From a virus, in the IMG/VR virus record IMGVR_UViG_3300025237_000001, positions 1 through 64,000 of that record: a DNA stretch of 64,000 nt. One strand, written 5' to 3'. The notes under the pieces were generated by a model. The model made no database searches. It was not told where the DNA came from and saw only the letters and a program-made list of their open reading frames with translations. Below are positions 1-64,000 of the stretch, one piece after another (the first letter of the stretch is position 1; every line of letters begins with the position of its first letter). The translations under genes were made by a program, and so were the position numbers.

Positions 1-19
1 CTTATATACCCCCCCGTAT

Positions 20-45
20 GCCCCCTCAGAAATGGGGGTCGGACC
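20..45. other. GC-rich hairpin at window edge
   Basis: A CCCCC/GGGGG inverted repeat around an 8-nt loop stands out in very AT-rich DNA. No T-run follows immediately, so it is not a clear terminator. A TATAAATA box at 46-53 reads as TATTTATA on the minus strand and could belong to a gene left of the window. The function is unknown. Confidence 0.35.
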
Positions 46-150
46 TATAAATAAAATTTTATATTTTTTTAAATACTTGAAAAGTCGATTTTAATATCTA
101 TGCCATTAATAGCTGTCAAAATTTTTTTTAGAATTTTTTTTGGAATATAT

Positions 151-181
151 TTGGTTATATGGATTATTCGTTGTATATTTG
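151..181 (+). promoter_or_regulatory. Bacteroidetes-type promoter
   Basis: TTG at 151-153 and TATATTTG at 174-181 are separated by 20 nt, matching the Bacteroidetes -33/-7 consensus. It would start a transcript just before the ATG at 203 and serve the small-gene operon that follows. Confidence 0.6.
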
Positions 182-202
182 CATAAAGAAATAATAACTA
201 TT

Positions 203-487
203 ATGAATAGATTAAAATATATGTGTACCGTATTGGTATGTATTTTTATGTTAAGTTGTAGTGAATCTACAAATAACACATCAGAGAAAAAACCTGAGCC
301 TGAACCTAAAGTTCTTACTAATGTATTACTTAATCATAGTGGTATGCGATATATCAATCGATATGATTTCGAGGAAGCTGGAATGCGTTATGTGGTTTAC
401 CGAGAGGTTGATGGTGGTTTGATTATAATTAATATGACCAAGGATAGTTTAGAGGTGGAACATTTACGAAATTTAAAAAACTACTAA
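203..487 (+). CDS. small putative lipoprotein
   Basis: This 94-residue protein begins with a short basic stretch, a hydrophobic core and a lipobox-like FMLSC ending at about residue 19. That suggests a type II signal peptide and lipid anchoring. The mature part starts with a Ser/Thr/Glu/Pro-rich linker and then a short polar domain. The ATG at 203 is chosen because a promoter -7 box ends at 181, inside the longer open frame. It heads a run of small membrane genes. No family is recognised; a superinfection-exclusion or envelope role is only a guess. Confidence 0.6.
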   Translation: MNRLKYMCTVLVCIFMLSCSESTNNTSEKKPEPEPKVLTNVLLNHSGMRYINRYDFEEAGMRYVVYREVDGGLIIINMTKDSLEVEHLRNLKNY

Positions 488-490
488 GCT

Positions 491-643
491 ATGAAATTTG
501 GGATACAGAGTTATACGGATTACACGCAGAAGTTTAAAGATAACGTAGATAGTTTTATGTCTGCGAATGAGATATATCAAGAGGATATACTTTCTATTAC
601 GACTTCTAATTCACAAACCACCTTATGGTATTGGGGTATTTAA
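491..643 (+). CDS. hypothetical protein, 50 aa
   Basis: A short open frame starts 3 nt after the preceding stop, in the tight packing typical of this phage. The product is polar with a Trp-rich C-terminal end. No signal peptide, membrane segment or known motif is visible. It is called on spacing and continuous coding alone. Confidence 0.45.
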   Translation: MKFGIQSYTDYTQKFKDNVDSFMSANEIYQEDILSITTSNSQTTLWYWGI

Positions 644-655
644 AAAATTAAAAAT

Positions 656-847
656 ATGTATACAAAAAAACGAACAATAAAAGTAATAATAATAGCCTTT
701 ATCATAATGATGATAGGTTGTAGTATATCGGATTGGTCTATGGGAGTAGACCTTCAATGGGGATTAAATTTAATCATATCTTTCTATCTAGTTGGTCTAG
801 GCTCTTTATTTGGAGGTCTTGTTAACTTAATCCATAAGACCAAATGA
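656..847 (+). CDS. small membrane protein/lipoprotein, paralog A
   Basis: The 63-residue product has a hydrophobic N-terminal segment ending in MMIGCS (a possible lipobox), then a WGLN motif and a second hydrophobic segment. It resembles the next gene product, which also has a cysteine after its first hydrophobic stretch followed by TWGLN and a hydrophobic C-terminus. The two look like a tandem duplication. Its stop overlaps the next start (ATGA). The function is unknown. Confidence 0.55.
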   Translation: MYTKKRTIKVIIIAFIIMMIGCSISDWSMGVDLQWGLNLIISFYLVGLGSLFGGLVNLIHKTK

Positions 848-1002
848 AAATAAAGATATTATATCTTTTGATAGTGGTTGTTATATTTGGATGTGTTAGC
901 ACATTTCAATATTTTAACTATGGGATTGAAAACATAACATGGGGATTGAATGTTCTATATGGATTTGTAGGGTATTGGATTGCTGAATATATAATTGATT
1001 GA
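844..1002 (+). CDS. small membrane protein/lipoprotein, paralog B
   Basis: This 52-residue protein starts within the previous stop codon (ATGA), implying translational coupling. It has a hydrophobic N-terminus ending in FGCVS, a WGLN motif and a second hydrophobic stretch. The layout matches the preceding protein, so I read the pair as paralogs. It was probably duplicated locally. No function can be assigned. Confidence 0.5.
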   Translation: MKIKILYLLIVVVIFGCVSTFQYFNYGIENITWGLNVLYGFVGYWIAEYIID

Positions 1003-1003
1003 A

Positions 1004-1231
1004 ATGATAGATTTTATAATATATATTGTTTTTGCTATTGTGGTGGATATGCTTACGCCTCATCAATTAAGGTTAAGGTCAAATAGGGAGTTAGGAGCCA
1101 TAGGAGGTTTGTTGATACTAATAGTTTACACAATTATATATTTCATTATCTTTGTAATCTTTTTGGATTGGATTGATTTATGGAATGCAATGGATTTCAC
1201 GATGGCTGAGAAGACAATTAATTTTAAATAA
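1004..1231 (+). CDS. two-segment membrane protein, 75 aa
   Basis: Two strongly hydrophobic segments flank a short basic loop (about residues 20-33), so this is probably an inner-membrane protein. The ATG at 1004 is preferred to an upstream TTG because it follows the previous stop by one base, as elsewhere in the operon. No conserved motif is recognised. Confidence 0.5.
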   Translation: MIDFIIYIVFAIVVDMLTPHQLRLRSNRELGAIGGLLILIVYTIIYFIIFVIFLDWIDLWNAMDFTMAEKTINFK

Positions 1232-1237
1232 CGTACT

Positions 1238-1387
1238 ATGTTTAGATTTTTTAAGAAGAAGGATAATGGGGTTAAAGTCACAGTAACTCGAATAAAAGTG
1301 GACCCTAATAAATGTATTTGTGATTTGATAAGGGAAGGTGTTATCACATCTGGATGGTGTCAAGAACATCATACTGATTGGACTTAA
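1238..1387 (+). CDS. hypothetical protein with Cys residues, 49 aa
   Basis: The small protein has a basic N-terminus (MFRFFKKK) and a CIC pair plus GWC and HH near the C-terminus. That could form a metal site, but the spacing is not a standard zinc ribbon. It sits in the same tightly spaced operon. It is supported by reading-frame continuity and spacing only. Confidence 0.4.
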   Translation: MFRFFKKKDNGVKVTVTRIKVDPNKCICDLIREGVITSGWCQEHHTDWT

Positions 1388-1403
1388 ATTTATAAAAAAG
1401 TAG

Positions 1404-1847
1404 ATGGAAACTAATAGTCAAATAGAATTAAAATATTTAGCACCTTACTTACCTTATGGTTTGAAGTACCTTTATTTAAAAAAGGGTGAGGGTATTTGGA
1501 TGGACCCAGATAAAAATCATTTTCACACACTTTTAAGTTCTTGTGAAAAGGGATATCATTCCAAGTCAGATAAAGGGGTTATAATGTTTTACGAGAATCC
1601 ATTTAATAAGAAACTAATACTTAGACCGATATCAGATTTAAAAAACGAAGAATTTGAAATGGATTCGATATCGAAGGGTGCTATAATGTTTTTAGATGAA
1701 ACGGCAAATTTACCACACAATAGTAGGGAGTCACATATAGGTAGCATTCAGTATAAGGATATGGTTTTTTTACTTGAGAATCACTTTGATATATTCGGAT
1801 TAATCCGAATGGGTTTAGCAATAGATATTAATACAATAAAAATTTAA
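1404..1847 (+). CDS. conserved-type phage hypothetical protein, 147 aa
   Basis: This is a soluble protein without membrane segments. The central NKKLILRPISDL segment followed by an acidic helix resembles small hypothetical proteins seen in phages of Bacteroidetes, though I cannot attach a function. It starts 16 nt after the preceding gene with an A-rich leader and no Shine-Dalgarno. Confidence 0.65.
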   Translation: METNSQIELKYLAPYLPYGLKYLYLKKGEGIWMDPDKNHFHTLLSSCEKGYHSKSDKGVIMFYENPFNKKLILRPISDLKNEEFEMDSISKGAIMFLDETANLPHNSRESHIGSIQYKDMVFLLENHFDIFGLIRMGLAIDINTIKI

Positions 1848-1851
1848 AGAT

Positions 1852-1950
1852 ATGGATGGAGATTGGGTAGATTATTTTTTGGATATAGCTAAGTGGGCTA
1901 TAATAGTAATAGTAATAATAGCCTTTGTAGTAGGCGCATTAATTTTTTAG
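1852..1950 (+). CDS. single-span membrane peptide, 32 aa
   Basis: A short acidic N-terminus is followed by one long Ile/Val/Ala-rich membrane-spanning segment up to the C-terminus. It starts 4 nt after the preceding stop and ends 2 nt before the next ATG, which supports it despite the length. A membrane-active or regulatory peptide is possible. Confidence 0.45.
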   Translation: MDGDWVDYFLDIAKWAIIVIVIIAFVVGALIF

Positions 1951-1952
1951 AT

Positions 1953-2243
1953 ATGAGAGAAAGATTTGCAAGTTTTGTAGTAGGGATTTTAATTATAGGT
2001 GTTTTCTATTTATTCATCTTGGCAGCTTCGTTGCCATCATATGATTATTTATGTAAGGCTGATATAAATGGTAATGACCATTGTTTTCATTCTGATGATG
2101 GGAGATATGTCCAATACTTCACTAGGAATATAGGTATACATAACCGACAAGGAAGTTTCATCAACTTAGATGAAACACTTGCTGATGACATTAAAAAGAT
2201 TGAAGAAGAAAGAGAATTTATTAATAAATTAAAATGCGAATAG
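1953..2243 (+). CDS. membrane-anchored hypothetical protein, 96 aa
   Basis: One N-terminal membrane segment (about residues 8-27) is followed by a polar domain of about 65 residues with two cysteines and a charged helical C-terminus. The ATG at 1953 fits the junction pattern TAG-AT-ATG better than longer in-frame extensions. It is probably a membrane-tethered early protein of unknown role. Confidence 0.55.
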   Translation: MRERFASFVVGILIIGVFYLFILAASLPSYDYLCKADINGNDHCFHSDDGRYVQYFTRNIGIHNRQGSFINLDETLADDIKKIEEEREFINKLKCE

Positions 2244-2245
2244 AT

Positions 2246-2482
2246 ATGAAGACAAAAGAATTAGCTGTGTACAGCATACAAGTTAACATGTTACATGTTG
2301 AAACTGATAATAACGTTTGTAAGGTTTTACTTGCAAATGGGAATCATTTACTAATTACATGTGGGACAAGTAAAGATGCTAGGGAGGTTCAGAACACCCT
2401 AAATTATTACCCAATCTCAGGTAGGGATAATAATGCACTTGAGTTTTATTTTGAATTTGAATTAACTTATGAAAAACAATAA
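2246..2482 (+). CDS. hypothetical protein, 78 aa
   Basis: This is a small soluble protein of predicted alternating strands. The ATG at 2246 repeats the TAG-AT-ATG junction seen at 1953; an in-frame ATG at 2234 would overlap the upstream gene. No motif is recognised. Confidence 0.5.
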   Translation: MKTKELAVYSIQVNMLHVETDNNVCKVLLANGNHLLITCGTSKDAREVQNTLNYYPISGRDNNALEFYFEFELTYEKQ

Positions 2483-2484
2483 AT

Positions 2485-2763
2485 ATGTTACCATCACAAA
2501 AAAGAGATATAATTAGTAGGGTTAAGTTCATTCATTCTAATAGGGCTAAGTTGAAGAAACTTGAGGAAGACAAGAACGAACTTCAGGAGAAGATTAATAC
2601 ACTTGCACAGGAGACCAATCATAAGTTAGGGAAGCTTCATGGTGATATGGGTGAGCATAATGAGCTTAAGATAAAGCTTGGTGATATATATTATACACTA
2701 CTTAAGAAATCAACTGGAGTGGAGATAAGTAAATTTTCAGTAATAGACGAAAAAAACATATAA
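2485..2763 (+). CDS. coiled-coil hypothetical protein, 92 aa
   Basis: The protein is dominated by a charged heptad-like helix (about residues 8-60, rich in K, E, L, N), so it probably forms a coiled coil. The start is 2 nt after the upstream stop. No enzymatic motif is visible. Confidence 0.55.
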   Translation: MLPSQKRDIISRVKFIHSNRAKLKKLEEDKNELQEKINTLAQETNHKLGKLHGDMGEHNELKIKLGDIYYTLLKKSTGVEISKFSVIDEKNI

Positions 2764-2765
2764 TT

Positions 2766-3038
2766 ATGAATTTAAACAAACTAAAAGAATTTTTAAACAC
2801 TTTAACCCCACAAGAGTTAGAGGGAAATTTAATTGTAACAAGTAGATACACTAGTAGTGCTATTGAAGAAGTTAAAAGGAGTGAATCGAATTTGTATTGG
2901 TTAGGAGATGATGACCCTTCTGAACTAATTGATGAAGCAGCAATGAAACTCAGAGTTGAAGAAGAAGGGGATGATTGGGAAGATTTTGATGAAGACCCAT
3001 ATATAAATAAAGGGGATGTTTTATTAGTAACCAATTAA
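2766..3038 (+). CDS. acidic hypothetical protein, 90 aa
   Basis: It is a small, strongly acidic protein. The N-terminal helix resembles openings of phage proteins of the form 'LKEFLNTLTPQEL', and an Asp/Glu/Trp-rich tail occupies about residues 65-80. Such charge is compatible with DNA mimicry or protein binding, but that is speculation. It starts 2 nt after the previous stop. Confidence 0.5.
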   Translation: MNLNKLKEFLNTLTPQELEGNLIVTSRYTSSAIEEVKRSESNLYWLGDDDPSELIDEAAMKLRVEEEGDDWEDFDEDPYINKGDVLLVTN

Positions 3039-3048
3039 AAATAAAATT

Positions 3049-3465
3049 ATGAGTAAGATACAGAAAATATTTTTCGGAATCCATATCGGATTAGTAGCTG
3101 GTTTTATCATAGGTGGAGTTGCCGCATCACCAATAGCTGAAGGTATGCCATCTATATTATTAATTGTTTTATTCTTTGCAATGATAATGTTTAGTATAGG
3201 GGTATACACTGGGGATATTACCTTCAGGAAGAAGATTATAACGACTACCAAAGGTGAATGGACTGATGAGCAGCATATACGATGGATTTTTAATCGTTTA
3301 AAGCATGTTCATAATAATGATTTTGAATGGGCATATGAAAAGATTATGGTTGTTGATTTGCAATGGGCATACGATAGGATGTGTGATGTTCATGGTGAGA
3401 ACGTAAATTACGATTACATGATACGTTTAAATAAAATAATAAACAAAAAAAAATATGGAAAATAG
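3049..3465 (+). CDS. membrane protein with helical C-terminal domain, 138 aa
   Basis: Two hydrophobic segments (about residues 9-27 and 32-52) are followed by a soluble helical part that contains an imperfect internal repeat with WAYE and WAYD. It is probably anchored in the inner membrane with a cytoplasmic C-terminus. Its end overlaps the next gene by 11 nt. The function is unknown. Confidence 0.55.
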   Translation: MSKIQKIFFGIHIGLVAGFIIGGVAASPIAEGMPSILLIVLFFAMIMFSIGVYTGDITFRKKIITTTKGEWTDEQHIRWIFNRLKHVHNNDFEWAYEKIMVVDLQWAYDRMCDVHGENVNYDYMIRLNKIINKKKYGK

Positions 3466-3730
3466 AAGAAATTGTTGTGCCGTAATTGCTAATATGCTTT
3501 TAGAAGTACCGTTAACTGAGGAATCTTTAATTGCTGACCTTGAATGGAATCTTGACGATGCAAGTTATAAGGCACCAGAGCAAACGATTCAATGGGTTCG
3601 AACCCATGAGACTTTATTAAAACACATTCCAAAGCCAACTGAAGAATGGCATTTTAAGGTCTTGTCAATTTTTTCTACGATGAGTGTAGAGGATATTAAG
3701 AAAGACGTAAATGATTTTAAAGTAAGCTAA
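3455..3730 (+). CDS. helical hypothetical protein, 91 aa
   Basis: This is a soluble, mostly helical protein with conserved-looking Trp residues (EWNL, QWVR, EEWHF). The stop overlaps the next start as TAATG, implying coupling. No family is recognised. Confidence 0.5.
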   Translation: MENRRNCCAVIANMLLEVPLTEESLIADLEWNLDDASYKAPEQTIQWVRTHETLLKHIPKPTEEWHFKVLSIFSTMSVEDIKKDVNDFKVS

Positions 3731-4272
3731 TGAAAATAAATGTGACTGAAATAAATATAGGGCAAAGATTATTAATTAAAAATAGATATCAGTGTTATCG
3801 AATTATTGAAAAGATTAGTGAAACACCAAAAACAATAACTTTTAAAGTAAAACATTTCATAAATGATATTAGAAGTATTGGTGATTTTGTTAATAAAAAT
3901 GTGACGTTCAGAAAATCTACATTTATTGAAAGTCGAGAAGATTTTATTGGAACAAAGTATGGACAATTACATAGAATAAAATCAGAAAGATTAAAAGATG
4001 TTATTGATAGAGGTTTTGATTTATATAAAGTAAAATCAAAACCAATATATAAATGGGGTGATGATGGACTAGAAATTGGTGATTATGTGTTTGCCATGTT
4101 TAATGGTATTAATTATGAAACTGAAACAATATTAGATGATGGTAGAATAAATTCAATACCACCATCAAAGAATTCAAATAAACCACAATTATCTGGATGG
4201 AATAATAAAAATGGTGGGTTTGAAGATTATTATGAAAAAGTAGATATAAATATAATAAGGGATAATATATGA
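3730..4272 (+). CDS. hypothetical protein, 180 aa
   Basis: A basic, strand-rich soluble protein. The N-terminal half reads like a small beta-barrel (alternating hydrophobic and charged residues, about 1-80), and the C-terminal half has WGDDGLEIGDYV and a polar Asn/Lys-rich segment. It is flanked by coupled genes on both sides. I do not recognise a family. Confidence 0.55.
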   Translation: MKINVTEINIGQRLLIKNRYQCYRIIEKISETPKTITFKVKHFINDIRSIGDFVNKNVTFRKSTFIESREDFIGTKYGQLHRIKSERLKDVIDRGFDLYKVKSKPIYKWGDDGLEIGDYVFAMFNGINYETETILDDGRINSIPPSKNSNKPQLSGWNNKNGGFEDYYEKVDINIIRDNI

Positions 4273-4439
4273 GTTGGAAATATGTATACAACACGCATCA
4301 CATGAGGGGATTTAAATATCTAGCTAAAGCGTTACATTTAGCTAGTGAATGTGGATACGATTTTATTTTATGGAAAGGTGAAGTTTTATATATTAAATCG
4401 GCAGAATCAATTGGAATTAAAGAAAGTGAATTATTTTAA
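4269..4439 (+). CDS. hypothetical protein, 56 aa
   Basis: A short gene begins inside the preceding stop codon (ATGA). The product has a helical segment KYLAKALHLASECGYDF followed by a strand, an arrangement that could be a small alpha-beta fold. It is supported by coupling and the intact frame. Confidence 0.5.
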   Translation: MSWKYVYNTHHMRGFKYLAKALHLASECGYDFILWKGEVLYIKSAESIGIKESELF

Positions 4440-4448
4440 AAATATCAT

Positions 4449-4805
4449 ATGGCAACTAAATTAATAAAAAATATCGTTAGGGAATCCACGGAAGTTATTG
4501 ATGGGAAAGAGATTACGATAACCTTAACGTCAGACCAAAAGATTGAATTGAAATTAAAAGGTAAAAGGGGTAGTGGTGAGACTATTTATATTAAAGATTT
4601 ATATAATCAGTTATATGGTCTTGAAGGAAGTGATGGTGATAAAAAGAAGGGTGTTGTAAGTATTTCTAATACTCCGAAGAAGCGTGGTGGTGGTAAGATG
4701 ATATCTTTAAGTGATTTAAGAAGTCACAATGCTATATCGATGTTAGATATTCCTACGTTAGCTAAATTCGACCAGATAATAAAGAGTGTAATAGATAGTC
4801 CATGA
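4449..4805 (+). CDS. hypothetical protein, 118 aa
   Basis: The product is basic in the middle (KKKGVVSISNTPKKRGGGK) and otherwise polar. The sequence suggests a strand-rich N-terminal part, a flexible basic linker and a C-terminal helix. A nucleic-acid-binding role is possible but unproven. It overlaps the next start by 4 nt. Confidence 0.5.
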   Translation: MATKLIKNIVRESTEVIDGKEITITLTSDQKIELKLKGKRGSGETIYIKDLYNQLYGLEGSDGDKKKGVVSISNTPKKRGGGKMISLSDLRSHNAISMLDIPTLAKFDQIIKSVIDSP

Positions 4806-5155
4806 AACAAATTAAAGGTATAGTTGAACTTCACGGTGATGAGATTCAATTAAACGAAGGTAACAACGAAATATCAGTTGTAATCGAAAACTTAAGCCCC
4901 TACGATTTCGAGGGGGTAATAATGAACCAGACCAACACTTGGAAACTGGATTTGATAAAAGATTTATGTGAGGATGTCGGACTTGTTAAGATAGCAAAGA
5001 AAATTGACGGCTTATATACAAAAGCTGAAATGGAGGATTGTTGGTCAAAGGCTGCTAACTATACAGATGAGGTAATTCGCATCACTAGTGGACGCTCTAA
5101 CTTTTCTACACCAATTAGGGATAGTAAAGATAAGTTCTTTAAAGACAAGAAGTAG
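4802..5155 (+). CDS. hypothetical protein, 117 aa
   Basis: A soluble protein begins with a strand-rich part (about residues 1-40) and continues with helices and a lysine-rich end. It is translationally coupled to the gene before it. It closes the first + strand gene run, because a hairpin follows at 5197. Confidence 0.5.
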   Translation: MKQIKGIVELHGDEIQLNEGNNEISVVIENLSPYDFEGVIMNQTNTWKLDLIKDLCEDVGLVKIAKKIDGLYTKAEMEDCWSKAANYTDEVIRITSGRSNFSTPIRDSKDKFFKDKK

Positions 5156-5196
5156 TTTAAGTGTATATATTCATCGATTAACGGCAATATTATTGT

Positions 5197-5220
5197 GAGG
5201 TTTTTCTACGTAAAAACCTC
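5197..5220. other. perfect hairpin after the first gene run
   Basis: GAGGTTTTT and AAAAACCTC form a 9-bp stem around a 6-nt loop. There is no T-run directly after it, so it is at best an atypical terminator or a processing signal between two gene blocks. Confidence 0.4.
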
Positions 5221-5246
5221 TGAATGACTTTTGTTATATTTTGACA

Positions 5247-5254
5247 TATTTATT
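5247..5254 (+). promoter_or_regulatory. TATTTAT(A/T) box
   Basis: TATTTATT lies 3 nt before the ATG at 5258, after a hairpin. It belongs to the recurrent box proposed as a phage-specific promoter element. Confidence 0.35.
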
Positions 5255-5257
5255 GAT

Positions 5258-5539
5258 ATGTGCAACGTTACGATAGCTAAGTCAAAATTACAACTATTAA
5301 CCTCACGGACCGAGAAGGACCTATATGCGTTACGGTATGAGTCAATGGATTTTTTACCTTTAAACGAAGATACTTACTTTAAGGTTAAGATGGTATGTAA
5401 TGATAATAGCTTAACTTGCCCAATCTACAAATACGCTGGTAGTATTAAATTCAGGAAAGTGGAAAAAAATGTTTTTAATGTTTTAAACACCCTAGCTACC
5501 GAACACAGTCTTTACTTAGACTACAAAAAGATTTCTTAA
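5258..5539 (+). CDS. hypothetical protein, 93 aa
   Basis: This is a small soluble protein with mixed helices and strands. The ATG at 5258 is preferred over an upstream in-frame TTG because it lies directly after a TATTTATT box. No motif is recognised. Confidence 0.5.
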   Translation: MCNVTIAKSKLQLLTSRTEKDLYALRYESMDFLPLNEDTYFKVKMVCNDNSLTCPIYKYAGSIKFRKVEKNVFNVLNTLATEHSLYLDYKKIS

Positions 5540-5557
5540 TAATTTAAATACATTAAA

Positions 5558-5863
5558 ATGAAATTCGAAGTACTAAAGAGTTTACAGCGAAAGCTTATTA
5601 ACATACTTAGCAGTGTCCAAGATAGGACGTTAGGTATAGAGGTTGGTAAGGAACTAATCACCAATTTATTTCAGAAGTATGAAGAATCTGAAAAGATTAT
5701 GTTATTAGAGCAAGACCTTCAGAGTGTAAGAAATTTCATACGTTCTAAACATTTATCCGCTGAATATGATGGTTGGTTAATGCGTGAGATAATGGCTGAG
5801 AAATTACCAGATAATTGGGAAGATAAGTGGAACGATGACCAAACACAAACGGGTCAAGAATAA
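5558..5863 (+). CDS. helical hypothetical protein, 101 aa
   Basis: A mainly helical, acidic protein with a Trp-rich C-terminus (NWEDKWNDD). Its stop abuts the stop of the convergent HNH gene, with TAATTA shared symmetrically and no terminator between. The function is unknown. Confidence 0.5.
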   Translation: MKFEVLKSLQRKLINILSSVQDRTLGIEVGKELITNLFQKYEESEKIMLLEQDLQSVRNFIRSKHLSAEYDGWLMREIMAEKLPDNWEDKWNDDQTQTGQE

Positions 5864-6448
5864 TTATTTCTTTTTAACTGGACGTTTCTTTTTAGCAGCT
5901 TTTCTTTTCTTGACGACTTTCTTTTTCTTCTTACGTTTCCACGTAGGTTGACCTAGAGTTTTCTTTCTTAGACCTTCATCGATGAGGGTTTTTTTTACGT
6001 CAAATTTTTCCGTAAGAATACTTACATTTAGTTGCCATTTAATCTTAGAACGTTCTTTATGTTCTTGGAAACAGAATCCTACATATGCTTTTACTTCATC
6101 TGGCTTCCATTTATTAACTTTTCCTATATGTGCGAAGACTTTTTTCTTAAGTCCTACCATAACGCTTCTACCGATGTGTTTCACTTGGTGACATCTAGGG
6201 CACAGTGATATAAGACCTGTTAGGAGTTGTGTTCCATCTTTCTTATAGGTCCAAATTTCGTGACATTCTAGTGCATGTTTATAACCTTGGTCGAGTCCAG
6301 AGCCTTTACATATTTGGCATTTAAATTTTGCCTTTGCGTATGAATCTTTTCTAAGTCTATCCCATTCTGATGTTGGTAATATTGAACGTACATTTTTATA
6401 GAAAGACGTTGAAGGGACTAGTTCAATTGTTAATTTAGGTTTTACCAT
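5864..6448 (-). CDS. HNH-type endonuclease-like protein
   Basis: A zinc-bound HNH fold is suggested by CQIC (about residues 45-48), HALECHEIW (about 60) and LCPRCHQVKH (about 82-91). These give paired cysteines and histidines in the order expected for HNH nucleases. The C-terminal 30 residues are almost pure Lys/Arg/Ala/Val, a likely nucleic-acid-binding tail. Such genes are common in phages as homing-type or packaging-associated nucleases, and which applies here is unclear. It follows a 53-aa gene with a 14-nt overlap. Confidence 0.7.
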   Translation of the reverse strand: MVKPKLTIELVPSTSFYKNVRSILPTSEWDRLRKDSYAKAKFKCQICKGSGLDQGYKHALECHEIWTYKKDGTQLLTGLISLCPRCHQVKHIGRSVMVGLKKKVFAHIGKVNKWKPDEVKAYVGFCFQEHKERSKIKWQLNVSILTEKFDVKKTLIDEGLRKKTLGQPTWKRKKKKKVVKKRKAAKKKRPVKKK

Positions 6449-6596
6449 TTAACATAGTTTTTTTAACTTCTTGCATTGACCAATTTGCACCTTCAAATAT
6501 TAATTGTTTAAGGATATCAATTGATATGTCTTCAACTTCATTTGCTTTTTCGGTTGCAAATTTGTCTAATTTACGGATATATTCTTCTTCTGTCAT
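6435..6596 (-). CDS. small helical protein, 53 aa
   Basis: An acidic, helical protein lies between the nuclease-like gene at 6599 and the HNH gene. Its stop lies inside the start of the HNH gene (14-nt overlap) and its ATG is 2 nt from the upstream stop, so it fits the operon. No motif is recognised. Confidence 0.5.
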   Translation of the reverse strand: MTEEEYIRKLDKFATEKANEVEDISIDILKQLIFEGANWSMQEVKKTMLNGKT

Positions 6597-6598
6597 AA

Positions 6599-7081
6599 TT
6601 ATTTAGTGATTTTATCAAATGTATTTGAGTTATATATTAGGAAATCTTCAGTAAATTTCCATCTTGGCACGAGCCATCCTTTGGTATTTGAGCCTTTATC
6701 ACCAGCATCTTTTTTAAAGAAAAAGTTTTGTTTATTTTCTTCTATTAGTTTAAGGAAATCTGGTGTTTTAATATACCAGATTTCATTCAGATGTTTATAA
6801 TAGGTTACGAACCATTGTGCTTCGGTTACCATAATCCCAGATGCTTTGCCTCTACATTCCACTTCAACGAATATATTACCAGAATCATTTCCTAGTTCAC
6901 AGAAGACATCTGTCTTTATTTCATATTTTATAGATTTTCCATTTGCTTCTATAATGGCATCATATCGATTATCATTATTTTTTGATATCAGGGTGCCACC
7001 AAGTTTTTTTAGATGTTCTATCACGAGGTTTTCCCCGTTATTACCCTCGTTTAAATCCTTTCTGAAATTGTAGTGTGCCAT
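6599..7081 (-). CDS. PD-(D/E)XK nuclease-like protein
   Basis: A 160-residue protein reads like a small restriction or Holliday-nuclease fold. A GENL helix (about residues 16-30) is followed by YDAI...YEIK, with D and E-x-K spaced as in the catalytic core (about 45-60), then a strand FVEVEC. The ATG at 7081 is chosen because an upstream extension has no support. The tag-like LNEG at residues 10-13 is close to the fold, so its meaning is uncertain. A role in DNA processing or host DNA breakdown is inferred. Confidence 0.5.
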   Translation of the reverse strand: MAHYNFRKDLNEGNNGENLVIEHLKKLGGTLISKNNDNRYDAIIEANGKSIKYEIKTDVFCELGNDSGNIFVEVECRGKASGIMVTEAQWFVTYYKHLNEIWYIKTPDFLKLIEENKQNFFFKKDAGDKGSNTKGWLVPRWKFTEDFLIYNSNTFDKITK

Positions 7082-7128
7082 GGCATTAAGTTTGTTCAAA
7101 AATAACGGTTTTTCAGAAAAAGTCAAGC

Positions 7129-7136
7129 TATTTATA
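7129..7136 (+). promoter_or_regulatory. TATTTAT(A/T) box
   Basis: TATTTATA followed by an AATATAAAG stretch lies 29 nt upstream of the ATG at 7166 in the divergent interval. It is a member of the recurrent box. Confidence 0.35.
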
Positions 7137-7165
7137 ATATAAAGAAATCTAAAAACAATAACATC

Positions 7166-7456
7166 ATGACAAACCTAAAATTCGATTATGTAACATTCTT
7201 CTATAAAATGTTTATTGTATTTTTAATCGTAGCCCAAGGCTACGCTTTAGTCTTTGGTGTGGTAAATTTATTCACATTATTTGTGAATTACATCACGATG
7301 GGATATTTGTTATTTAGATTTTATTTATTAGTTAAATTAAGTAAAAAGGCAAAGAAAGTTTACATGACCTTACCAGAATTTTTGGTAAAGCGTAATGTTA
7401 AGTTTGAACATTCTGATAAGTGTAAGAATTGTGATGTTAAGTGTCCTGAATGTTAA
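7166..7456 (+). CDS. membrane protein with C-terminal Cys cluster, 96 aa
   Basis: Two hydrophobic segments (about residues 12-38 and 40-58) are followed by a basic helix and a terminal CKNCDVKCPEC cluster. The cysteines suggest metal binding or disulfides on one face of the membrane. It overlaps the convergent gene by 4 nt. The function is unknown. Confidence 0.55.
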   Translation: MTNLKFDYVTFFYKMFIVFLIVAQGYALVFGVVNLFTLFVNYITMGYLLFRFYLLVKLSKKAKKVYMTLPEFLVKRNVKFEHSDKCKNCDVKCPEC

Positions 7457-7731
7457 ATCTTAATAGATTTAAGGTATTTGGTCACGATTACGGACACATC
7501 TTTTTGGTTAAAACCAAACATATAAGAAACTGTTTCGATGATGTCTGAGGTGATATCCTCAAGTTTTAAATGAATACGGCTATTAATAGGGTAAATTGTT
7601 TTATCTTGTCTAACGTAGCCTTGAGGGATTATAATAGCACGAATCCATTTGTTCCTCTCGTTTCGAACTTTCCTGATTGGAAACTCCTTTTTGATATAGC
7701 TGTTAATAAAATTATTGGTATTTTCGCACAT
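7453..7731 (-). CDS. hypothetical protein, 92 aa
   Basis: A basic soluble protein with mixed strands and helices. It is divergently arranged to the gene at 7772, so the 40-nt interval holds both starts. No motif is recognised. Confidence 0.5.
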   Translation of the reverse strand: MCENTNNFINSYIKKEFPIRKVRNERNKWIRAIIIPQGYVRQDKTIYPINSRIHLKLEDITSDIIETVSYMFGFNQKDVSVIVTKYLKSIKI

Positions 7732-7735
7732 AATA

Positions 7736-7766
7736 TTGTTTAATTAAAAAATAAGTAGTATAATTG
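7736..7766 (+). promoter_or_regulatory. Bacteroidetes-type promoter, near-leaderless
   Basis: TTG at 7736-7738, a 20-nt spacer and TATAATTG at 7759-7766. The ATG at 7772 is only 5 nt further on, so the transcript would have almost no 5' leader. Confidence 0.5.
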
Positions 7767-7771
7767 TAAAT

Positions 7772-8098
7772 ATGAACAAAGTTCCTTTAAGTTATTATAT
7801 TAATATATTCATTACAGAAAAGTGTATTGAGATATATGACGTTGACAATAAGAAAACGTTAAGTGAATATTACAGTCATTTCTCATATTTGGGAACATAT
7901 TTTAACAGTGCAACAACAAGCCGTCCCGATTCGGTAAATTATACGTTTTGGGGATTGCTAAAAGCTATTGGGAACATGTATGGATTCGGTCCTGAACTAG
8001 CAACTAACTTCATTTCTAAGTATTTTAGAGATGATAAATATAAACAATATCTAGATTATGTGATTATGTATAATCAGTATCTAGAGTATAAAAACTAA
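7772..8098 (+). CDS. hypothetical protein, 108 aa
   Basis: An aromatic-rich (Tyr/Phe) soluble protein with predicted helices. The promoter directly abuts the start. It is followed after 6 nt by thioredoxin, with which it is probably co-transcribed. No family is recognised. Confidence 0.5.
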   Translation: MNKVPLSYYINIFITEKCIEIYDVDNKKTLSEYYSHFSYLGTYFNSATTSRPDSVNYTFWGLLKAIGNMYGFGPELATNFISKYFRDDKYKQYLDYVIMYNQYLEYKN

Positions 8099-8104
8099 AC
8101 AATT

Positions 8105-8422
8105 ATGAATTTAGAAATTACAAGTAAAAATTTTGATTCACTTCTATCAGAAAAAGAAGTAGTCGTAGTAGACTTTTGGGCACCTTGGTGTGGACCATGT
8201 AGAACGCTAGGACCAATCGTTGAGTCGGTAAATGAAGCGAATACGGATGAAACGGTAGCAATCGTAAAGGTTAATGTCGATGAGGAAGGTGATTTAGCTA
8301 AGAAATTTGGTATTAGGAGCATTCCTACGATGATTTATTTCAAAGCTGGTGTAGAAATACGAAAAACTTCTGGTGTTAAATCAAAAACAGATATAGAAAG
8401 TATAATTGATGGGTTAAAATAA
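8105..8422 (+). CDS. trx: thioredoxin
   Basis: A full-length thioredoxin of 105 residues with the WCGPC active site at about residues 28-32 and the cis-proline motif SIPTM at about 75-79. It would reduce disulfides and could supply electrons to ribonucleotide reductase or act as a processivity or assembly partner, as in other phages; none of those partners is seen here. It is co-transcribed with the gene at 7772 and followed by a strong terminator. Confidence 0.92.
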   Translation: MNLEITSKNFDSLLSEKEVVVVDFWAPWCGPCRTLGPIVESVNEANTDETVAIVKVNVDEEGDLAKKFGIRSIPTMIYFKAGVEIRKTSGVKSKTDIESIIDGLK

Positions 8423-8440
8423 ACCTATTAACTTTATAAA

Positions 8441-8464
8441 AGCCCTCTATTTGAGGGTTTTTTT
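8441..8464 (+). terminator. rho-independent terminator after thioredoxin
   Basis: CCCTC/GAGGG stem around a 5-nt loop followed by seven T residues, 19 nt after the thioredoxin stop. Confidence 0.85.
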
Positions 8465-8476
8465 AGTTTACAACCA

Positions 8477-8484
8477 TATTTATA
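8477..8484 (+). promoter_or_regulatory. TATTTAT(A/T) box
   Basis: TATTTATA lies between the thioredoxin terminator and the ATG at 8488, only 3 nt before the start. This is the terminator-box-ATG layout seen repeatedly in the window. Confidence 0.5.
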
Positions 8485-8487
8485 GAT

Positions 8488-8823
8488 ATGAATAAAAAAT
8501 TAATCATAAATAAGAGACAATTGGGGCTGATTAAAAATCACGTCAATGAGACTACTGCTAACGTCAGGTTAAGAAATAAGATACAAGATTTCTTAGAAGC
8601 TGATTATAAGCCGAGTGGTGGTGTTGAGCGTATGGGTAATGAATTTTACACTAAAGCGTTCATTGAGAAAAAGATTGATAAGGAAATGATTACACCGAAA
8701 GCATTGTATGATTATCTTCAACATAAATTTGTTGGGGTTGATAAAGCTACGCTTAAAGATTGTATAGAAGGTTGGTATTCGGGTGATTATAATAGAGAAA
8801 CTGGTATGAGAAAACGAAAATAA
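8488..8823 (+). CDS. hypothetical protein with VNE tag, candidate virion cargo
   Basis: The basic 111-residue protein has an N-terminal helix with IINKRQLGLIKN followed by HVNET at residues 18-22. V-N-E matches the T4-type prohead-protease site pattern ([I/L/V]-x-E) and the LNE site inferred in the capsid protein of this phage. The gene is a single transcription unit between two terminators with a TATTTATA box. I infer possible packaging into the capsid; the function of the remaining domain is unknown. Confidence 0.55.
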   Translation: MNKKLIINKRQLGLIKNHVNETTANVRLRNKIQDFLEADYKPSGGVERMGNEFYTKAFIEKKIDKEMITPKALYDYLQHKFVGVDKATLKDCIEGWYSGDYNRETGMRKRK

Positions 8824-8844
8824 AGAATATTTTTTTTTTATAAT

Positions 8845-8884
8845 AGACCTATCATCTCAGTATTAGAATGATAGGTCTTTTTTT
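8845..8884 (+). terminator. rho-independent terminator
   Basis: A long stem (AGACCTATCAT with ATGATAGGTCT) around a 12-nt loop is followed by a T-run. It ends the single-gene unit at 8488. Confidence 0.85.
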
Positions 8885-8929
8885 GTTAAAAATTGTGTTA
8901 AAGTTAGTAGGTTTGGGCTTGGGATGAAC

Positions 8930-8937
8930 TATTTATA
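8930..8937 (+). promoter_or_regulatory. TATTTAT(A/T) box
   Basis: TATTTATA lies after the terminator at 8845 and 21 nt before the ATG at 8959. Same layout as at 8477. Confidence 0.5.
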
Positions 8938-8958
8938 GTAAGATTAAAGAAGTAAATT

Positions 8959-9291
8959 ATGAAAGTAAGAAACTACGACCTTACTGCATTAGGAGATAAA
9001 TTCTCTGGCAGAATACACAACGCTTTTAGAAGCAGTTCGATAAATAAATTTTACACCAACCTTGAGATTGACCGTATGATAACCTATAATGAAATATTAG
9101 GTGAATTCATCGATTTAGGATACCAAGATTTGTATAATGAATTTGAAGAAAGAATTTGTGTCGGGGAAAACCCAAATATAATTTTAGAATCAATTATAGT
9201 TAGAAGTGACTATAACAAATCGACCTTGGGTTACCTATTGGGGATGATTCAATATTATATCGATAAAGATATTACAAAATTATTCTTATAA
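8959..9291 (+). CDS. hypothetical protein, 110 aa
   Basis: A soluble, mainly helical protein preceded by a terminator and a TATTTATA box, so probably expressed with the late-type set. No tag or catalytic motif is visible. The function is unknown. Confidence 0.5.
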   Translation: MKVRNYDLTALGDKFSGRIHNAFRSSSINKFYTNLEIDRMITYNEILGEFIDLGYQDLYNEFEERICVGENPNIILESIIVRSDYNKSTLGYLLGMIQYYIDKDITKLFL

Positions 9292-9293
9292 AA

Positions 9294-9324
9294 TTGTTTT
9301 TCTAGATTTTTTTTCGTATATTTG
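9294..9324 (+). promoter_or_regulatory. Bacteroidetes-type promoter for the LRR gene
   Basis: TTG at 9294-9296, a 20-nt spacer and TATATTTG at 9317-9324, a full match to the consensus, located 17 nt before the TTG start at 9342. Confidence 0.65.
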
Positions 9325-9341
9325 CATCTAATAGAGTAAAT

Positions 9342-10772
9342 TTGGGAAAAACTAAGTCACCTGTAAAGAGAATTGAATTTTTGGCTAAGATGTTTGATGT
9401 GTTCACTGAAGAAGATTTGGGTAACATGTCAACCAACGAGCTGAGTGATGATACTATCATATATAACACTGACGATTCTGGCGATGAAACCATTTATGCG
9501 GTGCATGATTGGAACAAGCGTAAGTTGAAGAACGAGAATTTGTATGTAGTAGGAAAGGTGAGGGTTTACGAAGATGTCTTCGTTGAAATGGTTCAAGCTG
9601 ACCCCACGGAACATAAGGAATATGTTCAATGGATGTTAACTACCTTTGTGAGATTTATCAAGCAAGATAAAGGTGCAAAAGCGATTCATTTTAGCGGTGA
9701 AGATTTATTTAAAGCTTCTGAGTATTTGGAAATATTCCATGCTGAGAAACACAAACCTAAATTTAAGGCTCTCTGTAAGAGGAATAAGGCATTTAAAGAT
9801 ATATCAGACCCGTCTAACATCAATCAATATAGGGATTTATCTCAATTGTATGATGCTGTTGACCCTTATATCATTAGGAATCCTAGTAAACTTGAAAAGG
9901 AAATTAGGATTGCAAGTAAATTGGGTGATGGGAAGATACCTTATGAAGATAGGAAGATGATAATTTTCATTCCTAAGAAGTTAAGGGGTAGTAGAATATT
10001 CAGTAAGTATTCCAATTGGTGTACGTCTTCTAAAAGTGCCTTTGGTGAGTATCGTGGAGATAAGAGTTCAAAGAATGCGAAATCAGATTTATATATCTTG
10101 ATTCCAAAAACGTTTTTATTAGCGGATGGTGACCCTGAAAGGACTAATGAAATTTATCAATTTCATTTTGAACGTAGGATGTATATGGATAGGTCAGATA
10201 GAAGTGTTACGGACCTGAGTATATTTGTTAAGGATAACATTGGTTTAGGTCAATATTTTTATGATGAGTTAATTAGTTTTGCTAGGGCTAATCATAGGAA
10301 TTATCAAAAGAATGTTTATGTTGACGCATTGAAGAAGTTTGGTTTTATAGACTTGATGTTTGATGTGTTACCAATAGAAACTAAAAAAGTACATCTCATT
10401 AATGAGACCATATCTAACTTGGAAGGTATTAATAAGTTTAAAGACGCTTATGCTTTATCTCTAAGGGATTGTAAGCTTGTTGATGTACATCCTAATATTG
10501 GTGACTTGGTAAAATTAACTATTTTATCATTACCTAATAATAAAATTAAGAAACTTCCTAGTAGTATAGGTAAGTTAAAGAATTTAACAGTAATAAATGT
10601 TTCTGGTAATCCAATTAAAGAGATATCAGAAACGATAAAAGAATTAGACACGTCTAATGGTGGTAGTTTGGAATACTTTTCATATGGTAAGAATCAACTT
10701 AGTGATAAGTTGATTGAACAACTTGGAGAATGGTTACCGAATGCTACGTTAAACGAGTTTAGTAAACTTTAA
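9342..10772 (+). CDS. leucine-rich-repeat protein, 476 aa
   Basis: The C-terminal part (about residues 350-450) carries leucine-rich repeats with spaced Leu/Ile and Asn: SLRDCKLVDVHP, LTILSLPNNKIKKLP and LTVINVSGNPIKEI. The N-terminal 340 residues contain a segment with NWCTSSKSAFGEYR and SDLYILIP (about 226-260), which resembles a domain in assorted phage proteins without known function. The first codon is TTG, set by the promoter just upstream; the next ATG is at 9390. LRR proteins in phages are uncommon. It probably binds host proteins, but this is inference. Confidence 0.7.
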   Translation: MGKTKSPVKRIEFLAKMFDVFTEEDLGNMSTNELSDDTIIYNTDDSGDETIYAVHDWNKRKLKNENLYVVGKVRVYEDVFVEMVQADPTEHKEYVQWMLTTFVRFIKQDKGAKAIHFSGEDLFKASEYLEIFHAEKHKPKFKALCKRNKAFKDISDPSNINQYRDLSQLYDAVDPYIIRNPSKLEKEIRIASKLGDGKIPYEDRKMIIFIPKKLRGSRIFSKYSNWCTSSKSAFGEYRGDKSSKNAKSDLYILIPKTFLLADGDPERTNEIYQFHFERRMYMDRSDRSVTDLSIFVKDNIGLGQYFYDELISFARANHRNYQKNVYVDALKKFGFIDLMFDVLPIETKKVHLINETISNLEGINKFKDAYALSLRDCKLVDVHPNIGDLVKLTILSLPNNKIKKLPSSIGKLKNLTVINVSGNPIKEISETIKELDTSNGGSLEYFSYGKNQLSDKLIEQLGEWLPNATLNEFSKL

Positions 10773-10836
10773 CATCTAGAAATGTTCCCTTTATATTTCT
10801 ATGATGTTAATTATATTAATTAATAAAATTATAGAA

Positions 10837-11373
10837 ATGGAATTAAAAAACATGGAATGGAGAAGGGTAAATCATGGTCCAATCGGAATGCCTTTAATTG
10901 ATTATTTAGAAATAATAATCGATGAACAACATGAATTAGGTAATAAAATTAAAGTTTGTGTAGGAACAGATTCACAAAAGAAAGGTAAAGGATTTAAGTA
11001 TGCTACAGCTATCTTGCTTGAAATGAAAGAACCTACGGGAATCAAGATTCAAGGTAAAATGACCTATAAAGGGATTGGGGCGAAAGTTATTTCAGGTGTA
11101 TTCATCGAAAGAATCAAACCTTCAATCAGACAAAGAATGCTTAAGGAAGTACAATTATCAATTGACGTATGTTTTCACATTGTTGATTTGATAGATTTGT
11201 ATGACATTGATATGGAAATTCATGCCGATGTTAATCCTAATCCTATGTGGGCATCTAACGTTGCGTTAAGCGAGGTTGTAGGTTTCTGTAAAGGGATGAA
11301 CTTCACATATAAAGTAAAGCCAGAAGCGTATGCTGCATCTAGTGGCGCAGACAAGCTATGCAATGGTGGTTAA
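10837..11373 (+). CDS. RNase H-like (YkuK-type) protein
   Basis: The sequence follows the RNase H-like YkuK/DUF458 family. It has VGTDSQ with the first acidic residue (about residues 46-51), a helix after ADVNPNP, SNVALSEVVGFCKGMNF, and a conserved end KPEAYAASSGADK. The fold suggests nuclease or nucleic-acid binding, but activity is not established for the family. The ATG at 10837 precedes the conserved MEWRR segment; longer starts run into AT-rich leader. A terminator follows. Confidence 0.75.
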   Translation: MELKNMEWRRVNHGPIGMPLIDYLEIIIDEQHELGNKIKVCVGTDSQKKGKGFKYATAILLEMKEPTGIKIQGKMTYKGIGAKVISGVFIERIKPSIRQRMLKEVQLSIDVCFHIVDLIDLYDIDMEIHADVNPNPMWASNVALSEVVGFCKGMNFTYKVKPEAYAASSGADKLCNGG

Positions 11374-11380
11374 TAAATAT

Positions 11381-11406
11381 AAAACACCCTTAATTAGGGT
11401 GTTTTA
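11381..11406 (+). terminator. rho-independent terminator
   Basis: AAAACACCCT and AGGGTGTTTTA form a stem around a 5-nt loop 8 nt after the RNase H-like gene. The flanking A/T tracts could make it work in both directions. Confidence 0.8.
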
Positions 11407-11419
11407 TATGTTTTGTTTA

Positions 11420-11427
11420 TATTTATA
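11420..11427 (+). promoter_or_regulatory. TATTTAT(A/T) box
   Basis: TATTTATA sits between the terminator at 11381 and the ATG at 11444, 16 nt before the start. Confidence 0.5.
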
Positions 11428-11443
11428 ATAAAATAGATTAATC

Positions 11444-11659
11444 ATGAACAATAAAAAAAATAAAGTAGTACAAGTTAACGAAGCAATCTTGGTTGATTTA
11501 ATTAATGAAATAGTTGAAAAGACTATTGCTGAAAGAAACTTAATCCAAGGTCCTATTCTTAAAAAGACACCTAGAAAACTTACCGTAACAGAATCTCAAT
11601 TAAGAAAACTACAAGCTAGTGGTGCTAAAATTAATAGCATCGTTAAGAAAAGTAAGTAA
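11444..11659 (+). CDS. basic 71-aa protein with VNE tag, candidate virion cargo
   Basis: The very basic protein starts with a Lys/Asn-rich stretch and QVNEA at residues 10-14, which fits the [I/L/V]-N-E cleavage-type tag of this phage. It also carries TVTESQLRKLQ (about residues 46-56), reminiscent of INKRQLGLIK in the tagged protein at 8488. It is preceded by the terminator-box-ATG layout. Small basic packaged proteins are known in T4 (internal proteins); the analogy is inference. Confidence 0.55.
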   Translation: MNNKKNKVVQVNEAILVDLINEIVEKTIAERNLIQGPILKKTPRKLTVTESQLRKLQASGAKINSIVKKSK

Positions 11660-11722
11660 AAAAAAACCAAAAGGTTAACCTTTATTTGTTTACATCTACC
11701 CCACATTTCATATATTCATTAT

Positions 11723-12412
11723 ATGAAAAACATAATAGAACAATTAGAACGAAGTAAAGAGGCTCTTGTCTCATCTGTCATCTATGATAAACACATACAA
11801 GCCGCTGAAAAGGCTTTCGATTGTATATTTGATGGTACTTCTAGTTTCTATCCATGGGAGAAACCCCAATTAATTCCTAAAGAGTTTAACATAGGTGTAG
11901 TCTATGGCGCATCTGGTAGTGGTAAATCTACCTTACTAGGACAATTTGGTAGTCCGAGTGTCCTAGTATGGGATAACACCAAAGCAATTGTATCACATTT
12001 CGACACTCCTGACGAAGGAATCAACAAATTAAGTGCTGTTGGATTGAATTCTATTCCAAGTTGGTACAAATCTTACGATGTCTTATCTACGGGTGAGCGA
12101 TTTAGAGCCGATTTAAGCCGTTCAATTAAAGATAATGCCGTGATAGATGAGTTTACGTCTGTTGTTGATAGAAATGTAGCTAAAGCTGCTTCTATGGCAT
12201 TATCCAAGTATATTAAAAATAACAATATTAAAAATGTGGTAATTTCGACCTGTCACGAAGATGTTTTGGATTGGTTGGAACCAGATTGGGTTGTAAACAC
12301 GAATAATGGGGAGGTATATGACGGAAATTTTACCAAAGACCAGACATCAATATCGATATATATCGAACAAAGTATAGTGTCTGGTCAATGTTCAAAAACC
12401 ATCACTATTTAA
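11723..12412 (+). CDS. ABC-type ATPase, zero-frame part of an ATPase/acetyltransferase
   Basis: An ABC-like ATPase with Walker A ASGSGKST (about residues 63-70), signature-like LSTGERFRADL (about 120-131), Walker B NAVIDEFTS (about 138-146) and a switch-type STCHED (about 173). It matches the N-terminal half of proteins known as an ABC-type ATPase fused to a predicted acetyltransferase (COG2401). Read in its own frame it ends at 229 residues, replacing the second half with 26 unrelated residues. A -1 shift at 12325-12331 would instead continue into the acetyltransferase and give 361 residues. Its role in phages is not known. Confidence 0.85.
   Translation: MKNIIEQLERSKEALVSSVIYDKHIQAAEKAFDCIFDGTSSFYPWEKPQLIPKEFNIGVVYGASGSGKSTLLGQFGSPSVLVWDNTKAIVSHFDTPDEGINKLSAVGLNSIPSWYKSYDVLSTGERFRADLSRSIKDNAVIDEFTSVVDRNVAKAASMALSKYIKNNNIKNVVISTCHEDVLDWLEPDWVVNTNNGEVYDGNFTKDQTSISIYIEQSIVSGQCSKTITI
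12325..12386 (+). promoter_or_regulatory. -1 programmed ribosomal frameshift signal
   Basis: The heptamer A AAT TTT (12325-12331) is in the zero frame of the ATPase gene exactly as the X XXY YYZ rule requires. After a 6-nt spacer comes a 9-bp perfect stem, GACCAGACA (12338-12346) with TGTCTGGTC (12378-12386). Its loop holds a second palindrome, TCGATATATATCGA (12353-12366). Slippage joins the ATPase to the acetyltransferase in the frame where family-like sequence resumes. Confidence 0.75.
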
Positions 12413-12807
12413 GTGGTGAAATATCTAAAGCTAGTAGGTGTTGGGTTGGTGTTTGGAATAATCAGATAGTTTGTTTCGGTGCCAGTATGACAATGCCTTC
12501 AGGTACGCTTAAAAACGCTTGGCGTGGTCATAGGACTGTAGTGTTACCAGATTTTCAAGGAATGGGTATTGGTATGCGTTTCTCTGATGCTCTTGCACAG
12601 ATACATATTGAGGATGGTAAGAGATATTTCTCTAGAACGGCACACCCACGTATGGGTTATTACCGAGAAAAGTCTCCATTATGGAAACCTACATCTAAAA
12701 ACAGAAAGTTAAGAACAGATATTACACACAAGAATATATTCAACAATCATTATGCTGATAATAAACGTGTGTGCTTTAGTCATGAATATCTTGGGAACTT
12801 TAAATAG
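12331..12807 (+). CDS. acetyltransferase (GNAT-like) half, -1 frame
   Basis: The frame entered after the -1 shift reads YQRPDINIDIYRTKYSVW and then MFKNHHYLSGE, continuous family-like sequence upstream of the first ATG (12388). That ATG is therefore probably internal. The domain has a GNAT acetyl-CoA-binding motif HRTVVLPDFQGMGIGMRF (V-x-x-x-x-Q-G-x-G-x-G/A type, about residues 51-68 of this part) and a conserved TAHPRMGYYRE. The joined product would be an ATPase-acetyltransferase of 361 residues. Its end overlaps a convergent gene by 8 nt. Confidence 0.8.
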   Translation, partial: YQRPDINIDIYRTKYSVWSMFKNHHYLSGEISKASRCWVGVWNNQIVCFGASMTMPSGTLKNAWRGHRTVVLPDFQGMGIGMRFSDALAQIHIEDGKRYFSRTAHPRMGYYREKSPLWKPTSKNRKLRTDITHKNIFNNHYADNKRVCFSHEYLGNFK

Positions 12808-13000
12808 TTAACGTAACGTCATTAGAATTAACTAACGACTTGAAATTACCTCTTCGAGATAAATCCCTAGCGTATTCTCTAGCTCTTGGCAGAGTTGGGA
12901 ATTGGACCTTTAAAACATCCCCTTCCACGTTCTTATTAATTTTTTTCTTCTTTACAGTGTAAAATCTCACTGGGTTTCTCGTTACTGCGCTTGTACTCAT
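12800..13000 (-). CDS. basic hypothetical protein, 66 aa
   Basis: A small, strongly basic protein (Lys-rich, VKKKKINK) without cysteine motifs. It has its own minus-strand promoter at 13032-13062 and ends convergently with the acetyltransferase. A nucleic-acid-binding role is possible from charge alone. Confidence 0.5.
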   Translation of the reverse strand: MSTSAVTRNPVRFYTVKKKKINKNVEGDVLKVQFPTLPRAREYARDLSRRGNFKSLVNSNDVTLTI

Positions 13001-13031
13001 AAGTTTTATTTATTAATTATTCTTTAGATTG

Positions 13032-13062
13032 TAAATATACATAATATATTTGACATTACCAA
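13032..13062 (-). promoter_or_regulatory. Bacteroidetes-type promoter (minus)
   Basis: On the minus strand TTG (13060-13062), a 20-nt spacer and TATATTTA (13032-13039), one mismatch from TAnnTTTG. It drives the gene starting at 13000. Confidence 0.5.
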
Positions 13063-13064
13063 AT

Positions 13065-13322
13065 TTAATTACCTGATTCTAGATAATATTTTGTTTCACA
13101 TTCTCCACATACGTGGTACTCATCCCAATAATAGAAATGTCCCCAATCAGTACAAGATGACCTATAGTTATATATCTCAGGAAATTTATCACCTTCATGG
13201 AAATAAGGTGAGTCGGGAATACATGATTCACAATTAGGACAACAATCTTCACTTAGTAAAAATATTTTATCATACCCTTCTGGTGTTGACTTTGGTGTTT
13301 CAAATAAATGTTCATTTTGCAT
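13065..13322 (-). CDS. zinc-ribbon-type protein, 85 aa
   Basis: The cysteine pairs CCPNCESC (about residues 27-34) and CGEC (about 72-75) could bind a metal, with an aromatic acidic segment between them. It is the last gene of a minus operon of small proteins and overlaps the previous stop by one base. The function is unknown. Confidence 0.5.
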   Translation of the reverse strand: MQNEHLFETPKSTPEGYDKIFLLSEDCCPNCESCIPDSPYFHEGDKFPEIYNYRSSCTDWGHFYYWDEYHVCGECETKYYLESGN

Positions 13323-13516
13323 TAGTAAATCTGTTTTAAAATACCTAACCCCTTTAAACCGTATTGATATTTACATTCATTACATTTTCTAATGGAATTG
13401 ATAACATCAACAAATTTGGTTTTTGGGACATCCTTAATTGTAATATCCATTATAACTTCACCTGAAGTATTACATTCACCACATCTATAAATATTTACTG
13501 TTTTTTTTGTTGCCAT
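13322..13516 (-). CDS. zinc-ribbon-type protein, 64 aa
   Basis: RCGECNTSGE and KCNECKYQ give two CxxC pairs about 33 residues apart, a standard small zinc ribbon. Such proteins often bind nucleic acid or act as adaptors. It is one of three adjacent small cysteine-pair proteins. Confidence 0.55.
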   Translation of the reverse strand: MATKKTVNIYRCGECNTSGEVIMDITIKDVPKTKFVDVINSIRKCNECKYQYGLKGLGILKQIY

Positions 13517-13530
13517 AATTAGTTATATTT

Positions 13531-13698
13531 TTATTCAGATGGTATTGTGGTCCATCTCTTAACATCACCTTTTAAGGAAGTTTCCCACATATCAGTCCAA
13601 TTCTGTTTATCCCAATGACACATTTTAATATACGCATTATCCATTCTACATAAATAATCACCCTCTTTTGTAGGGTTTTTTGTTTTCCAATTTTTCAT
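13531..13698 (-). CDS. Trp-rich hypothetical protein, 55 aa
   Basis: The pattern W-x-P-x-x-EGDYLC ... W ... W ... W-x-x-IPSE resembles the short DUF551-like phage proteins that begin with a Trp-Pro-Gly-Tyr-Leu/Val motif and end with W-x-P. It is called from an intact frame between two operon genes. The function is unknown. Confidence 0.5.
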   Translation of the reverse strand: MKNWKTKNPTKEGDYLCRMDNAYIKMCHWDKQNWTDMWETSLKGDVKRWTTIPSE

Positions 13699-13699
13699 A

Positions 13700-13885
13700 T
13701 TAACTATATTGTATTATTTCATCTAAATCCTTTTCAAGTTCGGATTTATCCTCCATTGTATTATCATACAATTCTGGTTCATGTTTTTTAAGGCAAGGTT
13801 CGCACCACCATATACCATCCACACCAAATTCATTTACTCTTTGAAGTACTTGTCCATTATCTGCTTTACATTTATCACATTTCAT
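13700..13885 (-). CDS. zinc-ribbon-type protein, 61 aa
   Basis: MKCDKC at the N-terminus and WWCEPC about 24 residues later form two CxxC pairs, followed by an acidic helical tail. The ATG at 13885 is preferred to an upstream TTG because it reproduces the stop-NN-ATG junction. It is probably a zinc-binding adaptor of unknown target. Confidence 0.55.
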   Translation of the reverse strand: MKCDKCKADNGQVLQRVNEFGVDGIWWCEPCLKKHEPELYDNTMEDKSELEKDLDEIIQYS

Positions 13886-13887
13886 TA

Positions 13888-14106
13888 TCACCAAATTATA
13901 GATTTATACTTACTTTCAATTTTATTATGTAAAGCATTTGACACTTCCATTTTATTTCCAAGTGCTTCGTTTACACATTCGGCAGCAAAGCGTTTAGCAA
14001 CATCTTCAGCGTAAACTTGCATTAGTTCTTCTGTTGTTAAAATTTGTTTATTCGTAAAGGGAGCCTTTACGAATTCTTCAGCTGTTTTTAATTGGTAAAT
14101 TTTCAT
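13888..14106 (-). CDS. helical hypothetical protein, 72 aa
   Basis: A helical protein starting MKIYQLKTAEEF. The ATG at 14106 is chosen because it follows the previous stop by one base; longer starts would enter the upstream gene. No motif is recognised. Confidence 0.5.
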   Translation of the reverse strand: MKIYQLKTAEEFVKAPFTNKQILTTEELMQVYAEDVAKRFAAECVNEALGNKMEVSNALHNKIESKYKSIIW

Positions 14107-14107
14107 A

Positions 14108-14560
14108 TTAGTTATATTTTTCAACAATATTAACCCAAGTATCAAAAATTTCTTGTTGAATGTCTACGTCTACATCATCTAAATGGAAACCTTTACGACC
14201 AGTTAAGTCATCGAATATTTTTTCTACCGTATCAAATGCATTAGTCTTTTCACTTTTTTTACTTTTAACATCGTACCTACATTCTTTAAGTAGATTAACA
14301 AAATCATTGAAACGTCTCTTAACACAACCTATAATATCTTCATCGTAGTCATTCGCAATATCGTATGTATCAAACTTTGAATCAGGTCTTTCGGATAACC
14401 ATGCTTGGCAATCCTCAGAATCCCATAATACATGTTCGTTAAACTTAATACATTCGTACCAACCATTGGTTTCATACGTAAATCCGTAAAGGTCCTCTGT
14501 TTTCTCCGTGAAAACGTGGTTTAACTCAAATACTTGCTCAATTGTTTTTTTATCTAACAT
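14108..14560 (-). CDS. acidic hypothetical protein, 150 aa
   Basis: A soluble, acidic protein with a Trp/Tyr-rich N-terminal half and helical C-terminal half. It lies within the IF-3 operon and overlaps the 50-aa gene before it. No family is recognised. Confidence 0.5.
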   Translation of the reverse strand: MLDKKTIEQVFELNHVFTEKTEDLYGFTYETNGWYECIKFNEHVLWDSEDCQAWLSERPDSKFDTYDIANDYDEDIIGCVKRRFNDFVNLLKECRYDVKSKKSEKTNAFDTVEKIFDDLTGRKGFHLDDVDVDIQQEIFDTWVNIVEKYN

Positions 14561-14702
14561 CTTTTAAAATTTTATAATCAGTGTGCATACTACTAAACCA
14601 TTCCTCTAGAGAACCCTTATAGTTACTCTTTTCCATATCCATTAATGATGTGGCTAAGAAGGTTCTACTATATTGGTCTATTATGTAATCAGTGAATGTC
14701 AT
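14550..14702 (-). CDS. helical protein, 50 aa
   Basis: A short helical product (DYIIDQYSRTFLATSLMD...) starts in the TAATG junction with the upstream stop. It is coupled on both sides. The function is unknown. Confidence 0.45.
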   Translation of the reverse strand: MTFTDYIIDQYSRTFLATSLMDMEKSNYKGSLEEWFSSMHTDYKILKDVR

Positions 14703-15028
14703 TAATCTTGTATTAAAGCCAAGTTATAATCCTTAGCTACTTTATTTAATATTATTTTCAACTTACCTATAACATCGTCAATCTGAGTACCATCGTTTTT
14801 ACCAGTCATAAAATAACGTTCCCATAACCAACCTCTTAATTCACTTAAGTTGTCAAAGTCATGTATTATTTTATTTTTCTTCGGTATATTATTCAATAAA
14901 AGTTCTGAATAATTAGTAATGTTCACAACAGAACTTAATTCAACGAATGAATAACCATCTTCTGTTTTAACCCATACTTCTAGGTCTAATAGGTTTCTAC
15001 CCTTTTCATTTCTAAGATATAGTGTCAT
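14702..15028 (-). CDS. hypothetical protein, 108 aa
   Basis: A soluble protein with strands in the first third and helices later. It overlaps the receiver-like gene by 17 nt. No motif is recognised. Confidence 0.5.
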   Translation of the reverse strand: MTLYLRNEKGRNLLDLEVWVKTEDGYSFVELSSVVNITNYSELLLNNIPKKNKIIHDFDNLSELRGWLWERYFMTGKNDGTQIDDVIGKLKIILNKVAKDYNLALIQD

Positions 15029-15434
15029 TATTTGCTTGGAATTTCATAAAGGATTTTAATAATCCAGTCATATTTTCAACACCTGAAGGATTAGCACTAT
15101 GGCAAACCCAATTAGGTAGTTCAACGTTATTGTCCATACAATATTCTGTCAACCATTTAACACAATCCATTCCAGTTTTCTCTTGAAAGTCTTGAGAATC
15201 AGCCCAATCATTGTAATCTTTCCATCTATCTTGCGGTGCGTAATGCTCATCCGCTAAGTCATGGTCAAAAGCAATCTTACTTGGTAAACCATTGTTGGTA
15301 ATCCATTTGACAAATTCGTTGTAGGATTTTACCCACACAATTTTATATGCGCTATTGTCAGGCACGTACTTATTTAAGAACGGACTTGTAGCTGGGTCTC
15401 TATAATCGTCTAACCAAAGTAGTGTTTTTTTCAT
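15012..15434 (-). CDS. cyclic-phosphate-processing receiver-like protein
   Basis: The sequence matches the receiver-fold family proposed to process cyclic phosphates in RNA repair. It has LWLDDYRDP at the N-terminus, AFDHDLADEHY (about residues 55-65), TGMDCVKWL (about 90) and a conserved HSANPSGVENM near the end (about 112-122). Asp and His clusters would form the active site. It is encoded next to IF-3. Together with the HAD protein at 42808 it hints at RNA end healing, but no ligase is seen here. Confidence 0.7.
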   Translation of the reverse strand: MKKTLLWLDDYRDPATSPFLNKYVPDNSAYKIVWVKSYNEFVKWITNNGLPSKIAFDHDLADEHYAPQDRWKDYNDWADSQDFQEKTGMDCVKWLTEYCMDNNVELPNWVCHSANPSGVENMTGLLKSFMKFQANNDTIS

Positions 15435-15751
15435 GGTTTAATTGAATTAATTATCTCTTCTTCAGTTTCAAAAACGTCATATTCATACCGCATATGTGGT
15501 GTAGATTGGTAATCACCATCTTTAGAAACTAAATCTAAACTATATCTAATTCTCATCCTTTCAAATGGATAATCTTTATCAAAAATTGTAATTACTTTAT
15601 CAATTATTTTTTTAGTTAAATGGGTAGCAAGCCTCTTTGTTTGTACATCAAATTCTATTCTTGCTACAATACCTTTTCTTATTTCATTTTCATACATAAA
15701 GTAAACCACTTGCCCTACTATATATCTATATTCAATTTTTAAACTTCTCAT
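15431..15751 (-). CDS. small beta-barrel-like protein, paralog of 16703 gene
   Basis: The N-terminal layout YIVGQVVYFM-x-x-x-I-x-K-x-x-V-x-x-I resembles an SH3-like barrel, and the end reads EEEIINSIKP. The protein at 16703-16954 has the same start (ELKDEVYVLHNKRIYKAKI) and end (EDVLNSIK), so the two look paralogous. The ends overlap neighbouring genes by 4 nt. The function is unknown. Confidence 0.5.
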   Translation of the reverse strand: MRSLKIEYRYIVGQVVYFMYENEIRKGIVARIEFDVQTKRLATHLTKKIIDKVITIFDKDYPFERMRIRYSLDLVSKDGDYQSTPHMRYEYDVFETEEEIINSIKP

Positions 15752-16260
15752 TTCTTCTTATTTGGTTTAATAAACATTATCATTTTTCTACCTTCCATTG
15801 TTGGTAACGCTTCCGTTACCCCAACTCCAGCATCTGAAATATCTACAGATATTTTAAGTAATAATTCTCTACCTATATCCCTAAACATATTCTCACGCCC
15901 TTTAAAGAAGACATAAGTTTTAACTTTGTGACCTTTTTCTAAGAACTTGACAATCGATTTAAACTTAATGTTCATATCATGTTCACCAGTATTAGGACCA
16001 AATCTAACAGTTTTTAACGATGGTGTTTTTTGTGGTTTAATAACTTTATCTTTCTTGAAGATGAATTTATTATAATCCATTATCTTACAGACTGGTACAT
16101 CACCCTTACCAGCACCTACCATTACCAAATCCATTTCTAAATCTTCGGCAAGTTTTTTTGCTGCGTCAATTGAATAAGTACTTCGTTCAACATTATCACC
16201 AACCAACATCACTTTTCGATATCTAATTTGGTTATTAATTTTATGTTGTTGTTTAGCCAC
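15748..16260 (-). CDS. infC: translation initiation factor IF-3
   Basis: A full-length IF-3 of 170 residues. The N-terminal domain opens INNQIRYRKVMLVG and includes VPVCKIMDYNKF (about residues 55-66). The C-terminal domain has TVRFGPNTGEHDMN (about 83-96), KGRENMFRDIGRELL and MEGRKMIMFIKP. IF-3 binds the 30S subunit and controls start-codon choice, so the phage copy could bias initiation toward phage mRNAs. The start codon is GTG, overlapping the stop of a 38-aa gene (TAGTG). Other genes here use ATG almost exclusively, so this start may be a control point. Confidence 0.93.
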   Translation of the reverse strand: MAKQQHKINNQIRYRKVMLVGDNVERSTYSIDAAKKLAEDLEMDLVMVGAGKGDVPVCKIMDYNKFIFKKDKVIKPQKTPSLKTVRFGPNTGEHDMNIKFKSIVKFLEKGHKVKTYVFFKGRENMFRDIGRELLLKISVDISDAGVGVTEALPTMEGRKMIMFIKPNKKK

Positions 16261-16376
16261 TATTTTTTAGTGTTTTCTTTACCATTCGTGTAAGTGGTCA
16301 CTTTAATCTTTTGAAGTTTGCTTTTTGATAAACTTCTAAACCAATCACGAGTAGTTTCAATTCCTGTTATCGTCAT
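16260..16376 (-). CDS. 38-aa basic leader protein of IF-3
   Basis: A short basic protein (MTITGIETTRDW, then SLSKSKLQKIKV) whose TAG stop shares its G with the GTG start of IF-3. IF-3 translation is probably coupled to it. It has no recognisable domain and might be mainly regulatory. Confidence 0.5.
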   Translation of the reverse strand: MTITGIETTRDWFRSLSKSKLQKIKVTTYTNGKENTKK

Positions 16377-16397
16377 ATTATTCTATATTTTTTTTAA

Positions 16398-16703
16398 TTA
16401 ATTAATCCAAGCTTCTAATTCTACAAAAGTTAAATTAGAAAAAGATTTTATTTGATTTTCTGTATAAGGTTCGTCCCAATATTCTATTAATTTACCTTCT
16501 TTTGTTGTAAATGATTTCCATATTTTAGGTTCTCTTGTTGTCCAATCTTTTATTTTTTCATCGTCTTCGGTTCTTATACTTAACCCTATTCTGTGGTCAG
16601 AGTGTCCAAAGTAATTTTTATTATTAACTTTTCTATGTAAATGCCAATACCCCAGTAAAGATATTATCTTAACCACATCATTACCTAATTCAGGGTTATC
16701 CAT
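16398..16703 (-). CDS. hypothetical protein, 101 aa
   Basis: A Trp-rich, His-rich soluble protein (GYWHLHRKVNN..., FGHSDHRIG). It overlaps the preceding gene by one base. No family is recognised. Confidence 0.5.
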   Translation of the reverse strand: MDNPELGNDVVKIISLLGYWHLHRKVNNKNYFGHSDHRIGLSIRTEDDEKIKDWTTREPKIWKSFTTKEGKLIEYWDEPYTENQIKSFSNLTFVELEAWIN

Positions 16704-16954
16704 TATTCAATAATTTTAATACTATTAAGGACATCTTCAACGGTGTCATATAAATCACCTACGTTGTTTGTTCTAGTTATTCTCATTTCACCTTTAATCA
16801 ACTTAAGACCGTAGGTTTCTTGAGCTTCGGGGAAGCCTTTTGTACTTCCACCCTCGATTACTTCCGTTTTAGTAATGGTTTCAATCTTAGCCTTATAAAT
16901 CCTCTTGTTATGTAAGACATAGACCTCATCTTTTAATTCATATTTAGTTTGCAT
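16703..16954 (-). CDS. small beta-barrel-like protein, 83 aa
   Basis: A strand-rich protein with the opening ELKDEVYVL and the ending EDVLNSIKIIE. It resembles the product of 15431-15751 in both segments, so a duplication around the IF-3 gene is likely. The function is unknown. Confidence 0.5.
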   Translation of the reverse strand: MQTKYELKDEVYVLHNKRIYKAKIETITKTEVIEGGSTKGFPEAQETYGLKLIKGEMRITRTNNVGDLYDTVEDVLNSIKIIE

Positions 16955-16963
16955 AATACTTTT

Positions 16964-17116
16964 TTAATGTATGGGTTGACCTACAATATAATGTCTAGTT
17001 GCAATATCATTATTACCTCCATCTTCCCAACTGATTAAATAAAATTGACCCTTTTCTGTGTCATAGTATACTATGTTGTCTCTATTGGGAATCATCCCCT
17101 CTGGTAAATTCTTCAT
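16964..17116 (-). CDS. hypothetical protein, 50 aa
   Basis: A short soluble protein (MKNLPEGMIPNRDN...) whose ATG overlaps the upstream stop as TAATG. It is supported by coupling; no motif is recognised. Confidence 0.45.
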   Translation of the reverse strand: MKNLPEGMIPNRDNIVYYDTEKGQFYLISWEDGGNNDIATRHYIVGQPIH

Positions 17117-17460
17117 TATCTGTAAGTTGAGTTAGAGAAGTAAGCTTGACTTGTGATATGTGATTTATCCAATACATATTCATCAAATTCATCTCTCGTC
17201 AATTCAACTTCATTTTTAACTTCCCATTCGAATAATTTAATATTCTCATCATAAGTTTCAGAGTTGTCGATTGGCGTTACCAAGTCCAATCTGATATCTA
17301 TAGCACCGCCTTCAATACGAAGTTTAAGTCTTAATAATTGCTTTAAACCTTCTTGTTTATAGGCGATTACAGCTTCGTTATAATCCTTAATGTGTGCTGC
17401 CTTATTTTCTTTAAGGGCTTCTAATAAATCTAATTTCTTAATTGTTACAGTTCTGTTCAT
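17116..17460 (-). CDS. hypothetical protein, 114 aa
   Basis: The first gene of the minus IF-3 operon. A helical N-terminal half (about residues 8-45) is followed by a strand-rich half. The ATG at 17460 is used since the longer frame crosses the terminator and a promoter-like sequence. The family is not recognised. Confidence 0.55.
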   Translation of the reverse strand: MNRTVTIKKLDLLEALKENKAAHIKDYNEAVIAYKQEGLKQLLRLKLRIEGGAIDIRLDLVTPIDNSETYDENIKLFEWEVKNEVELTRDEFDEYVLDKSHITSQAYFSNSTYR

Positions 17461-17473
17461 TGTACTTATTTTT

Positions 17474-17505
17474 GCAATATAACGCAAAAAAAACGATATA
17501 AACAA
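17474..17505 (-). promoter_or_regulatory. weak Bacteroidetes-type promoter candidate
   Basis: On the minus strand TTG (17503-17505), a 21-nt spacer and TATATTGC (17474-17481), an imperfect -7 box, lie just before the ATG at 17460. It overlaps the preceding terminator hairpin. Confidence 0.3.
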
Positions 17506-17518
17506 GTTTATACCGTTT
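17485..17518 (-). terminator. rho-independent terminator (minus)
   Basis: AAACGGTATAAAC and GTTTATATCGTTT form a 13-bp stem (one G-T pair) with a 2-nt loop, followed on the minus strand by a T-run. It closes the ART-like/acetyltransferase-like unit. Confidence 0.8.
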
Positions 17519-17538
17519 TATTTTAAAATAATTAAGTT

Positions 17539-18018
17539 TTAATGACCTCTACTTAGAATTAAGTATTCAGGTGATATTCTATTGAACCCTAATTTGTTCC
17601 AGAAGCTAATACCTTCGGGTTTTGGAGCAACAATTAAATCGTTGGTTTCTTTAAACATTCCCCAAAGTGATTTAACAGCTTCGTTAAGAATAAATACTGT
17701 TTCGTAATCTTTTTTAAATTTAACACCTACTATTTCTAGGGTATTATCAGCGTTAGCTTCTGCAATCATGATAATACCAGCGTTTCTATCGTTATATTCT
17801 ACCAATATCGATATTGTATCTGGTGATTCATCAGTTATTTGTAAGTTTATTTCTTCTCTAAGAAATCTTTTTATGATGTTTTTATTTTCTGTTATATTTT
17901 TTGGTGAGTTAACATGTCCACATTCATGACAAGTAAATAAATCATCACCTCCATCTTTGACTTCCCAAGACCATTCGCAATTAGCGCAATTAACTTTAGG
18001 TTCTTTAGTATCTTTCAT
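17539..18018 (-). CDS. zinc ribbon + tag + GNAT-like protein
   Basis: An N-terminal zinc ribbon (CANC about residues 11-14 and CHEC about 30-33, with a WSW and DGGDD between) resembles a module found at the start of assorted phage proteins. Then comes IIKRFLREEIN (about 48-58), which aligns with IIKRLLNEGLN of the neighbouring ART-like protein. The rest reads like an acetyltransferase and ends SFWNKLGFNRIS, typical of GNAT C-termini. I infer a packaged or late enzyme; the substrate is unknown. Confidence 0.55.
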   Translation of the reverse strand: MKDTKEPKVNCANCEWSWEVKDGGDDLFTCHECGHVNSPKNITENKNIIKRFLREEINLQITDESPDTISILVEYNDRNAGIIMIAEANADNTLEIVGVKFKKDYETVFILNEAVKSLWGMFKETNDLIVAPKPEGISFWNKLGFNRISPEYLILSRGH

Positions 18019-18691
18019 TATTCATTATTTTTATATTTTTAGGGTCGAATACCATTCTAACCGTTGATTTAACGTTACCACCTTCGTAAGCATCTAAAAC
18101 ACCTACAACGTCAATATAATCAAAACCAAACCACTCACCTATTACAGCAACCACATCAGTTTTCAATCCTTTATCGTTATTTTGATAATAACTAAATTGT
18201 TTTATTGCCTTGTTGACATCATCTTCTGGGACACCAGCACTAACAAAACCTCTTATTACTTTATTAACATCAATAAACCTAAATCTATCACCAGTTGCTA
18301 CAATTGTAACTACCTTACCATCGTTAAGATGGGTCGTTAATACCTTTTCTTCAGCACCTTGATAATCCATTGACCTTCTAGGGTTTGCATATGTTTTAGC
18401 GATGCTTCTAACATTGGTTAAAAATACTGGTTTTCTCATTTTAAATTGAGCTTTCAGTTTAGGTACTAAATCTAAATATCTAAAATACGCATCTTCATCA
18501 CCACTTTCTCTACTTACTTTAATTTTATTTTGTAATTCGTAATACTGAGTTAAGTCGCTGATATAGTCTACAGAAATAGTTCTAGACGAAAACCCACCTT
18601 CTTTTTCTAAATTTCTAACATCAGGTGTCCCATGATACCAAACATTATTTAAACCTTCGTTTAATAATCTTTTAATAATCTTTTTACTCAT
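18005..18691 (-). CDS. ADP-ribosyltransferase-like protein with LNE tag
   Basis: The N-terminus MSKKIIKRLLNEG carries L-N-E-G at residues 10-13, the same site type as the inferred maturation site of the capsid protein. After it, VWYHGTPDV and PVFLTNVRSIAKTYA are spaced like the H-G and A-x-x-Y elements of PARP/ART-fold enzymes. The key glutamate is not securely placed. T4 packages an ADP-ribosyltransferase (Alt) and injects it with DNA, so an analogous role is attractive. The gene follows a terminator and a TATTTATT box. Confidence 0.5.
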   Translation of the reverse strand: MSKKIIKRLLNEGLNNVWYHGTPDVRNLEKEGGFSSRTISVDYISDLTQYYELQNKIKVSRESGDEDAYFRYLDLVPKLKAQFKMRKPVFLTNVRSIAKTYANPRRSMDYQGAEEKVLTTHLNDGKVVTIVATGDRFRFIDVNKVIRGFVSAGVPEDDVNKAIKQFSYYQNNDKGLKTDVVAVIGEWFGFDYIDVVGVLDAYEGGNVKSTVRMVFDPKNIKIMNNERY

Positions 18692-18694
18692 ATT

Positions 18695-18702
18695 AATAAA
18701 TA
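18695..18702 (-). promoter_or_regulatory. TATTTAT(A/T) box (minus)
   Basis: TATTTATT on the minus strand lies between the clpC terminator and the ATG at 18691. Confidence 0.5.
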
Positions 18703-18703
18703 T

Positions 18704-18728
18704 AAAAAAAGCCCTAAAAAGGGCTTTT
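18704..18728 (-). terminator. rho-independent terminator after clpC
   Basis: AAAGCCC and GGGCTTT form the stem, followed on the minus strand by a T-run, starting 4 nt after the clpC stop. Confidence 0.85.
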
Positions 18729-18731
18729 AAT

Positions 18732-21218
18732 TTAATTGGTTACTTTAGTAGTAATCCCATCCTTAGTATTGTAGGATAGTTTTATAGTTCCACCCTCTTT
18801 TAGTTTACCATCCATGACGGCATCCGTGATAGGGTCTTCAACATATTTCTGTATCGCTCTCTTAAGAGGTCTAGCACCATATTCTTTATGGTAACCTTCT
18901 TTAGCAATGAAATCCATCGCTGATTTATTTACGACCATCTTGTAATTTAATTCAAGGATGCGTTCTTTAACCTCTTTGATTTCATTCTTGATAATTACGT
19001 TGAGATTTTCTTGTGTTAAAGGGTTAAAAATGATAGTTTCATCAATTCTATTCAAGAATTCTGGTTTGAATTTATCCTTAAGTGCTTTTTGTATAATACT
19101 TTTAGCCCTTTCCTCTTCATCAATAGAGGTGTTGTTACTTCCGTATCCAATACCTCTACCAAATTGTGATAATTCTTTCACACCTATGTTAGAAGTCATA
19201 ATAATTAAAGCGTTTTTAAAGTCCACTTTTCTATCATTACTATCAGTTAAATGACCTTCATCTAATACTTGAAGTAAAAGGTTGAAAACATCTGGATGTG
19301 CCTTTTCAATTTCATCAAAAAGAATAACTGAATAAGGGTTTCTTCGTACAGCCTCAGTGAGTTTACCACCTTCTCCGTAACCGACATAACCTGGAGGTGC
19401 TCCCACCAATTTAGACATCGAGAATTTCTCCATGTATTCGGACATATCCATTCTTATTAGTGAATCATCATTATCAAATACGTGCTTAGCAAGTGTTTTA
19501 GTAACGAATGTTTTACCTACACCAGTTGGTCCAAGGAATATAAAGGACCCAATTGGTTTATTACTATTTCTAATCCCTAATCTACTTCTTCTAATTGCTT
19601 TAGAGATTTGTTTAACCGCTTCGTCTTGACCAATAATTTCCTTTTTAAGTTCTGCTTCAAGATTTTTAAGTGAGTTATTCTCTGTTGTTGTAACTTTGGT
19701 TAACGGAATACCAGTCATAGTTGAAATAACCTTCTCAACAATCTCTTCTGTAATTATAGTTTTGTCTTTAAGATTACTATCTTCCCATTTCTCCATCATT
19801 TCTTCCAACTTAGCTTCAAATTCTTTACGTTTATCACGCATCATTGCCGCATCTTCGAAATCTTGTTTGTTTATGATTTCCTTCATTTGGTCTTTAAGAG
19901 CTTGAATTTTAATTTTCAGTTCTTTGATTTGCACTGGTAACTTGATATCAATATTTGTTGATGCACCAGCTTCATCTAGGATGTCAATGGCTTTGTCAGG
20001 CATCGCTCTATCAGAGATGTAACGATTTGCTAACTTAACAATGTATTCAACTACGTTATCGTCATAACTTACATTATGATATTTCTCGTAGTTTACTTTA
20101 ATATTTTTAAGAATTGTAACGGTTTCGTCTAAACTTGGTTCTTTTATCAATACTTGTTGGAAACGTCTAGTTAATGCACCATCGGTTTCAATATTTTCTC
20201 TAAATTCATCAAGAGTAGTTGCTCCAATTATTTGTATCTCACCTCTCGCTAATGCTGGTTTGAATATATTGGATGCGTCTAATGAACCTGATGCGTTACC
20301 CGCACCTACAAGTGTATGTAGTTCATCGATAAACAGAATTACATCTTGATTATCTTTTAATTCACTTAAGATAACTTTCATACGCTCTTCAAATTGTCCT
20401 CTGTACTTTGTTCCAGCTACGATTGAAGCTAAATCCAATGAGAATATTCTTTTTCCTAATAGAGGTCTAGGTGCGTCACCAGTATTTATCAAAGTTGCTA
20501 GACCTTCAATGATTGAAGTCTTTCCAACTCCTGGTTCTCCAATCAGTACTGGGTTGTTTTTCTTACGTCTCGATAGGATTGCAGTAACTCGTCTTATTTC
20601 ATCTTCACGACCTACTACTGGGTCGATTTTACCTTCCAATGCTGCTTTTGAGATATCTCTACAAAAACCGTCTAAGGCTGGTGTTTTAGAAGCGTTAGCT
20701 TTAGAAGTAGCACGCTTTTTAGGTTTTAATGGTTGTGTACTTTCATATTCATCTTCGGGTGTCATATCCATATCGTTATCGTTTTCTGCCATAAGCTTTG
20801 TTTTAAATATTTTATAGTTTATTTTTAGTTCTACGAGCATTTTTTGTGCCACACATTTGGTTTTTAAGATACCTAACATGATATGTGCTTCACTAATAGT
20901 ATCATCTCCCATTCCACTACATTCTTTTTGCATTTCTTCAATTACAAATTTAGTGTCGGAACTTGGTAAAATCTCTTCTTTAGTGAGGTACGCTCTATTA
21001 TTGTTGATTATATTTTGTGTTAAGTGAGTTGTCAATTTTTCAAATAAAGCATCTACATCAAAGTTCAAGTTTCGTAGAATTTTAACGATACTGTTGTGTT
21101 CGTGCATAATGATTGACAGTAATATATGTTCAGGTCTGAACTTATTGTCTTCATAGTCTTTTGCTTGGTAAATTGCTTTTTTCATCAGCTCACTGGCTGT
21201 CGGTGTCAATTCCATCAT
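18732..21218 (-). CDS. clpC: ClpC/ClpA-type AAA+ protein unfoldase
   Basis: A full-length 828-residue Clp ATPase. It has Clp N-terminal repeats (about residues 1-145), a first AAA domain with GEPGVGKT (227-234), and a middle region with a UVR-like motif INKQDFEDAAMMRD (about 445-460). A second AAA domain has GPTGVGKT (about 560-568) and a C-terminal small domain with GARPLKRAIQ. ClpC unfolds proteins for ClpP. A phage copy may degrade or remodel host or phage proteins; no ClpP gene is seen here. A consensus minus promoter precedes it. Full-length Clp ATPases are unusual in phages. Confidence 0.93.
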   Translation of the reverse strand: MMELTPTASELMKKAIYQAKDYEDNKFRPEHILLSIIMHEHNSIVKILRNLNFDVDALFEKLTTHLTQNIINNNRAYLTKEEILPSSDTKFVIEEMQKECSGMGDDTISEAHIMLGILKTKCVAQKMLVELKINYKIFKTKLMAENDNDMDMTPEDEYESTQPLKPKKRATSKANASKTPALDGFCRDISKAALEGKIDPVVGREDEIRRVTAILSRRKKNNPVLIGEPGVGKTSIIEGLATLINTGDAPRPLLGKRIFSLDLASIVAGTKYRGQFEERMKVILSELKDNQDVILFIDELHTLVGAGNASGSLDASNIFKPALARGEIQIIGATTLDEFRENIETDGALTRRFQQVLIKEPSLDETVTILKNIKVNYEKYHNVSYDDNVVEYIVKLANRYISDRAMPDKAIDILDEAGASTNIDIKLPVQIKELKIKIQALKDQMKEIINKQDFEDAAMMRDKRKEFEAKLEEMMEKWEDSNLKDKTIITEEIVEKVISTMTGIPLTKVTTTENNSLKNLEAELKKEIIGQDEAVKQISKAIRRSRLGIRNSNKPIGSFIFLGPTGVGKTFVTKTLAKHVFDNDDSLIRMDMSEYMEKFSMSKLVGAPPGYVGYGEGGKLTEAVRRNPYSVILFDEIEKAHPDVFNLLLQVLDEGHLTDSNDRKVDFKNALIIMTSNIGVKELSQFGRGIGYGSNNTSIDEEERAKSIIQKALKDKFKPEFLNRIDETIIFNPLTQENLNVIIKNEIKEVKERILELNYKMVVNKSAMDFIAKEGYHKEYGARPLKRAIQKYVEDPITDAVMDGKLKEGGTIKLSYNTKDGITTKVTN

Positions 21219-21221
21219 ATT

Positions 21222-21229
21222 AATAAATA
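21222..21229 (-). promoter_or_regulatory. TATTTAT(A/T) box (minus) before clpC
   Basis: TATTTATT on the minus strand, 3 nt before the ATG, in addition to the host-like promoter further up. clpC may thus be read in two phases. Confidence 0.35.
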
Positions 21230-21243
21230 GTTTTTAATTAAGG

Positions 21244-21273
21244 CAAATATACACAAAAATAATTTAAAAACAA
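21244..21273 (-). promoter_or_regulatory. Bacteroidetes-type promoter for clpC
   Basis: On the minus strand TTG (21271-21273), a 19-nt spacer and TATATTTG (21244-21251), a perfect match, 26 nt before the ATG. Confidence 0.65.
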
Positions 21274-21274
21274 G

Positions 21275-21305
21275 TTGTTTTTTCCTTTTTTTTGTAGTAT
21301 AATTG
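21275..21305 (+). promoter_or_regulatory. Bacteroidetes-type promoter for the KTSC-glutamine synthetase operon
   Basis: TTG (21275-21277), a 20-nt spacer and TATAATTG (21298-21305). It is divergent from and almost touching the clpC promoter, so the two may be co-regulated. Confidence 0.5.
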
Positions 21306-21331
21306 CGGTATAGAATAAAAACAAACGAATT

Positions 21332-21763
21332 ATGATTTTAAAAAGAACTGTAAATGAGGGAGTTGTAAAAGGACTTTACGACTCAACAAACATTTTGGCA
21401 TCAGAGTATGACCAAACAACTAATAACTTAACCGTAGTATTTAAAAATGGTGGGAAATATAAGTATAATGGAGTGATTATGAAAGACTTCACTAGATTTG
21501 AATTAGCTGATAGCCAAGGAAAAATATTAAATACTCATATTAAAAATAATTATGAGTTTGAAGCTTTGGGTAAAATTGATACTAAAGACATACTTGAAAG
21601 TGTTGCGCTTTTAGAAAAAGATTCGCTTCAAGAATTTGCTGAGGTTGTTAGAGCTAAGGCATTAGACCTAATTGCTGAGGTTGATTCTAACTTAGAGTTA
21701 TCTGATAAAAGAATTGACGAACTAGAATCTGCACTTGCGGTTTACAAAAGTAAAAGAAAATAA
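21332..21763 (+). CDS. KTSC-domain protein with VNE tag
   Basis: Residues 17-65 match the KTSC domain (YDSTNILASEYD, LTVVFKNGGKYKYNGV, ADSQGKILNTHIKN), a small domain of unclear function common in phage and bacterial proteins. A helical C-terminal region follows. The N-terminus MILKRTVNEG has V-N-E-G at residues 7-10, the candidate capsid-protease tag. Its stop overlaps the glutamine synthetase start (TAATG), so the two are coupled. Confidence 0.75.
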   Translation: MILKRTVNEGVVKGLYDSTNILASEYDQTTNNLTVVFKNGGKYKYNGVIMKDFTRFELADSQGKILNTHIKNNYEFEALGKIDTKDILESVALLEKDSLQEFAEVVRAKALDLIAEVDSNLELSDKRIDELESALAVYKSKRK

Positions 21764-22899
21764 TGGGAACAAGAAAAGTTTTTTTGGAGTATATCTGGCT
21801 TGACGGCTCGGAACCCCAACAATTAAGAAGTAAGACAAAAGTAGTGGAAGAAATTCCAACTACTGTACATACTTTATCTAACTGGTCATTTGATGGTTCA
21901 TCAACAGACCAAGCAAAAGCTGGCAAGGGCGAAAATACAGATTGTATGCTCAAGCCAGTTTTTATGGTTAATGACCCCTTTAGAGGTCATGACCATAAGT
22001 TAGTTTTATGTGAAGTGTTTAATCCTGATGGAGTTACACCACATAAAACTAATCATAGGTTTGCATTAAATGAATTTACACGGAAGCCTAAAATAGATAT
22101 TAATGAAAAGATAATAAAATATAAACACTTACCTTGGTTTGGTTGGGAACAAGAATATACCCTGACTCGTAAGACTAAACGTTGGGAACGTGGTGAAGGA
22201 TTACCTTTAGGTTTTAAAGAACCTGAAGTTGAACGAGTTTTAATTGATGGTGAAAAATTAGCATCAAGGATAAATAATGGTGAACCAAGACCTCAAGGAG
22301 ATTACTATTGTGGTGTGGGTGCTGATAATATTGCTGGACGTTCAATAGCCGAAGAACATTTACGTATTTGTGCTGATATAGGAATTGTTATTTCTGGAAT
22401 CAATGCTGAAGTAATGTTAGGTCAATGGGAATATCAAATAGGACCTGTTACTTCGTTAGGTGGTTCTGACCAATTATGGATGTCTAGATATCTTCTTCAA
22501 CGAATAGCTGAAAGAAAAACTGTTAAAGTTTCTTTACACCCAAAACCTAAAAGTGGTGATTGGAATGGCTCAGGTTGTCATGTTAATGTTTCGACTAAAC
22601 AAACAAGAAAAAAAGGTGGTTTAAAAGTCATTGAAGATTTAATGCCACGTTTAGAAACTTTACATAATGAACATATGGACGTATATGGGTTATCTAACGA
22701 TGAGAGACTAACTGGAGACCATGAAACATCAACGATTCACGACTTTAGTTTTGGATATAGTACTAGAGATACTAGTATTAGAATTCCATTACAATCTAAA
22801 ATTGATGGAAAGGGTTATTTTGAAGATAGAAGACCAGCTTCAAATTGTGACCCGTACTTAGTAACACTTAGAATGCTTAAAACAATATACGATGTCTAA
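21763..22899 (+). CDS. glnII: glutamine synthetase, type II (GSII)
   Basis: A complete GSII-type enzyme of 378 residues, making glutamine from glutamate, ammonia and ATP. The motifs run in order: FLEYIWLDG, NWSFDGSSTDQA, DPFR with LVLCEVF, WFGWEQEYTL, INAEVMLGQWEYQIGP, GSGCHVNVSTK, DERLTGDHETSTIHDFSFG and GYFEDRRPASNCDPY. These include the metal and substrate residues of the family, and nothing is truncated. GSII occurs in eukaryotes and some bacteria; phage copies are rare. It sits upstream of thymidylate synthase, so supplying amide nitrogen for nucleotide synthesis during infection is a reasonable inference. Confidence 0.93.
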   Translation: MGTRKVFLEYIWLDGSEPQQLRSKTKVVEEIPTTVHTLSNWSFDGSSTDQAKAGKGENTDCMLKPVFMVNDPFRGHDHKLVLCEVFNPDGVTPHKTNHRFALNEFTRKPKIDINEKIIKYKHLPWFGWEQEYTLTRKTKRWERGEGLPLGFKEPEVERVLIDGEKLASRINNGEPRPQGDYYCGVGADNIAGRSIAEEHLRICADIGIVISGINAEVMLGQWEYQIGPVTSLGGSDQLWMSRYLLQRIAERKTVKVSLHPKPKSGDWNGSGCHVNVSTKQTRKKGGLKVIEDLMPRLETLHNEHMDVYGLSNDERLTGDHETSTIHDFSFGYSTRDTSIRIPLQSKIDGKGYFEDRRPASNCDPYLVTLRMLKTIYDV

Positions 22900-23206
22900 A
22901 ATACGATTTATGTACCAGTATTTAAAAGATGAAAATCTTCACTATTTAGCCGAACTTCATGATGATGATGGTGTATTGGGTGAAGATTTTTTTAATACTA
23001 CTGAAGAATTCTTAGAATATACCAAAGTTAATAATATTACCTTTGTGGGTGAGATTAATGCTGAAGTAATGTTAACTGAATTGTTAACCAAAAATATTAG
23101 AATAGAATATGATAATGAACTTGGTGAAGGGGCTTATGATGCAATGCTTAAGCTTGCTGATGAGAATAATATTAAACTAGTAAAAAAATTATATGAAGGA
23201 AATTAA
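22892..23206 (+). CDS. hypothetical protein, 104 aa
   Basis: A small acidic protein overlapping glutamine synthetase by 8 nt, hence co-translated. The N-terminal half suggests strands, the C-terminal half a helix (DAMLKLADENN). It shares the seven residues INAEVML with glutamine synthetase, probably by chance. The function is unknown. Confidence 0.5.
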   Translation: MSKIRFMYQYLKDENLHYLAELHDDDGVLGEDFFNTTEEFLEYTKVNNITFVGEINAEVMLTELLTKNIRIEYDNELGEGAYDAMLKLADENNIKLVKKLYEGN

Positions 23207-23537
23207 AGATTTAACAATTAAAGATTTAATTCACATAGCTGATTTAGCTACGGGTGGATGGTGTAATAGCGAATGGAGTTCTTTACATAAAGAAGTAGAA
23301 GTAGGTGGTTATGGTAAGCGTAGACGTTTAGAATGGGTTCAAAATTCTGACGGTCCTAATGAAGAACATTACTTCGAAGTGTCATCTGAAAATTCAGATG
23401 GTTGGGCTTGGCATTGTAAAGCAAGAAATGGTGAAGAATTTGTGTTGGTTAATACCATTGCGCCACATAGAATTGTGGATTACCTAAGAGAAAATAAATT
23501 TAATATAGAAAGTAATTATGAACTACAAAAAATATAA
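23193..23537 (+). CDS. hypothetical protein, 114 aa
   Basis: A soluble protein with an opening repeated motif (IKDLTIKDLIHIADLA) and several Trp residues. It overlaps genes on both sides by about 14-20 nt, so the operon is tightly coupled. No family is recognised. Confidence 0.5.
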   Translation: MKEIKDLTIKDLIHIADLATGGWCNSEWSSLHKEVEVGGYGKRRRLEWVQNSDGPNEEHYFEVSSENSDGWAWHCKARNGEEFVLVNTIAPHRIVDYLRENKFNIESNYELQKI

Positions 23538-23871
23538 TAAAATGATTGCTAAGTTTATGGACCAAAAAGATAAACTTAAAGACTCTATGGAGTATGGTAA
23601 GTTCCACCTTCAATGGGATTGGCTAATGCCAGTAGTTGAAAAGATAGAAACTATTAACGACCCACATCATGGGTTTTTTGGAGTTTACATAAGTTCAAAT
23701 TCGTGTTGTATCCAAGGTACCAATCTAAGAACTGATAAAAAACAAGAACCACCAGTGTATTTTAATGACGTTGTACATGATAATAAGTTATCGTCCACAT
23801 ATTCCGCAGTAATTATATTCATTCAATGGTATAATATAACTGAACAATTAAAAGAATTAAGAGGTAAATAG
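23518..23871 (+). CDS. conserved-type phage hypothetical protein, 117 aa
   Basis: The segment HLQWDWLMPVVEKIE followed by a strand with NSCCIQG is a pattern I associate with small hypothetical proteins of Bacteroidetes phages. No function is known. It lies directly upstream of thymidylate synthase. Confidence 0.6.
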   Translation: MNYKKYNKMIAKFMDQKDKLKDSMEYGKFHLQWDWLMPVVEKIETINDPHHGFFGVYISSNSCCIQGTNLRTDKKQEPPVYFNDVVHDNKLSSTYSAVIIFIQWYNITEQLKELRGK

Positions 23872-23888
23872 AATAAATTTTAAAAACA

Positions 23889-25223
23889 ATGAATAATTTA
23901 GACACAACTTACACAGATTTACTTTCAGACATATTAGATAATGGTATTGTTAAGAGTGATAGAACTGGAACAGGTACAACATCTGTATTCGGTAGACAAA
24001 TAAGACATGATATGTCAGAGGGATTTCCTTTGTTAACTACTAAGAAAATGGCTTACAAGTCAATTATAGTAGAACTACTATGGTTTCTTAAAGGAGATAC
24101 CAACATCAAATACTTGGTTGATAACGGTTGTAATATTTGGAACGGTGACGCTTATAAACATTTTAAAACCACCATAAGCTCTCAAATATCTGATGATAAT
24201 CGACTGAAATTATATGATAAAGGGTATTTACAAGTACGTGGTAAAAATGACGTTAACGGTGGTAGTTATAAATTCAGGGTATTGTCTCAAGAAGAATTTA
24301 TTGAGCGAATTAAAAGTGATGAAGAATTCGCTAAGAAGTGGGGTGATTTAGGACCTATATATGGTAAGCAATGGAGAGGATGGGGTGGATATAAAGATGT
24401 TTTCGAATATGTGGATAACGGTAAAGGTACACCAGTAGGTGTTACCAAGTCTTGGGAAGGTATTGACCAAATAGCTAATGTTATAGACCAACTTAGGAAT
24501 AATCCTGATAGTCGTAGAATTATGGTTAACGCATGGAATGTAGCGGAGGTACCTAACATGACTTTACCACCTTGTCATTATGGATTTCAATTGTATACTA
24601 GAAAATTATCTCTAGAAGAAAGGACTGCTATTTGGGATAAAAAATATCTTAAAGATGTTAATCCTGAAGATGCTATGGACCGTATTAATTTCCATAACAT
24701 CCCAGAAAGAGCTATTTCATTAATGTGGAATCAACGTTCAGTTGATACGTTCTTAGGTTTACCATTTAACATAGCTTCTTATGGATTGTTACTTGAGATA
24801 TTAGCTAATGAAGTTGGGATGGTACCAGACCAATTAATAGGTAATCTAGGTGATACCCATCTATATTCAAATCATTTAGACCAAGCTAGAGAACAAATAG
24901 GTGGTGAATTATCTGACAAATCTTTGATGAATTTATACAAAGAACATGATGCTGAAAACTTTGACGCTTATGTAACGTCAAGAAGACTTAAGAAAGAAGC
25001 TATAAATAAGCAAGACTATGAAGTAGCCGCTAAGGAGAGGGACAATGAAAAGGTGGCTAAGACAGAATTAATTAAAATTGACATACCTACATCTGATAGG
25101 TATCCATACCAGTTACCACAGATGAAAATAGCCGATAAACATTTTGAAGATTTAACAATTGAAGATTTTGAATTGATTGGTTATAAATCTCATTCTGCGA
25201 TTAAAGCACCACTATCTAACTAA
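23889..25223 (+). CDS. thyA: thymidylate synthase with large insertions
   Basis: ThyA converts dUMP to dTMP with methylene-tetrahydrofolate. The core motifs are present: SDRTGTGT, the catalytic LPPCHYGFQLY, MWNQRSVDTFLGLPFN and DTHLYSNHLDQ. At 444 residues it is far longer than the usual ~264. Extra sequence lies at about residues 95-150, after the catalytic loop (about 240-265) and near the C-terminus (about 345-400). The last insertion contains INKQDYEVAAKERDNEK, a UVR-like motif resembling that in the phage ClpC middle domain. The true C-terminus (GYKSHSAIKAP) is intact. Confidence 0.93.
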   Translation: MNNLDTTYTDLLSDILDNGIVKSDRTGTGTTSVFGRQIRHDMSEGFPLLTTKKMAYKSIIVELLWFLKGDTNIKYLVDNGCNIWNGDAYKHFKTTISSQISDDNRLKLYDKGYLQVRGKNDVNGGSYKFRVLSQEEFIERIKSDEEFAKKWGDLGPIYGKQWRGWGGYKDVFEYVDNGKGTPVGVTKSWEGIDQIANVIDQLRNNPDSRRIMVNAWNVAEVPNMTLPPCHYGFQLYTRKLSLEERTAIWDKKYLKDVNPEDAMDRINFHNIPERAISLMWNQRSVDTFLGLPFNIASYGLLLEILANEVGMVPDQLIGNLGDTHLYSNHLDQAREQIGGELSDKSLMNLYKEHDAENFDAYVTSRRLKKEAINKQDYEVAAKERDNEKVAKTELIKIDIPTSDRYPYQLPQMKIADKHFEDLTIEDFELIGYKSHSAIKAPLSN

Positions 25224-25240
25224 AAAATTTGGATATTATA

Positions 25241-25248
25241 TATTTATT
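25241..25248 (+). promoter_or_regulatory. TATTTAT(A/T) box
   Basis: TATTTATT lies 15 nt upstream of the tail-tube-like ATG at 25264, in the gap after thyA. Confidence 0.45.
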
Positions 25249-25263
25249 AATAAATGTTTTAAT

Positions 25264-25692
25264 ATGAGCGATTTATTAATGAAAATGCCAGAACCTTACG
25301 AACCTAAACTTACAAACAGATGGTTGATTAGATTTAAAGGAGATTATAAAGAAATACCAATTTGGGTACCTTCTAAAACATCTAGACCTAAATGGGTAGA
25401 TGGAAAATGGTCCAATATCGAAATTTGTTTGCGTGACCCAATTACTACGTCAACGTCAAAAGTTTTAATGACTGCTGTTAGATTGGCAAGTTCAACGTCA
25501 ACAATAATTGGGAGATTTAGTAAAATTAAATATGACCTAGAGTTGTTAGACTCAACTGGTGTTGTTGTTGAGAAATGGAAAATAAAAGGTTTAGTTGAGG
25601 TCTTTGATTTTGGTGAATTAGATTATACAAAATCCGCTTTAGTAGATATAAAATTGGTAATTAAACCGACAAAGGTTAGATTAGTTTTCTAA
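25264..25692 (+). CDS. tail-tube-like protein (gp19/gp54 type)
   Basis: The protein (142 residues) resembles the T4-type tail-tube family: NRWLIRFKGDYKEIPIWV near the start, STGVVVEKWKIKG, and VFDFGELDYTKSALVDIKLVIKP near the end. It is slightly shorter than T4 gp19. It opens the head/tail module. It could be the tube protein itself or a tube-initiator paralog. The ATG at 25264 is preferred to a longer frame reaching into thyA, because a TATTTATT box precedes it. Confidence 0.7.
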   Translation: MSDLLMKMPEPYEPKLTNRWLIRFKGDYKEIPIWVPSKTSRPKWVDGKWSNIEICLRDPITTSTSKVLMTAVRLASSTSTIIGRFSKIKYDLELLDSTGVVVEKWKIKGLVEVFDFGELDYTKSALVDIKLVIKPTKVRLVF

Positions 25693-25715
25693 AATCACCT
25701 TATTTGGTGTTTTTT
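25691..25715 (+). terminator. rho-independent terminator
   Basis: CACC and GGTG around a 6-nt loop with A and T tracts outside, right after the tail-tube-like stop, followed by a T-run. Confidence 0.6.
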
Positions 25716-25729
25716 CCCTATTTCTATTA

Positions 25730-25737
25730 TATTTATA
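25730..25737 (+). promoter_or_regulatory. TATTTAT(A/T) box
   Basis: TATTTATA lies between the terminator at 25691 and the ATG at 25755. Confidence 0.5.
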
Positions 25738-25754
25738 TAAGAAAAGAACCTAAT

Positions 25755-25976
25755 ATGAATGAAGTAATACATTTAGCAGCAGATGCTGTTTTCAGTGATT
25801 TCACATATACAGCTGTATATGCTAGTAGTGGTGCGTCACCCGAAATCAATGGGGTTAGTGTACCAATGGTAGCTGGAAGTACGTTAGTAATATTAGTAAA
25901 AAGTATCACTGCAACGGCTGGTATTTATGTTGTTGGGAGACAACGATTAGTAGCACCTTTAGTAATAAACGGATAA
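25755..25976 (+). CDS. small beta-rich, virion-type protein, 73 aa
   Basis: A Val/Ala/Gly/Ser-rich protein with SSGASPEINGVSVPMVAG and a strand-rich end. It resembles short structural proteins of marine phages by composition and by position among virion genes. The ATG at 25755 follows a terminator and box. No specific role is assigned. Confidence 0.55.
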   Translation: MNEVIHLAADAVFSDFTYTAVYASSGASPEINGVSVPMVAGSTLVILVKSITATAGIYVVGRQRLVAPLVING

Positions 25977-25993
25977 ATTAAATTTATATATAA

Positions 25994-26749
25994 ATGAAAA
26001 ATAAGAACAATATTAAACCTACAGGATTAAAAGGTAACGACCAATTAAGTAGAATGAAAAGCTTAATGGGTGTAGCATCTATTACTGAAAACACAAAAAC
26101 TTCGGTTGTGGAATTAACTAAAACAGGTCCTGATGGAAAGGTATATGGTATCGTTAGAGAGAACCATAAATATTTCATTAAAATAACTAACAAAAAACAA
26201 AATTTAATTGCTGAGGACTTCAGATATATGGGTGGGTTGCAAAACAAAACCGAAAAATCTTATGATAGTTACTCTCAAGCAACTAAACAATTAAATCTTA
26301 AATTCTTAAGCTTAAATGAAGCGTTAGATAAAACTGAGCAAATCAATGTTTTACAAAACGATAATTTATTAGCTGAATCTTTTGATTCTTATTCTGAAAA
26401 ACCAAAGAAAAGTCAACCAGACTCTACTTTAGGAACTGTTAAAGAAATAGGAAAAAACGATGGTCATGAAGAAGAAATCATTGCAGATACTGGTGAAACT
26501 GGTAACCCTGATGTGAAAACTCCACCAGTTGTTGAAGAAGATGAAGATGTAAACGAAGATACTGATGAAATAACTGAAGAAGAAGTTGTTGAAGAAGAGG
26601 ATGTCGTAGAATTAACTGAAAACGAAAAAGCTATTGATAACATCATTCGTGAACTTAAAGCAGAAACTTTAAACGAAAACAAACCAAGCATTACTACAGC
26701 GATACACAAAATCAAAGAGGGAGAAGAAAGCTCAAAAAAAAAAGTGTAA
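25994..26749 (+). CDS. acidic virion-module protein, zero-frame part
   Basis: The 251-residue N-terminal product has a basic start, a soluble domain (about residues 25-110) and an acidic Glu/Asp/Val-rich tail. It ends in a run of ten A residues followed immediately by a stop. The next frame (-1) continues for 467 residues with similar acidic composition and no plausible start of its own near the junction. I read both as one gene that is frameshifted. SITEN (about residues 35-39) could be a protease site. Function: probable head or core protein. Confidence 0.6.
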   Translation: MKNKNNIKPTGLKGNDQLSRMKSLMGVASITENTKTSVVELTKTGPDGKVYGIVRENHKYFIKITNKKQNLIAEDFRYMGGLQNKTEKSYDSYSQATKQLNLKFLSLNEALDKTEQINVLQNDNLLAESFDSYSEKPKKSQPDSTLGTVKEIGKNDGHEEEIIADTGETGNPDVKTPPVVEEDEDVNEDTDEITEEEVVEEEDVVELTENEKAIDNIIRELKAETLNENKPSITTAIHKIKEGEESSKKKV

Positions 26750-26812
26750 CTGAAACTAAATTTAAACTTAAATTAGATAACCCATCTCCTGAGCAACCTC
26801 AAGAAATGGGTT
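26718..26812 (+). promoter_or_regulatory. candidate -1 frameshift site on an A-run
   Basis: An AGGGAG Shine-Dalgarno-like stretch (26718-26723) precedes about ten A residues (26734-26743) that provide A AAA AAA in the zero frame, directly before the TAA stop. An AACCCAT/ATGGGTT stem lies at 26779-26812. The set recalls the dnaX type of signal, but the stem is far from the slip site. A homopolymer length error would give the same picture. Confidence 0.45.
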
Positions 26813-28146
26813 CTCCTGTTTCTGGTGGAGAAGAATTTGGTGGTGAAGAAGACTTTGGTGGCGGTGAAGTAGAAGACTTTGGCGGTGGTGAAGCTTCAAG
26901 TGAAAAACCATTTGATGAAGAACCATTTGACGCTGGTGTAGAAGCTAGTGAAGATGATAGCCCAGAAAAATACATACAACAAATATCAGGTAAGTTAGGT
27001 CAAAGCCTAAGAAAATATACTGACGAAATGGGGCAACCAGATTTCGACTTAGAAAAGTTTGCAATCAATTCTGTATTATCCGCAACCAACTCTGGTAAAA
27101 TGGATAGTGGAGACCAATCCGATATAATTCAAAAAGTTAAATCGTCATCTACTGATGGTAGTGGTGGTAATGGTGTAGACCATAATGACGGAGCTAATGA
27201 CGGAGCTGATGACGGAGCTGAAGATTTAGATACATCTGATGAAGGTGGTTTGGATTTAAGTAATATCGACATGGAAGAAAGTGTTAACCCTAGTGGTTGT
27301 TTTCCTCAACCAATTGTTGATAGACAAATAGAGAATATTAAAAAAGAAAGTGTAATAACTAAAGAACCTGTATCTAAAGAATTTGTAGGTAAAAAAGTTA
27401 GTGTAGATTTTAGAAAAGAAATTGGAATTGTTAAGGATTATGACGATAAAGAAGTTGTTATCCATTTCCCAGATTTAGGATTTACTGAAAAAATTAATTA
27501 TAAAATGGTTGAAGTATTATTTCAGGAAGATGGTCAAGTTGACGAAGCTTTCAACCCTAACCCAAATGGTAAGACTGTGTTTCAAGATGCCGCTTTAGGT
27601 GTTAAGGAAGATGGTATGGAAGAGAATAAATATTTAAACTTGGAAAGCACTAAGAAAAGTAGTATAATTGCAACTAAACTAAGAAATATGTTACAGGAAA
27701 AAGAAATCATTACTATTGGTGGGCAAGTTTATGACCCTAAAACAAAACCACAAGTACAGCCACAAGTAAAACCTGAAAGAAAAACTAGAAGAGGTAAACC
27801 TTATAGGATTATCCCTGAGCAATTACCTGACCCAAAGCCAAAAGCTGAAAAAAAAAATGATAGCGTAAGTTTTATTAAAGATTCTGGGTTTGCACGAGAT
27901 GGTAATTCAGTAACAATCAAATTTGACATTAATGGTGAAAGGTTTGTATCTAATTTTGTGAATACTGGTGAGTTATTAGTGAAACCAGAAGCTTATGATG
28001 AGTCATGGGTTTATGCATTTGAATCAGAGGTTTTATCAAACGGTAAATCATATAGTGTAGCCGTAGCATTTTTCGGTCACCCAGATACTAATCTTGAGGT
28101 AGAAGAATATGCTGATGGTTCAGTACCAGATATAGAAGAAGTATAA
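26743..28146 (+). CDS. acidic virion-module protein, -1 frame part
   Basis: Continuous open frame from the A-run onward (SVTETKFKLKLDNPS, then Gly/Glu-rich FGGEEDFGGGE). The first ATG is only at 26806. It contains low-complexity acidic stretches, a tandem DGA repeat, a possible SH3-like segment (about 27380-27520), and a beta-rich C-terminal domain. Similar acidic composition on both sides of the junction supports a single product of about 717 residues. No family is recognised; a prohead-core or neck-associated role is a guess from position. Confidence 0.6.
   Translation, partial: SVTETKFKLKLDNPSPEQPQEMGSPVSGGEEFGGEEDFGGGEVEDFGGGEASSEKPFDEEPFDAGVEASEDDSPEKYIQQISGKLGQSLRKYTDEMGQPDFDLEKFAINSVLSATNSGKMDSGDQSDIIQKVKSSSTDGSGGNGVDHNDGANDGADDGAEDLDTSDEGGLDLSNIDMEESVNPSGCFPQPIVDRQIENIKKESVITKEPVSKEFVGKKVSVDFRKEIGIVKDYDDKEVVIHFPDLGFTEKINYKMVEVLFQEDGQVDEAFNPNPNGKTVFQDAALGVKEDGMEENKYLNLESTKKSSIIATKLRNMLQEKEIITIGGQVYDPKTKPQVQPQVKPERKTRRGKPYRIIPEQLPDPKPKAEKKNDSVSFIKDSGFARDGNSVTIKFDINGERFVSNFVNTGELLVKPEAYDESWVYAFESEVLSNGKSYSVAVAFFGHPDTNLEVEEYADGSVPDIEEV
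27184..27219 (+). repeat. three tandem 12-bp repeats
   Basis: Three copies of (A/G)ATGACGGAGCT encode NDGA/DDGA units in the acidic protein. They are in-frame and probably slippage-prone. Confidence 0.8.
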
Positions 28147-28550
28147 TGGAGTTATATTTAATATACATACACGAGATAGGATTTGACATTGAAGATAAAT
28201 ATTTTTATGAATTTGTTTTCAGTGATAGCATAGATAATATTGAGGGTGAGCATTGGGATTCTTACCCAGCTTCAGGGAACCCAGAAAAGCCTAATTCCGA
28301 TGTCATAAAAGATATTGGTAAAATTGAGATTGATGGTAATTTATTAGTTGCTCAAGATAATGAACAATTTTCAATGTGGGACGCTATTGATGGTGTGATT
28401 CCGTTGGGTTGGGAAAATATAGATGGGTTGGAAGATTACCCAGAAAATAGATTAACATTCCACTTTGGAATGACCTCAACTGAGGTTAGTGATAAATTAT
28501 ATGAAAGGGATATAAGAATAAAATATAAAAACGAATTTAAAGAAAAATAA
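28146..28550 (+). CDS. conserved-type phage hypothetical protein, 134 aa
   Basis: The sequence has a pattern I recognise as a widespread hypothetical family: IYIHEIG, YFYEFVFSDSIDNIEGE, WDAIDGVIPLGWENI, LTFHFG and LYERDIRI. The function is not known. The start is coupled to the preceding stop (TAATG), within the head module. Confidence 0.65.
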   Translation: MELYLIYIHEIGFDIEDKYFYEFVFSDSIDNIEGEHWDSYPASGNPEKPNSDVIKDIGKIEIDGNLLVAQDNEQFSMWDAIDGVIPLGWENIDGLEDYPENRLTFHFGMTSTEVSDKLYERDIRIKYKNEFKEK

Positions 28551-28551
28551 T

Positions 28552-29016
28552 ATGAACAGTGAAAATTATAGAATTGTATTAAGCAATGCGTATAAGAATA
28601 GAGAGTTAACTCCTGAAGACTTTGATAATACATTAAATCATTACACAATGTTAGTTAAAAAAGAAGGTGGTATAACTGAAGAAGATACTGGAACGGAATA
28701 CGGTGTTGAGAGTGATGAATTTGATAAGGTGATGCCTGTTGTGGGACCACGTTTAGAAGATGGTGACACAGTAAACATCTCTGCAAATGAATCTACTATA
28801 AAGGAAGATGATGAAGATACTTCCGAAGTTGATTCATTATATTCTGGTGCCGATGATAGAGGTGTTGAATACGGGATGAAGAATGAGGATTTTGATAAGT
28901 TAATGGAAGAACTTAAAGAAAGTGGAGGTCCGAGTATTAAAGTTAATGAAAATAGAACTATTAATGCTAAAATCAAGAAAGGTGATTTAATAAATTATAT
29001 TAAAAACAAAAAATAA
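28552..29016 (+). CDS. acidic protein with internal repeat, 154 aa
   Basis: Two similar segments, TEYGVESDEFDKVM (about residues 47-60) and VEYGMKNEDFDKLM (about 104-117), indicate an internal duplication separated by an acidic linker. ANES and VNEN are possible maturation sites. It lies next to the terminase block; a virion or core role is inferred only from position. Confidence 0.55.
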   Translation: MNSENYRIVLSNAYKNRELTPEDFDNTLNHYTMLVKKEGGITEEDTGTEYGVESDEFDKVMPVVGPRLEDGDTVNISANESTIKEDDEDTSEVDSLYSGADDRGVEYGMKNEDFDKLMEELKESGGPSIKVNENRTINAKIKKGDLINYIKNKK

Positions 29017-30245
29017 TGTCAAACAAATACAAATTTTTAGCAATAAAAGCTCTAGGTAAACCTAAGAAAAAGGGTAAGATAGTAGCTGAAAGTAGGGTAT
29101 CTTATGATAAGAATCATTCTGAAAGATTGGCTCCGCATTTAGCTAAACAACTTAGAGAAAAAACACATTCATTAGGTAAGCATCCAGCTTTTCCTGATGC
29201 TGATGAGAGTAACTTCGAAGAGAAGTTAATTTCTAAGCGGTTTAAAGACGTTTTAAAGACGTTTAAGCGTCATCATGGACTAGAACAGATAGATGTAGAT
29301 GTTTTCCTTGGAGAACAACGTCAATTACTATTTCAAATAATGACATTAGAAAAGAAACATCAAGATGTTTTAATCGAGATGGCTATTCAAATGGTTAGAG
29401 ATGAATTTGATGTACAAGAAGATGATATTGATATTGAAGCTAAGTTTACTACTGATTTGACAATCAACAAAAATATTGACCAAATACGAATCAAGCCAAC
29501 ATCTGACATTGAGTTCGATAGTCACATTGAATTTGTTGAAGCGAACAAAGAAGTTTATAAGCGTAGAATGATTAACGCTTTAATTCAAGGTTCAGCTAAG
29601 AAAACTAATCATATGTTCCATGTTATTGACGAGGAACTTCAAGATTTAGAACCTGTATTACCTTCCGCTTATGGTAAGTTAATGTCTGGTGCTGATTATA
29701 TGTATATGGTTAAAGATGATAGAGAACCAAGAGTTATTGGTGGAATTGTTAGTGTTGAATTTCCAAAATCTGAGAATGATATTCCAAAGATTATGGTTGA
29801 GGGAATGACATTACCTGTAGTGATACATGAATTAGTTAAAGGTGTTATGGAAATCCTTTCATATCATGGTTTACCTAAAGATAGTAAAGTTGCTCAATTC
29901 GTAATAGATAAAGCTGATTTTATGGCGGCTGAAAGTTGGGACATGAGATTAGGACCACCTATCTGGGAAAAGTTCTGTGAAGCTATTCCATCTGAAGATT
30001 TTGCCTTGAAACACCACGTATATGTGGAGTTAGTGTCATTACCTGTTGATGAATTCAACGAAACTCTACGAGAAATCCTTCTGGGAAGTAGAGCTGGTAA
30101 GGCTAAAGTAGCTGGAATGATTGATAAAGTTAAAGATGAGTTAAGAAATGATGAATTCGATGACATTATGGATAAGATAACTGATGATGATTATTTAGGT
30201 CCTGAGGATTTAGATAATTTAGATGATGAAGATTGGTTTATGTAA
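29016..30245 (+). CDS. large hypothetical protein upstream of terminase, 409 aa
   Basis: A soluble protein of mixed helices and strands. The N-terminus is basic and includes GKIVAESRVSYD (V-A-E-S, a possible protease site at about residues 24-27). A FKDVLKTFKRHHG segment and an acidic tail follow. The segment VVIHELVKGVMEILSYHG looks superficially metalloprotease-like but lacks HExxH. It precedes the large terminase where T4 encodes a small terminase or neck proteins; none is recognised with confidence. Confidence 0.6.
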   Translation: MSNKYKFLAIKALGKPKKKGKIVAESRVSYDKNHSERLAPHLAKQLREKTHSLGKHPAFPDADESNFEEKLISKRFKDVLKTFKRHHGLEQIDVDVFLGEQRQLLFQIMTLEKKHQDVLIEMAIQMVRDEFDVQEDDIDIEAKFTTDLTINKNIDQIRIKPTSDIEFDSHIEFVEANKEVYKRRMINALIQGSAKKTNHMFHVIDEELQDLEPVLPSAYGKLMSGADYMYMVKDDREPRVIGGIVSVEFPKSENDIPKIMVEGMTLPVVIHELVKGVMEILSYHGLPKDSKVAQFVIDKADFMAAESWDMRLGPPIWEKFCEAIPSEDFALKHHVYVELVSLPVDEFNETLREILLGSRAGKAKVAGMIDKVKDELRNDEFDDIMDKITDDDYLGPEDLDNLDDEDWFM

Positions 30246-30268
30246 ACCCACATTATATTAATAAATAA

Positions 30269-30295
30269 GGCTGTCGTAAATGACAGCCTTTTTTG
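30269..30295 (+). terminator. rho-independent terminator upstream of terminase
   Basis: GGCTGTC and GACAGCC form a 7-bp stem around a 6-nt loop followed by T6, 23 nt after the preceding stop. Confidence 0.85.
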
Positions 30296-30324
30296 TTTTT
30301 AAGGCTTAATCGGCACTTTTTACA

Positions 30325-30332
30325 TATTTATA
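30325..30332 (+). promoter_or_regulatory. TATTTAT(A/T) box before terminase
   Basis: TATTTATA lies between the terminator at 30269 and the terminase ATG at 30344. Confidence 0.5.
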
Positions 30333-30343
30333 TATAAAAAAGT

Positions 30344-32209
30344 ATGCTTACAGCTCATGAAATATTAGAGGAATATACTAAATGTCTAATGGACCCTTGT
30401 TACGCCATTACAGAATATTTACAAACGTTTGATAAAACCAAAGAAGGTTTTGTGCCGTTTAACCTATTCCCAAAACAAATAGAAATAGTACAAGCCTATC
30501 GAGACCATAGGTTTACAATGGTTACTAAACCAAGACAAGCTGGTGTATCTACAACAACTGCCGCTTATGCTGCAATTAAAGTGTTATTTGCTGACCCGAA
30601 TAACCCAGAAGCGATTCTAATTCTTGCAAACAAGCAAGATATGGCATTTGAATTCCTAGACAAGATTAAAGATTTTATTACTCAATTCCCAAGATGGGTA
30701 TGGGGTTCTGAATATTATGGAACACCAGAAAAAGAATCCAAAAGTATTTATTCAACCGAATCTAAGAAAGAACTTAAATTACCTAATGGTAGTAGAGTTA
30801 GAGCGGTTGCAACATCTAAAGATGCATTAAGGGGTTTCACACCTACTTGGCTTATTATGGATGAAGCAGCGTTTATTGATAATGGAGCTACCGTATTTGG
30901 TACTGCATTAACAGCGTTAGGTACGGGTGGTAGAGCATCTCTAGTTTCTACACCAAATGGTATGGATGAATTATACTACAAAACTTACGAACAAGCAAAA
31001 AGTGGTGATAATGATTTCTTTGTTGTTGAAATGAAATGGTATCAAGACCCTAGATATATTACAAATCAAGGTTCGTCAAAAACTCCAAAAGAACAAGATT
31101 TAATGTGGGTTCATGAAGAAGATGAAAATGATATTGTATATGAAGTTAGATACGCTCACGAAGGTGATAGTAAAGAATCTACAGACGCTATCCATGAACA
31201 TTACGAATCAATGATTCAAAAGGGTTATACACCTAGTTCAAGTTGGTACAGAAATATGTGTCGTGGTATGAACAACAATAAACGTATGATTGCTCAAGAG
31301 TTAGATGTATCATTCATCGGTTCTGGGGGTAACGTTATTGATGACAAATACATTATACAACAAGAAAAAAAGAACGTTCAGGAGCCTAAATGGATTGCTG
31401 GTGACGATAAAGATGAATGGATGTGGGAGAAACCTATTGAAGGGCATCAATATATACTTGCGAGTGACGTTGCCAGAGGTGACGGTGAAGATTCATCTAC
31501 CATCGTAGTTATCGATTTTACTACCATGACTCAAGTTATGGAATACAAGGGTAAATTACAATCTGATTTATTAGGATATGTTGTTGATAAGTACGCTAGA
31601 ATATACGATGCGCTTGTAGTAGTTGATATTACTGGGGGTATTGGTGTTGGAACTATTAACAAACTTATGGAATTAGGGACACCAAATTTATATCATGGTG
31701 AAACAACTAACAAACCTCTAGATAAATTAACGCACAAGATAACTTATTACACAAATGAAGGTAAATATCCAGGTTTCAATTGTGCTTCAGGTGTAAGAGC
31801 ACCAGTAGTTGCGCATATGGAAATGATGGTTAGAACAATGGGAATTACAATTCGTTCACGTAGAATGACTTCTGAAATGAAAACATTTGTATTTAAAAAT
31901 GGTAGACCTGACCATATGGATGGTTATCATGATGATTTACTAATGGCATTAGCATACGGATTATGGGTAGCTGAACATTCATTTAAGAAATTAAAAAACG
32001 CTAAAGAAAAAACGAAGGCTATGCTATCAGGTTGGTTGATGACCAATGCTGGTGATAGAACTCCTACTGAATATCAAGGGGATAACTTTGTTTCTAGAAA
32101 AGGAAGAAATAAAGAGTCTATTAAACGACCTAAATTCAGTTCACAAGTATCTAAGAACATGCAAGACCCAACAGGGAAATACATGTGGCTATTTAGTGGA
32201 ACCAAATAA
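30344..32209 (+). CDS. terL: terminase large subunit (gp17-like)
   Basis: The DNA-packaging motor: an ATPase plus headful nuclease. The ATPase motif KPRQAGVST lies at about residues 62-70 and Walker B LIMDEAA at about 170-176. The RNase H-like nuclease has its three acidic centres: ASDVARGDG (about 371-379), VVVDITGG (about 424-431) and HDDLLMALAYG (about 527-537). The length of 621 fits the T4 gp17 class. It works at the portal encoded immediately downstream. It is a unit of its own behind a terminator and a box. Confidence 0.93.
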   Translation: MLTAHEILEEYTKCLMDPCYAITEYLQTFDKTKEGFVPFNLFPKQIEIVQAYRDHRFTMVTKPRQAGVSTTTAAYAAIKVLFADPNNPEAILILANKQDMAFEFLDKIKDFITQFPRWVWGSEYYGTPEKESKSIYSTESKKELKLPNGSRVRAVATSKDALRGFTPTWLIMDEAAFIDNGATVFGTALTALGTGGRASLVSTPNGMDELYYKTYEQAKSGDNDFFVVEMKWYQDPRYITNQGSSKTPKEQDLMWVHEEDENDIVYEVRYAHEGDSKESTDAIHEHYESMIQKGYTPSSSWYRNMCRGMNNNKRMIAQELDVSFIGSGGNVIDDKYIIQQEKKNVQEPKWIAGDDKDEWMWEKPIEGHQYILASDVARGDGEDSSTIVVIDFTTMTQVMEYKGKLQSDLLGYVVDKYARIYDALVVVDITGGIGVGTINKLMELGTPNLYHGETTNKPLDKLTHKITYYTNEGKYPGFNCASGVRAPVVAHMEMMVRTMGITIRSRRMTSEMKTFVFKNGRPDHMDGYHDDLLMALAYGLWVAEHSFKKLKNAKEKTKAMLSGWLMTNAGDRTPTEYQGDNFVSRKGRNKESIKRPKFSSQVSKNMQDPTGKYMWLFSGTK

Positions 32210-32222
32210 AAAATAAACACTA

Positions 32223-32252
32223 TTGATTAATTTCAAATATTTAGTATAATAT
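32223..32252 (+). promoter_or_regulatory. weak promoter candidate for the portal gene
   Basis: TTG (32223-32225), a 19-nt spacer and TATAATAT (32245-32252), 15 nt before the portal ATG. The -7 box is imperfect. Confidence 0.3.
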
Positions 32253-32267
32253 AGTAAAGAAAAAATA

Positions 32268-34277
32268 ATGGCAAACAAAAATTTAACAGTATTTCAAAAA
32301 TTAGGAAATGTCTTCGGTAAAGATGGGTTAAACCCACATGTAAAAAAGACCAACAGATATAATCTAGGTAATGGTGAAATCATTAAAACGCAAGATAAAG
32401 AAGAATTTGCTGCGGCAAAGTTACAAGCGCAACAAAACAAATACCTATCAAATTTATGGAGTAAAGTTGATGGAGAATTATATCAACAAGCAATTCATTA
32501 TGAAACAACTAGAATTGGTTCATATTCGGATTTTGAAACAATGGAATTTTATCCTGAAATATCTGCAACGTTGGATATATTCATGGAAGAATCCACGACT
32601 CCAAACGATAAGGGTGATATTATAAACGTTTACTCTGGTAGTAAGCGTGTAAAAAGAATACTTGAAGATTTATTTATAAATAGATTGGATATTCACACCT
32701 CACTACCAATGTGGACTAGAAACCTTTGTAAGTACGGGGATAACTTCGTGCAATTAAACATTGACCAAACTGCTGGTATTATTGGGGCAAGGCAATTACC
32801 TAACTTCGAAATAGAACGTAGAGAAAATGACATTCAAGGTGTTATCTCTCAATCTCAATTAGAAGGTGTAAATGCTGATGAAAAGAAAAACAAAACAAAA
32901 TTCTTTTGGAAGGGTAGGGATATTACTTTCAACTCGTGGCAAATTGCTCACTTTAGATTACTTGGTGATGATAGAAAATTACCTTACGGTACTTCATTCT
33001 TAGAAAAAGCTAGACGTATTTGGAAACAATTAATCTTAGCTGAAGATGCGATGTTGGTGTATCGTGTAACGAGAGCACCTGAAAGAAGGGTTTACAAAAT
33101 ATTCGTTGGTAACATTGATAACGAAGATGTTGGTGCTTACGTAGATGAAATTGCTAATAGATTTAAACGTGCCCCATTAATTGACCCACAAACTGGTCAA
33201 ATGGATTTAAGATATAACCAATTGGGTATTGACCAAGATATTTTCGTTCCAACTAGGAGTGAAGATGCGGCAACACCTATTGATACACTTCCAGGTGCTC
33301 AAAACTTGGACCAAATTGCAGATATTGAATACTTACAAAGAAAGTTATTTACTGCACTTAGGGTTCCTAAGACTTTCTTAGGATTTGAAGAGCCAACTGG
33401 TGAGGGTAAAAACCTTGCATTACAAGACATTAGGTTCTCAAGAACTATTAATAGAATACAACAAGCTGTTTTACATGAATTAAACAAAGTTGCGATTATT
33501 CATTTATACCTTTTAGGTTTCCATGATGACATCGATAACTTTACACTTACACTTAACAATCCCTCAACACAAGCAGAGATGCTTAAGATTGAACATACAG
33601 CCGCTAAAGTAACACTTTATAAAGATGCGGTTTCTGATGCTGGTAACGGATTTGGTGCTATGTCAATGACTAGAGCTAAAAGAGAAATCTTAGGTTGGAG
33701 TGATGATGAAATCAAGCAAGATATGCTTGAACAAAGAATTGAGAAAGCTGCGGCTGCTGAATTAGAGAATACTCAAAACGTAATTAAAAATACGGGAGTG
33801 TTTGACCAAGTGGATAGGGTGTATGGAGATATGGACCTTGCGAAAATCGGTGGAGTTGTTGATGAAGAAGGTGGTGACGGTGCCCCATCTGAAGGTGGTG
33901 GTGGCGGTGGAGGCTTCGGTGGAGGTTTTGACGCACCAGATTTAGAGTTAGGTGATGAAGATTTAGACGCTGAAGATGAAGATTTAGGTGGTGATTTAGG
34001 AGATGATGATTTAGGTGGTGATTTAGGAGATGAAGGTTTTGGTGATGAACCAACTACGGATGAATCTAGAAACAAATCTGGTAAACTACTTAAAGAAAAC
34101 ATGAGACAGAAACCTAGTGATATATCAACTAAAAAATACCTTAACATGTTAGACAATAGCATTAAAAAAGAAGATATTATTAACGATAGTGTTACTAAGA
34201 TTTACGATAAATCAGTTAAGTTTAATGATGAATTAAATGATATGATTAGTGAAATCGATAATAAGTTAGGAGAATAA
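32268..34277 (+). CDS. portal protein (gp20-like)
   Basis: A 669-residue T4-type portal vertex protein. The family-like core contains YSDFETMEFYPEISATLDIFMEES style sequence (about residues 85-108), WKQLILAEDAMLVYRVTRAPERRVYKI (about 245-272) and LRVPKTFLGFEEPTGEGKNLA (about 365-385). The C-terminal 130 residues carry a Gly-rich and very acidic low-complexity extension with a 27-bp DNA repeat, not typical of T4 gp20. It forms the dodecameric DNA channel and binds the terminase and neck. Confidence 0.92.
   Translation: MANKNLTVFQKLGNVFGKDGLNPHVKKTNRYNLGNGEIIKTQDKEEFAAAKLQAQQNKYLSNLWSKVDGELYQQAIHYETTRIGSYSDFETMEFYPEISATLDIFMEESTTPNDKGDIINVYSGSKRVKRILEDLFINRLDIHTSLPMWTRNLCKYGDNFVQLNIDQTAGIIGARQLPNFEIERRENDIQGVISQSQLEGVNADEKKNKTKFFWKGRDITFNSWQIAHFRLLGDDRKLPYGTSFLEKARRIWKQLILAEDAMLVYRVTRAPERRVYKIFVGNIDNEDVGAYVDEIANRFKRAPLIDPQTGQMDLRYNQLGIDQDIFVPTRSEDAATPIDTLPGAQNLDQIADIEYLQRKLFTALRVPKTFLGFEEPTGEGKNLALQDIRFSRTINRIQQAVLHELNKVAIIHLYLLGFHDDIDNFTLTLNNPSTQAEMLKIEHTAAKVTLYKDAVSDAGNGFGAMSMTRAKREILGWSDDEIKQDMLEQRIEKAAAAELENTQNVIKNTGVFDQVDRVYGDMDLAKIGGVVDEEGGDGAPSEGGGGGGGFGGGFDAPDLELGDEDLDAEDEDLGGDLGDDDLGGDLGDEGFGDEPTTDESRNKSGKLLKENMRQKPSDISTKKYLNMLDNSIKKEDIINDSVTKIYDKSVKFNDELNDMISEIDNKLGE
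33981..34034 (+). repeat. 27-bp direct tandem repeat in the portal gene
   Basis: Two copies of a 27-bp unit starting GATTTAGGTGGTGATTTAGG, differing only at the last base, encode DLGGDLGDD/E in the acidic tail. Confidence 0.85.
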
Positions 34278-34301
34278 GGGTTTTTAATGAAACCTGAAAC
34301 A

Positions 34302-34309
34302 TATTTATT
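34302..34309 (+). promoter_or_regulatory. TATTTAT(A/T) box
   Basis: TATTTATT followed by an A-rich leader lies 12 nt before the ATG at 34322. Confidence 0.45.
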
Positions 34310-34321
34310 AAAAAAAGAACA

Positions 34322-35101
34322 ATGCAAAATTTTGGACAGATAAACGAAACCTTTAAAAATATTTTAGTAGATAGTATCATTACTAAAGACGAAAAAGGTA
34401 AAAAGGTATTTAAGAGTTATGTTAAAGCTCTTAAAGAGAATTCTACTTTAAGAACTCAATACGATATATTTAGTAAATTAGAAAATAAAGTTAACGAAGA
34501 AAATGAAGGTGAACGTAATGAAATGTTCATTACAGAATGCATTTCATTATTAGAAAATGTTGGTAGCGATACAGTAGATAAGGTTAACAATAAATTAGTT
34601 AAACACTTAACCAAAAACGGGTATGAGTTATACGCTGGTGACTATGAGTTAAAATCATTACACGAGCATATTACCAATGCCGCATACTTGGAAAGAAATA
34701 CTAAAAACGTTAACACTGTTATTGAATCTAAATTATTTCTTAAAAATTATTCAAAAGTACTTGTTGAATCTGAAGATATTGAAGTTGAACCTTATTCTAA
34801 TAAAATGTTAATTCCTTTATTAGAAAGAAAATTCAATGACAAATACGCAAACATCTCTGAACTTGAAAAGAAAGTGATTAGATTAAGTATTAATAGCACT
34901 GATGAGGCGAAAGAAGAATTATACAACGGCACGATTCGTGAATGCATAGATTTAGTAGATTCTCAGTTAACTGAGTGTACTATTGAGCAAAAGAATACTC
35001 TATTGCAAGTAAAAGATAAATTATTAAGAAGTAAATTCAGCACAGATGGTTTTACATCTGAAATGAGTAAAATTAGTTACCTAAAAACAACATTAAATTA
35101 A
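34322..35101 (+). CDS. probable prohead-core protein, 259 aa
   Basis: A helical, charged protein with I-N-E-T at residues 7-10, matching the maturation-type tag. It occupies the position of the T4 prohead-core genes (67/68) between portal and protease. Several charged helices suggest a core or scaffold component. No direct homology can be claimed. Confidence 0.5.
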   Translation: MQNFGQINETFKNILVDSIITKDEKGKKVFKSYVKALKENSTLRTQYDIFSKLENKVNEENEGERNEMFITECISLLENVGSDTVDKVNNKLVKHLTKNGYELYAGDYELKSLHEHITNAAYLERNTKNVNTVIESKLFLKNYSKVLVESEDIEVEPYSNKMLIPLLERKFNDKYANISELEKKVIRLSINSTDEAKEELYNGTIRECIDLVDSQLTECTIEQKNTLLQVKDKLLRSKFSTDGFTSEMSKISYLKTTLN

Positions 35102-35102
35102 T

Positions 35103-35396
35103 ATGATGGCATTGTTACCTTTATCTCTTGAGTTAGTCGAATGGTTAATTCAACAAGCACCAGTGGTGGTTGTTATGGGAGCTGCAATATTCTGGTTAGC
35201 GAAGAAGTTAACCAAATCGGAAGAAGATAAGGATTCCTTGGCGAAAGATGTAATTAAGTTAACAACGCTTTGGGAAGAAAAGAGTGATAAGATTGAAGAA
35301 CGGAATGAGGAACAACGTATGAGGGATGATAAAGTGGATGATAAAATAATAGAATTACTTCATGATATTAAAATACTAGTTAGCAATAAAAGATGA
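35103..35396 (+). CDS. single-span membrane protein with coiled coil, 97 aa
   Basis: One membrane segment (about residues 18-36, VVVVMGAAIFWLA) is followed by a highly charged coiled-coil tail (SEEDKDSLAK ... EERNEEQRMRDD). The layout resembles small holin-like phage proteins, or a spanin-like anchor. It overlaps the cupin gene by 4 nt. Lysis function is unproven, and no endolysin is seen nearby. Confidence 0.45.
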   Translation: MMALLPLSLELVEWLIQQAPVVVVMGAAIFWLAKKLTKSEEDKDSLAKDVIKLTTLWEEKSDKIEERNEEQRMRDDKVDDKIIELLHDIKILVSNKR

Positions 35397-35893
35397 AAAA
35401 TTTAATGAACCTGTTTTTCCCAGAAAAAAATGATAACTATTCTAAAGCTAAGTCTGGGCTTAGTAACATCAAAAAGAAATTTGATGGTTTTGCACTTTCT
35501 TTTCCTGACATAACTCCAGATGAAATTATGTTTGTTAAAGAGAAATGGGAAACCCTACCAAAATCCATATCTAAAGGTGTTAAGATAATGGCACTTAAAT
35601 TTAGAGATGATTGTAAGTGTTTACTTACATCGTATGATTCAAACTCTTATATTAGACCACATAGACATACAGAAGAGTATGAACATGGTGTGATACTTAA
35701 AGGTCAACTTATTGACAAGTTTAGAAACATATCTTATAAAGTTGGTGATACATATGTAATCGAGCCAAATAAAATTCATTATTTATCTTCTAGTATTGAT
35801 GGATGTCTCGTATATTCTCAATTAAGTCAGAATAAAATACACGAGTTAGAACCACTTCCAAAAAATTTACTTTCAAAACTAGAAATGGTGTAA
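35393..35893 (+). CDS. cupin-fold protein, 166 aa
   Basis: The cupin motifs are visible. Motif 1 is IRPHRHTEEYEHGVILKG (about residues 83-100), with two histidines and a glutamate as metal ligands, and motif 2 is VGDTYVIEPNKIHYLSS (about 115-131). Such small cupins bind metals or sugars; the substrate is unknown. It is an accessory gene inserted within the head module. Confidence 0.7.
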   Translation: MKNLMNLFFPEKNDNYSKAKSGLSNIKKKFDGFALSFPDITPDEIMFVKEKWETLPKSISKGVKIMALKFRDDCKCLLTSYDSNSYIRPHRHTEEYEHGVILKGQLIDKFRNISYKVGDTYVIEPNKIHYLSSSIDGCLVYSQLSQNKIHELEPLPKNLLSKLEMV

Positions 35894-35953
35894 ATCCACT
35901 GTTTATAGGTGGTCAATTTATAAGAAACCTGGTTTTCAGGGTCATTAGAGGGG

Positions 35954-35983
35954 TTGACTAATTTTATATTTTACGTATATTTG
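35954..35983 (+). promoter_or_regulatory. Bacteroidetes-type promoter, near-leaderless
   Basis: TTG (35954-35956), a 19-nt spacer and TATATTTG (35976-35983), a perfect match. The ATG at 35988 is only 4 nt further on, so the mRNA would be nearly or fully leaderless. Confidence 0.65.
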
Positions 35984-35987
35984 TAAT

Positions 35988-36455
35988 ATGAAATATAACA
36001 GAGGAACCGAATTAGAAATAGATATAAATGATAACTTAAACGTAGTTTTTGGGACAATAGATAAGCATACACCAAAGACTGTATACATAAGGATTAGTGG
36101 TTGGGGAAACCCAATAGACTATGACGATGAAAATGATTATAGTTCAATCATACGAAAATATGATAAGCGTATTAAGACTTACTTATACAAGAACTCAAAC
36201 TTAGATATACTAAATAATATTAGTATGGTTGATATGGATATGCGGGAGTCTGGTATAGCCCAAAACAAATCTAGTTTCATGTCATGTGAGATAACACTAT
36301 TTCAAAAGAATCTTCAGCTATTAACTGACGATTCTTTAAACAACGAACTAATAAAACTATCCAAACATATCTGCGATGAGATTATCAATCGAGATATTTA
36401 TTTCAATTTTTTTAAGAAAAAAACCAACGCTAAAAAAGAATTAACTGAAGCCTAA
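35988..36455 (+). CDS. hypothetical protein, 155 aa
   Basis: A soluble protein with a strand-rich first half and helical second half. It is flanked by its own host-like promoter and terminator, making it an independent (probably early) unit inside the late head module. That is an unusual position and suggests later insertion. The function is unknown. Confidence 0.5.
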   Translation: MKYNRGTELEIDINDNLNVVFGTIDKHTPKTVYIRISGWGNPIDYDDENDYSSIIRKYDKRIKTYLYKNSNLDILNNISMVDMDMRESGIAQNKSSFMSCEITLFQKNLQLLTDDSLNNELIKLSKHICDEIINRDIYFNFFKKKTNAKKELTEA

Positions 36456-36476
36456 TCGTAATGATTAGGCTTTTTT
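36450..36476 (+). terminator. rho-independent terminator
   Basis: GCCTAATC and GATTAGGC form an 8-bp stem followed by T6. The stem includes the stop codon of the preceding gene. Confidence 0.85.
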
Positions 36477-36489
36477 GTGTTTATTCGCA

Positions 36490-36497
36490 TATTTATT
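36490..36497 (+). promoter_or_regulatory. TATTTAT(A/T) box before the protease
   Basis: TATTTATT lies between the terminator and the protease ATG at 36511. Confidence 0.5.
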
Positions 36498-36510
36498 GAA
36501 AAAGGTATTT

Positions 36511-37200
36511 ATGAACGAATTTAAAGTTATAAGAGGTGGTAGAGCTGGAACTGGATTATTAATTGAAGGTGATGCTGGTTTTATCGAACCAAATGATATT
36601 AGGAACAAGCCATTTGTTACTGAAGCTGCTAAGATAGGCAAAGGTACTGTAATGATTGAACCATTAATCCTATTCGTTGTGTTACAAAAATTTGGTGTAG
36701 AGAACAAGAACGGTAGAATCTATCCAGAACACATTTTAAAAAGAGAAGCTGTTAATTATCAAGAGTTAATTAACAATAGGTCAGCAGTTGGGGAAAGTGA
36801 CCACCCTGAATCATCAGTTATTTCAAACAGTAGAGTTTCACATGAAATCAAAAAGATTTGGTGGGAAGGTCGCACGCTTGTTGGTGAAATAGAAATCATT
36901 ATGTCTCCAGGTTTTATTAATCAAGGAATCATATCTTGTGAGGGTGATAACATTGCAAACATGTTAAGAAAAGGAATACGTGTGGGAGTATCTTCAAGAG
37001 GTGTTGGTTCACTGGATGAAATTGCTGGTAAATTATTAGTGCAAGAAGATTTTGAATTAATATGTTGGGATATCGTTACGAGTCCTAGTACTCCAGGTTC
37101 TTATATGTTCAATAGTAAGTCTGAGGCACAACCATTTATGGAGTCTGAGATAAAGGGGAAAGACCTATTAATCGACAATTTAAATAAATTTTTATTATAA
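36511..37200 (+). CDS. prohead core protease (gp21-like)
   Basis: A 229-residue serine protease of the T4 gp21/herpesvirus assemblin-like class. It contains NGRIYPEHIL, the catalytic His region VGESDHPESS (about residues 92-101) and the catalytic Ser region RVGVSSRGVGSL (about 155-166). It matures the capsid by cleaving scaffold, core and capsid proteins, usually after a glutamate in [I/L]-x-E sites. The ATG at 36511 is preferred to an earlier one that overlaps the terminator. Its products here probably include the LNE site of the capsid protein. Confidence 0.9.
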   Translation: MNEFKVIRGGRAGTGLLIEGDAGFIEPNDIRNKPFVTEAAKIGKGTVMIEPLILFVVLQKFGVENKNGRIYPEHILKREAVNYQELINNRSAVGESDHPESSVISNSRVSHEIKKIWWEGRTLVGEIEIIMSPGFINQGIISCEGDNIANMLRKGIRVGVSSRGVGSLDEIAGKLLVQEDFELICWDIVTSPSTPGSYMFNSKSEAQPFMESEIKGKDLLIDNLNKFLL

Positions 37201-37268
37201 TAAAATAGATAATTTAATAAAATTAAGTTTTTTTTTACCTAAAACGGGTGTTTTAGGAAAATAAACTA

Positions 37269-37276
37269 TATTTATT
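37269..37276 (+). promoter_or_regulatory. TATTTAT(A/T) box before the scaffold gene
   Basis: TATTTATT at the start of a 58-nt leader. A hairpin (CCTAAAAC/GTTTTAGG, 37237-37257) lies just upstream without a T-run. Confidence 0.45.
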
Positions 37277-37334
37277 AAGTAACTGGTACGATTTTATATT
37301 GTGCCTAATCACAAAAACTTTAAAACAAAGACAA

Positions 37335-39032
37335 ATGAAAGACGAAAAAAAGTCTATTATAGAAGAAGCACTAGCGGAATTTAACCTTATCGAGGAAACA
37401 TTAAATTCGAATGCTAAAGAAATACTTCGTTCCGTAGCGAAAGAAGAAATTACTAGCACGCTAAACGAGTCCTTGAATGAGGATGAGTATGATATTGAAG
37501 ATATCGAAGACGTTGACACTGATACAGATGTTGACGCATTACCAATAGATGACGCACCAGATGCAGCACCAGAAATGGGAGCTGAAATGGGTCCAGAACC
37601 AGAAATGGGAATGGAACCTGATTTAGGTGGTTCTGAAGAACTTGGATTAGATGACATGGGAATGGACGCTGGAGAAGAAGGACTAGAAATAGAACTTGGA
37701 GCAGAAGAAGGTAGCGAAGACTACGGATTGGACATGACTGGAGCATCAGACGAGGAAGTTATATCAGTTTACAAGAAATTGCAAGGTGAAGACGAAATAG
37801 AAGTAGTATCATCAGAAGAAGTAATAATTAAAGACCCAGTATCGGGAGCAGAGTACAACGTCAAAATGGGCGGTGGTAGTATGCTAGACCAAGGGGAAAT
37901 GGACGCAGAAGGTGGACTAGGAGCAGAAATGGGACTAGACGCTGAACCAGAAATGGGACCAGAAATGGGTGCGGAACTTGGACCAGAGGTTGAAGCTGAA
38001 CCAGCAATGGATACAGAAGTAGACGCTGAACCAGCACCAGATTTTGGTGGAGGTGAAGAAGAAACTGAAGTTGCACCAGAAGGTGGAGAAGCAGAAGAAA
38101 CTGAGGAAGAAGAAGATGAAATAGGTGAAGCAGTTGTTTATGAAATTGAATTATCGGAAGATGATGAAATTGTAGAAGGTTTAGAAAATGACCTTAAGAT
38201 AAACAAAGATAGCAAAATTGGTGCTACCGCAGACGGTAAGCCAAGAACTGCTACTAGTGATGTTGAAAAAAACATGACTGGCGATTTAGCTACTGGCGAT
38301 ATCGAAGGACAAAAAGCTCCAAATGATTCTGATTCAGGTGATAATCTTACAGGTGGATTTGACGATGATGCTCAAAACGGAAGTGGCGACAATCATGCGG
38401 CTCACATCATGGAAGATGCTGAAGTAGTTGATGAAAACGAAAACATTGATGAAACGGTAGAAGTTGTGGACGAAGAAGAAGTTGTAGAAGGAGAAGATGC
38501 TATTGACGAAAAGATTTCAACCAACGGTGCTCGTGAGAGACAAGCTGGTGGAGATTTAACTAAAATTAAAGGTCCAGGGGCAAGGCAAACTGCTAAGAAC
38601 CTAGGTCACACAGTTGAAAGCGTATCTAAAAAATACAACACTTTATTAAAAGAAGCGAAAGCTCTTAAAGTTGAGAACGTAGCGTTCAAATCATCTTTAA
38701 AAGATTTTAAAAGAACCATGACTGAGACAGCGATATTTAATATCAACCTAACTCACGCTACTAAATTATTCTTAGAACACTCTACTACTATTGGAGAGAA
38801 GAAAGATATTTTAACTAGATTTGATGAAGAGGTTAGTACAATCGAAGAGTCTAAAAAACTTTACAAACGAATCAATTCTGAATTAGGAAATCAAAAACCT
38901 CTTGCTGAATCGATTGAAAATAAATTAATGTCTGAGCAAACATCAGGTCAATCAACTCAAATTAACGAGACGGTTGCTTATGTAGACCCAGCACAAAAAA
39001 GAGTTCTTGATTTAATCAATAGAACTAAATAA
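37335..39032 (+). CDS. prohead scaffold/core protein (gp22-like)
   Basis: A highly acidic 565-residue protein between the protease and capsid genes, the position of T4 gp22. Residues about 60-260 are low-complexity repeats of Glu/Met/Gly/Pro (PEMG, AEMG). The C-terminal third is helical and charged, as in scaffold cores, and ends KRVLDLINRTK. Several I/L-x-E sites (LAEF, LNES, LAES, INET) would allow degradation by the prohead protease. It is much longer than T4 gp22 (269 residues). The ATG at 37335 avoids a longer frame lacking support. Confidence 0.8.
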   Translation: MKDEKKSIIEEALAEFNLIEETLNSNAKEILRSVAKEEITSTLNESLNEDEYDIEDIEDVDTDTDVDALPIDDAPDAAPEMGAEMGPEPEMGMEPDLGGSEELGLDDMGMDAGEEGLEIELGAEEGSEDYGLDMTGASDEEVISVYKKLQGEDEIEVVSSEEVIIKDPVSGAEYNVKMGGGSMLDQGEMDAEGGLGAEMGLDAEPEMGPEMGAELGPEVEAEPAMDTEVDAEPAPDFGGGEEETEVAPEGGEAEETEEEEDEIGEAVVYEIELSEDDEIVEGLENDLKINKDSKIGATADGKPRTATSDVEKNMTGDLATGDIEGQKAPNDSDSGDNLTGGFDDDAQNGSGDNHAAHIMEDAEVVDENENIDETVEVVDEEEVVEGEDAIDEKISTNGARERQAGGDLTKIKGPGARQTAKNLGHTVESVSKKYNTLLKEAKALKVENVAFKSSLKDFKRTMTETAIFNINLTHATKLFLEHSTTIGEKKDILTRFDEEVSTIEESKKLYKRINSELGNQKPLAESIENKLMSEQTSGQSTQINETVAYVDPAQKRVLDLINRTK

Positions 39033-39062
39033 AATTAAAAATTAAAATTAAATTATATTATT

Positions 39063-40865
39063 ATGAATAGCAATTTTTTAACTTCAGGTCAAGTTGGTAA
39101 CATCGGACTTAACCACATGAAACAAGTAAGAGAGAACACTATCAATAAATGGGATTCATTAGGATTCTTAGATGGTCTTCAAGGACATGTAAAAGAGAAT
39201 ATCGCTCAGTTATATGAAAACGAAGCTTCTCACTTATTAAACGAATCAACTGATGCTTCAAGCTCAGGTTCATTCGAAACGGTTGTATTTCCAATCGTAA
39301 GGAGAGTATTCTCTAAATTATTAGCAAATGATATTGTATCAGTACAAGCTATGAATATGCCAATTGGTAAATTATTCTTCTTCGTACCACAAACATCTGC
39401 AAGATATGACGCTGCTGGTGATGCATACGGAGACCCACATAAAAATGGACCTCAGTTTTCTGCTCACACTTCAATGGGTGCTGATGGACTACCAATCGTA
39501 AGAGGTGTAGACCCATCTTATGCTCCAACTGAGTATTTAGCTAAAAATCTTTATGATATTTACTATAACGATGGATTATTTGATGCATCTAAAGGTACTA
39601 TCTCAATTATTGCGGGAACAGGTAACTTAGTTACTTTATCTGCTGACGGTACATTCGCTGCCGCTGCTGATTTCTCTGCACTTCCAACTTCAACTGATGG
39701 TTCTTTAAGAACTGCCATTTTCCAAGTATCTGGATTTAGTGCAATAAACAAAGGTAGATTAAGTGGACCAGATGGTAACCCAATGGACACAGAATCTTTC
39801 TTAGCTTCTTTAAAAGTTGTTACCAATGGTATCGCTTTAAATGATGCTGACGGAAACGTAATTGTTGCTGACGCTACAATCGTTCCTTTTAGATTAGTTA
39901 CTCAAAAATACGGTAGAGGTATCGTAGATTATAGTGACATATGTGACGCTGCTGGTGTTATCTATCTTGAATTAGATATGACTCACCCAGTTGACGCTGC
40001 TGGAACTTCAACATACGATGGTTATGTTGGTGCAGATATGGGCGGTGCTCAATCAGCATTTACAAGTGCTGATTTCTCAGTATCTTGGGCAGAATATGCT
40101 ACGTTAGAACTTGAAACAGAAATGGGTGAAGTATCTTTCAAATTAGACGAGGTTGTTGTTTCCGTTGAAGAACGTAAATTAAGAGCTACATGGTCTCCAG
40201 AATTAGCTCAAGATGTTAGTGCATTCCACAACATTGATGCTGAGGCTGAATTAACTGCAATGTTATCAGAACAAGTTGCTGCTGAAATCGATAGAGAAAT
40301 CTTAAGAGACATCAGAAGTGCTGCTGCATGGCAATTAAGATGGGATTGGAACGGATGGAGAAAAGCTTCATTGGCTGCTAATGCTTACACGCAAAAAGAC
40401 TGGAATCAAACTTTAATTACTAAAGTTAACCAAATTTCAGCACAAATCCACAAGTCTACTCTTAGAGGTGGTGCTAACTTTATCGTAGTTTCTTCAGAAA
40501 TTTCTGCTGTATTCGATGATTTAGAGTACTTCCACGTAAGTGATGCATCTCCAGAGCAAGACCAATATAATATGGGTATCGAGAAAATCGGTTCATTAAG
40601 TGGTCGTTACCAAGTGTACCGTGACCCTTATGCACCATCTTGGTCACTTATTATGGGACATAAAGGAAAATCATTGTTAGACACTGGTTACATCTACGCA
40701 CCTTACGTGCCAATGCAATTAACGCCTACAATGTATAACCCATTCAACTTCGCACCAGTGAAAGGTATAATGACACGTTATGCTAAGAAAGTGGTAAACA
40801 ACAGATTCTACGGAGCTGTAAGAGTTGATGGATTACAAACATTCAACATCGCTGAATTAAGATAA
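39063..40865 (+). CDS. major capsid protein (gp23-like)
   Basis: A 600-residue T4-type capsid protein. The N-terminal region (residues 1-61) ends in HLLNE and is followed by STDASSSGSFE, then PIVRRVFSKLLANDIVSVQAMNMPIGKLFFF, the family landmark. By analogy with T4 gp23, cleavage after E61 (L-N-E/S) would release the propeptide. The region from about 145 to 350 is a longer domain than in T4 and may be a surface insertion. The conserved end (TRYAKKVVNNRFYGAVRV) is present. It is the last gene before a strong terminator. Confidence 0.93.
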   Translation: MNSNFLTSGQVGNIGLNHMKQVRENTINKWDSLGFLDGLQGHVKENIAQLYENEASHLLNESTDASSSGSFETVVFPIVRRVFSKLLANDIVSVQAMNMPIGKLFFFVPQTSARYDAAGDAYGDPHKNGPQFSAHTSMGADGLPIVRGVDPSYAPTEYLAKNLYDIYYNDGLFDASKGTISIIAGTGNLVTLSADGTFAAAADFSALPTSTDGSLRTAIFQVSGFSAINKGRLSGPDGNPMDTESFLASLKVVTNGIALNDADGNVIVADATIVPFRLVTQKYGRGIVDYSDICDAAGVIYLELDMTHPVDAAGTSTYDGYVGADMGGAQSAFTSADFSVSWAEYATLELETEMGEVSFKLDEVVVSVEERKLRATWSPELAQDVSAFHNIDAEAELTAMLSEQVAAEIDREILRDIRSAAAWQLRWDWNGWRKASLAANAYTQKDWNQTLITKVNQISAQIHKSTLRGGANFIVVSSEISAVFDDLEYFHVSDASPEQDQYNMGIEKIGSLSGRYQVYRDPYAPSWSLIMGHKGKSLLDTGYIYAPYVPMQLTPTMYNPFNFAPVKGIMTRYAKKVVNNRFYGAVRVDGLQTFNIAELR

Positions 40866-40900
40866 GATAACTTCTTAATCTCAGTCGAGATAAATACAAA

Positions 40901-40932
40901 AGCCCAACATTACAGATGTTGGGCTTTTTTTA
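40901..40932 (+). terminator. rho-independent terminator after the capsid gene
   Basis: AGCCCAACAT and ATGTTGGGCT form a 10-bp stem around 5 nt followed by a long T-run. Confidence 0.9.
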
Positions 40933-40942
40933 TTTTATAGAC

Positions 40943-40950
40943 TATTTATA
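40943..40950 (+). promoter_or_regulatory. TATTTAT(A/T) box
   Basis: TATTTATA lies between the capsid terminator and the ATG at 40953, only 2 nt before the start. Confidence 0.5.
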
Positions 40951-40952
40951 AT

Positions 40953-41810
40953 ATGAACTTATATAACTTATATGAAGAAGTTTTAAAAGAAGATTGTGAG
41001 AAAATATCTCTCGTAAGTAAATCCAAGAAAGGTAATCGTTATTTTAAAATGCTTAAAGATGCGCAATGGCAACATTATGACGCACCTAAAGGTGACCTAA
41101 CTGATTACGTTAGTGGGGAAGATGATAGAAAACGTCTAGTTACTAATTTAAGTAAAGCTGATAAGAAACTTTATAGAGAATGGTTAAAAACACCAGAAGG
41201 TGAAACATCGGTAAAATTATTTGCTGATAAGCAAACTAAATTTAAAGAAAGGACTAAAGGTTGGGGTGAAGGACCTATTTCTGAATCAACTGATAGAATG
41301 ATTGATGTATCATGTGCTGCTTTAGGTAGTATTAAAATTGATGGTAAATATTTATTATTTAAAGAAAAAATGAAATACCAACCAATAGGTGGTGGTCTTA
41401 AATTTAAACCATCCGCAATTCCATTCTTAGAATCAATAAATTACCGTACAGCTAGAACTGATAATGATATTAGAATTCAAATACCCGAATCTAAATGGGA
41501 AATTTTTAAACAATGGTTCCAAAGTGGTAAAGATAGAGAAATATCAATTGATAGAGAAATGGAAGAAGAATTAGGTTCATTCCTAGACTCTTCATATCTT
41601 TCACAAATGAATACAAGTAACTATCAACTTAAAGAAGTAATTGAAGGTAAACATAGAATATTTCAAATACATCAAATTACGTTTTCAGATGAAGTTCGTA
41701 ATGCGATATTAGAATTAGTTCATCATAAACAATTATTTATATTGGCAACGCCAGAAGAAATGAAATCTTCTGATGAAATATCAAGCCACAGCCATAATAT
41801 CATATTATGA
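40953..41810 (+). CDS. Nudix-like protein with tag, candidate virion cargo
   Basis: The N-terminus MNLYNLYEEVLKED resembles the next gene product (MRLNTLYTQILNEG) and carries L-K-E at residues 11-13. A further I-S-E-S at 109-112 could separate a 111-residue N-terminal part from a Nudix-like domain. That domain shows YLLFKEKMKYQPIGGGLKF (about 127-145) and the box-like REMEEELGSF (about 199-208), with about 45 extra residues between and non-standard spacing. Nucleotide hydrolysis is therefore likely but not certain. It sits right after the capsid gene, and the coupled next gene is also tagged. Confidence 0.6.
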   Translation: MNLYNLYEEVLKEDCEKISLVSKSKKGNRYFKMLKDAQWQHYDAPKGDLTDYVSGEDDRKRLVTNLSKADKKLYREWLKTPEGETSVKLFADKQTKFKERTKGWGEGPISESTDRMIDVSCAALGSIKIDGKYLLFKEKMKYQPIGGGLKFKPSAIPFLESINYRTARTDNDIRIQIPESKWEIFKQWFQSGKDREISIDREMEEELGSFLDSSYLSQMNTSNYQLKEVIEGKHRIFQIHQITFSDEVRNAILELVHHKQLFILATPEEMKSSDEISSHSHNIIL

Positions 41811-42811
41811 GATTAAATACACTGTATACGCAAATATTAAACGAAGGAACAGGTTGTCCAGTTCTTAAAGTAACTAAACAGATTCAATCTGAGGTAATAA
41901 GATTTAAATCTGATGAAGATTTATTAAGAGGTGGTGGTATTTCAATAGAAGCTTTAGATAGAGCCGCACATGGCTTCTCTGAGGGTGATATTAAGACAAT
42001 ACACCCTAGTAAGTTATCCATTAAATGGAAAGAAGACCATGAAAATGTTATGTGGGAGATTAAAAAAAGTGGAATGAACATCACTCAATGGTCTAAACAG
42101 ATAAATTTAAATGAACCAATTGATGTTAGTTTTAAAAATGGTAAGTTTTTCATTGAAGATGGACATCATAGGTATGTTGCCGCTAAAACACTTAACGTTG
42201 AATTAAACTGTAATTTAGAAATTAAAGAAAATCCAATAAGGGTCTTAGCACCAACATTAGGATATGATGAATTTCATAGATGTCTTTATAAGCAAGTTTC
42301 ATCAGGAGTAAGTGAAATAGTGGAAGGTTCAAAGATTAAAACTAATCGAGGTTATTTAATTGATAACGGTGATAAATACACCAAATTAACTACCGATAAA
42401 ATAGAATATGAAAATGCCTTAAGATTAATTAATAACCCAAATAAACATTTCGTTAAATATTATTCAGCTAAACCTCATAATGAAAAATATTATGAGTTAG
42501 TCATGGATAAACTTAATCCATTAAGTGATAATGATTCTGATATCGTTGATATGATTCAACAAAGCTTAGGACTTCAAGAATATATGTTGGATAGTGCTAA
42601 ACGAAACTCAATAATAAACGAGTTTAAAAGAAACCCAGAATGGTATGAAGGGTTAGGTTCAATACAAGACGTTTTAAAGATTATTAATTCTATTTATCAA
42701 ATGTATTTATATGCCAAAAATAACACTTTTTCCTTATTTGATTTAAGGGCGCAAAATTTAGGTAGAACTAATGAGGGAATTTTAGTTCATTTCGATTTAG
42801 GTTCGGGTTAA
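41807..42811 (+). CDS. ParB/sulfiredoxin-like + kinase-like protein with LNE tag
   Basis: The N-terminus MRLNTLYTQILNEG carries L-N-E-G at residues 11-14. Residues about 95-140 (PIDVSFKNGKFFIEDGHHRYVAAKTLN) match the ParB/sulfiredoxin-like fold with DGHHR as nucleotide-binding centre. The C-terminus LFDLRAQNLGRTNEGILVHFDLGSG resembles a kinase catalytic D-x-x-x-x-N followed by a DFG-like DLG. A packaged kinase or nucleotidase acting on the host at injection is inferred. It overlaps the previous gene by 4 nt and ends overlapping a convergent gene. Confidence 0.6.
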   Translation: MRLNTLYTQILNEGTGCPVLKVTKQIQSEVIRFKSDEDLLRGGGISIEALDRAAHGFSEGDIKTIHPSKLSIKWKEDHENVMWEIKKSGMNITQWSKQINLNEPIDVSFKNGKFFIEDGHHRYVAAKTLNVELNCNLEIKENPIRVLAPTLGYDEFHRCLYKQVSSGVSEIVEGSKIKTNRGYLIDNGDKYTKLTTDKIEYENALRLINNPNKHFVKYYSAKPHNEKYYELVMDKLNPLSDNDSDIVDMIQQSLGLQEYMLDSAKRNSIINEFKRNPEWYEGLGSIQDVLKIINSIYQMYLYAKNNTFSLFDLRAQNLGRTNEGILVHFDLGSG

Positions 42812-43341
42812 AATGTTTCGTGAGTTGCGAATCTTTTAATTTTATAACAAGTATTTGGTGTTAAACCAGAATAATTATCGGTTAAAAATAAATTATGTCG
42901 CTGATTGTATAACATATCACTATCATCATCAATAATAGCGTACTTATAAAAGTCATAATAGTTTATACCATATTTTTCCTCAACAATATTATCTTTTATC
43001 CACCTTTTAATTTCATTTCCCCTACAACAGTCTCTACAACCATATGGAGTAACGTCATGGACCTTAAAGGTACCACCTACTCTATCAAAAATCTCTTGTA
43101 GACCTTCCACACCATAATTTCGCCAAGTACTACTTACAACTACCTTTGCATCAATAGCTACAACTAAGTTATTGAACCATGAAATCCTTTCACGACAAAA
43201 TTGGTTAGCGTGATAAGCTGCCATATCCTGTTCTTCGGGGAAACCATCTTTTGTCCATCGTTCATGTCTTTCCTTATAGAAAAGTTGACAATTGAAAACT
43301 CCATCTATGTCTAGAAATATAATAAAAGGTACTTTTTCCAT
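42808..43341 (-). CDS. HAD-type phosphatase (RNA-repair-like)
   Basis: HAD motifs are in order: motif I FLDIDGVFN (about residues 8-16), motif II VVSSTWRNYG (about 65-74), a conserved RGNEIKRWI, and motif IV AIIDDDSDM (about 133-141). The pattern fits the HAD domain found in Swiss-army-knife RNA-repair proteins, where it would remove end phosphates. The ATG at 43341 shares the upstream stop (TAATG); the earlier TTG is not needed. Together with the receiver-like protein at 15012 it suggests RNA end processing. Confidence 0.75.
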   Translation of the reverse strand: MEKVPFIIFLDIDGVFNCQLFYKERHERWTKDGFPEEQDMAAYHANQFCRERISWFNNLVVAIDAKVVVSSTWRNYGVEGLQEIFDRVGGTFKVHDVTPYGCRDCCRGNEIKRWIKDNIVEEKYGINYYDFYKYAIIDDDSDMLYNQRHNLFLTDNYSGLTPNTCYKIKRFATHETF

Positions 43342-43646
43342 TACCAACTAAGTTTTTCTTCAGCTTCTTCTTCTGTTAAATGATTTTTTAAATCAAATAG
43401 AGCGTAATATTTCTCACCATTTTCTTGAACATAAAACATTTGAATCCCATCAACAGTGTTACCCACTTGATTGGCATATTCATAACTATACACATCATCT
43501 TTTAGATAACTTATTTCATCTGAATGTAAACGCCAAGGATGTTCTATATTATTTACAATTTCCATATAACCATCAACATCAAATATTGAGAATATTTGCG
43601 CTTTAGCGGCATAAAAATCTTCTATAACTTCTTTTACTACACTCAT
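43341..43646 (-). CDS. hypothetical protein, 101 aa
   Basis: An acidic soluble protein of mixed secondary structure. It is coupled to both neighbours by one-base overlaps in a three-gene unit. No family is recognised. Confidence 0.5.
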   Translation of the reverse strand: MSVVKEVIEDFYAAKAQIFSIFDVDGYMEIVNNIEHPWRLHSDEISYLKDDVYSYEYANQVGNTVDGIQMFYVQENGEKYYALFDLKNHLTEEEAEEKLSW

Positions 43647-43879
43647 TATGTAGCTTCTTGAACCAATGTATAACGTGAGAACGTTATCTTATCACCGAAT
43701 TTGTTTTTTCCTTCTTCAGTTACCGAAGTGATAACATGACCATCTTTCTTCAAATTAAAGATTGTAGCAGCCAATCTAGTGTTACCTAATTGATTGATTG
43801 CATACCAAGGACTAATTGATTTTGACGCATGAGTTCTCATTGCCTCTAATACACGTTCTTTTCTAGTTACTTTTGCCAT
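43646..43879 (-). CDS. winged-helix-like protein, 77 aa
   Basis: A basic N-terminus (MAKVTRKERVLEAM) is followed by WYAINQLGNTRLAATIFNLKKDGHVIT, the pattern of a helix-turn-helix with a wing (a recognition-helix-like segment at about residues 30-45). It is probably a DNA-binding regulator, placed first behind a consensus promoter. The target is unknown. Confidence 0.55.
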   Translation of the reverse strand: MAKVTRKERVLEAMRTHASKSISPWYAINQLGNTRLAATIFNLKKDGHVITSVTEEGKNKFGDKITFSRYTLVQEAT

Positions 43880-43908
43880 AATATAATGTTTTTATTATTA
43901 TTAAAGTA

Positions 43909-43939
43909 CAAATATACAAATAATATTTTAACTTTCCAA
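43909..43939 (-). promoter_or_regulatory. Bacteroidetes-type promoter (minus)
   Basis: On the minus strand TTG (43937-43939), a 20-nt spacer and TATATTTG (43909-43916), a perfect match, 29 nt before the ATG at 43879. Confidence 0.65.
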
Positions 43940-44068
43940 ATTTTTGTTAATTATTTCTAATTTTCTTTTTTCCATTCGACTAATTAAAGTCAAAGACTTG
44001 CGTATTGGATTATCTTCTATCCAAAATCTAGCTCTTTTTAACTCAAGTTTAACCTCAGCCAATGTCAT
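43928..44068 (-). CDS. helical hypothetical protein, 46 aa
   Basis: A short basic helical protein (TLAEVKLELKRARFWIEDN). It is coupled to the preceding gene (TAATG-like junction), and its end overlaps the next promoter. Called on frame and spacing. Confidence 0.4.
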   Translation of the reverse strand: MTLAEVKLELKRARFWIEDNPIRKSLTLISRMEKRKLEIINKNLES

Positions 44069-44069
44069 T

Positions 44070-44297
44070 TCATTTATTACCATCTAATAATTCTTTAGAA
44101 CGGTAATAATCATCTATTCCACCGCCACATTCTGGACATGTTGGGTAAGGTATATCATTACCTTTAAATTCATCCCACTCATACTCGATTTCAGCGTCTT
44201 TTAAGAGACCATCCCATTCACAATCCATACACGAGCCACTATCAACCGTAAATTCATCTACGGGTGTCTCATTAACTTTAATTCTTTTAAACGTCAT
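44070..44297 (-). CDS. zinc-ribbon-type protein, 75 aa
   Basis: CMDCEWDG (about residues 23-30) and CPECGGG (about 54-60) form two CxxC pairs with an acidic segment between. The ATG at 44297 lies inside the end of the upstream gene. It is a likely metal-binding adaptor of unknown role. Confidence 0.5.
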   Translation of the reverse strand: MTFKRIKVNETPVDEFTVDSGSCMDCEWDGLLKDAEIEYEWDEFKGNDIPYPTCPECGGGIDDYYRSKELLDGNK

Positions 44298-44727
44298 CAT
44301 GATTAATTTTATATTCAATAACACCGTCTTTATGTATTACACCAAATGTTACATGAGTGTCTTCACCATTAGCCATATCACAACCTATGATATATTTAGG
44401 TTTATTATATTTTAATAAGTCATACGATTTTCGATAACTAGCAGTAATTAAATTTAATACTCTAGTTTCAACATCTTTAGGAAAGTTTTTTTTAAATATT
44501 GCAGTCTTACACCTTGTAAACCATAACTTATAAAAAGTTTCTGTCATATTTTTGGTATGTGATAGGTCATCCATAGCATAGTTGAAGTTTACTAGAATTT
44601 TCCCAACTGACTTCGTTGTGCTTTTATTATTTAAATCAGTTAGTATTTGAGCTAAGTCAATTGCACATTGTGAACTACCATATGTGTTCTTGTCAACTTC
44701 ACCACGATTTGATTGTTTATATTTCAT
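44287..44727 (-). CDS. hypothetical protein, 146 aa
   Basis: A basic, helical N-terminal two thirds is followed by YIIGCDMANGEDTHVTFGVIHKDG (about residues 111-134). That segment looks like the first strands of an RNase H-like fold (I-G-x-D...T), but only one acidic centre is visible. It is in the unit that ends before the HAD gene. The function is unknown. Confidence 0.5.
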   Translation of the reverse strand: MKYKQSNRGEVDKNTYGSSQCAIDLAQILTDLNNKSTTKSVGKILVNFNYAMDDLSHTKNMTETFYKLWFTRCKTAIFKKNFPKDVETRVLNLITASYRKSYDLLKYNKPKYIIGCDMANGEDTHVTFGVIHKDGVIEYKINHDDV

Positions 44728-44740
44728 GTGACAATATTAC

Positions 44741-44778
44741 AAAAAAAAAGGGAGAAAACCTAATTTTCTCCCTTTTTA
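44741..44778 (-). terminator. rho-independent terminator after the vWA gene
   Basis: AAAAAGGGAGAAAA and TTTTCTCCCTTTTT form a long stem around a short loop, with a T-run on the minus strand. Confidence 0.85.
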
Positions 44779-44798
44779 ATATATTTTAATTCTTAATC

Positions 44799-45440
44799 TT
44801 AAGAATCACTACCCGTATCTGAATCTGAATCAACTAAGTTTTCAGTTTGTACATCATTATCAATCACACTAGCAAAATACAATGATTTTGACATGTTTCT
44901 TGAAACACTAGCTAAAGTTGTACCAACACCACTATCAGCGTATTGGAACGTATTGCTACGGCTAATACCTAGATTCACTGCACTTTCAATTGCACCTTCT
45001 GTTGTTCCCATAAAGGTTAATCCCCATTCTTTTTTCTTAGCTTTTTTAAGAAGCTTTTGAACATCTGTTTGGGTAAACTCTTTGGAATCATTTTCACCAC
45101 CATCGGTAAGAATACTTACGAACACACCGTCTTGTTTTTTACCTACAAGACCAAAACTTTGTCCGATTGCATCATATAGAGCAGTCATACCATTTGGTCT
45201 GTAATTGTCAGCACTTTCATAAGTGATGTTTTTTCTTTTTGAAGAGTCTAATAAAACTGTAAACTTTCCAGCAGATGAAAACTGCGAAACTATAGTTCTA
45301 ATTTTAGCATCACCCTTTGTTTTTTTCATATCCTTTCTGACATCCTTAAGTAAGTCTTTAAGACCACCTTGCACTTCTTGTGTTTTGCTACTCATACTTG
45401 AACTAGCATCTACGATAATTAAATTTGTAATTTTTTTCAT
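44799..45440 (-). CDS. von Willebrand factor A (vWA) domain protein
   Basis: A single vWA domain of 213 residues with a complete MIDAS: DASSSMS (about residues 10-16), the threonine in NGMTALYDAIG (about 85) and the aspartate in LTDGGEND (about 111-118). It ends with an acidic Asp/Ser tail. The domain binds metal and mediates protein-protein contact. It has its own promoter and terminator and lies next to a conserved virion-type protein, a possible partner. Confidence 0.8.
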   Translation of the reverse strand: MKKITNLIIVDASSSMSSKTQEVQGGLKDLLKDVRKDMKKTKGDAKIRTIVSQFSSAGKFTVLLDSSKRKNITYESADNYRPNGMTALYDAIGQSFGLVGKKQDGVFVSILTDGGENDSKEFTQTDVQKLLKKAKKKEWGLTFMGTTEGAIESAVNLGISRSNTFQYADSGVGTTLASVSRNMSKSLYFASVIDNDVQTENLVDSDSDTGSDS

Positions 45441-45471
45441 TTTGTAATATTTTAAGATTTGTTAATAATTG

Positions 45472-45502
45472 TAATTATACTATTTTTTTATTATATAAAC
45501 AA
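45472..45502 (-). promoter_or_regulatory. promoter candidate for the vWA gene
   Basis: On the minus strand TTG (45500-45502), a 20-nt spacer and TATAATTA (45472-45479), an imperfect -7 box, 31 nt before the ATG. Confidence 0.4.
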
Positions 45503-45525
45503 GTATTAAACAATGTTATTAGTAA

Positions 45526-45540
45526 AACGTGATTAAACTA
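45526..45540 (+). repeat. 15-bp inverted repeat, left copy
   Basis: AACGTGATTAAACTA. Its exact reverse complement is at 46608-46622. The pair flanks the gene at 45546-46520, with this copy 5 nt beyond the stop codon. Confidence 0.75.
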
Positions 45541-45545
45541 ATTAT

Positions 45546-46520
45546 TTATTGTTGTTTACCGCAAAATGCGCAAAACTTTGTTTTACATCTACCACCACAA
45601 TTTGTGCAATGCTTAGTGTAATAATCAACCGAAGTTAATTGTTTTTGTGATTTAGGTGATAACTTATACTTAATGATATGGAATGACATCATTTCGAAGT
45701 CACCCGAAGCCTCACGTAAATCTTGTTTAGAATTTGAACCCTTTTCAACTCTACCAGTTTCAATTGTAGTTGGTGTAGCGTTACTCGCTGTGGTTGTTCT
45801 ACGTCTCTTACCTTTAAGATTTTTAGATTTTAAGGATTGGTCCTTTTCATTGGTTAAAGTTATACCTCTTGTTGCGATGTTACCATCGACACTTAAATCA
45901 CCCTTTATATTTACATCACCATCAATAGTTAAAGAAGCTGCATTTGATTCACCTCTTACGGGAATAAATATATCTTCGTTTATATTCAATTGATTATAAC
46001 CACCAGTTGACGTTGTTAAAGTTGAATTACCCAAAGTGTATGTTCCACTGCTACTGTCAACGAAACCTACATTAGTAGTTCCGAATTGGTCACTATCAAA
46101 ACAATCCAATGTAACGGTCCCACTTGACCCAAAATGTTGGAAAAATGGAATTTCTTCAACTTCCTTAAAGAAAGCGATTTCTACATCACCGTTAGGTTCG
46201 ATAGCTTTTTTAGCACTCTTCGTATTATCTACGTTATAAGTGTCAAATAAGAACTTCTTATTTGTGTCTAAAAATCTATCAAGAAATACTCTCTCACCTG
46301 GTCTTATTACTAAGCCACCTGAAATTGGTTTGTTGTTTAATTTAATTGTTGTTAGTATTTTACCCTGAGTCGGGTTAAATAGTTCGATTTGGAATTCTTG
46401 TCCTTTTTCCAAATAGTATGAAGGAATAGTCTTACTCTTCCCATACTTTTTAATCCTACTTTTATTAATAGCAAGATTTGCTGTAGGCTTTTTATCGCCC
46501 GAAGTTTTCTTTATTTTCAT
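45546..46520 (-). CDS. conserved virion-type protein with C-terminal zinc ribbon, 324 aa
   Basis: The N-terminal domain (about residues 32-100) has YYLEKGQEFQIELFNPTQGKIL and ISGGLVIRPGERVFLDRFLD. This arrangement recurs in hypothetical proteins of large phages and some giant viruses, as I remember it. A Gly/Ser/Thr-rich beta region (about 130-215) and a basic linker follow. It ends in CTNCGGRCKTKFCAFCG, a zinc ribbon. A tail or surface role is likely but unproven. The gene alone is flanked by a 15-bp inverted repeat and has its own promoter. Confidence 0.6.
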   Translation of the reverse strand: MKIKKTSGDKKPTANLAINKSRIKKYGKSKTIPSYYLEKGQEFQIELFNPTQGKILTTIKLNNKPISGGLVIRPGERVFLDRFLDTNKKFLFDTYNVDNTKSAKKAIEPNGDVEIAFFKEVEEIPFFQHFGSSGTVTLDCFDSDQFGTTNVGFVDSSSGTYTLGNSTLTTSTGGYNQLNINEDIFIPVRGESNAASLTIDGDVNIKGDLSVDGNIATRGITLTNEKDQSLKSKNLKGKRRRTTTASNATPTTIETGRVEKGSNSKQDLREASGDFEMMSFHIIKYKLSPKSQKQLTSVDYYTKHCTNCGGRCKTKFCAFCGKQQ

Positions 46521-46607
46521 AATTATTTTTAATTTAAAATTAATGTGCAGATATTTTCGTTACCATTTGATAACTCTAAAGTCGAATACGACTCAAGACC
46601 AACACGC

Positions 46608-46622
46608 TAGTTTAATCACGTT
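46608..46622 (-). repeat. 15-bp inverted repeat, right copy
   Basis: TAGTTTAATCACGTT on the + strand, the reverse complement of 45526-45540, located in the leader of the gene just after its promoter. Confidence 0.75.
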
Positions 46623-46629
46623 ATATAAT

Positions 46630-46659
46630 TAAATATACGAAAAATTAAAAAAAAGTCAA
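46630..46659 (-). promoter_or_regulatory. Bacteroidetes-type promoter (minus)
   Basis: On the minus strand TTG (46657-46659), a 19-nt spacer and TATATTTA (46630-46637). A leader of about 105 nt follows before the ATG at 46520. Confidence 0.5.
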
Positions 46660-46683
46660 TAGGTTTGTAAAAAAAGTTTTGAA

Positions 46684-48102
46684 TTAACCAATTCTTTCGT
46701 CAACTTGGTTCACAATATCAAAAGTAATTACGTTTTTAAGTGTTGATACTTCGTAGCTTGATTTTGCTTTAATATCGAGGTAATACCTTTGTGGTACTAG
46801 ACTTGCGGTATCCAATAAAAAATAATTATGGTTGAATGCAATCTCAACTGACGTATAATCAATTACAGTATATTCAGCGTTACCTTCTTTAATATAAATT
46901 CTATATTCTAAGGCATCTAAAACTTCTTGTTCGTTAACTGTATAAGGGACTCTAGCAGAAATTCTAATTTTTCTAACATCACCTCTGTTGATTTTTTCCT
47001 TGTCTTTAACTCCAGATACATTAAATGTAAAATCTAATGGGATTGAAGTATCAGAACCAAGACCATAATATTCACCAGCGTCCTTCAATTCAAATTCCAT
47101 TTCAATATCGGGTCTAGTAACACCGTTGATTACAACTCCTGACCAAACGTCTTCATATAGTACACAACCAATTGAAGTTGTTGGTACCATTAAATCGATT
47201 GAATAAACTCCTTGAGATATGTGAGTGATACCACTACTAGTAATAGCTGAAAATACATCACCTGAATTATCTAATATTGATACGCTCATACCTGACATAA
47301 CATCAACGTCTGTAGGTATTCCACCAACATTAACATATAAATAAAGTTTATTATTTTTATCTAGATAGAATTTACCTCTATCATCGTTGATTGTTTCTGA
47401 ATATCTACTTTCTACATAAGGTTCATAGAAAGTTTGTGTATGTCGAGTAAAGAACCCAACGTATTTTAAATTATCTAAGACATCATTTTCACGAGCCTCA
47501 TCAAATGCGATTCCTAACCCATTGTTAGTATCACCTGTTAAATATGCATTTACAATGTCAGTAACATCCATTTCAAGATTTTCATTACCATCTTCAAAGT
47601 GTTGTGTTACTAAGGTTTGTCCAGTCCATCCAGAGAATACACCACTACCATTAGCCCAAACAGTACCTGTCTCCGCTTCAATCCAATTTGAAGCAGCATT
47701 GCTATATACTGACGAATCAGATGAAGTGAAATATTTTTGACCAGCAAAATCATAACCCACACCTTCATCCCAAGGTTGGTTAACTGCAAATAAGTTTAAG
47801 TTGAAAGATGATGTTCTATCTTTACCATCACCAGTTTCTTTACTTAGTAAAGAATCATCGAATGTCCCAGTATTGGTCATTCTAAGTGTGTGTTTTAATT
47901 TAGATAAATCAGGATACATACCTTTATCTCTAAACGCTTCGATTCTTGAGGTATCGAATTGAAAGATATATCTTGTGAATAGTGGATTTTCAGTTGTCCA
48001 CACACCACCGTAAAATAATTCAGCTACAGGGTTTTTACCTGTATTGGTATTATCATTGTAAACCAGTGTGTTATTTCTATCGAAGTATGTTCTTAGTACC
48101 AT
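46684..48102 (-). CDS. virion structural protein, 472 aa
   Basis: A beta-rich protein. The opening reads like a phage-associated lectin or jelly-roll (TTENPLFTRYIFQFDTS, LKHTLRMTNTG), then NDRGKFYLDKNNKLYLYV and Ig-like segments further on. Many aromatic and Asn/Gly residues fit a virion surface or tail protein. It is followed by baseplate genes. The ATG at 48102 follows a TATTTATA box. The exact role (fibre, neck or decoration) is not resolved. Confidence 0.6.
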   Translation of the reverse strand: MVLRTYFDRNNTLVYNDNTNTGKNPVAELFYGGVWTTENPLFTRYIFQFDTSRIEAFRDKGMYPDLSKLKHTLRMTNTGTFDDSLLSKETGDGKDRTSSFNLNLFAVNQPWDEGVGYDFAGQKYFTSSDSSVYSNAASNWIEAETGTVWANGSGVFSGWTGQTLVTQHFEDGNENLEMDVTDIVNAYLTGDTNNGLGIAFDEARENDVLDNLKYVGFFTRHTQTFYEPYVESRYSETINDDRGKFYLDKNNKLYLYVNVGGIPTDVDVMSGMSVSILDNSGDVFSAITSSGITHISQGVYSIDLMVPTTSIGCVLYEDVWSGVVINGVTRPDIEMEFELKDAGEYYGLGSDTSIPLDFTFNVSGVKDKEKINRGDVRKIRISARVPYTVNEQEVLDALEYRIYIKEGNAEYTVIDYTSVEIAFNHNYFLLDTASLVPQRYYLDIKAKSSYEVSTLKNVITFDIVNQVDERIG

Positions 48103-48114
48103 TGTTTCTTTTAT

Positions 48115-48122
48115 TATAAATA
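48115..48122 (-). promoter_or_regulatory. TATTTAT(A/T) box (minus)
   Basis: TATTTATA on the minus strand, 12 nt before the ATG at 48102. Confidence 0.5.
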
Positions 48123-48123
48123 G

Positions 48124-48471
48124 TTAGTTATCTAGTAATAATTCGTAAATTGCTTTACGTTCTTCCAAACCCTCAATTAACAGTATTTCATAGTCTAATT
48201 TAGGACTAGTGTCGTCTGGTGGTATAATCCTACCACCGTATGCACCTCTAACTCTACCAATTATTTTTTTACTTTCAGCTAACAGTAATCTACTAATAAT
48301 AACATTTCTATTAAATTTAGATGTGATAGTGATATTATGATTTTCTAAATCTTCCTCCACCATTTCAAGTATAATTTCGAACATATCATCATCCATAGTA
48401 AAATTTATTAACGGTACTCCTAAACGCCCTTTAACCCATTTAAACATTTTTTCCAAATCAATTTTATTCAT
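48124..48471 (-). CDS. small virion/baseplate-module protein, 115 aa
   Basis: A helical, acidic protein with a Gly-rich turn (RVRGAYGGRIIPPDDTSP). It lies between the OB-fold hub protein and the structural protein, so it is probably part of the baseplate or tail. No family is recognised. Confidence 0.5.
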   Translation of the reverse strand: MNKIDLEKMFKWVKGRLGVPLINFTMDDDMFEIILEMVEEDLENHNITITSKFNRNVIISRLLLAESKKIIGRVRGAYGGRIIPPDDTSPKLDYEILLIEGLEERKAIYELLLDN

Positions 48472-48472
48472 A

Positions 48473-49414
48473 TTAATTAATCTTTATATTTTTGGATAGT
48501 ATTGACTCTAAATTAAATTCTAATAAAGTATCAATATCATTGGCACCAGAAAGGTCTTGTGGTTTCATACCTGGAAATGCATGAACATGATTAATAAAAG
48601 CATTAATAAAAACCTTTATTAAATCAATTAAATTATCACCAAATACCAAAGGATGTGCATTATTAATTATTTTTTGCATTTCTATATCTGTAATCATAGA
48701 TTCTTGGTCGTTTAACTTAAACCTAGGACTACCATTTTCGTGTGTTAATAAATTAATTTTATTACTCACAACGTTGATTACTCCACCAAGTTTTGATTCT
48801 TGATTTTCTGTTTCTTCACGTAACGTTACATCGTGTTTAATTTGAATAAATGATGGATTGACTTTGTTAAATTTTGGTATTTCACCAATAATAACTTTTG
48901 AGTCGAATTGACCCGCTCTTAATACAATTTCTTTTTCTTTTAAAAGTATATCAGAATTGTTTCTACCTTGAATCGCAATAGTGTCTAATTGTGGGTATAC
49001 TCCTTTGTTTTCTGGGATAGTATCAGGTGAAGCTTTTGCTTCTTTTATACCACTAGATAATGTTGACCTTGCAGAAAATAAATCACTTTCTTTATATAGG
49101 TTTTGTGGTTGTGAAATAATTGGACCTAAATATAATCTATCTATAAATGGATTCTTAACATCTGGTATGAAAACTAATACAGTCTCACCCACTTTAGGTA
49201 TGATATGAATGAATTTTTGGAGCATAGGGAATGCAAAGCCTAATTGTGACCCTGATAAGGTATCATCTATACCAATTATACGCACTTTAATGCGATTTGC
49301 GCCTAGTTCATCAATATTTGATGTAACCTTACCATAATAGAAGATAGTGGTCTCTAAACGTCCTCTAGAGCCTTGGTTATATATACTAGTACCACCGAAT
49401 GCAAACTTACTCAT
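48473..49414 (-). CDS. baseplate hub OB-fold protein (gp5-like N-domain)
   Basis: The N-terminal domain (about residues 24-110) matches the gp5/VgrG OB-fold: YYGKVTSNIDELGANRIKVRIIG, FAFPMLQKFIHIIPKVGETVLVFIPD and NPFIDRLYLGP. A strand-repeat region follows (about 150-260). No lysozyme domain is present, unlike T4 gp5. It probably forms the base of the tail spike. Its start overlaps the 56-aa gene (TAATG). Confidence 0.75.
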   Translation of the reverse strand: MSKFAFGGTSIYNQGSRGRLETTIFYYGKVTSNIDELGANRIKVRIIGIDDTLSGSQLGFAFPMLQKFIHIIPKVGETVLVFIPDVKNPFIDRLYLGPIISQPQNLYKESDLFSARSTLSSGIKEAKASPDTIPENKGVYPQLDTIAIQGRNNSDILLKEKEIVLRAGQFDSKVIIGEIPKFNKVNPSFIQIKHDVTLREETENQESKLGGVINVVSNKINLLTHENGSPRFKLNDQESMITDIEMQKIINNAHPLVFGDNLIDLIKVFINAFINHVHAFPGMKPQDLSGANDIDTLLEFNLESILSKNIKIN

Positions 49415-49584
49415 TATCTTTGTAATCTTTTATCTAACACCGCTTTACTTTTAATGAAATCAGCGTCCATATTATCCATTTTATCAAGCAATTGCTTGAT
49501 TCTTAATCTTATCGCCTCATACTCTTCTTTCATCTTAACATGTGATGCTGCGATATCTGTATTTGACATTGTTTCGTAATTCAT
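49414..49584 (-). CDS. coiled-coil protein, 56 aa
   Basis: A short charged helix (MNYETMSNTDIAAS..., then KMKEEYEAIRLRIKQLLDKM). The stop overlaps the hub-protein start (TAATG), and the ATG is 3 nt after the preceding stop. It may be a small baseplate or chaperone component. Supported by coupling. Confidence 0.55.
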   Translation of the reverse strand: MNYETMSNTDIAASHVKMKEEYEAIRLRIKQLLDKMDNMDADFIKSKAVLDKRLQR

Positions 49585-49587
49585 AAT

Positions 49588-49992
49588 TTATCTAATTACA
49601 CCTTCACCAACACCCATATTAGTGGTTGCTCCTTGACTTATTACTGGTCCACCCATGTTCCCTAGACCTGTTGTGGTTACTTGAACACCTGGCGGTACCA
49701 CGATTTCTATCTTAGCATCCAATTGTAATGCACTTACAACTTCTTCAACCATTATAGCGACCATAGATTCCATAATATTAGTATTCTCAGAGAAAATATT
49801 ACCTACTGGCGCACCCGCTTCTGACTGTCTAGCTATAACGTTTGAAGCAATATTCCTAGCACTCAAACCAGGTTTTAATCTAGCTCCAACCATAACTAAT
49901 TGAGGTGGTAGACTTTGAACAGGAGTTCTAGGTACTGCGAAAGCTGCTTTTAATGTATTAATAACATTACTCATTGAACTTTTTTGTGTCAT
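49588..49992 (-). CDS. hypothetical baseplate-module protein, 134 aa
   Basis: A neutral protein rich in Ala, Val, Pro and Gly with LPPQLVMVGARLKPGLSARNIASNVI near the start and a Gly/Thr-rich end. It is placed between the hub protein and a large helical protein. No function is assigned. Confidence 0.5.
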   Translation of the reverse strand: MTQKSSMSNVINTLKAAFAVPRTPVQSLPPQLVMVGARLKPGLSARNIASNVIARQSEAGAPVGNIFSENTNIMESMVAIMVEEVVSALQLDAKIEIVVPPGVQVTTTGLGNMGGPVISQGATTNMGVGEGVIR

Positions 49993-50002
49993 ATATTTAT
50001 TA

Positions 50003-51445
50003 TTATACTAATCCTGATAACTGTCTAAGTATATCAGTTGGGACACCGACTAGACTAGCTACTTGTGCCTTTTTATATTTTGTTTTTTCTATTTGCGTTT
50101 TAAGAATATTATCAGTTACTAGTTTTTTAATTTCTTTAAGAACCACAGCCATTAGTATCACTACCACCGCATCTCTTATAGTATTTAATACAGATGTCAA
50201 TAAGACATTATTTTTTTTCATAAAATCTTCAGTGTTGGTAAACGTCTCACCGTAAATAATAGCATGGTTTACCGCTAATATTACCGCTAATTTAGGAGAT
50301 AATATTACATTAACAATTGCAGTCATTAACTGTTTTAACATTTCTTCGATAAAAGAAAGTTTAATTGTTAATCTATCTTGGTTTTCAACGTTTTCAGCTG
50401 ACTCATCAGCTAGGTTATCTAATCCTTCTCTAACAACGATTAAAATCTCTTCCATTAGTTGTGGTGTTGTTGGTTGTGCTTCTAACACATCCAATTGAGC
50501 GTTCAAGGAACTTAACGTATCAAAAGATACAGTTGATGGTGTGTTACCACAAGTGGTAACTATTCTCATGCCACTTCGTCTAAGTTCAGCTCTATAATCA
50601 ATTGACGATAGTTGTTCATTTGAGAATTTATAATAACTGTCATCAATTATGATTTCGTCATCAGTATTTATAATTCTATTAACTATATCCTCGATTCTAA
50701 TCTCGTTTCTAATTTGTTCCGAATCCTTATCCGTTTGTACACTAACCACACCAAATATCGACTCTATAATATTGTTGATTAATTTAGCCGAATTAAATAA
50801 TTGAATACTATCGATGTAATCATTATTTAAATCTGGTAATTTTTTATTATTTACATAATAAGAACTTGGTTTAACATTTAATGAATTATTAGGTTCGCCA
50901 TTGGAACCTTGTTCATCAAATCTAATCTCTAATATGTCTTGATTGGTAGTTTGTAGTCCCCAAGGGCTGGTAGCTCCACCACCTTGAATAACGTTGTATA
51001 AGTATGTGTTAAAATCAGTACTATTTAAACCTTGGTCTACATCATTATAAAGTAACGCACCTTCGTTAGTCGTTGGGTCTGTTTTAAACATGTCTAAGTA
51101 ATCAATCTTATCTAATTCTAAAGTGACACCATCGTTGATAAAGAAATCAGGGATAGATGGGTTTACACTACAGCTAACCATAGATTTTAATGATTTCTTA
51201 AGTGCTTGTTTAATGTCTAATTCAATTTCATCTAAGTTATGGGTTAATATATCAACCAAAGATTCTTTCAATGCTTCAAAACCCGTTAAAGCCTTAACTA
51301 AATCAGTTAAGAAATTTAAACTATTTGCGGCTTGAGATATTGAAGCTATGGAATTGGAAATAGAGGTTATGGGGAATCCTTCAGCAGAAACCCTTAATGC
51401 GGCAATTTGACCGAAAACATCAGATTTTTCTTGGGTGATATCCAT
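50003..51445 (-). CDS. large helical virion/baseplate-module protein, 480 aa
   Basis: Helical at both ends, with a strand-rich middle (about residues 100-200, including GLNSTDFNTYLYNVIQGGG and SPWG). A long hydrophobic helix lies near the C-terminus (about 425-445). It is part of the tail/baseplate cluster. The pattern GG...PWG recalls phage tail proteins of this size, but I cannot name a homolog. Confidence 0.55.
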   Translation of the reverse strand: MDITQEKSDVFGQIAALRVSAEGFPITSISNSIASISQAANSLNFLTDLVKALTGFEALKESLVDILTHNLDEIELDIKQALKKSLKSMVSCSVNPSIPDFFINDGVTLELDKIDYLDMFKTDPTTNEGALLYNDVDQGLNSTDFNTYLYNVIQGGGATSPWGLQTTNQDILEIRFDEQGSNGEPNNSLNVKPSSYYVNNKKLPDLNNDYIDSIQLFNSAKLINNIIESIFGVVSVQTDKDSEQIRNEIRIEDIVNRIINTDDEIIIDDSYYKFSNEQLSSIDYRAELRRSGMRIVTTCGNTPSTVSFDTLSSLNAQLDVLEAQPTTPQLMEEILIVVREGLDNLADESAENVENQDRLTIKLSFIEEMLKQLMTAIVNVILSPKLAVILAVNHAIIYGETFTNTEDFMKKNNVLLTSVLNTIRDAVVVILMAVVLKEIKKLVTDNILKTQIEKTKYKKAQVASLVGVPTDILRQLSGLV

Positions 51446-51451
51446 TATAAA

Positions 51452-51826
51452 TTATTTAGTTTCTTGGTTTTTTTCAGCCTTGATTAACTCTCTAATATTT
51501 GCAAAAGCATCTTTTCCAACTATTTCTGGATTATTGGTCATTGCAGCTGCAACGTCACCACTATGTTTAAGTACATCACTTTGAAGTTTCCCAATATCAA
51601 GTTTAGTTTTGATAGCGTCCATTTTCTGTTTTAATGCATCTGTTTTAGCTTTGGCAATTTTAACCAAATCGTCAGTGTCCTCTATGTTCTGAGCAGCACC
51701 AACTTCATTTACTATTTTTTGTGCATCTTTTATTTGTGTACAAACATTGTTGTATACTTCTTGTAAAACACTTTGAAGTGAATCAGTATTATTCACTTCT
51801 ATTTTTTGTCTTGTAGTTCTAGGCAT
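51452..51826 (-). CDS. coiled-coil protein, 124 aa
   Basis: Almost entirely helical, with heptad-like patterns (about residues 15-95). It begins with a basic MPRTTRQK segment. The TATTTATA box at 51843-51850 and the sigma-gene terminator just upstream make it the first gene of the baseplate unit. The function is unknown. Confidence 0.5.
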   Translation of the reverse strand: MPRTTRQKIEVNNTDSLQSVLQEVYNNVCTQIKDAQKIVNEVGAAQNIEDTDDLVKIAKAKTDALKQKMDAIKTKLDIGKLQSDVLKHSGDVAAAMTNNPEIVGKDAFANIRELIKAEKNQETK

Positions 51827-51842
51827 AATGTATCGTTTTAAT

Positions 51843-51850
51843 TATAAATA
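51843..51850 (-). promoter_or_regulatory. TATTTAT(A/T) box (minus)
   Basis: TATTTATA on the minus strand, between the sigma-gene terminator and the ATG at 51826. Confidence 0.5.
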
Positions 51851-51856
51851 GCTAGA

Positions 51857-51880
51857 AAAAGGGTTTTAATTACAAAAAAC
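51857..51880 (-). terminator. rho-independent terminator after the sigma gene
   Basis: GGGTTTT and AAAACCC form the stem and a T-run follows on the minus strand. The stem starts within the stop region of the sigma gene. Confidence 0.7.
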
Positions 51881-52610
51881 CCTCTTCAATCTTATCACTT
51901 TTAACTAATTCATAAATCATTTTATACCTACGCATTGCGATTCTAATGTCTTTAGTTATTAGATTCGTATTTTCTCTAATGGTAGCTAGTATAACATTCT
52001 TGTTAAATTTAGCTCCACCTAGTGATGAAAATAACATTTCCCAATTGTTAAGAATATCTAACAAAGCTTCACCAACTCTTCGTTCATTCTCAGTCATTTT
52101 CTTCTTGTTGCCAAGTCCTTCACCATCAAGTTCTTTCTGTATTTCCTCACATATTGTATTAATCAAATCTGATAAACCATAATCGGTATCAGGTAAATGA
52201 TATACAAACTCATCCTTCTCATGAATTTTGGTAATTGAAGTGTCAAAATCTAAGGTTTGGTTAAGCATTTTCGTGTCTTTAATCATTAACCCTAAGATGT
52301 AATGTTTACATATAGTTCCGTAATAAGAGTATGCACGTTTACCCTTAGTAGTATCAAACTTATCAGCCTTAAGAATTAAGTATGATAACGTATCGCTATG
52401 TAGGTTTTCAAACGTGTAACTCTTTCGGTATAATTTATATCGTCTAATTATAGATTCAATCATTATATCAAATGCATCTCTTAGGTGTTCGTTATAAATT
52501 TTATTTCGAATTGCTGGGTCTTCCTCATTTAAAAATTCCACAACAGCTTTTTCTTGTTCTTCACCAAAATATAAACCATTCTTTCTTTTACGCCCTCTTT
52601 TAATTGCCAT
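51870..52610 (-). CDS. sigma factor-like protein (gp55-type, late transcription)
   Basis: A 246-residue protein with a sigma-70 region-2 pattern: DKFDTTKGKRAYSYYGTICKHYILGLMIKD (from about residue 84 to 115), preceded by a helix with ENLHSDTLSYLILKA. The basic N-terminus (MAIKRGRKRKNG) and C-terminal helices fit small phage sigma factors such as T4 gp55, which directs late promoters. It is the best candidate to recognise the TATTTAT(A/T) boxes. It is followed by its own terminator. Confidence 0.8.
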   Translation of the reverse strand: MAIKRGRKRKNGLYFGEEQEKAVVEFLNEEDPAIRNKIYNEHLRDAFDIMIESIIRRYKLYRKSYTFENLHSDTLSYLILKADKFDTTKGKRAYSYYGTICKHYILGLMIKDTKMLNQTLDFDTSITKIHEKDEFVYHLPDTDYGLSDLINTICEEIQKELDGEGLGNKKKMTENERRVGEALLDILNNWEMLFSSLGGAKFNKNVILATIRENTNLITKDIRIAMRRYKMIYELVKSDKIEEGFL

Positions 52611-52616
52611 TAATAT

Positions 52617-53402
52617 TTAATCTTTTTTTTCATAAAGAATTTCCCTATCGTTAATATGAAAACATTCTCTTTTTGCTAAAGTTAACCACCATCTGTATTC
52701 ATCTTCTGATAATTCTTTTTTATAGTTTGAGAAAAGAGCACCTTCTCTCTCGTTGACATGTTTATATCCGTTTTTAGGGATTACCATAACTCTACAAGAA
52801 TTATGTGTCATTCGTAATAAATATTCATAAATGAAACTTAGTTTAATACTTTCTTTTAACCCACCATAATCATCGTATGCCTCTTTTAATACAGCCATAC
52901 CATCAATACTAAAGTTTTGAAATCTTAATAATGCAGCATTATCTAAAAACCCCATTTCATCACAAAATTGTGAAGCCCAAACTGGTTCGTTTGTAAAGCC
53001 CATGAAGTTATCTTCAGGCGTTACTTCAACTATAATTGGTAAGAAGATTGTTACATCAGGATTATCATCCCTGTATTTAATTACATTGTCAACCCAAATG
53101 TTAGATAATTCATCGTCTTGTTCTAAGAACACAAACCATTCAGTTTTACATTCCTTTACACCAAGATTAAATTGAGCTTGGAAATTAGTATTCCCTTTGT
53201 TTGCAATAATTTTACAATTAACTGCAATATCTTTGGTTAATTTCTTAACTAATTTTTGGTCATCAGATTTATCTTTAACCACAATAATTAAAGTATCTGG
53301 CAACACTTTTTGTGAAGTCACACTTTGTATAGCTCTTGCTAAAAATATTTCATCAGCATTGAATACTGGTAAAATTACACTTATTTCGTTTGTCTCTTTC
53401 AT
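52617..53402 (-). CDS. glycosyltransferase family 2-like
   Basis: A GT-A fold enzyme with SVILPVFNADEIFLARAIQSV at the start and FVFLEQDDELS (about residues 86-96) as the metal-binding DxD-like site. It transfers a sugar from a nucleotide donor. It opens the glycan locus on its distal side. The acceptor is unknown, possibly a phage surface or DNA-attached glycan. Confidence 0.8.
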   Translation of the reverse strand: MKETNEISVILPVFNADEIFLARAIQSVTSQKVLPDTLIIVVKDKSDDQKLVKKLTKDIAVNCKIIANKGNTNFQAQFNLGVKECKTEWFVFLEQDDELSNIWVDNVIKYRDDNPDVTIFLPIIVEVTPEDNFMGFTNEPVWASQFCDEMGFLDNAALLRFQNFSIDGMAVLKEAYDDYGGLKESIKLSFIYEYLLRMTHNSCRVMVIPKNGYKHVNEREGALFSNYKKELSEDEYRWWLTLAKRECFHINDREILYEKKD

Positions 53403-53403
53403 A

Positions 53404-54495
53404 TTATTTTGTTTTTTCAGATTCTATTTTTAAAATTGTTTCAAATTCAACTTTTCTATCAGATACGAATTTAGAATATAATCCTTCAATCGCTTTATCT
53501 TCATTTTCTTTCGTGTATATGTCTTTTGAATCGCTTACAGCGTCTAAAAATGAATCGGTAAGAGAATCATCTAACCATGCTTTCATATAGTCAGCTATTA
53601 AATCAGGAATAGCTAAGGCACTATTTGTCCAAATACCATTATTTTTTAATTTGATGACTTGTTTATCATCTGACTCATCTTGCATCCATTCAGGAATCAT
53701 TTCAGGAATCTTCCCAATAACTGGTGTATCACATTGAATTGCTTCTAATGGGAATGTTCCAAAACTTGAAATATCATCAACCCAAACAGCTAAACATGAT
53801 TCACCTAAAGTTTCAGCAAACGTTTTCCTTGGTAAACCTCTTAATTCCCTAAACGTAACCCACTTATACATTGGGTAACGAAGATAGAATGATTTAACAA
53901 TACTTAACGCTTCTTTTTGGTCTCTAGTTAAAATAGAGATAACTGGTTTTTTAATCTTAGTACTAGGTTTAAAATACTCAGGAATAGCTGGGTTAATTAC
54001 GTGAGTCTTAATCCTTGGGAATAATTCTTTAATGTAACTAGCTTGCTTATCTGTTGTTGTAATAACATCCCAGAAACCGTAGTTAATATCCCATCTTTCA
54101 TTAATCTTTAACAATTCTAAAATATAGGTGTAAGATTGTGATAACACAATTTTCTTACAAGGCATTTGTTTAACGCTTTCCATTACATTAGAGAAAATCT
54201 CAGGTACTATTAAATAATCAATAGCCTTTAAGTTTAAATCTTGGTTTTCGATTGAACAATGAGGTAGCGAAGCATAGGTTTCACCTAGCCAATCACCAAC
54301 ACCTTGATAATCATTTTTGTCATGTAATATTGAAGCTCTGTAACCTAATTCATTTAACACTTTAACGTGCTCATAAATGTTAGCAATAGCTGCCGTAGGG
54401 TTACCTTTAGTGTCTAAAGTGTAAAAATAGAAATCGAAATTTTTATTATCGATACTTTCTATTAATTCTAAAATCTTTTTGTGCTTATCTTCCAT
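53404..54495 (-). CDS. glycosyltransferase (GT-B/GT4-like)
   Basis: A 363-residue protein with a Rossmann-like second half and a region reading FGTFPLEAIQCDTPVIGKIPEM (about residues 245-266), the donor-binding E-x7-E-type motif of GT4 enzymes. The N-terminal half has HVKVLNELGYRASILH. The sugar specificity is unknown. Confidence 0.7.
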   Translation of the reverse strand: MEDKHKKILELIESIDNKNFDFYFYTLDTKGNPTAAIANIYEHVKVLNELGYRASILHDKNDYQGVGDWLGETYASLPHCSIENQDLNLKAIDYLIVPEIFSNVMESVKQMPCKKIVLSQSYTYILELLKINERWDINYGFWDVITTTDKQASYIKELFPRIKTHVINPAIPEYFKPSTKIKKPVISILTRDQKEALSIVKSFYLRYPMYKWVTFRELRGLPRKTFAETLGESCLAVWVDDISSFGTFPLEAIQCDTPVIGKIPEMIPEWMQDESDDKQVIKLKNNGIWTNSALAIPDLIADYMKAWLDDSLTDSFLDAVSDSKDIYTKENEDKAIEGLYSKFVSDRKVEFETILKIESEKTK

Positions 54496-54496
54496 C

Positions 54497-54871
54497 TTAA
54501 TCTAATTTTTTTAATATATCGTAAGCTAATAATGTGTTAAAAGCTAACTTAAATCTAATACTAGTTTTTCCTAAACTAGAATCACCCAATTTTGGGTCTT
54601 CTTCATAACTCTCATCTCCTATATCTGAAATGAAATTTCTTATAATTTCAAATCTAACACCGTCAATTTCTTTATGTTTTATATGTTCTCTTATTGTTGT
54701 TTCTGTGGATTGTATTATTCCATTTTTGTCCATTACTTCAACAATGTCTTTGGTAAATATTTTACCAACATCACCTTTTTTTATTTTACCTTTTACGTCC
54801 TTATCCAATAATAGAATATTGTCTAATTCCGCAAAATCAATATAGTATACTTCACCAAATAATTCTATCAT
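54497..54871 (-). CDS. hypothetical protein, 124 aa
   Basis: A charged soluble protein of mixed structure. It overlaps the next gene start by 4 nt and lies between glycosyltransferase and phosphatase-like genes. The family is not recognised. Confidence 0.5.
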   Translation of the reverse strand: MIELFGEVYYIDFAELDNILLLDKDVKGKIKKGDVGKIFTKDIVEVMDKNGIIQSTETTIREHIKHKEIDGVRFEIIRNFISDIGDESYEEDPKLGDSSLGKTSIRFKLAFNTLLAYDILKKLD

Positions 54872-55440
54872 TCTACTATCTCATTAAATGTAACTTCGTC
54901 AGTAACGAAATCTAGAATACTATCCAATGAAAAATCAGCTTCAGTATCCGTGTTATAACTGGCATTTATCTTAACTGATATTTTACCTTCTGGTTTAGCT
55001 TCTAAAGCTATTGGGTTTGCAGTAACTAATATGTCAATGTCATCCCATTTTTTTGCAGTATCCGTAACGAATTTAATGTTATTTCCAGTGAAACCTAATT
55101 TAGATAAAAAGAATAATGTTGAAGGTCTGCTCTTATGTGCGTCTCTACTAATCATTACAACTTCATGTTCTTCGTCATCATTTATCTCTGAAATAAACTT
55201 ATTTAAAATCGTACCAATGTTATTGTGCAATTGGTCTGCGTGTGCAAAAATTTCCATTGGTGCATCGCTGTATAAAAACTCATTAAGTTTTGTTTCGTTG
55301 GGAAATGGAAAGAATTTAATTAAATCCCATTCATCTACATCAACTTCATCTAAATCTGCTTTATAGTATTTACCATAAACATATTTAAATTGTCCTATAA
55401 AGTCTCTTATTACTTCATTTAGTGTTATTCCTATTTTCAT
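54868..55440 (-). CDS. HAD-like protein without the usual nucleophile, 190 aa
   Basis: The topology resembles 5'-nucleotidase-like HAD proteins. It opens KIGITLNEVIRDFIGQ and later has EVVMISRDAHKSRPSTLFFLSKLGF (about residues 92-116) and DDIDILVTANPIAL. The N-terminal DxD is replaced by T-L-N, so classical catalysis would be lost. A binding protein or a different fold remains possible. Confidence 0.45.
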   Translation of the reverse strand: MKIGITLNEVIRDFIGQFKYVYGKYYKADLDEVDVDEWDLIKFFPFPNETKLNEFLYSDAPMEIFAHADQLHNNIGTILNKFISEINDDEEHEVVMISRDAHKSRPSTLFFLSKLGFTGNNIKFVTDTAKKWDDIDILVTANPIALEAKPEGKISVKINASYNTDTEADFSLDSILDFVTDEVTFNEIVE

Positions 55441-55482
55441 ATTACTATTTTAATAAAAAATTCGTCAAAGTAAACATAATGT

Positions 55483-56202
55483 TTAATCTTTGTCAGTTTT
55501 TTTGTAATTATTCACAATCTTTGTTATTAGTGGGTTTCTAACAATATCATTCTCATCAAATTCAAAGAACCCGATTTCTGGAATATTGTTATGTCTATTC
55601 ATCGCATCATATAACCCAGTTTTCTCAATAGAATCATATCTATCGGATTGGTCCATATCACCAGAAATTATAAATTTAGAACCATAGCCGATTCTAGTTA
55701 AAAGCGTCTTCATTTGAGATGCTGACATATTCTGAGCTTCCTCCACAATTAAAATGGAATTATCAATCGACTTACCTCTAATGAAACCTAATGCTTCACC
55801 GATAAGTTCTTCAGACTCTTCTAATTTAATTCTTTTTTCTTTGGAAACTAATTTATCAACAATATCAATCGATGATGCTAAGTATGGTGCTAATTTTTCT
55901 TTTAAATTACCTGGTAAGAAACCAAGGTTCTCTTCAGCTTCAACAGCTGGTGTGATAATTAGTATTTTTCTAAAGGATGTTGTAGTGTCTTGAAGTAATT
56001 GAATTGCTGCTGCGATTGCTATATAGGATTTTCCTACACCAGCTGGTCCAGCACAAATTATTATTTCTCGGTCCTTTATTAATTTAACGTATTCTTTTTG
56101 TTTTACGTTCTTACATTTTAAAACTAGTTTTTTAGGTAATATTTTATTTACCTCATAAACCTTAGATTTAACTGTATCGGTACTTACTTGTCTTTTTGCC
56201 AT
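55483..56202 (-). CDS. phoH: PhoH-like ATPase
   Basis: A PhoH-family P-loop protein of 239 residues with CAGPAGVGKSYIAIA (about residues 50-64), LIITPAVEAEENLGFLPG (about 82-99), ILIVEEAQNMS (about 148-158) and FIISGDMDQSD. PhoH proteins are common in phages, and RNA helicase or RNase-linked roles have been proposed. The ATG at 56202 lies directly after the T-run of a hairpin that looks like a terminator, so its expression may be attenuated. Confidence 0.9.
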   Translation of the reverse strand: MAKRQVSTDTVKSKVYEVNKILPKKLVLKCKNVKQKEYVKLIKDREIIICAGPAGVGKSYIAIAAAIQLLQDTTTSFRKILIITPAVEAEENLGFLPGNLKEKLAPYLASSIDIVDKLVSKEKRIKLEESEELIGEALGFIRGKSIDNSILIVEEAQNMSASQMKTLLTRIGYGSKFIISGDMDQSDRYDSIEKTGLYDAMNRHNNIPEIGFFEFDENDIVRNPLITKIVNNYKKTDKD

Positions 56203-56233
56203 AAAAAAATGTGAACTTATTGATAAGTTCACA
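56203..56233 (-). terminator. terminator-like hairpin at the phoH start
   Basis: TGTGAACTTAT and ATAAGTTCACA form an 11-bp stem with a 2-nt loop and a T7 run that abuts the phoH ATG on the minus strand. It could end transcription from the upstream gene or hide the phoH start. Confidence 0.7.
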
Positions 56234-56276
56234 CTAAATATAATAACAAAATTTAAAAACTAAATAAAAAAGTCTA

Positions 56277-57254
56277 TTATTTAGCTTCTTTATTTTTATA
56301 ACGTTCATCAAGTTCATCTAACTTGTACTTGGTGAATATGTTATCTCCGTCAATTGTAGCCTCCGCAATAAATTTAATTACGTAATGACCATTGAATTTA
56401 ACTATTTTATCGAATTTCTTGATTTCAAATTCATATTCTAGACCATCTTGCGCACCTATAGCCTTATCGGTAATAAATCCAACTTTTTTGAAGTCTAATA
56501 AATCTGAGTGTCTTGGATTCTTGATTGCAGCTTTAATATCAGAAATTAATAATCTAGTTTTTCTATTATATTCATCTGGGTATTCTGATAGATAAAACTC
56601 AAGTAACCTCTCATTCTCATTTATCTTTCTAATCAATAGTTTTTTAGCGTATTCTTCAATTTCAAATTTAGGTCTAAAATCTCTTTCAACATATAACGTT
56701 TTTTTAGATTTCATGGAAGCTACCATGTCATCAAATGATATTTCACCCAACGTCCTTGCTTCCCATTTTTCAGTTCCTATTAAATCAAATTTCTCTTTAT
56801 CATCTTCATAATTAACGATTTCATCTTTATCTAAAACCTTCATCTTTTCATTACCAAATTCTTCGGCTGTTGGTTTACCCATAGCCATATTCTTAACGAC
56901 CATGACAACGGGATAAGGGTCTGCATCGTCTTTAATTATTTTATCTAATTTATATTTCTCTATATCATAAGTTTCCACTATTGGTAAGCCATCAGCGTCA
57001 TAACCTGTAATCTTGGCTGTTTTAGATTTAGATTGATTTAAAACCTTATATAATCTCCACCTCAATTCTTTAACTGGCATTGTAATTTCACCTTTTAATA
57101 AAGAATCCGCTAACATACCTTGATTATATCCTTGTTCTAGTTCACCTCCGCTTGTTATTGCATCTGATTTTTGAGCAAAAGCGTCCTTCTCTACCCTAGA
57201 TAGGGCTAAAGATATTAATCCCATTTTTCTATTTAACCAATTTTTCATAATCAT
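56277..57254 (-). CDS. hypothetical protein, 325 aa
   Basis: A charged, mainly helical protein with a long Lys/Glu-rich central region. There is no signal peptide or clear catalytic motif. The start overlaps the epimerase stop (ATGA). It is embedded in the glycan locus but shows no glycosyltransferase signature. Proteins of this look occur in T4-like phages without known function. Confidence 0.55.
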   Translation of the reverse strand: MIMKNWLNRKMGLISLALSRVEKDAFAQKSDAITSGGELEQGYNQGMLADSLLKGEITMPVKELRWRLYKVLNQSKSKTAKITGYDADGLPIVETYDIEKYKLDKIIKDDADPYPVVMVVKNMAMGKPTAEEFGNEKMKVLDKDEIVNYEDDKEKFDLIGTEKWEARTLGEISFDDMVASMKSKKTLYVERDFRPKFEIEEYAKKLLIRKINENERLLEFYLSEYPDEYNRKTRLLISDIKAAIKNPRHSDLLDFKKVGFITDKAIGAQDGLEYEFEIKKFDKIVKFNGHYVIKFIAEATIDGDNIFTKYKLDELDERYKNKEAK

Positions 57255-58285
57255 TTCTTTTCTACTTCGTTAGTAACCCATTTTAATGTATCTAACATCC
57301 CATTAACTAATGGTGCATTTACTTTCCAACCTATCTTTTCAAAATACAAGTCATTATGTGAATTTCTACCTTTAACACCAATTGGACATGTGAACCCATA
57401 CTTACTAATAAACTCTTTACCTTCTATGTTATTTATTTTAACATTCTTACCTGATAAATCAATTGCCATTTGCGCTAGACCGTTGATTGAAATCATTTCA
57501 TCTGACCCAATGTTAACAGGTCCCATGAAATCGCTATCCATAAGCCTTTGTACGGCTTCTAAACATTCATCAATATATAAGAATGAACGGGTTTGTTTAC
57601 CGTTACCCCAAACTTCTATTTCTCCACCATCTTTAGTTTCAGCTACTTTCCTACACATTGCGGCTGGGGCTTTCTCTTTACCACCATCCCAAGTACCTTT
57701 TGGTCCAAATATATTATGAAACCTAGCTACTCTTATATCTAATTTATAATTTCTGTGAAATGAAAAATATAATCTTTCACTAAACAATTTTTCCCATCCA
57801 TATTCTGAATCTGGTTGAGCTGGATAAGCTGAAGATTCTTCACAATTTGGATTATCTGGGTCGGTTTGATTGAACTCTGGGTACATACACGCTGAAGAAG
57901 AGTAAAACAATTTTTTTACATTTTTCTTAGTTGCTTCATAAACAACATTTAAATTTATCAACGCTGAGTTATGTACAACATCTGCATCGTGATTACCAGT
58001 AAAGATATATCCAGCACCTCCCATGTCGGCAGCCAATTGGTATACCTCATCAAATGAATTAAACGCATCGTCAACCGATGTTTGAGTTGGTGAAAATATT
58101 ACCATAGAAACTAATTTTGGGTCTCTTAAATCACCTAATACGAAGTCATCACATATTTCATCGTGGTCAAAATATTCGTGAGGTTTAATATCCACGATTC
58201 TAACCCAATGCCCTTCTTCTTTTAATTTTTTCCCTAGATGACCACCTATAAAGCCTCCACCACCTAATATTAATATATTCTTCAT
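57251..58285 (-). CDS. GDP-mannose 3,5-epimerase-like SDR enzyme
   Basis: An extended SDR enzyme with GGGGFIGGHL (NAD-binding), AADMGGAGYI (about residues 87-96), YSSSACMYPEF (about 130-140) and the catalytic Y-x-x-x-K in EYGWEKLFSE. It then has RFHNIFGPKGTWDGGKEKAPAAM and QTRSFLYIDECLEAV, the hallmarks of GDP-mannose 3,5-epimerases, which make GDP-L-galactose or GDP-L-gulose. The close fit to the plant-type enzyme is notable in a phage. Confidence 0.8.
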   Translation of the reverse strand: MKNILILGGGGFIGGHLGKKLKEEGHWVRIVDIKPHEYFDHDEICDDFVLGDLRDPKLVSMVIFSPTQTSVDDAFNSFDEVYQLAADMGGAGYIFTGNHDADVVHNSALINLNVVYEATKKNVKKLFYSSSACMYPEFNQTDPDNPNCEESSAYPAQPDSEYGWEKLFSERLYFSFHRNYKLDIRVARFHNIFGPKGTWDGGKEKAPAAMCRKVAETKDGGEIEVWGNGKQTRSFLYIDECLEAVQRLMDSDFMGPVNIGSDEMISINGLAQMAIDLSGKNVKINNIEGKEFISKYGFTCPIGVKGRNSHNDLYFEKIGWKVNAPLVNGMLDTLKWVTNEVEKK

Positions 58286-58286
58286 T

Positions 58287-59102
58287 TTAATATCTTTTTA
58301 TTATTTGTGTTATTCCATCTCTCAATGAGGTTTTTGGTTTCCAGAAATTAAGTATATAATCGTCTGGCTCATTTCTTTTATCTAATTGAATATCATCAGT
58401 TTTTTTTGATGGGCGAACTATAATGTTACCGAACTGAAGTCTTATAATTTCAGCAATATCTGATATTTTGTTCCATTCAAAATTTGTAATGTGTAATTCT
58501 TTTTCTCTATCAATATCATCGTACTTATCCATTAATATTGATAGACATTCACAACAATCATTGGCGTATAGAAATTGTCTTTCTTCCGTACCATCAGTTC
58601 TCATATTAATAATACCTTCATTCTTAGCCATAAGAATAAAATCGGTAATAACATGAGATTTTGTAAGGTCGGATTCATAACCGTATACATTCCAGAACTT
58701 AACAACCACACCATTTAAAATCTCAGTGTATGTTTCACCTAGTCTCTTTAAGATACCATATGGTGAATAACTCATATTGGACATTTGACTTGAAGCAAAT
58801 ATAAATTTTGTATTATGTTTTTTAAGACTTTCGAAAGTGTTTGTCATTAATTTAACATTGTTATCGATAAACTCAAAAGTGTGTTGGTATTTGGATAAAT
58901 AAACTGACCCACCAACATCAAATGCTAAAAAGAATACAAAGTCTACCGTTGGTAGTATTTCATCCAAGATATTGCTTACCCTTAAATCTTCGTTTATTTC
59001 AACAGCTATGTCAAATTCAATGACAGTGTGATTTTGCGCTCCTAGGTGTTGAACCAAAGGCGCACCTATTTGTCCAGCAGACCCTAATACTAGTATTTTC
59101 AT
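58287..59102 (-). CDS. NAD-dependent epimerase/dehydratase (SDR)
   Basis: A short SDR enzyme with the Rossmann motif VLGSAGQIGAPLV (about residues 4-16), FIFASSQMSN (catalytic Ser/Thr region), the active-site pair Y-G-I-L-K and KFWNVYGYES. It acts on a nucleotide sugar in the same locus. The specificity is not clear. Confidence 0.8.
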   Translation of the reverse strand: MKILVLGSAGQIGAPLVQHLGAQNHTVIEFDIAVEINEDLRVSNILDEILPTVDFVFFLAFDVGGSVYLSKYQHTFEFIDNNVKLMTNTFESLKKHNTKFIFASSQMSNMSYSPYGILKRLGETYTEILNGVVVKFWNVYGYESDLTKSHVITDFILMAKNEGIINMRTDGTEERQFLYANDCCECLSILMDKYDDIDREKELHITNFEWNKISDIAEIIRLQFGNIIVRPSKKTDDIQLDKRNEPDDYILNFWKPKTSLRDGITQIIKRY

Positions 59103-59935
59103 ATAATTATTTTTTGTAATGTATCAGCTATGATGTCATCTGTTGATACATATTCTCCACCTAAAATAATATTTTTTCGAATAAAGTCAAGTTTATCTGT
59201 GTAATCTTTTATAGTTAAATTATCTAAAATAACATCTAGCTCATCAAGTGTATCAAAAGTTATTATTCCGTTTTTATCAAAATATTCACCAATATTTGGA
59301 CAACCCCAGAATATTGGCACGGTACCAACCATAAAATTATCTATTAATATCTCAGTGAAGAAATTGTCTACTTTACTATTCATAACGGATATACTAAAGT
59401 AGTATTCACTTAGTGGGTCAAGTTTATCATTAAAACGTTTGTATCCGCTTCCCCACATATCGATGTTATGTTTACTAGCTAAAGATTTAGCGATAGTATG
59501 TCTAAAATTATGACCTTCAGTTGTTCTTTTGTTTGAAGCAATCATACTAAGGAATTTATTCTTCTTATATATTTTAGGTAATGTAATTCTACTTTGACCA
59601 ACAACGTATTTTAAATACTTGTCACTTCTCTTTAAAAGTTCAGCGTCATAAGTTAGAATGTAGTCAAACTTATGTTCTAATTTTAAAATGTTTAAATAAC
59701 TTTCAGGTCTAAAGGCTCTAGGTTCTAGAATCCAAGCGACCTTTATTTTACTTTTAACTCTATCAACCATTGCAGTGTTGATGAATCTCTCGGTGAAGAC
59801 AGTTATCCCATCATATTCCATTAAACCATCTAACCATTCAATCTTTTTTGGTTTTAAAGTATCTGAACATGTGATGTAACCGAGCATGTTCTTAGTGTGT
59901 ATAAATTCTTTATCAAATAAATTAACTTTTAGCAT
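59099..59935 (-). CDS. GT10-like (fucosyltransferase-type) glycosyltransferase
   Basis: The C-terminal motif FSISVMNSKVDNFFTEILID, followed by FMVGTVPIFWGCPNI, is the donor-binding signature of GT10 alpha-fucosyltransferases, and the N-terminal half is a diverse acceptor domain. A GDP-sugar donor would fit the GDP-mannose 3,5-epimerase-like gene nearby. The ATG at 59935 is preferred over an earlier in-frame start deep in the upstream gene. Confidence 0.75.
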   Translation of the reverse strand: MLKVNLFDKEFIHTKNMLGYITCSDTLKPKKIEWLDGLMEYDGITVFTERFINTAMVDRVKSKIKVAWILEPRAFRPESYLNILKLEHKFDYILTYDAELLKRSDKYLKYVVGQSRITLPKIYKKNKFLSMIASNKRTTEGHNFRHTIAKSLASKHNIDMWGSGYKRFNDKLDPLSEYYFSISVMNSKVDNFFTEILIDNFMVGTVPIFWGCPNIGEYFDKNGIITFDTLDELDVILDNLTIKDYTDKLDFIRKNIILGGEYVSTDDIIADTLQKIII

Positions 59936-60599
59936 TTTGTAGTTTAGTAATATCTCTAGTAGCACTATTATTTAAATAGGCTTTATATCCATGAAAATCT
60001 TCTTGACCTTTACTATCAACCACAACACTTAACGCATCTTTTTCTCTTTTACCTGTTGAATAATGTCTGTGTTCTACGATGATATCATCAAAATAGAATA
60101 ATGAATTCATTTTTTTACCAATAAACTTCCAAAAGTGGTCAGCCCATAGGTATTTTATTTCTGGTGGGCACATGTAACCTAAAACTTCTATTATTTTAGA
60201 GTTCATAAATGGTAACCCAACAATATATTCTTTATTTAATAAATCATTTCCCCAAACAATTCCATACTCACCAAGGTCTTTTAATTTATCAATAAATCTA
60301 GATTCCCATTTTTCAGTTACAAAGTTACAATCGTCTTCTAAGAACGCAACGTAATTATATTCCTTAGCACCTTCAATAGCCATTTCATTAAGAATCTCTA
60401 AAAACGGTTTAGGTGTTATGTTAACGTACTTAAATGGGTACTTATCCTTCACACTATCATAAGTGGTGTCACCTTCATCTATTCCAACCCACACGTCACT
60501 TTTACCCTCTGTTGTATTAACCCAAGAATCCGCAAAAATGATGAAATCATCTAAACGGTCTTTTGTTGGTATTAACACTAATATTTTATCTTGTTTCAT
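59922..60599 (-). CDS. glycosyltransferase, GT-A fold
   Basis: VLIPTKDRLDDFIIF at the start, WVGIDEGD and VAFLEDDCNFV (about residues 87-97, DDC as the DxD element) and YLWADHFW later indicate a GT-A transferase. It overlaps the next gene by 14 nt and the previous by one base. Confidence 0.75.
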   Translation of the reverse strand: MKQDKILVLIPTKDRLDDFIIFADSWVNTTEGKSDVWVGIDEGDTTYDSVKDKYPFKYVNITPKPFLEILNEMAIEGAKEYNYVAFLEDDCNFVTEKWESRFIDKLKDLGEYGIVWGNDLLNKEYIVGLPFMNSKIIEVLGYMCPPEIKYLWADHFWKFIGKKMNSLFYFDDIIVEHRHYSTGKREKDALSVVVDSKGQEDFHGYKAYLNNSATRDITKLQNAKS

Positions 60600-61204
60600 T
60601 ATCTTTGTTTGAATTTACTAGAGTACTTCTTTCTAAGGATTGTTAGACCGTTATTCCAAGGTAATGTAGAGAATTCCCAGAATTGTGGGTTAAGTTCAGC
60701 TACGGCTCTGTATGGACCTCCATTATCCCATTGTTTACCAGCAGATTTGGTTAAATCAGAATGATAAAACGGACAGGTACCTCCATACATCAAATCGTGT
60801 AAAACTATAATCGTTGATGGTGATACTAATGCATCAATAATTTCCAACTGCTCCTTAACGTGTTCATATGAATGCCAATCGTCAATATAAATCAAATCAA
60901 TATTAACCTCTTGTTTTAAGTTTTTTAAGAATTTTATTGAATCTTTTTTAAAGAACGCCCAATGTTCTTTTTGTTCTTCACTTGGTTTGAAATCAGTATC
61001 TTCTATATCTACCGAAAATAACTGACCGTCATTTATTCTAGCAGCTTCTAGTAACGGTAATGTTGTGCCACCACCTCTTACACCTAATTCGATAATCAAC
61101 TTAGCTTTACTCCCTAAAGCAATTCCTAATAAAGTGGTAAGGTGTCTATCTGAATCACCTTTTCCATTTATTGTAGTGTCTATAATTTTTTCTATTGTAT
61201 TCAT
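60599..61204 (-). CDS. class I SAM-dependent methyltransferase
   Basis: A SAM-binding motif LIIELGVRGGGTTLPLLEAA (about residues 37-56), VDIEDTDF, IDLIYIDDWHSYEHVKEQLE (about 100-120) and IIVLHDLMYGG fit class I methyltransferases of the sugar-modifying type (Methyltransf_24-like). It probably methylates a glycan. The ATG at 61204 follows the upstream stop by one base. Confidence 0.75.
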   Translation of the reverse strand: MNTIEKIIDTTINGKGDSDRHLTTLLGIALGSKAKLIIELGVRGGGTTLPLLEAARINDGQLFSVDIEDTDFKPSEEQKEHWAFFKKDSIKFLKNLKQEVNIDLIYIDDWHSYEHVKEQLEIIDALVSPSTIIVLHDLMYGGTCPFYHSDLTKSAGKQWDNGGPYRAVAELNPQFWEFSTLPWNNGLTILRKKYSSKFKQR

Positions 61205-61205
61205 A

Positions 61206-61838
61206 TTATTTAAAAAAGTTTGTATAGTTAACAACTTTATTTTGGATGTCACTATAATCTATGGTTTGTACCGCCATATTAGGGGTGAAGCCATATGCAT
61301 TTATTACTGGATGTAAATCAGCATAATAACCATCTATTTGTTTATTTCTGTTTTTAACTAAATCAAGTATTCTATCGTAAACGGTAGCTCTAATAGCCAC
61401 ACATTGTAACGCTACGGTTTTATTTAATTTTATGATATTATCATTAACTTTAATTGGTGGTCTACCATAAATATGATTACCACCAAAATATATCATATCC
61501 CAATTATCTGGGACCGATTCCATATAGTCTTTTAATCCATTAATCTCATCGGTAAATAATACGTCATCTTCAAGTATTAAGACACTTGAGTACTTATTTT
61601 CTTTAGCTTCTGTAATGATATTAATATGGGTTTCCATAACACCTAACTCACCTAATAATAAATTTGGATTATGTTTGAATTTTGAAGTATCCAATTTCTT
61701 CCCATCAATAGCTTTGAATTTAATTACATCATCAAAACCCACCCTGTTAAATTCTATGTTAACTTTATCCCACCTATCAGGTCTTCGTTCTAAGTTAATA
61801 CAATATACTTTATCAAAATACGTTTTTAATATACTCAT
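61206..61838 (-). CDS. GT25-type glycosyltransferase
   Basis: Hallmarks of family 25 (LPS-biosynthesis type): VYCINLERRPDRWDKV, AIDGKKLD, GELGVMETHINII and VLILEDDVLFTD (about residues 84-95). GT25 enzymes transfer galactose or glucose. It is one of at least six transferases in the locus. Confidence 0.85.
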   Translation of the reverse strand: MSILKTYFDKVYCINLERRPDRWDKVNIEFNRVGFDDVIKFKAIDGKKLDTSKFKHNPNLLLGELGVMETHINIITEAKENKYSSVLILEDDVLFTDEINGLKDYMESVPDNWDMIYFGGNHIYGRPPIKVNDNIIKLNKTVALQCVAIRATVYDRILDLVKNRNKQIDGYYADLHPVINAYGFTPNMAVQTIDYSDIQNKVVNYTNFFK

Positions 61839-62489
61839 TTAAAAATCTTTTAAACCCTCACTATCTCTAAATGCTTCCCACCCAACTGATTTCTTAAAAC
61901 CTATACGTACAGCATTAAAATAAGTTGTTGGTATTGAAGCGTCAGCGTAAGTTTTATGGTCAGTACCTAATAATAAAGCACTACCTTTTAATTCAAAATC
62001 CCATGGGGAATATTCATCTTTAAGAACTTCCAATAAATATGACTTCTTCCATATTGATGGTTGAACTGAAATTATATATCGACTATTTGGTTGAAATATT
62101 TTATAAGGACAATTTTCTTTATCCATATATCTTTGCTCACCTGGCGGTCCACATACTTGTAACCTATTCATATCGTACTTTTTCATATCTTCTATCCACG
62201 TATTCATTTGGGTTTCGTCATATGAATAATTAAAAAAGTAATCTTCCAAAACAAAAAAGATATATTCCTCTTTACAAGCAATAACCCCATCTCTCATTCT
62301 ACTACCCCACGACTTCTTACCTAAAGCAATAGTGTCGAACTTAGTGTCAGTATAATTTGGAATAACTTTCGTTTCACCAACGAATAAATTTTGTGTAGGA
62401 AATTTCCAATACCTATCAAAGGTAATTTGGAATGGCTCCCAAAGTGGTTCGTATGCGTCACAGGTTCCTATTAGTACGGATAATTTCAT
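61839..62489 (-). CDS. glycosyltransferase-like protein, 216 aa
   Basis: VLIGTCDAYEPLWEPFQ at the start, FVLEDYFFNYS (about residues 79-89) and SVQPSIWKKSYLLEVLKDEYSPWDFEL fit a family of GT-A-like proteins seen in glycan loci of viruses. The classical DxD is replaced by LEDYF. Activity is likely but the substrate is unknown. Confidence 0.6.
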   Translation of the reverse strand: MKLSVLIGTCDAYEPLWEPFQITFDRYWKFPTQNLFVGETKVIPNYTDTKFDTIALGKKSWGSRMRDGVIACKEEYIFFVLEDYFFNYSYDETQMNTWIEDMKKYDMNRLQVCGPPGEQRYMDKENCPYKIFQPNSRYIISVQPSIWKKSYLLEVLKDEYSPWDFELKGSALLLGTDHKTYADASIPTTYFNAVRIGFKKSVGWEAFRDSEGLKDF

Positions 62490-62490
62490 A

Positions 62491-63348
62491 TTATATCATT
62501 TTTTTAATTTCCTCAATAGTAAATTCTTCTACTTCGTTTGAGTATGGACCTTCATCCAATACTTTTTCATGTAAATTCTCACCCGCTTGTAATCCAATTA
62601 CATTAAAATTAATCTCTATTCCATTGGAATATTTTTGAACCATTGCAGTTAATAAATTTTCAATACTCATTGATTTCATATTAGGACAAAATGGTGTGCT
62701 ATCTATAGCCTCTTCCATACATTGGTAAATTAATTCTAACGCTTGTTCAACCGTCCAGAAAAATCTAGTAGCCGAAGGTTCTGTTACGATAACATCTTCA
62801 CCATTTTCAATTAGAGCTTTCCATTTACATAAAACTGAACCAGTTGAGTATAATACGTTTCCATATCTAACTATCCTATATTGACAATTAGGATTTAACG
62901 CCTCATATTGCTTAGATAACCTTTCCATTAATAATTTAGTGGCACCGTAAACACCAACTACTTGAGCGGCTTTATCAGTTGAAATTGATAATATAAAATC
63001 TAGAGGTTGTTTAAGTGATTGCTCAAAAATATTTAATGAACCAATTACGTTAGTTTTTAAACATTCTCTGGGGAACGTTTCTGCAAGACCAACGTGTTTA
63101 GAAGCTGCTAAATGAAATACTCCATCCACACCTTTCATGGCTTGTTGAACTTCAAAGGCATCGCTTATATCACCAGTAAAGATTTCAACATCAGGGTATA
63201 CTTCTTTTAAATACACCAACGTACCTTCGTCTCTACCCATGACTCTAACTCTACCACCTTTATTAAAGATATCTTTAACTAGGGGTTGACCTAAAAAACC
63301 ACCACCACCAGTTACTAGATATAATTTATTAATTTCTATTTCTATCAT
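62491..63348 (-). CDS. UDP-sugar 4,6-dehydratase-like SDR (PseB/FlaA1-type)
   Basis: LVTGGGGFLGQPLV (NAD-binding), HLAASKHVGLAETFPRECLKTNV, STDKAA with YGATKLLMERL, and RYGNVLYSTGSVLCKWKALI are the signatures of UDP-GlcNAc 4,6-dehydratases of the PseB/FlaA1 class. It provides a 6-deoxy-4-keto sugar for rare-sugar synthesis. The other enzymes of such a pathway are not seen in the window. Confidence 0.85.
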   Translation of the reverse strand: MIEIEINKLYLVTGGGGFLGQPLVKDIFNKGGRVRVMGRDEGTLVYLKEVYPDVEIFTGDISDAFEVQQAMKGVDGVFHLAASKHVGLAETFPRECLKTNVIGSLNIFEQSLKQPLDFILSISTDKAAQVVGVYGATKLLMERLSKQYEALNPNCQYRIVRYGNVLYSTGSVLCKWKALIENGEDVIVTEPSATRFFWTVEQALELIYQCMEEAIDSTPFCPNMKSMSIENLLTAMVQKYSNGIEINFNVIGLQAGENLHEKVLDEGPYSNEVEEFTIEEIKKMI

Positions 63349-64000
63349 TTTATAATTTCTTTATACTCTTCTATTATTTGTGTGACAACATTTTCACTTT
63401 TATATTTGTCAACATCTGTAGGGACTGGGTGTAATTTCTTACCCAATACAATCCCCTTATCGTCAACATCATATATCCAACCAGCTTTACCACATAACCA
63501 ACCTTCAATTGTTGTCCTACCTAATAGGATTCCAGCGGTTTCGGTACATTGGTTGATATAATTCTCAACCTTTCTTTGTACTCCATGATACGTTACGTGA
63601 GTGTCACTATCATTTATAAGACTATCAACGGTTACACCATTTTCTTTTCCTATAACCCATAGTTTACTTCCTTCTTTTTTGGTTCTTTCAATTAAATCAG
63701 ATAACATATTTTTCCTTAAGTAATCAATAGTTCCAACAAACAAAGTAATTTTTTCATCAATGAGCGTATCTTTTGGTTGAAATCTATTCGTGTCAATTGG
63801 GTTATAAATAACGCTTATCTTTTCTTCAGGTATGTCATAACCTGAAGTGATAAAATCTTTTATCTCAGGTCTAATTGCAATATATTTCTTAATATTATCA
63901 TGTACTACTGGATGCTCTAAAGATATTACTTCAGAGTGTATTGAAGCTATCGCTGGGATTTCAGGGTATAATTGTAACATTAAGTTGGTTACAGGTGTGT
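63345..64000 (-). CDS. glycosyltransferase family 4-like, partial at window edge
   Basis: A GT4-like C-terminal half with VIYNPIDTNRFQPK, ITLFVGTIDYLRKN, VTYHGVQRKVENYINQ and ILLGRTTIEGWLCGKAGWIYD (E-x7-E-like region). The frame is open to the end of the window, so the N-terminus is missing. Confidence 0.7.
   Translation of the reverse strand, partial: TPVTNLMLQLYPEIPAIASIHSEVISLEHPVVHDNIKKYIAIRPEIKDFITSGYDIPEEKISVIYNPIDTNRFQPKDTLIDEKITLFVGTIDYLRKNMLSDLIERTKKEGSKLWVIGKENGVTVDSLINDSDTHVTYHGVQRKVENYINQCTETAGILLGRTTIEGWLCGKAGWIYDVDDKGIVLGKKLHPVPTDVDKYKSENVVTQIIEEYKEIIK

Follow-up and report, generated by a model that had tools for sequence, protein, structure and literature searches.

Short N-terminal tags resembling T4 capsid-targeting propeptides on diverse proteins of a T4-like phage lineage

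Introduction

Which phage proteins are carried in the head and pass into the host is normally established virion by virion, using mass spectrometry. The closest described system is that of T4, in which the internal proteins IPI, IPII and IPIII and the packaged ADP-ribosyltransferase Alt bear a short N-terminal capsid-targeting peptide (CTS; Mullaney and Black, reviewed in PMC9026906). The T4 protease gp21 cuts after the motif L/I-X-E; in the IPIII peptide, residues 4 and 7 serve targeting and residues 8 and 10 serve processing, and an Asp at position 10 stops processing but not targeting (PMC9026906). The propeptide of T4 gp24, the vertex protein of the shell, is also removed by gp21 (PMC5694885). 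In phages phiKZ and SPN3US, head-packaged proteins, including two paralogues with identical N-termini, have an N-terminal propeptide that a gp21-like protease cleaves after Glu (PMC5694885).

Here we examine a virus record of 197,358 bases (197 kb; IMG/VR IMGVR_UViG_3300025237_000001), of which positions 1-64000 constitute the stretch analysed, hereafter the window. An initial annotation of the window had proposed that a motif [I/L/V]-N-E-[G/S/A/T], shared by the capsid protein and the N-termini of six other products, denotes protease-processed, capsid-packaged cargo for injection. We document the existence of a set of N-terminal tags, their excess, position, Glu requirement and modularity, their link to a T4-type head, and an upstream box that they share, and we consider it highly probable that they are capsid-targeting propeptides of the T4 type, which gp21 removes from a set of injected cargo proteins.

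As in the T4 CTS, each tag is a short N-terminal peptide with hydrophobic residues at P7, P4 and P3 of the predicted cut and Glu at P1; the genome encodes a gp21-type protease, the cargo is unrelated and includes ADP-ribosyltransferase-like proteins, and a variant with Asp at P1 occurs. The register of the tags matches that of T4 IPIII (MKTYQEFIAE/A) and gp24 (MAKINELLRE/S; T4 record), the latter having the same spacing (INELLRE/S versus IKKLLRE/[GNS] here), although gp24 is a shell protein and the peptide described here is found on enzymes. In contrast to the T4 system, both tag sequence classes defined below are absent in T4, the cargo is far larger and more varied, one class has a strict length of 11 residues, a box [AC]TATTTAT is shared, and the system is known here from sequence. 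The ejection-protein propeptides of phiKZ and SPN3US differ further, being mostly >100 residues long, with a cut motif [SAG]-X-E, in another phage lineage. The literature searched did not mention a KKLLRE peptide, nor did it include virion proteomics of Flavobacterium phage immuto, the annotated relative used for comparison below.

Results

A T4-type head module and its predicted cleavage sites

The window contains a T4-type head module in which gene order is as in T4 (Table 1; genes are designated by coordinate, and relatives by G and L numbers). Its gp21, presumed to be the enzyme that processes the tags, retains H98, S162 and D187, which are invariant in an alignment with the gp21 proteins of T4 and immuto. 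The scaffold has several LNE sites and an [LIV]xE density of 3.9 per 100 aa, versus 1.8 genome-wide. The gp23 cut site initially proposed, HLLNE/S at residues 57-62, was borne out (...ASHLLNE/STDASS, with HLLNE at residues 57-61 and S at 62): across 79 copies from relatives it reads [HSTYNVF][LI][LIM][NTSA]E/[SATGN], with Glu at P1 and Leu, Ile or Met at P3 in all matched copies, and with variants such as LLNE/S, LLTE/S, LLSE/S and ILTE/A. The nearest annotated gp23 genes, ~39-42% identical over aligned parts, belong to an uncultured phage, Microcystis phage Mel-JY01 and Flavobacterium immuto phages; this similarity, together with the immuto comparison, suggests a possible link of the phage to Flavobacterium phages.

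Orthologues of the prohead-core-like protein 34322 display [FY]xx[LI][LM]xE/[SAG] at residue 17 (LLVE/A, LMVE/G or LLSE/S), where this phage has FKNILVD/S, with Asp at P1. The INE-T originally read in this protein was off-register, and that register is rejected, but the gene does belong to a genuine site family.

In some relatives (L082:6666-8531; G028, G032, G039) the gp21 gene harbors an in-frame, intein-like insertion of ~370 residues, placed right after GELDHPE and beside the catalytic His. Upstream of the terminase gene of the window lies a run of acidic proteins (26806-28146, 25994-26749 and 28552-29016), which are possible extra prohead-core proteins; [LIV]xE sites number 7.2 per 100 residues in 25994 and 3.2 in 28552, against the genome mean of 1.8.

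Table 1. Predicted tags, head genes and promoter-like boxes. Coordinates are those of the window unless marked; a slash denotes the predicted cut.
Feature	Coordinates	Strand	Remarks
Class-1 tag MNLYNLYEEVLKE/D on NUDIX-domain protein 40953-41810	40953..40991	+	Sa_NUDIX, E 8e-21
Class-1 tag MRLNTLYTQILNE/G on predicted ParB/sulfiredoxin-fold protein 41807-42811	41807..41845	+	Homologues, AF2 model
Class-2 tag MSKKIIKRLLNE/G on ADP-ribosyltransferase-like protein 18005-18691	18656..18691	-	VWYHGT motif
Class-2 type tag, probable, MATKLIKNIVRE/S	4449..4484	+	LIRE/S, ITRE/S in two relatives
Class-1 tag MKLYNLYKDVIFE/E	gene 68586		Outside window
Class-1 tag MKLNKLFESVISE/A	gene 152816		Outside window
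Class-1 tag MKLNKLFEGVITD/G	gene 153862		Outside window; Asp at P1 (VITD/G)
Class-1 tag MIKLTNLLESVLNE/S	gene 154362		Outside window
Class-1 tag MNKLNRLYNVVLNE/N	gene 180989		Outside window
111-aa protein, h-x-E at residue 21 (VNE/T)	8488..8823	+	Site kept in 5 phages
71-aa protein, VNE/A at residue 13	11444..11659	+	INE/S in G009; site kept in 2 phages
Zn-ribbon + GNAT-like protein, internal IIKRFLREE	17539..18018	-
Terminase	30344		Identified by reading
Portal gp20	32268		PF07230, E 2e-77
Prohead-core-like protein, after portal	34322..35101	+	Site at residue 17
gp21 prohead protease, Peptidase S77	36511..37200	+	PF03420, E 2.7e-20; PHROG 207 head maturation protease, E 3e-36
gp22-like acidic scaffold	37335..39032	+	By position, between gp21 and gp23
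gp23 major capsid protein	39063-40865		Pfam Gp23, PF07068, E 2e-70
gp23 propeptide, codons 1-61, predicted cut HLLNE/S	39063..39245	+	Site kept in relatives
Promoter-like box CTATTTAT	40942..40949	+	11 nt before ATG of 40953
Promoter-like box ATATTTAT	18696..18703	-	12 nt before ATG of 18005
Promoter-like box ATATTTAT	36489..36496	+	22 nt before gp21

Excess of the motif near N-termini

The 242 genes of the 197 kb record were called with our own codon-usage method, from which the gene starts also derive. Within the first 22 residues, [ILV]NE[GSAT] occurs in 12 of the 242 genes, compared with 1.3±1.1 after shuffling and 1.9±1.1 in random internal windows; none of 1000 shuffles reached 12 (maximum 6), and the density of [ILV]NE has a 5.1-fold peak at residues 11-15. 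These expectations agree with the initial estimate of fewer than one chance motif across about 100 proteins, and the count against shuffles that had been suggested as a check reveals a real excess. Two independent relatives of ~362 kb show the same kind of positional excess, at residues 9-17, for a somewhat altered motif: [LIVF][LIVF][RNK]E and then one of G, A, S, N, D or E (13 versus 2.1 and 14 versus 2.4 expected). Looser definitions, for instance [ILVF]xE within 22-30 residues, brought little or no enrichment and were rejected. From the excess in this phage and in the two relatives, the observation is therefore real, yet the motif is not truly I/L/V-N-E.

To avoid fitting a motif to the genome being tested, we derived an independent rule solely from the propeptides of T4: [YFILM]xx[LIVF][LIVF]xE, the Glu lying at residues 9-17. 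Applied to T4, this rule recovers IPII, IPIII, gp24, Alt and gp61.1 among 9 matches (3.6 expected). It finds 14 matches in this phage versus 3.5 expected, 19 versus 6.4, 18 versus 7.8 and 7 versus 2.4 in the relatives G004, G001 and G007, and 13 versus 3.1 in immuto, whose proteins with such N-termini include MADNFNLRSFLTE/N, MENFDLKKFLVE/N and MKKSQLRQIIKE/A; in the relative G009, taken by itself, the result was not significant (5 versus 2.6). As controls we used two Bacteroidota phages with another head type: crAss001 showed no enrichment (0 versus 1.3), and phi14:2 a weak excess (4 versus 1.7, P 0.035) of matches that are without the basic class-2 look described next.

Two tag classes and their bearers

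Read together, the N-termini resolve into two tag classes, MKLxxL[YF]xx[VI][LI]xE (class 1) and MKxhIKKLLRE (class 2). In both, Glu at P1 is combined with hydrophobic residues at P3, P4 and P7, and this phage alone often has Asn at P2. Judged from these sequences, the true signature is an amphipathic peptide of 11-14 residues with this arrangement of Glu and hydrophobic residues. The originally proposed consensus did capture an excess, but was too loose, one of its six products being a chance match and another off-register. In relatives, class 2 is represented by MKEFIKKLLRE/G and dozens of further tags, many of them in genes immediately following gp23.

Comparison with related phages, also suggested at the outset, showed that several sites are kept in orthologues and that some are not. 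By this measure 41807 and 18005 (both LNE-G) bear true tags, as does 40953, which the initial annotation had termed merely similar. The sites of 8488 and 11444 are conserved without being canonical tags; that of 8488 is a plausible processing site, and that of 11444 a possible one. The VNE-G of 21332 is lost in 4/4 orthologues; it is for this reason attributed to chance, and 21332 is rejected as a tagged protein. The likeness to tags noted in 17539 reflects a tag-like stretch that exists but is internal rather than N-terminal. Its counterpart in G009 is fused behind an ART-like domain and has an internal LIIKKLIKEK, and because the stretch is mid-protein there, it may be a fusion relic or an internal cut site. 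Outside the window, where most of the best tags lie, strong ones at 68586, 152816, 154362 and 180989, and the same tag with Asp at P1 at 153862, had been missed. Since Asp at position 10 of the T4 peptide blocks processing only, 153862 (VITD/G) and 34322 (ILVD/S) are candidates for proteins that are targeted but uncut.

The neighbors 18005 (ART-like) and 17539, spanning 17539-18691 of the window, correspond to one fused protein of 468 aa in the close relative G009 (L128-L134; G009:42317-43723). In the commonest class-2-tagged cluster (20/123; L223, L224, L153, L239, L230) a Zn-ribbon, CxxCxWxW...CHxCGHDN, lies directly after the tag, unlike the ribbon of 17539, which precedes the tag-like stretch. 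Beside tagged 18005, two further proteins were identified by reading: one resembles glutamine synthetase (window 21763-22899), the other AAA+ proteins of the ClpA/ClpC kind (18732-21218).

Association with the S77 head system and an upstream box

An S77 protease is present in all seven searched tag-bearing records of at least 250 kb (7/7) and, counting fragments, in 27 of 47 tag-bearing contigs; the remaining 20, without a match, are presumably fragments. Among class-2-tagged genes, 69 of 125 have [AC]TATTTAT within 60 bases upstream, usually 12-14 bases before the ATG, versus 171 of 998 other genes at the same loci (P 6e-19), and the 12 nt spacing seen at 18005 recurs in 40 of the 125. The box also precedes gp21 (61/70) and the prohead-core gene of the 34322 family (49/49) in relatives, where it was found before gp23 in 0/79. 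In this phage it occurs at 5/5 heads of transcription units with a class-1 or class-2 style tag versus 44/115 other heads (P 0.01), and at 29/52 heads in the head and tail regions versus 18/63 elsewhere (P 0.004); we infer its timing from this association with structural genes. The late-type boxes of the initial annotation were thus present as [AC]TATTTAT and not as the T4 late promoter TATAAATA, which was rejected as the shared element, being found in 7/124 upstream regions.

The distance from box to start is just 11-14 bases at many genes (in the window 18696-18703 (-), 40942-40949 (+) and 8476-8483 (+), and in relatives), so that their mRNAs would have little or no leader.

Tags as modules and the nature of their payloads

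Homologous payloads carry different tag classes, and their homology begins right after the cut. Thus 41807 (class 1) is 52-54% identical overall to L054, L175 and L048 (class 2), and 180989 (class 1) is 69% identical from residue 20 to L241 (class 2); further tag swaps relate 154362 to L225, and 152816 to L249, L167 and L205. In L025, MKKLSNIYSQILKE/G is fused straight to the NUDIX domain of 40953 (76%), without residues 14-108, and the gene adjoins another that encodes an ART-like protein with an HGT motif behind the same tag. In G001, MKEFIAKLLRE/S is followed by nothing but the C-terminal domain of 152816, and a relative of 41807 has ~150 extra residues between tag and ParB-like domain; the G009 homologue of 18005 (42317, 65%) begins at the HGT domain, without a tag. 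An AlphaFold (AF2) model of 41807 places the tag (residues 1-14) in a low-confidence helix outside the confident domain (residues 20-170), for which it predicts a ParB/sulfiredoxin-type (ParB/Srx) fold; the model of 18005, with a pLDDT of 41, was set aside.

Most payloads had no match in a Pfam search. Among those that did, the NUDIX domain of 40953 is of the SMODS-associated type (Table 1), 180989 matches GP88 (E 2e-21), and 152816 matches ART-PolyVal (E 5.5e-10, 40.6 bits against a cut-off of 31.2), as do L215 and L225 above the cut-off; a sequence search of solved structures with 152816 returned marginal matches only. This ART domain of polyvalent proteins occurs here in stand-alone or one- to two-domain proteins behind a tag of 11-13 residues, and not in giant polyproteins. 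By their sequences, 153862 (ART-PolyVal 14.7 bits, below cut-off) and 18005 (no Pfam match) may be called only ART-like, and PHROGs show a weak likeness of 41807 and 154362 to ParB. Payloads of relatives include ART-PolyVal, GNAT, GP88 and pterin dehydratase above or near the cut-off, and a weak protein-kinase match, besides many proteins without a known function. Searches for relatives found none with 18005, and only the contig of L025 with 40953.

The payloads bear on whether the tagged proteins leave the head at all. The tags could be gp21-processed elements of head assembly whose bearers serve within the prohead or virion, in the core, in maturation or in protecting DNA, without ever reaching the host; the 34322 family of prohead-core genes has the same site and box, and 68586 is kept with its tag in four phages, as a structural gene would be. 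Most payloads are instead variable, non-conserved enzymes (ART, NUDIX, GNAT, GP88, ParB/Srx, pterin dehydratase), unlike assembly factors, and the T4 precedent for the same spacing consists of the injected Alt and internal proteins, so that we regard assembly roles without delivery as an improbable account of the set.

Requirement for Glu at the predicted cut

We scanned 2.9 million viral contigs of IMG/VR with a degenerate DNA pattern for MKxhIKKLLRE, retrieving 112 stretches, not all independent, as some contigs are related. The same pattern with scrambled codon order retrieved one stretch, and variants at P1 retrieved none with Asp and one with Lys. Only the third base distinguishes Glu from Asp codons; selection therefore acts on the amino acid, and the Glu selected at P1 is the residue that a gp21-type protease would need. 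Class-2 sites, 126 in number and encoded by 87 different DNA sequences, head 40 unrelated post-tag clusters (about 40 families). At the level of sequence, the tags combine the attributes expected of capsid targeting: a short N-terminal peptide of about 10-20 residues ending in L/I-X-E, Glu at P1, targeting and processing positions in register, an accompanying gp21-type protease with intact catalytic residues, and portability between unrelated proteins.

An amphipathic helix that directs proteins to the host membrane or to a phage compartment, unrelated to gp21, would also fit the helical pattern of the tag, and cleavage is itself deduced from sequence. Such helices, however, need no fixed Glu (112 stretches with Glu versus 0 with Asp and 1 with Lys), the end of the tag matches both the gp23 cut site and the LLRE/S of T4 gp24, and the tags track S77 head systems; we give this explanation very little weight. 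That the N-terminal likeness stems from a recombined DNA cassette (promoter plus first codons) or from AT-rich chance, with a functionless peptide, is scarcely credible: the box is indeed fixed at 12-14 nt before many tagged starts, so that cassette transfer may help the tag to spread, but one peptide is written in 87 DNA sequences among 126 sites, class-1 and class-2 tags swap on the same payload, the Glu/Asp codon test hinges on the third base alone, and shuffles give far fewer motifs (1.3 versus 12).

Discussion

We return to the reading that we prefer, in which the tags are T4-type capsid-targeting propeptides. The N-terminal amphipathic peptide of 11-14 residues, in either of two interchangeable classes, would bind the prohead core during assembly, and the S77 protease gp21 would cut after its terminal Glu, likewise in gp23 and the scaffold, as the matching sites and the absolute preference for Glu suggest. 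The payload would then remain in the head and be delivered with the DNA at infection, as happens with Alt and the internal proteins in T4. Most payloads would be enzymes suited to host takeover or counter-defence (ADP-ribosyltransferase-like, NUDIX, GNAT, ParB/Srx-fold, GP88), and many are of unknown function. Protease-processed capsid-targeting peptides on a cargo set, as the initial annotation envisaged, are strongly supported by the T4-only rule, the Glu scan, the tag swaps and the box shared with gp21, while we infer targeting, cleavage, packaging and injection from T4.

Tags common to many relatives would represent one removable label on many unrelated proteins, closely matching the T4 label, and the recurrent ADP-ribosyltransferase payload may parallel Alt, which T4 packages (PMC9026906). 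With less assurance, we lean toward a broader interpretation: that a T4-like lineage related to Flavobacterium phages marks a very large set of injected effectors, from dozens of unrelated families mostly of unknown function, with an interchangeable capsid-targeting code that can be read from the genome; that effectors are shuffled behind the tag as a counter-defence platform; and that even a GIY-YIG nuclease has apparently been given the gp23 propeptide for the same purpose. If this is so, the injected proteins of a large T4-like lineage could be listed from sequence alone; one exact pattern yields about 40 families, most without known function, several of which (ART, NUDIX, GNAT) are typical of conflict with host defence. 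Proteins could also be loaded into such heads with the tags as ready-made targeting peptides, and one could examine directly how far the T4 CTS mechanism reaches beyond the T4 relatives in which it was worked out.

The GIY-YIG protein has 160 aa (G000:C1:175157-175639, L008:13657-14139; PF01541, E 1e-18), and its residues 24-51 closely copy the gp23 propeptide (KWVNLGFLDGLKGHIKPNIAELYESEAS; DNA 81% identical over 73 bases). Its homologue in G001 begins directly at the GIY-YIG domain. Compared in this way, the nuclease appears to have been given the gp23 propeptide, perhaps for targeting to the head.
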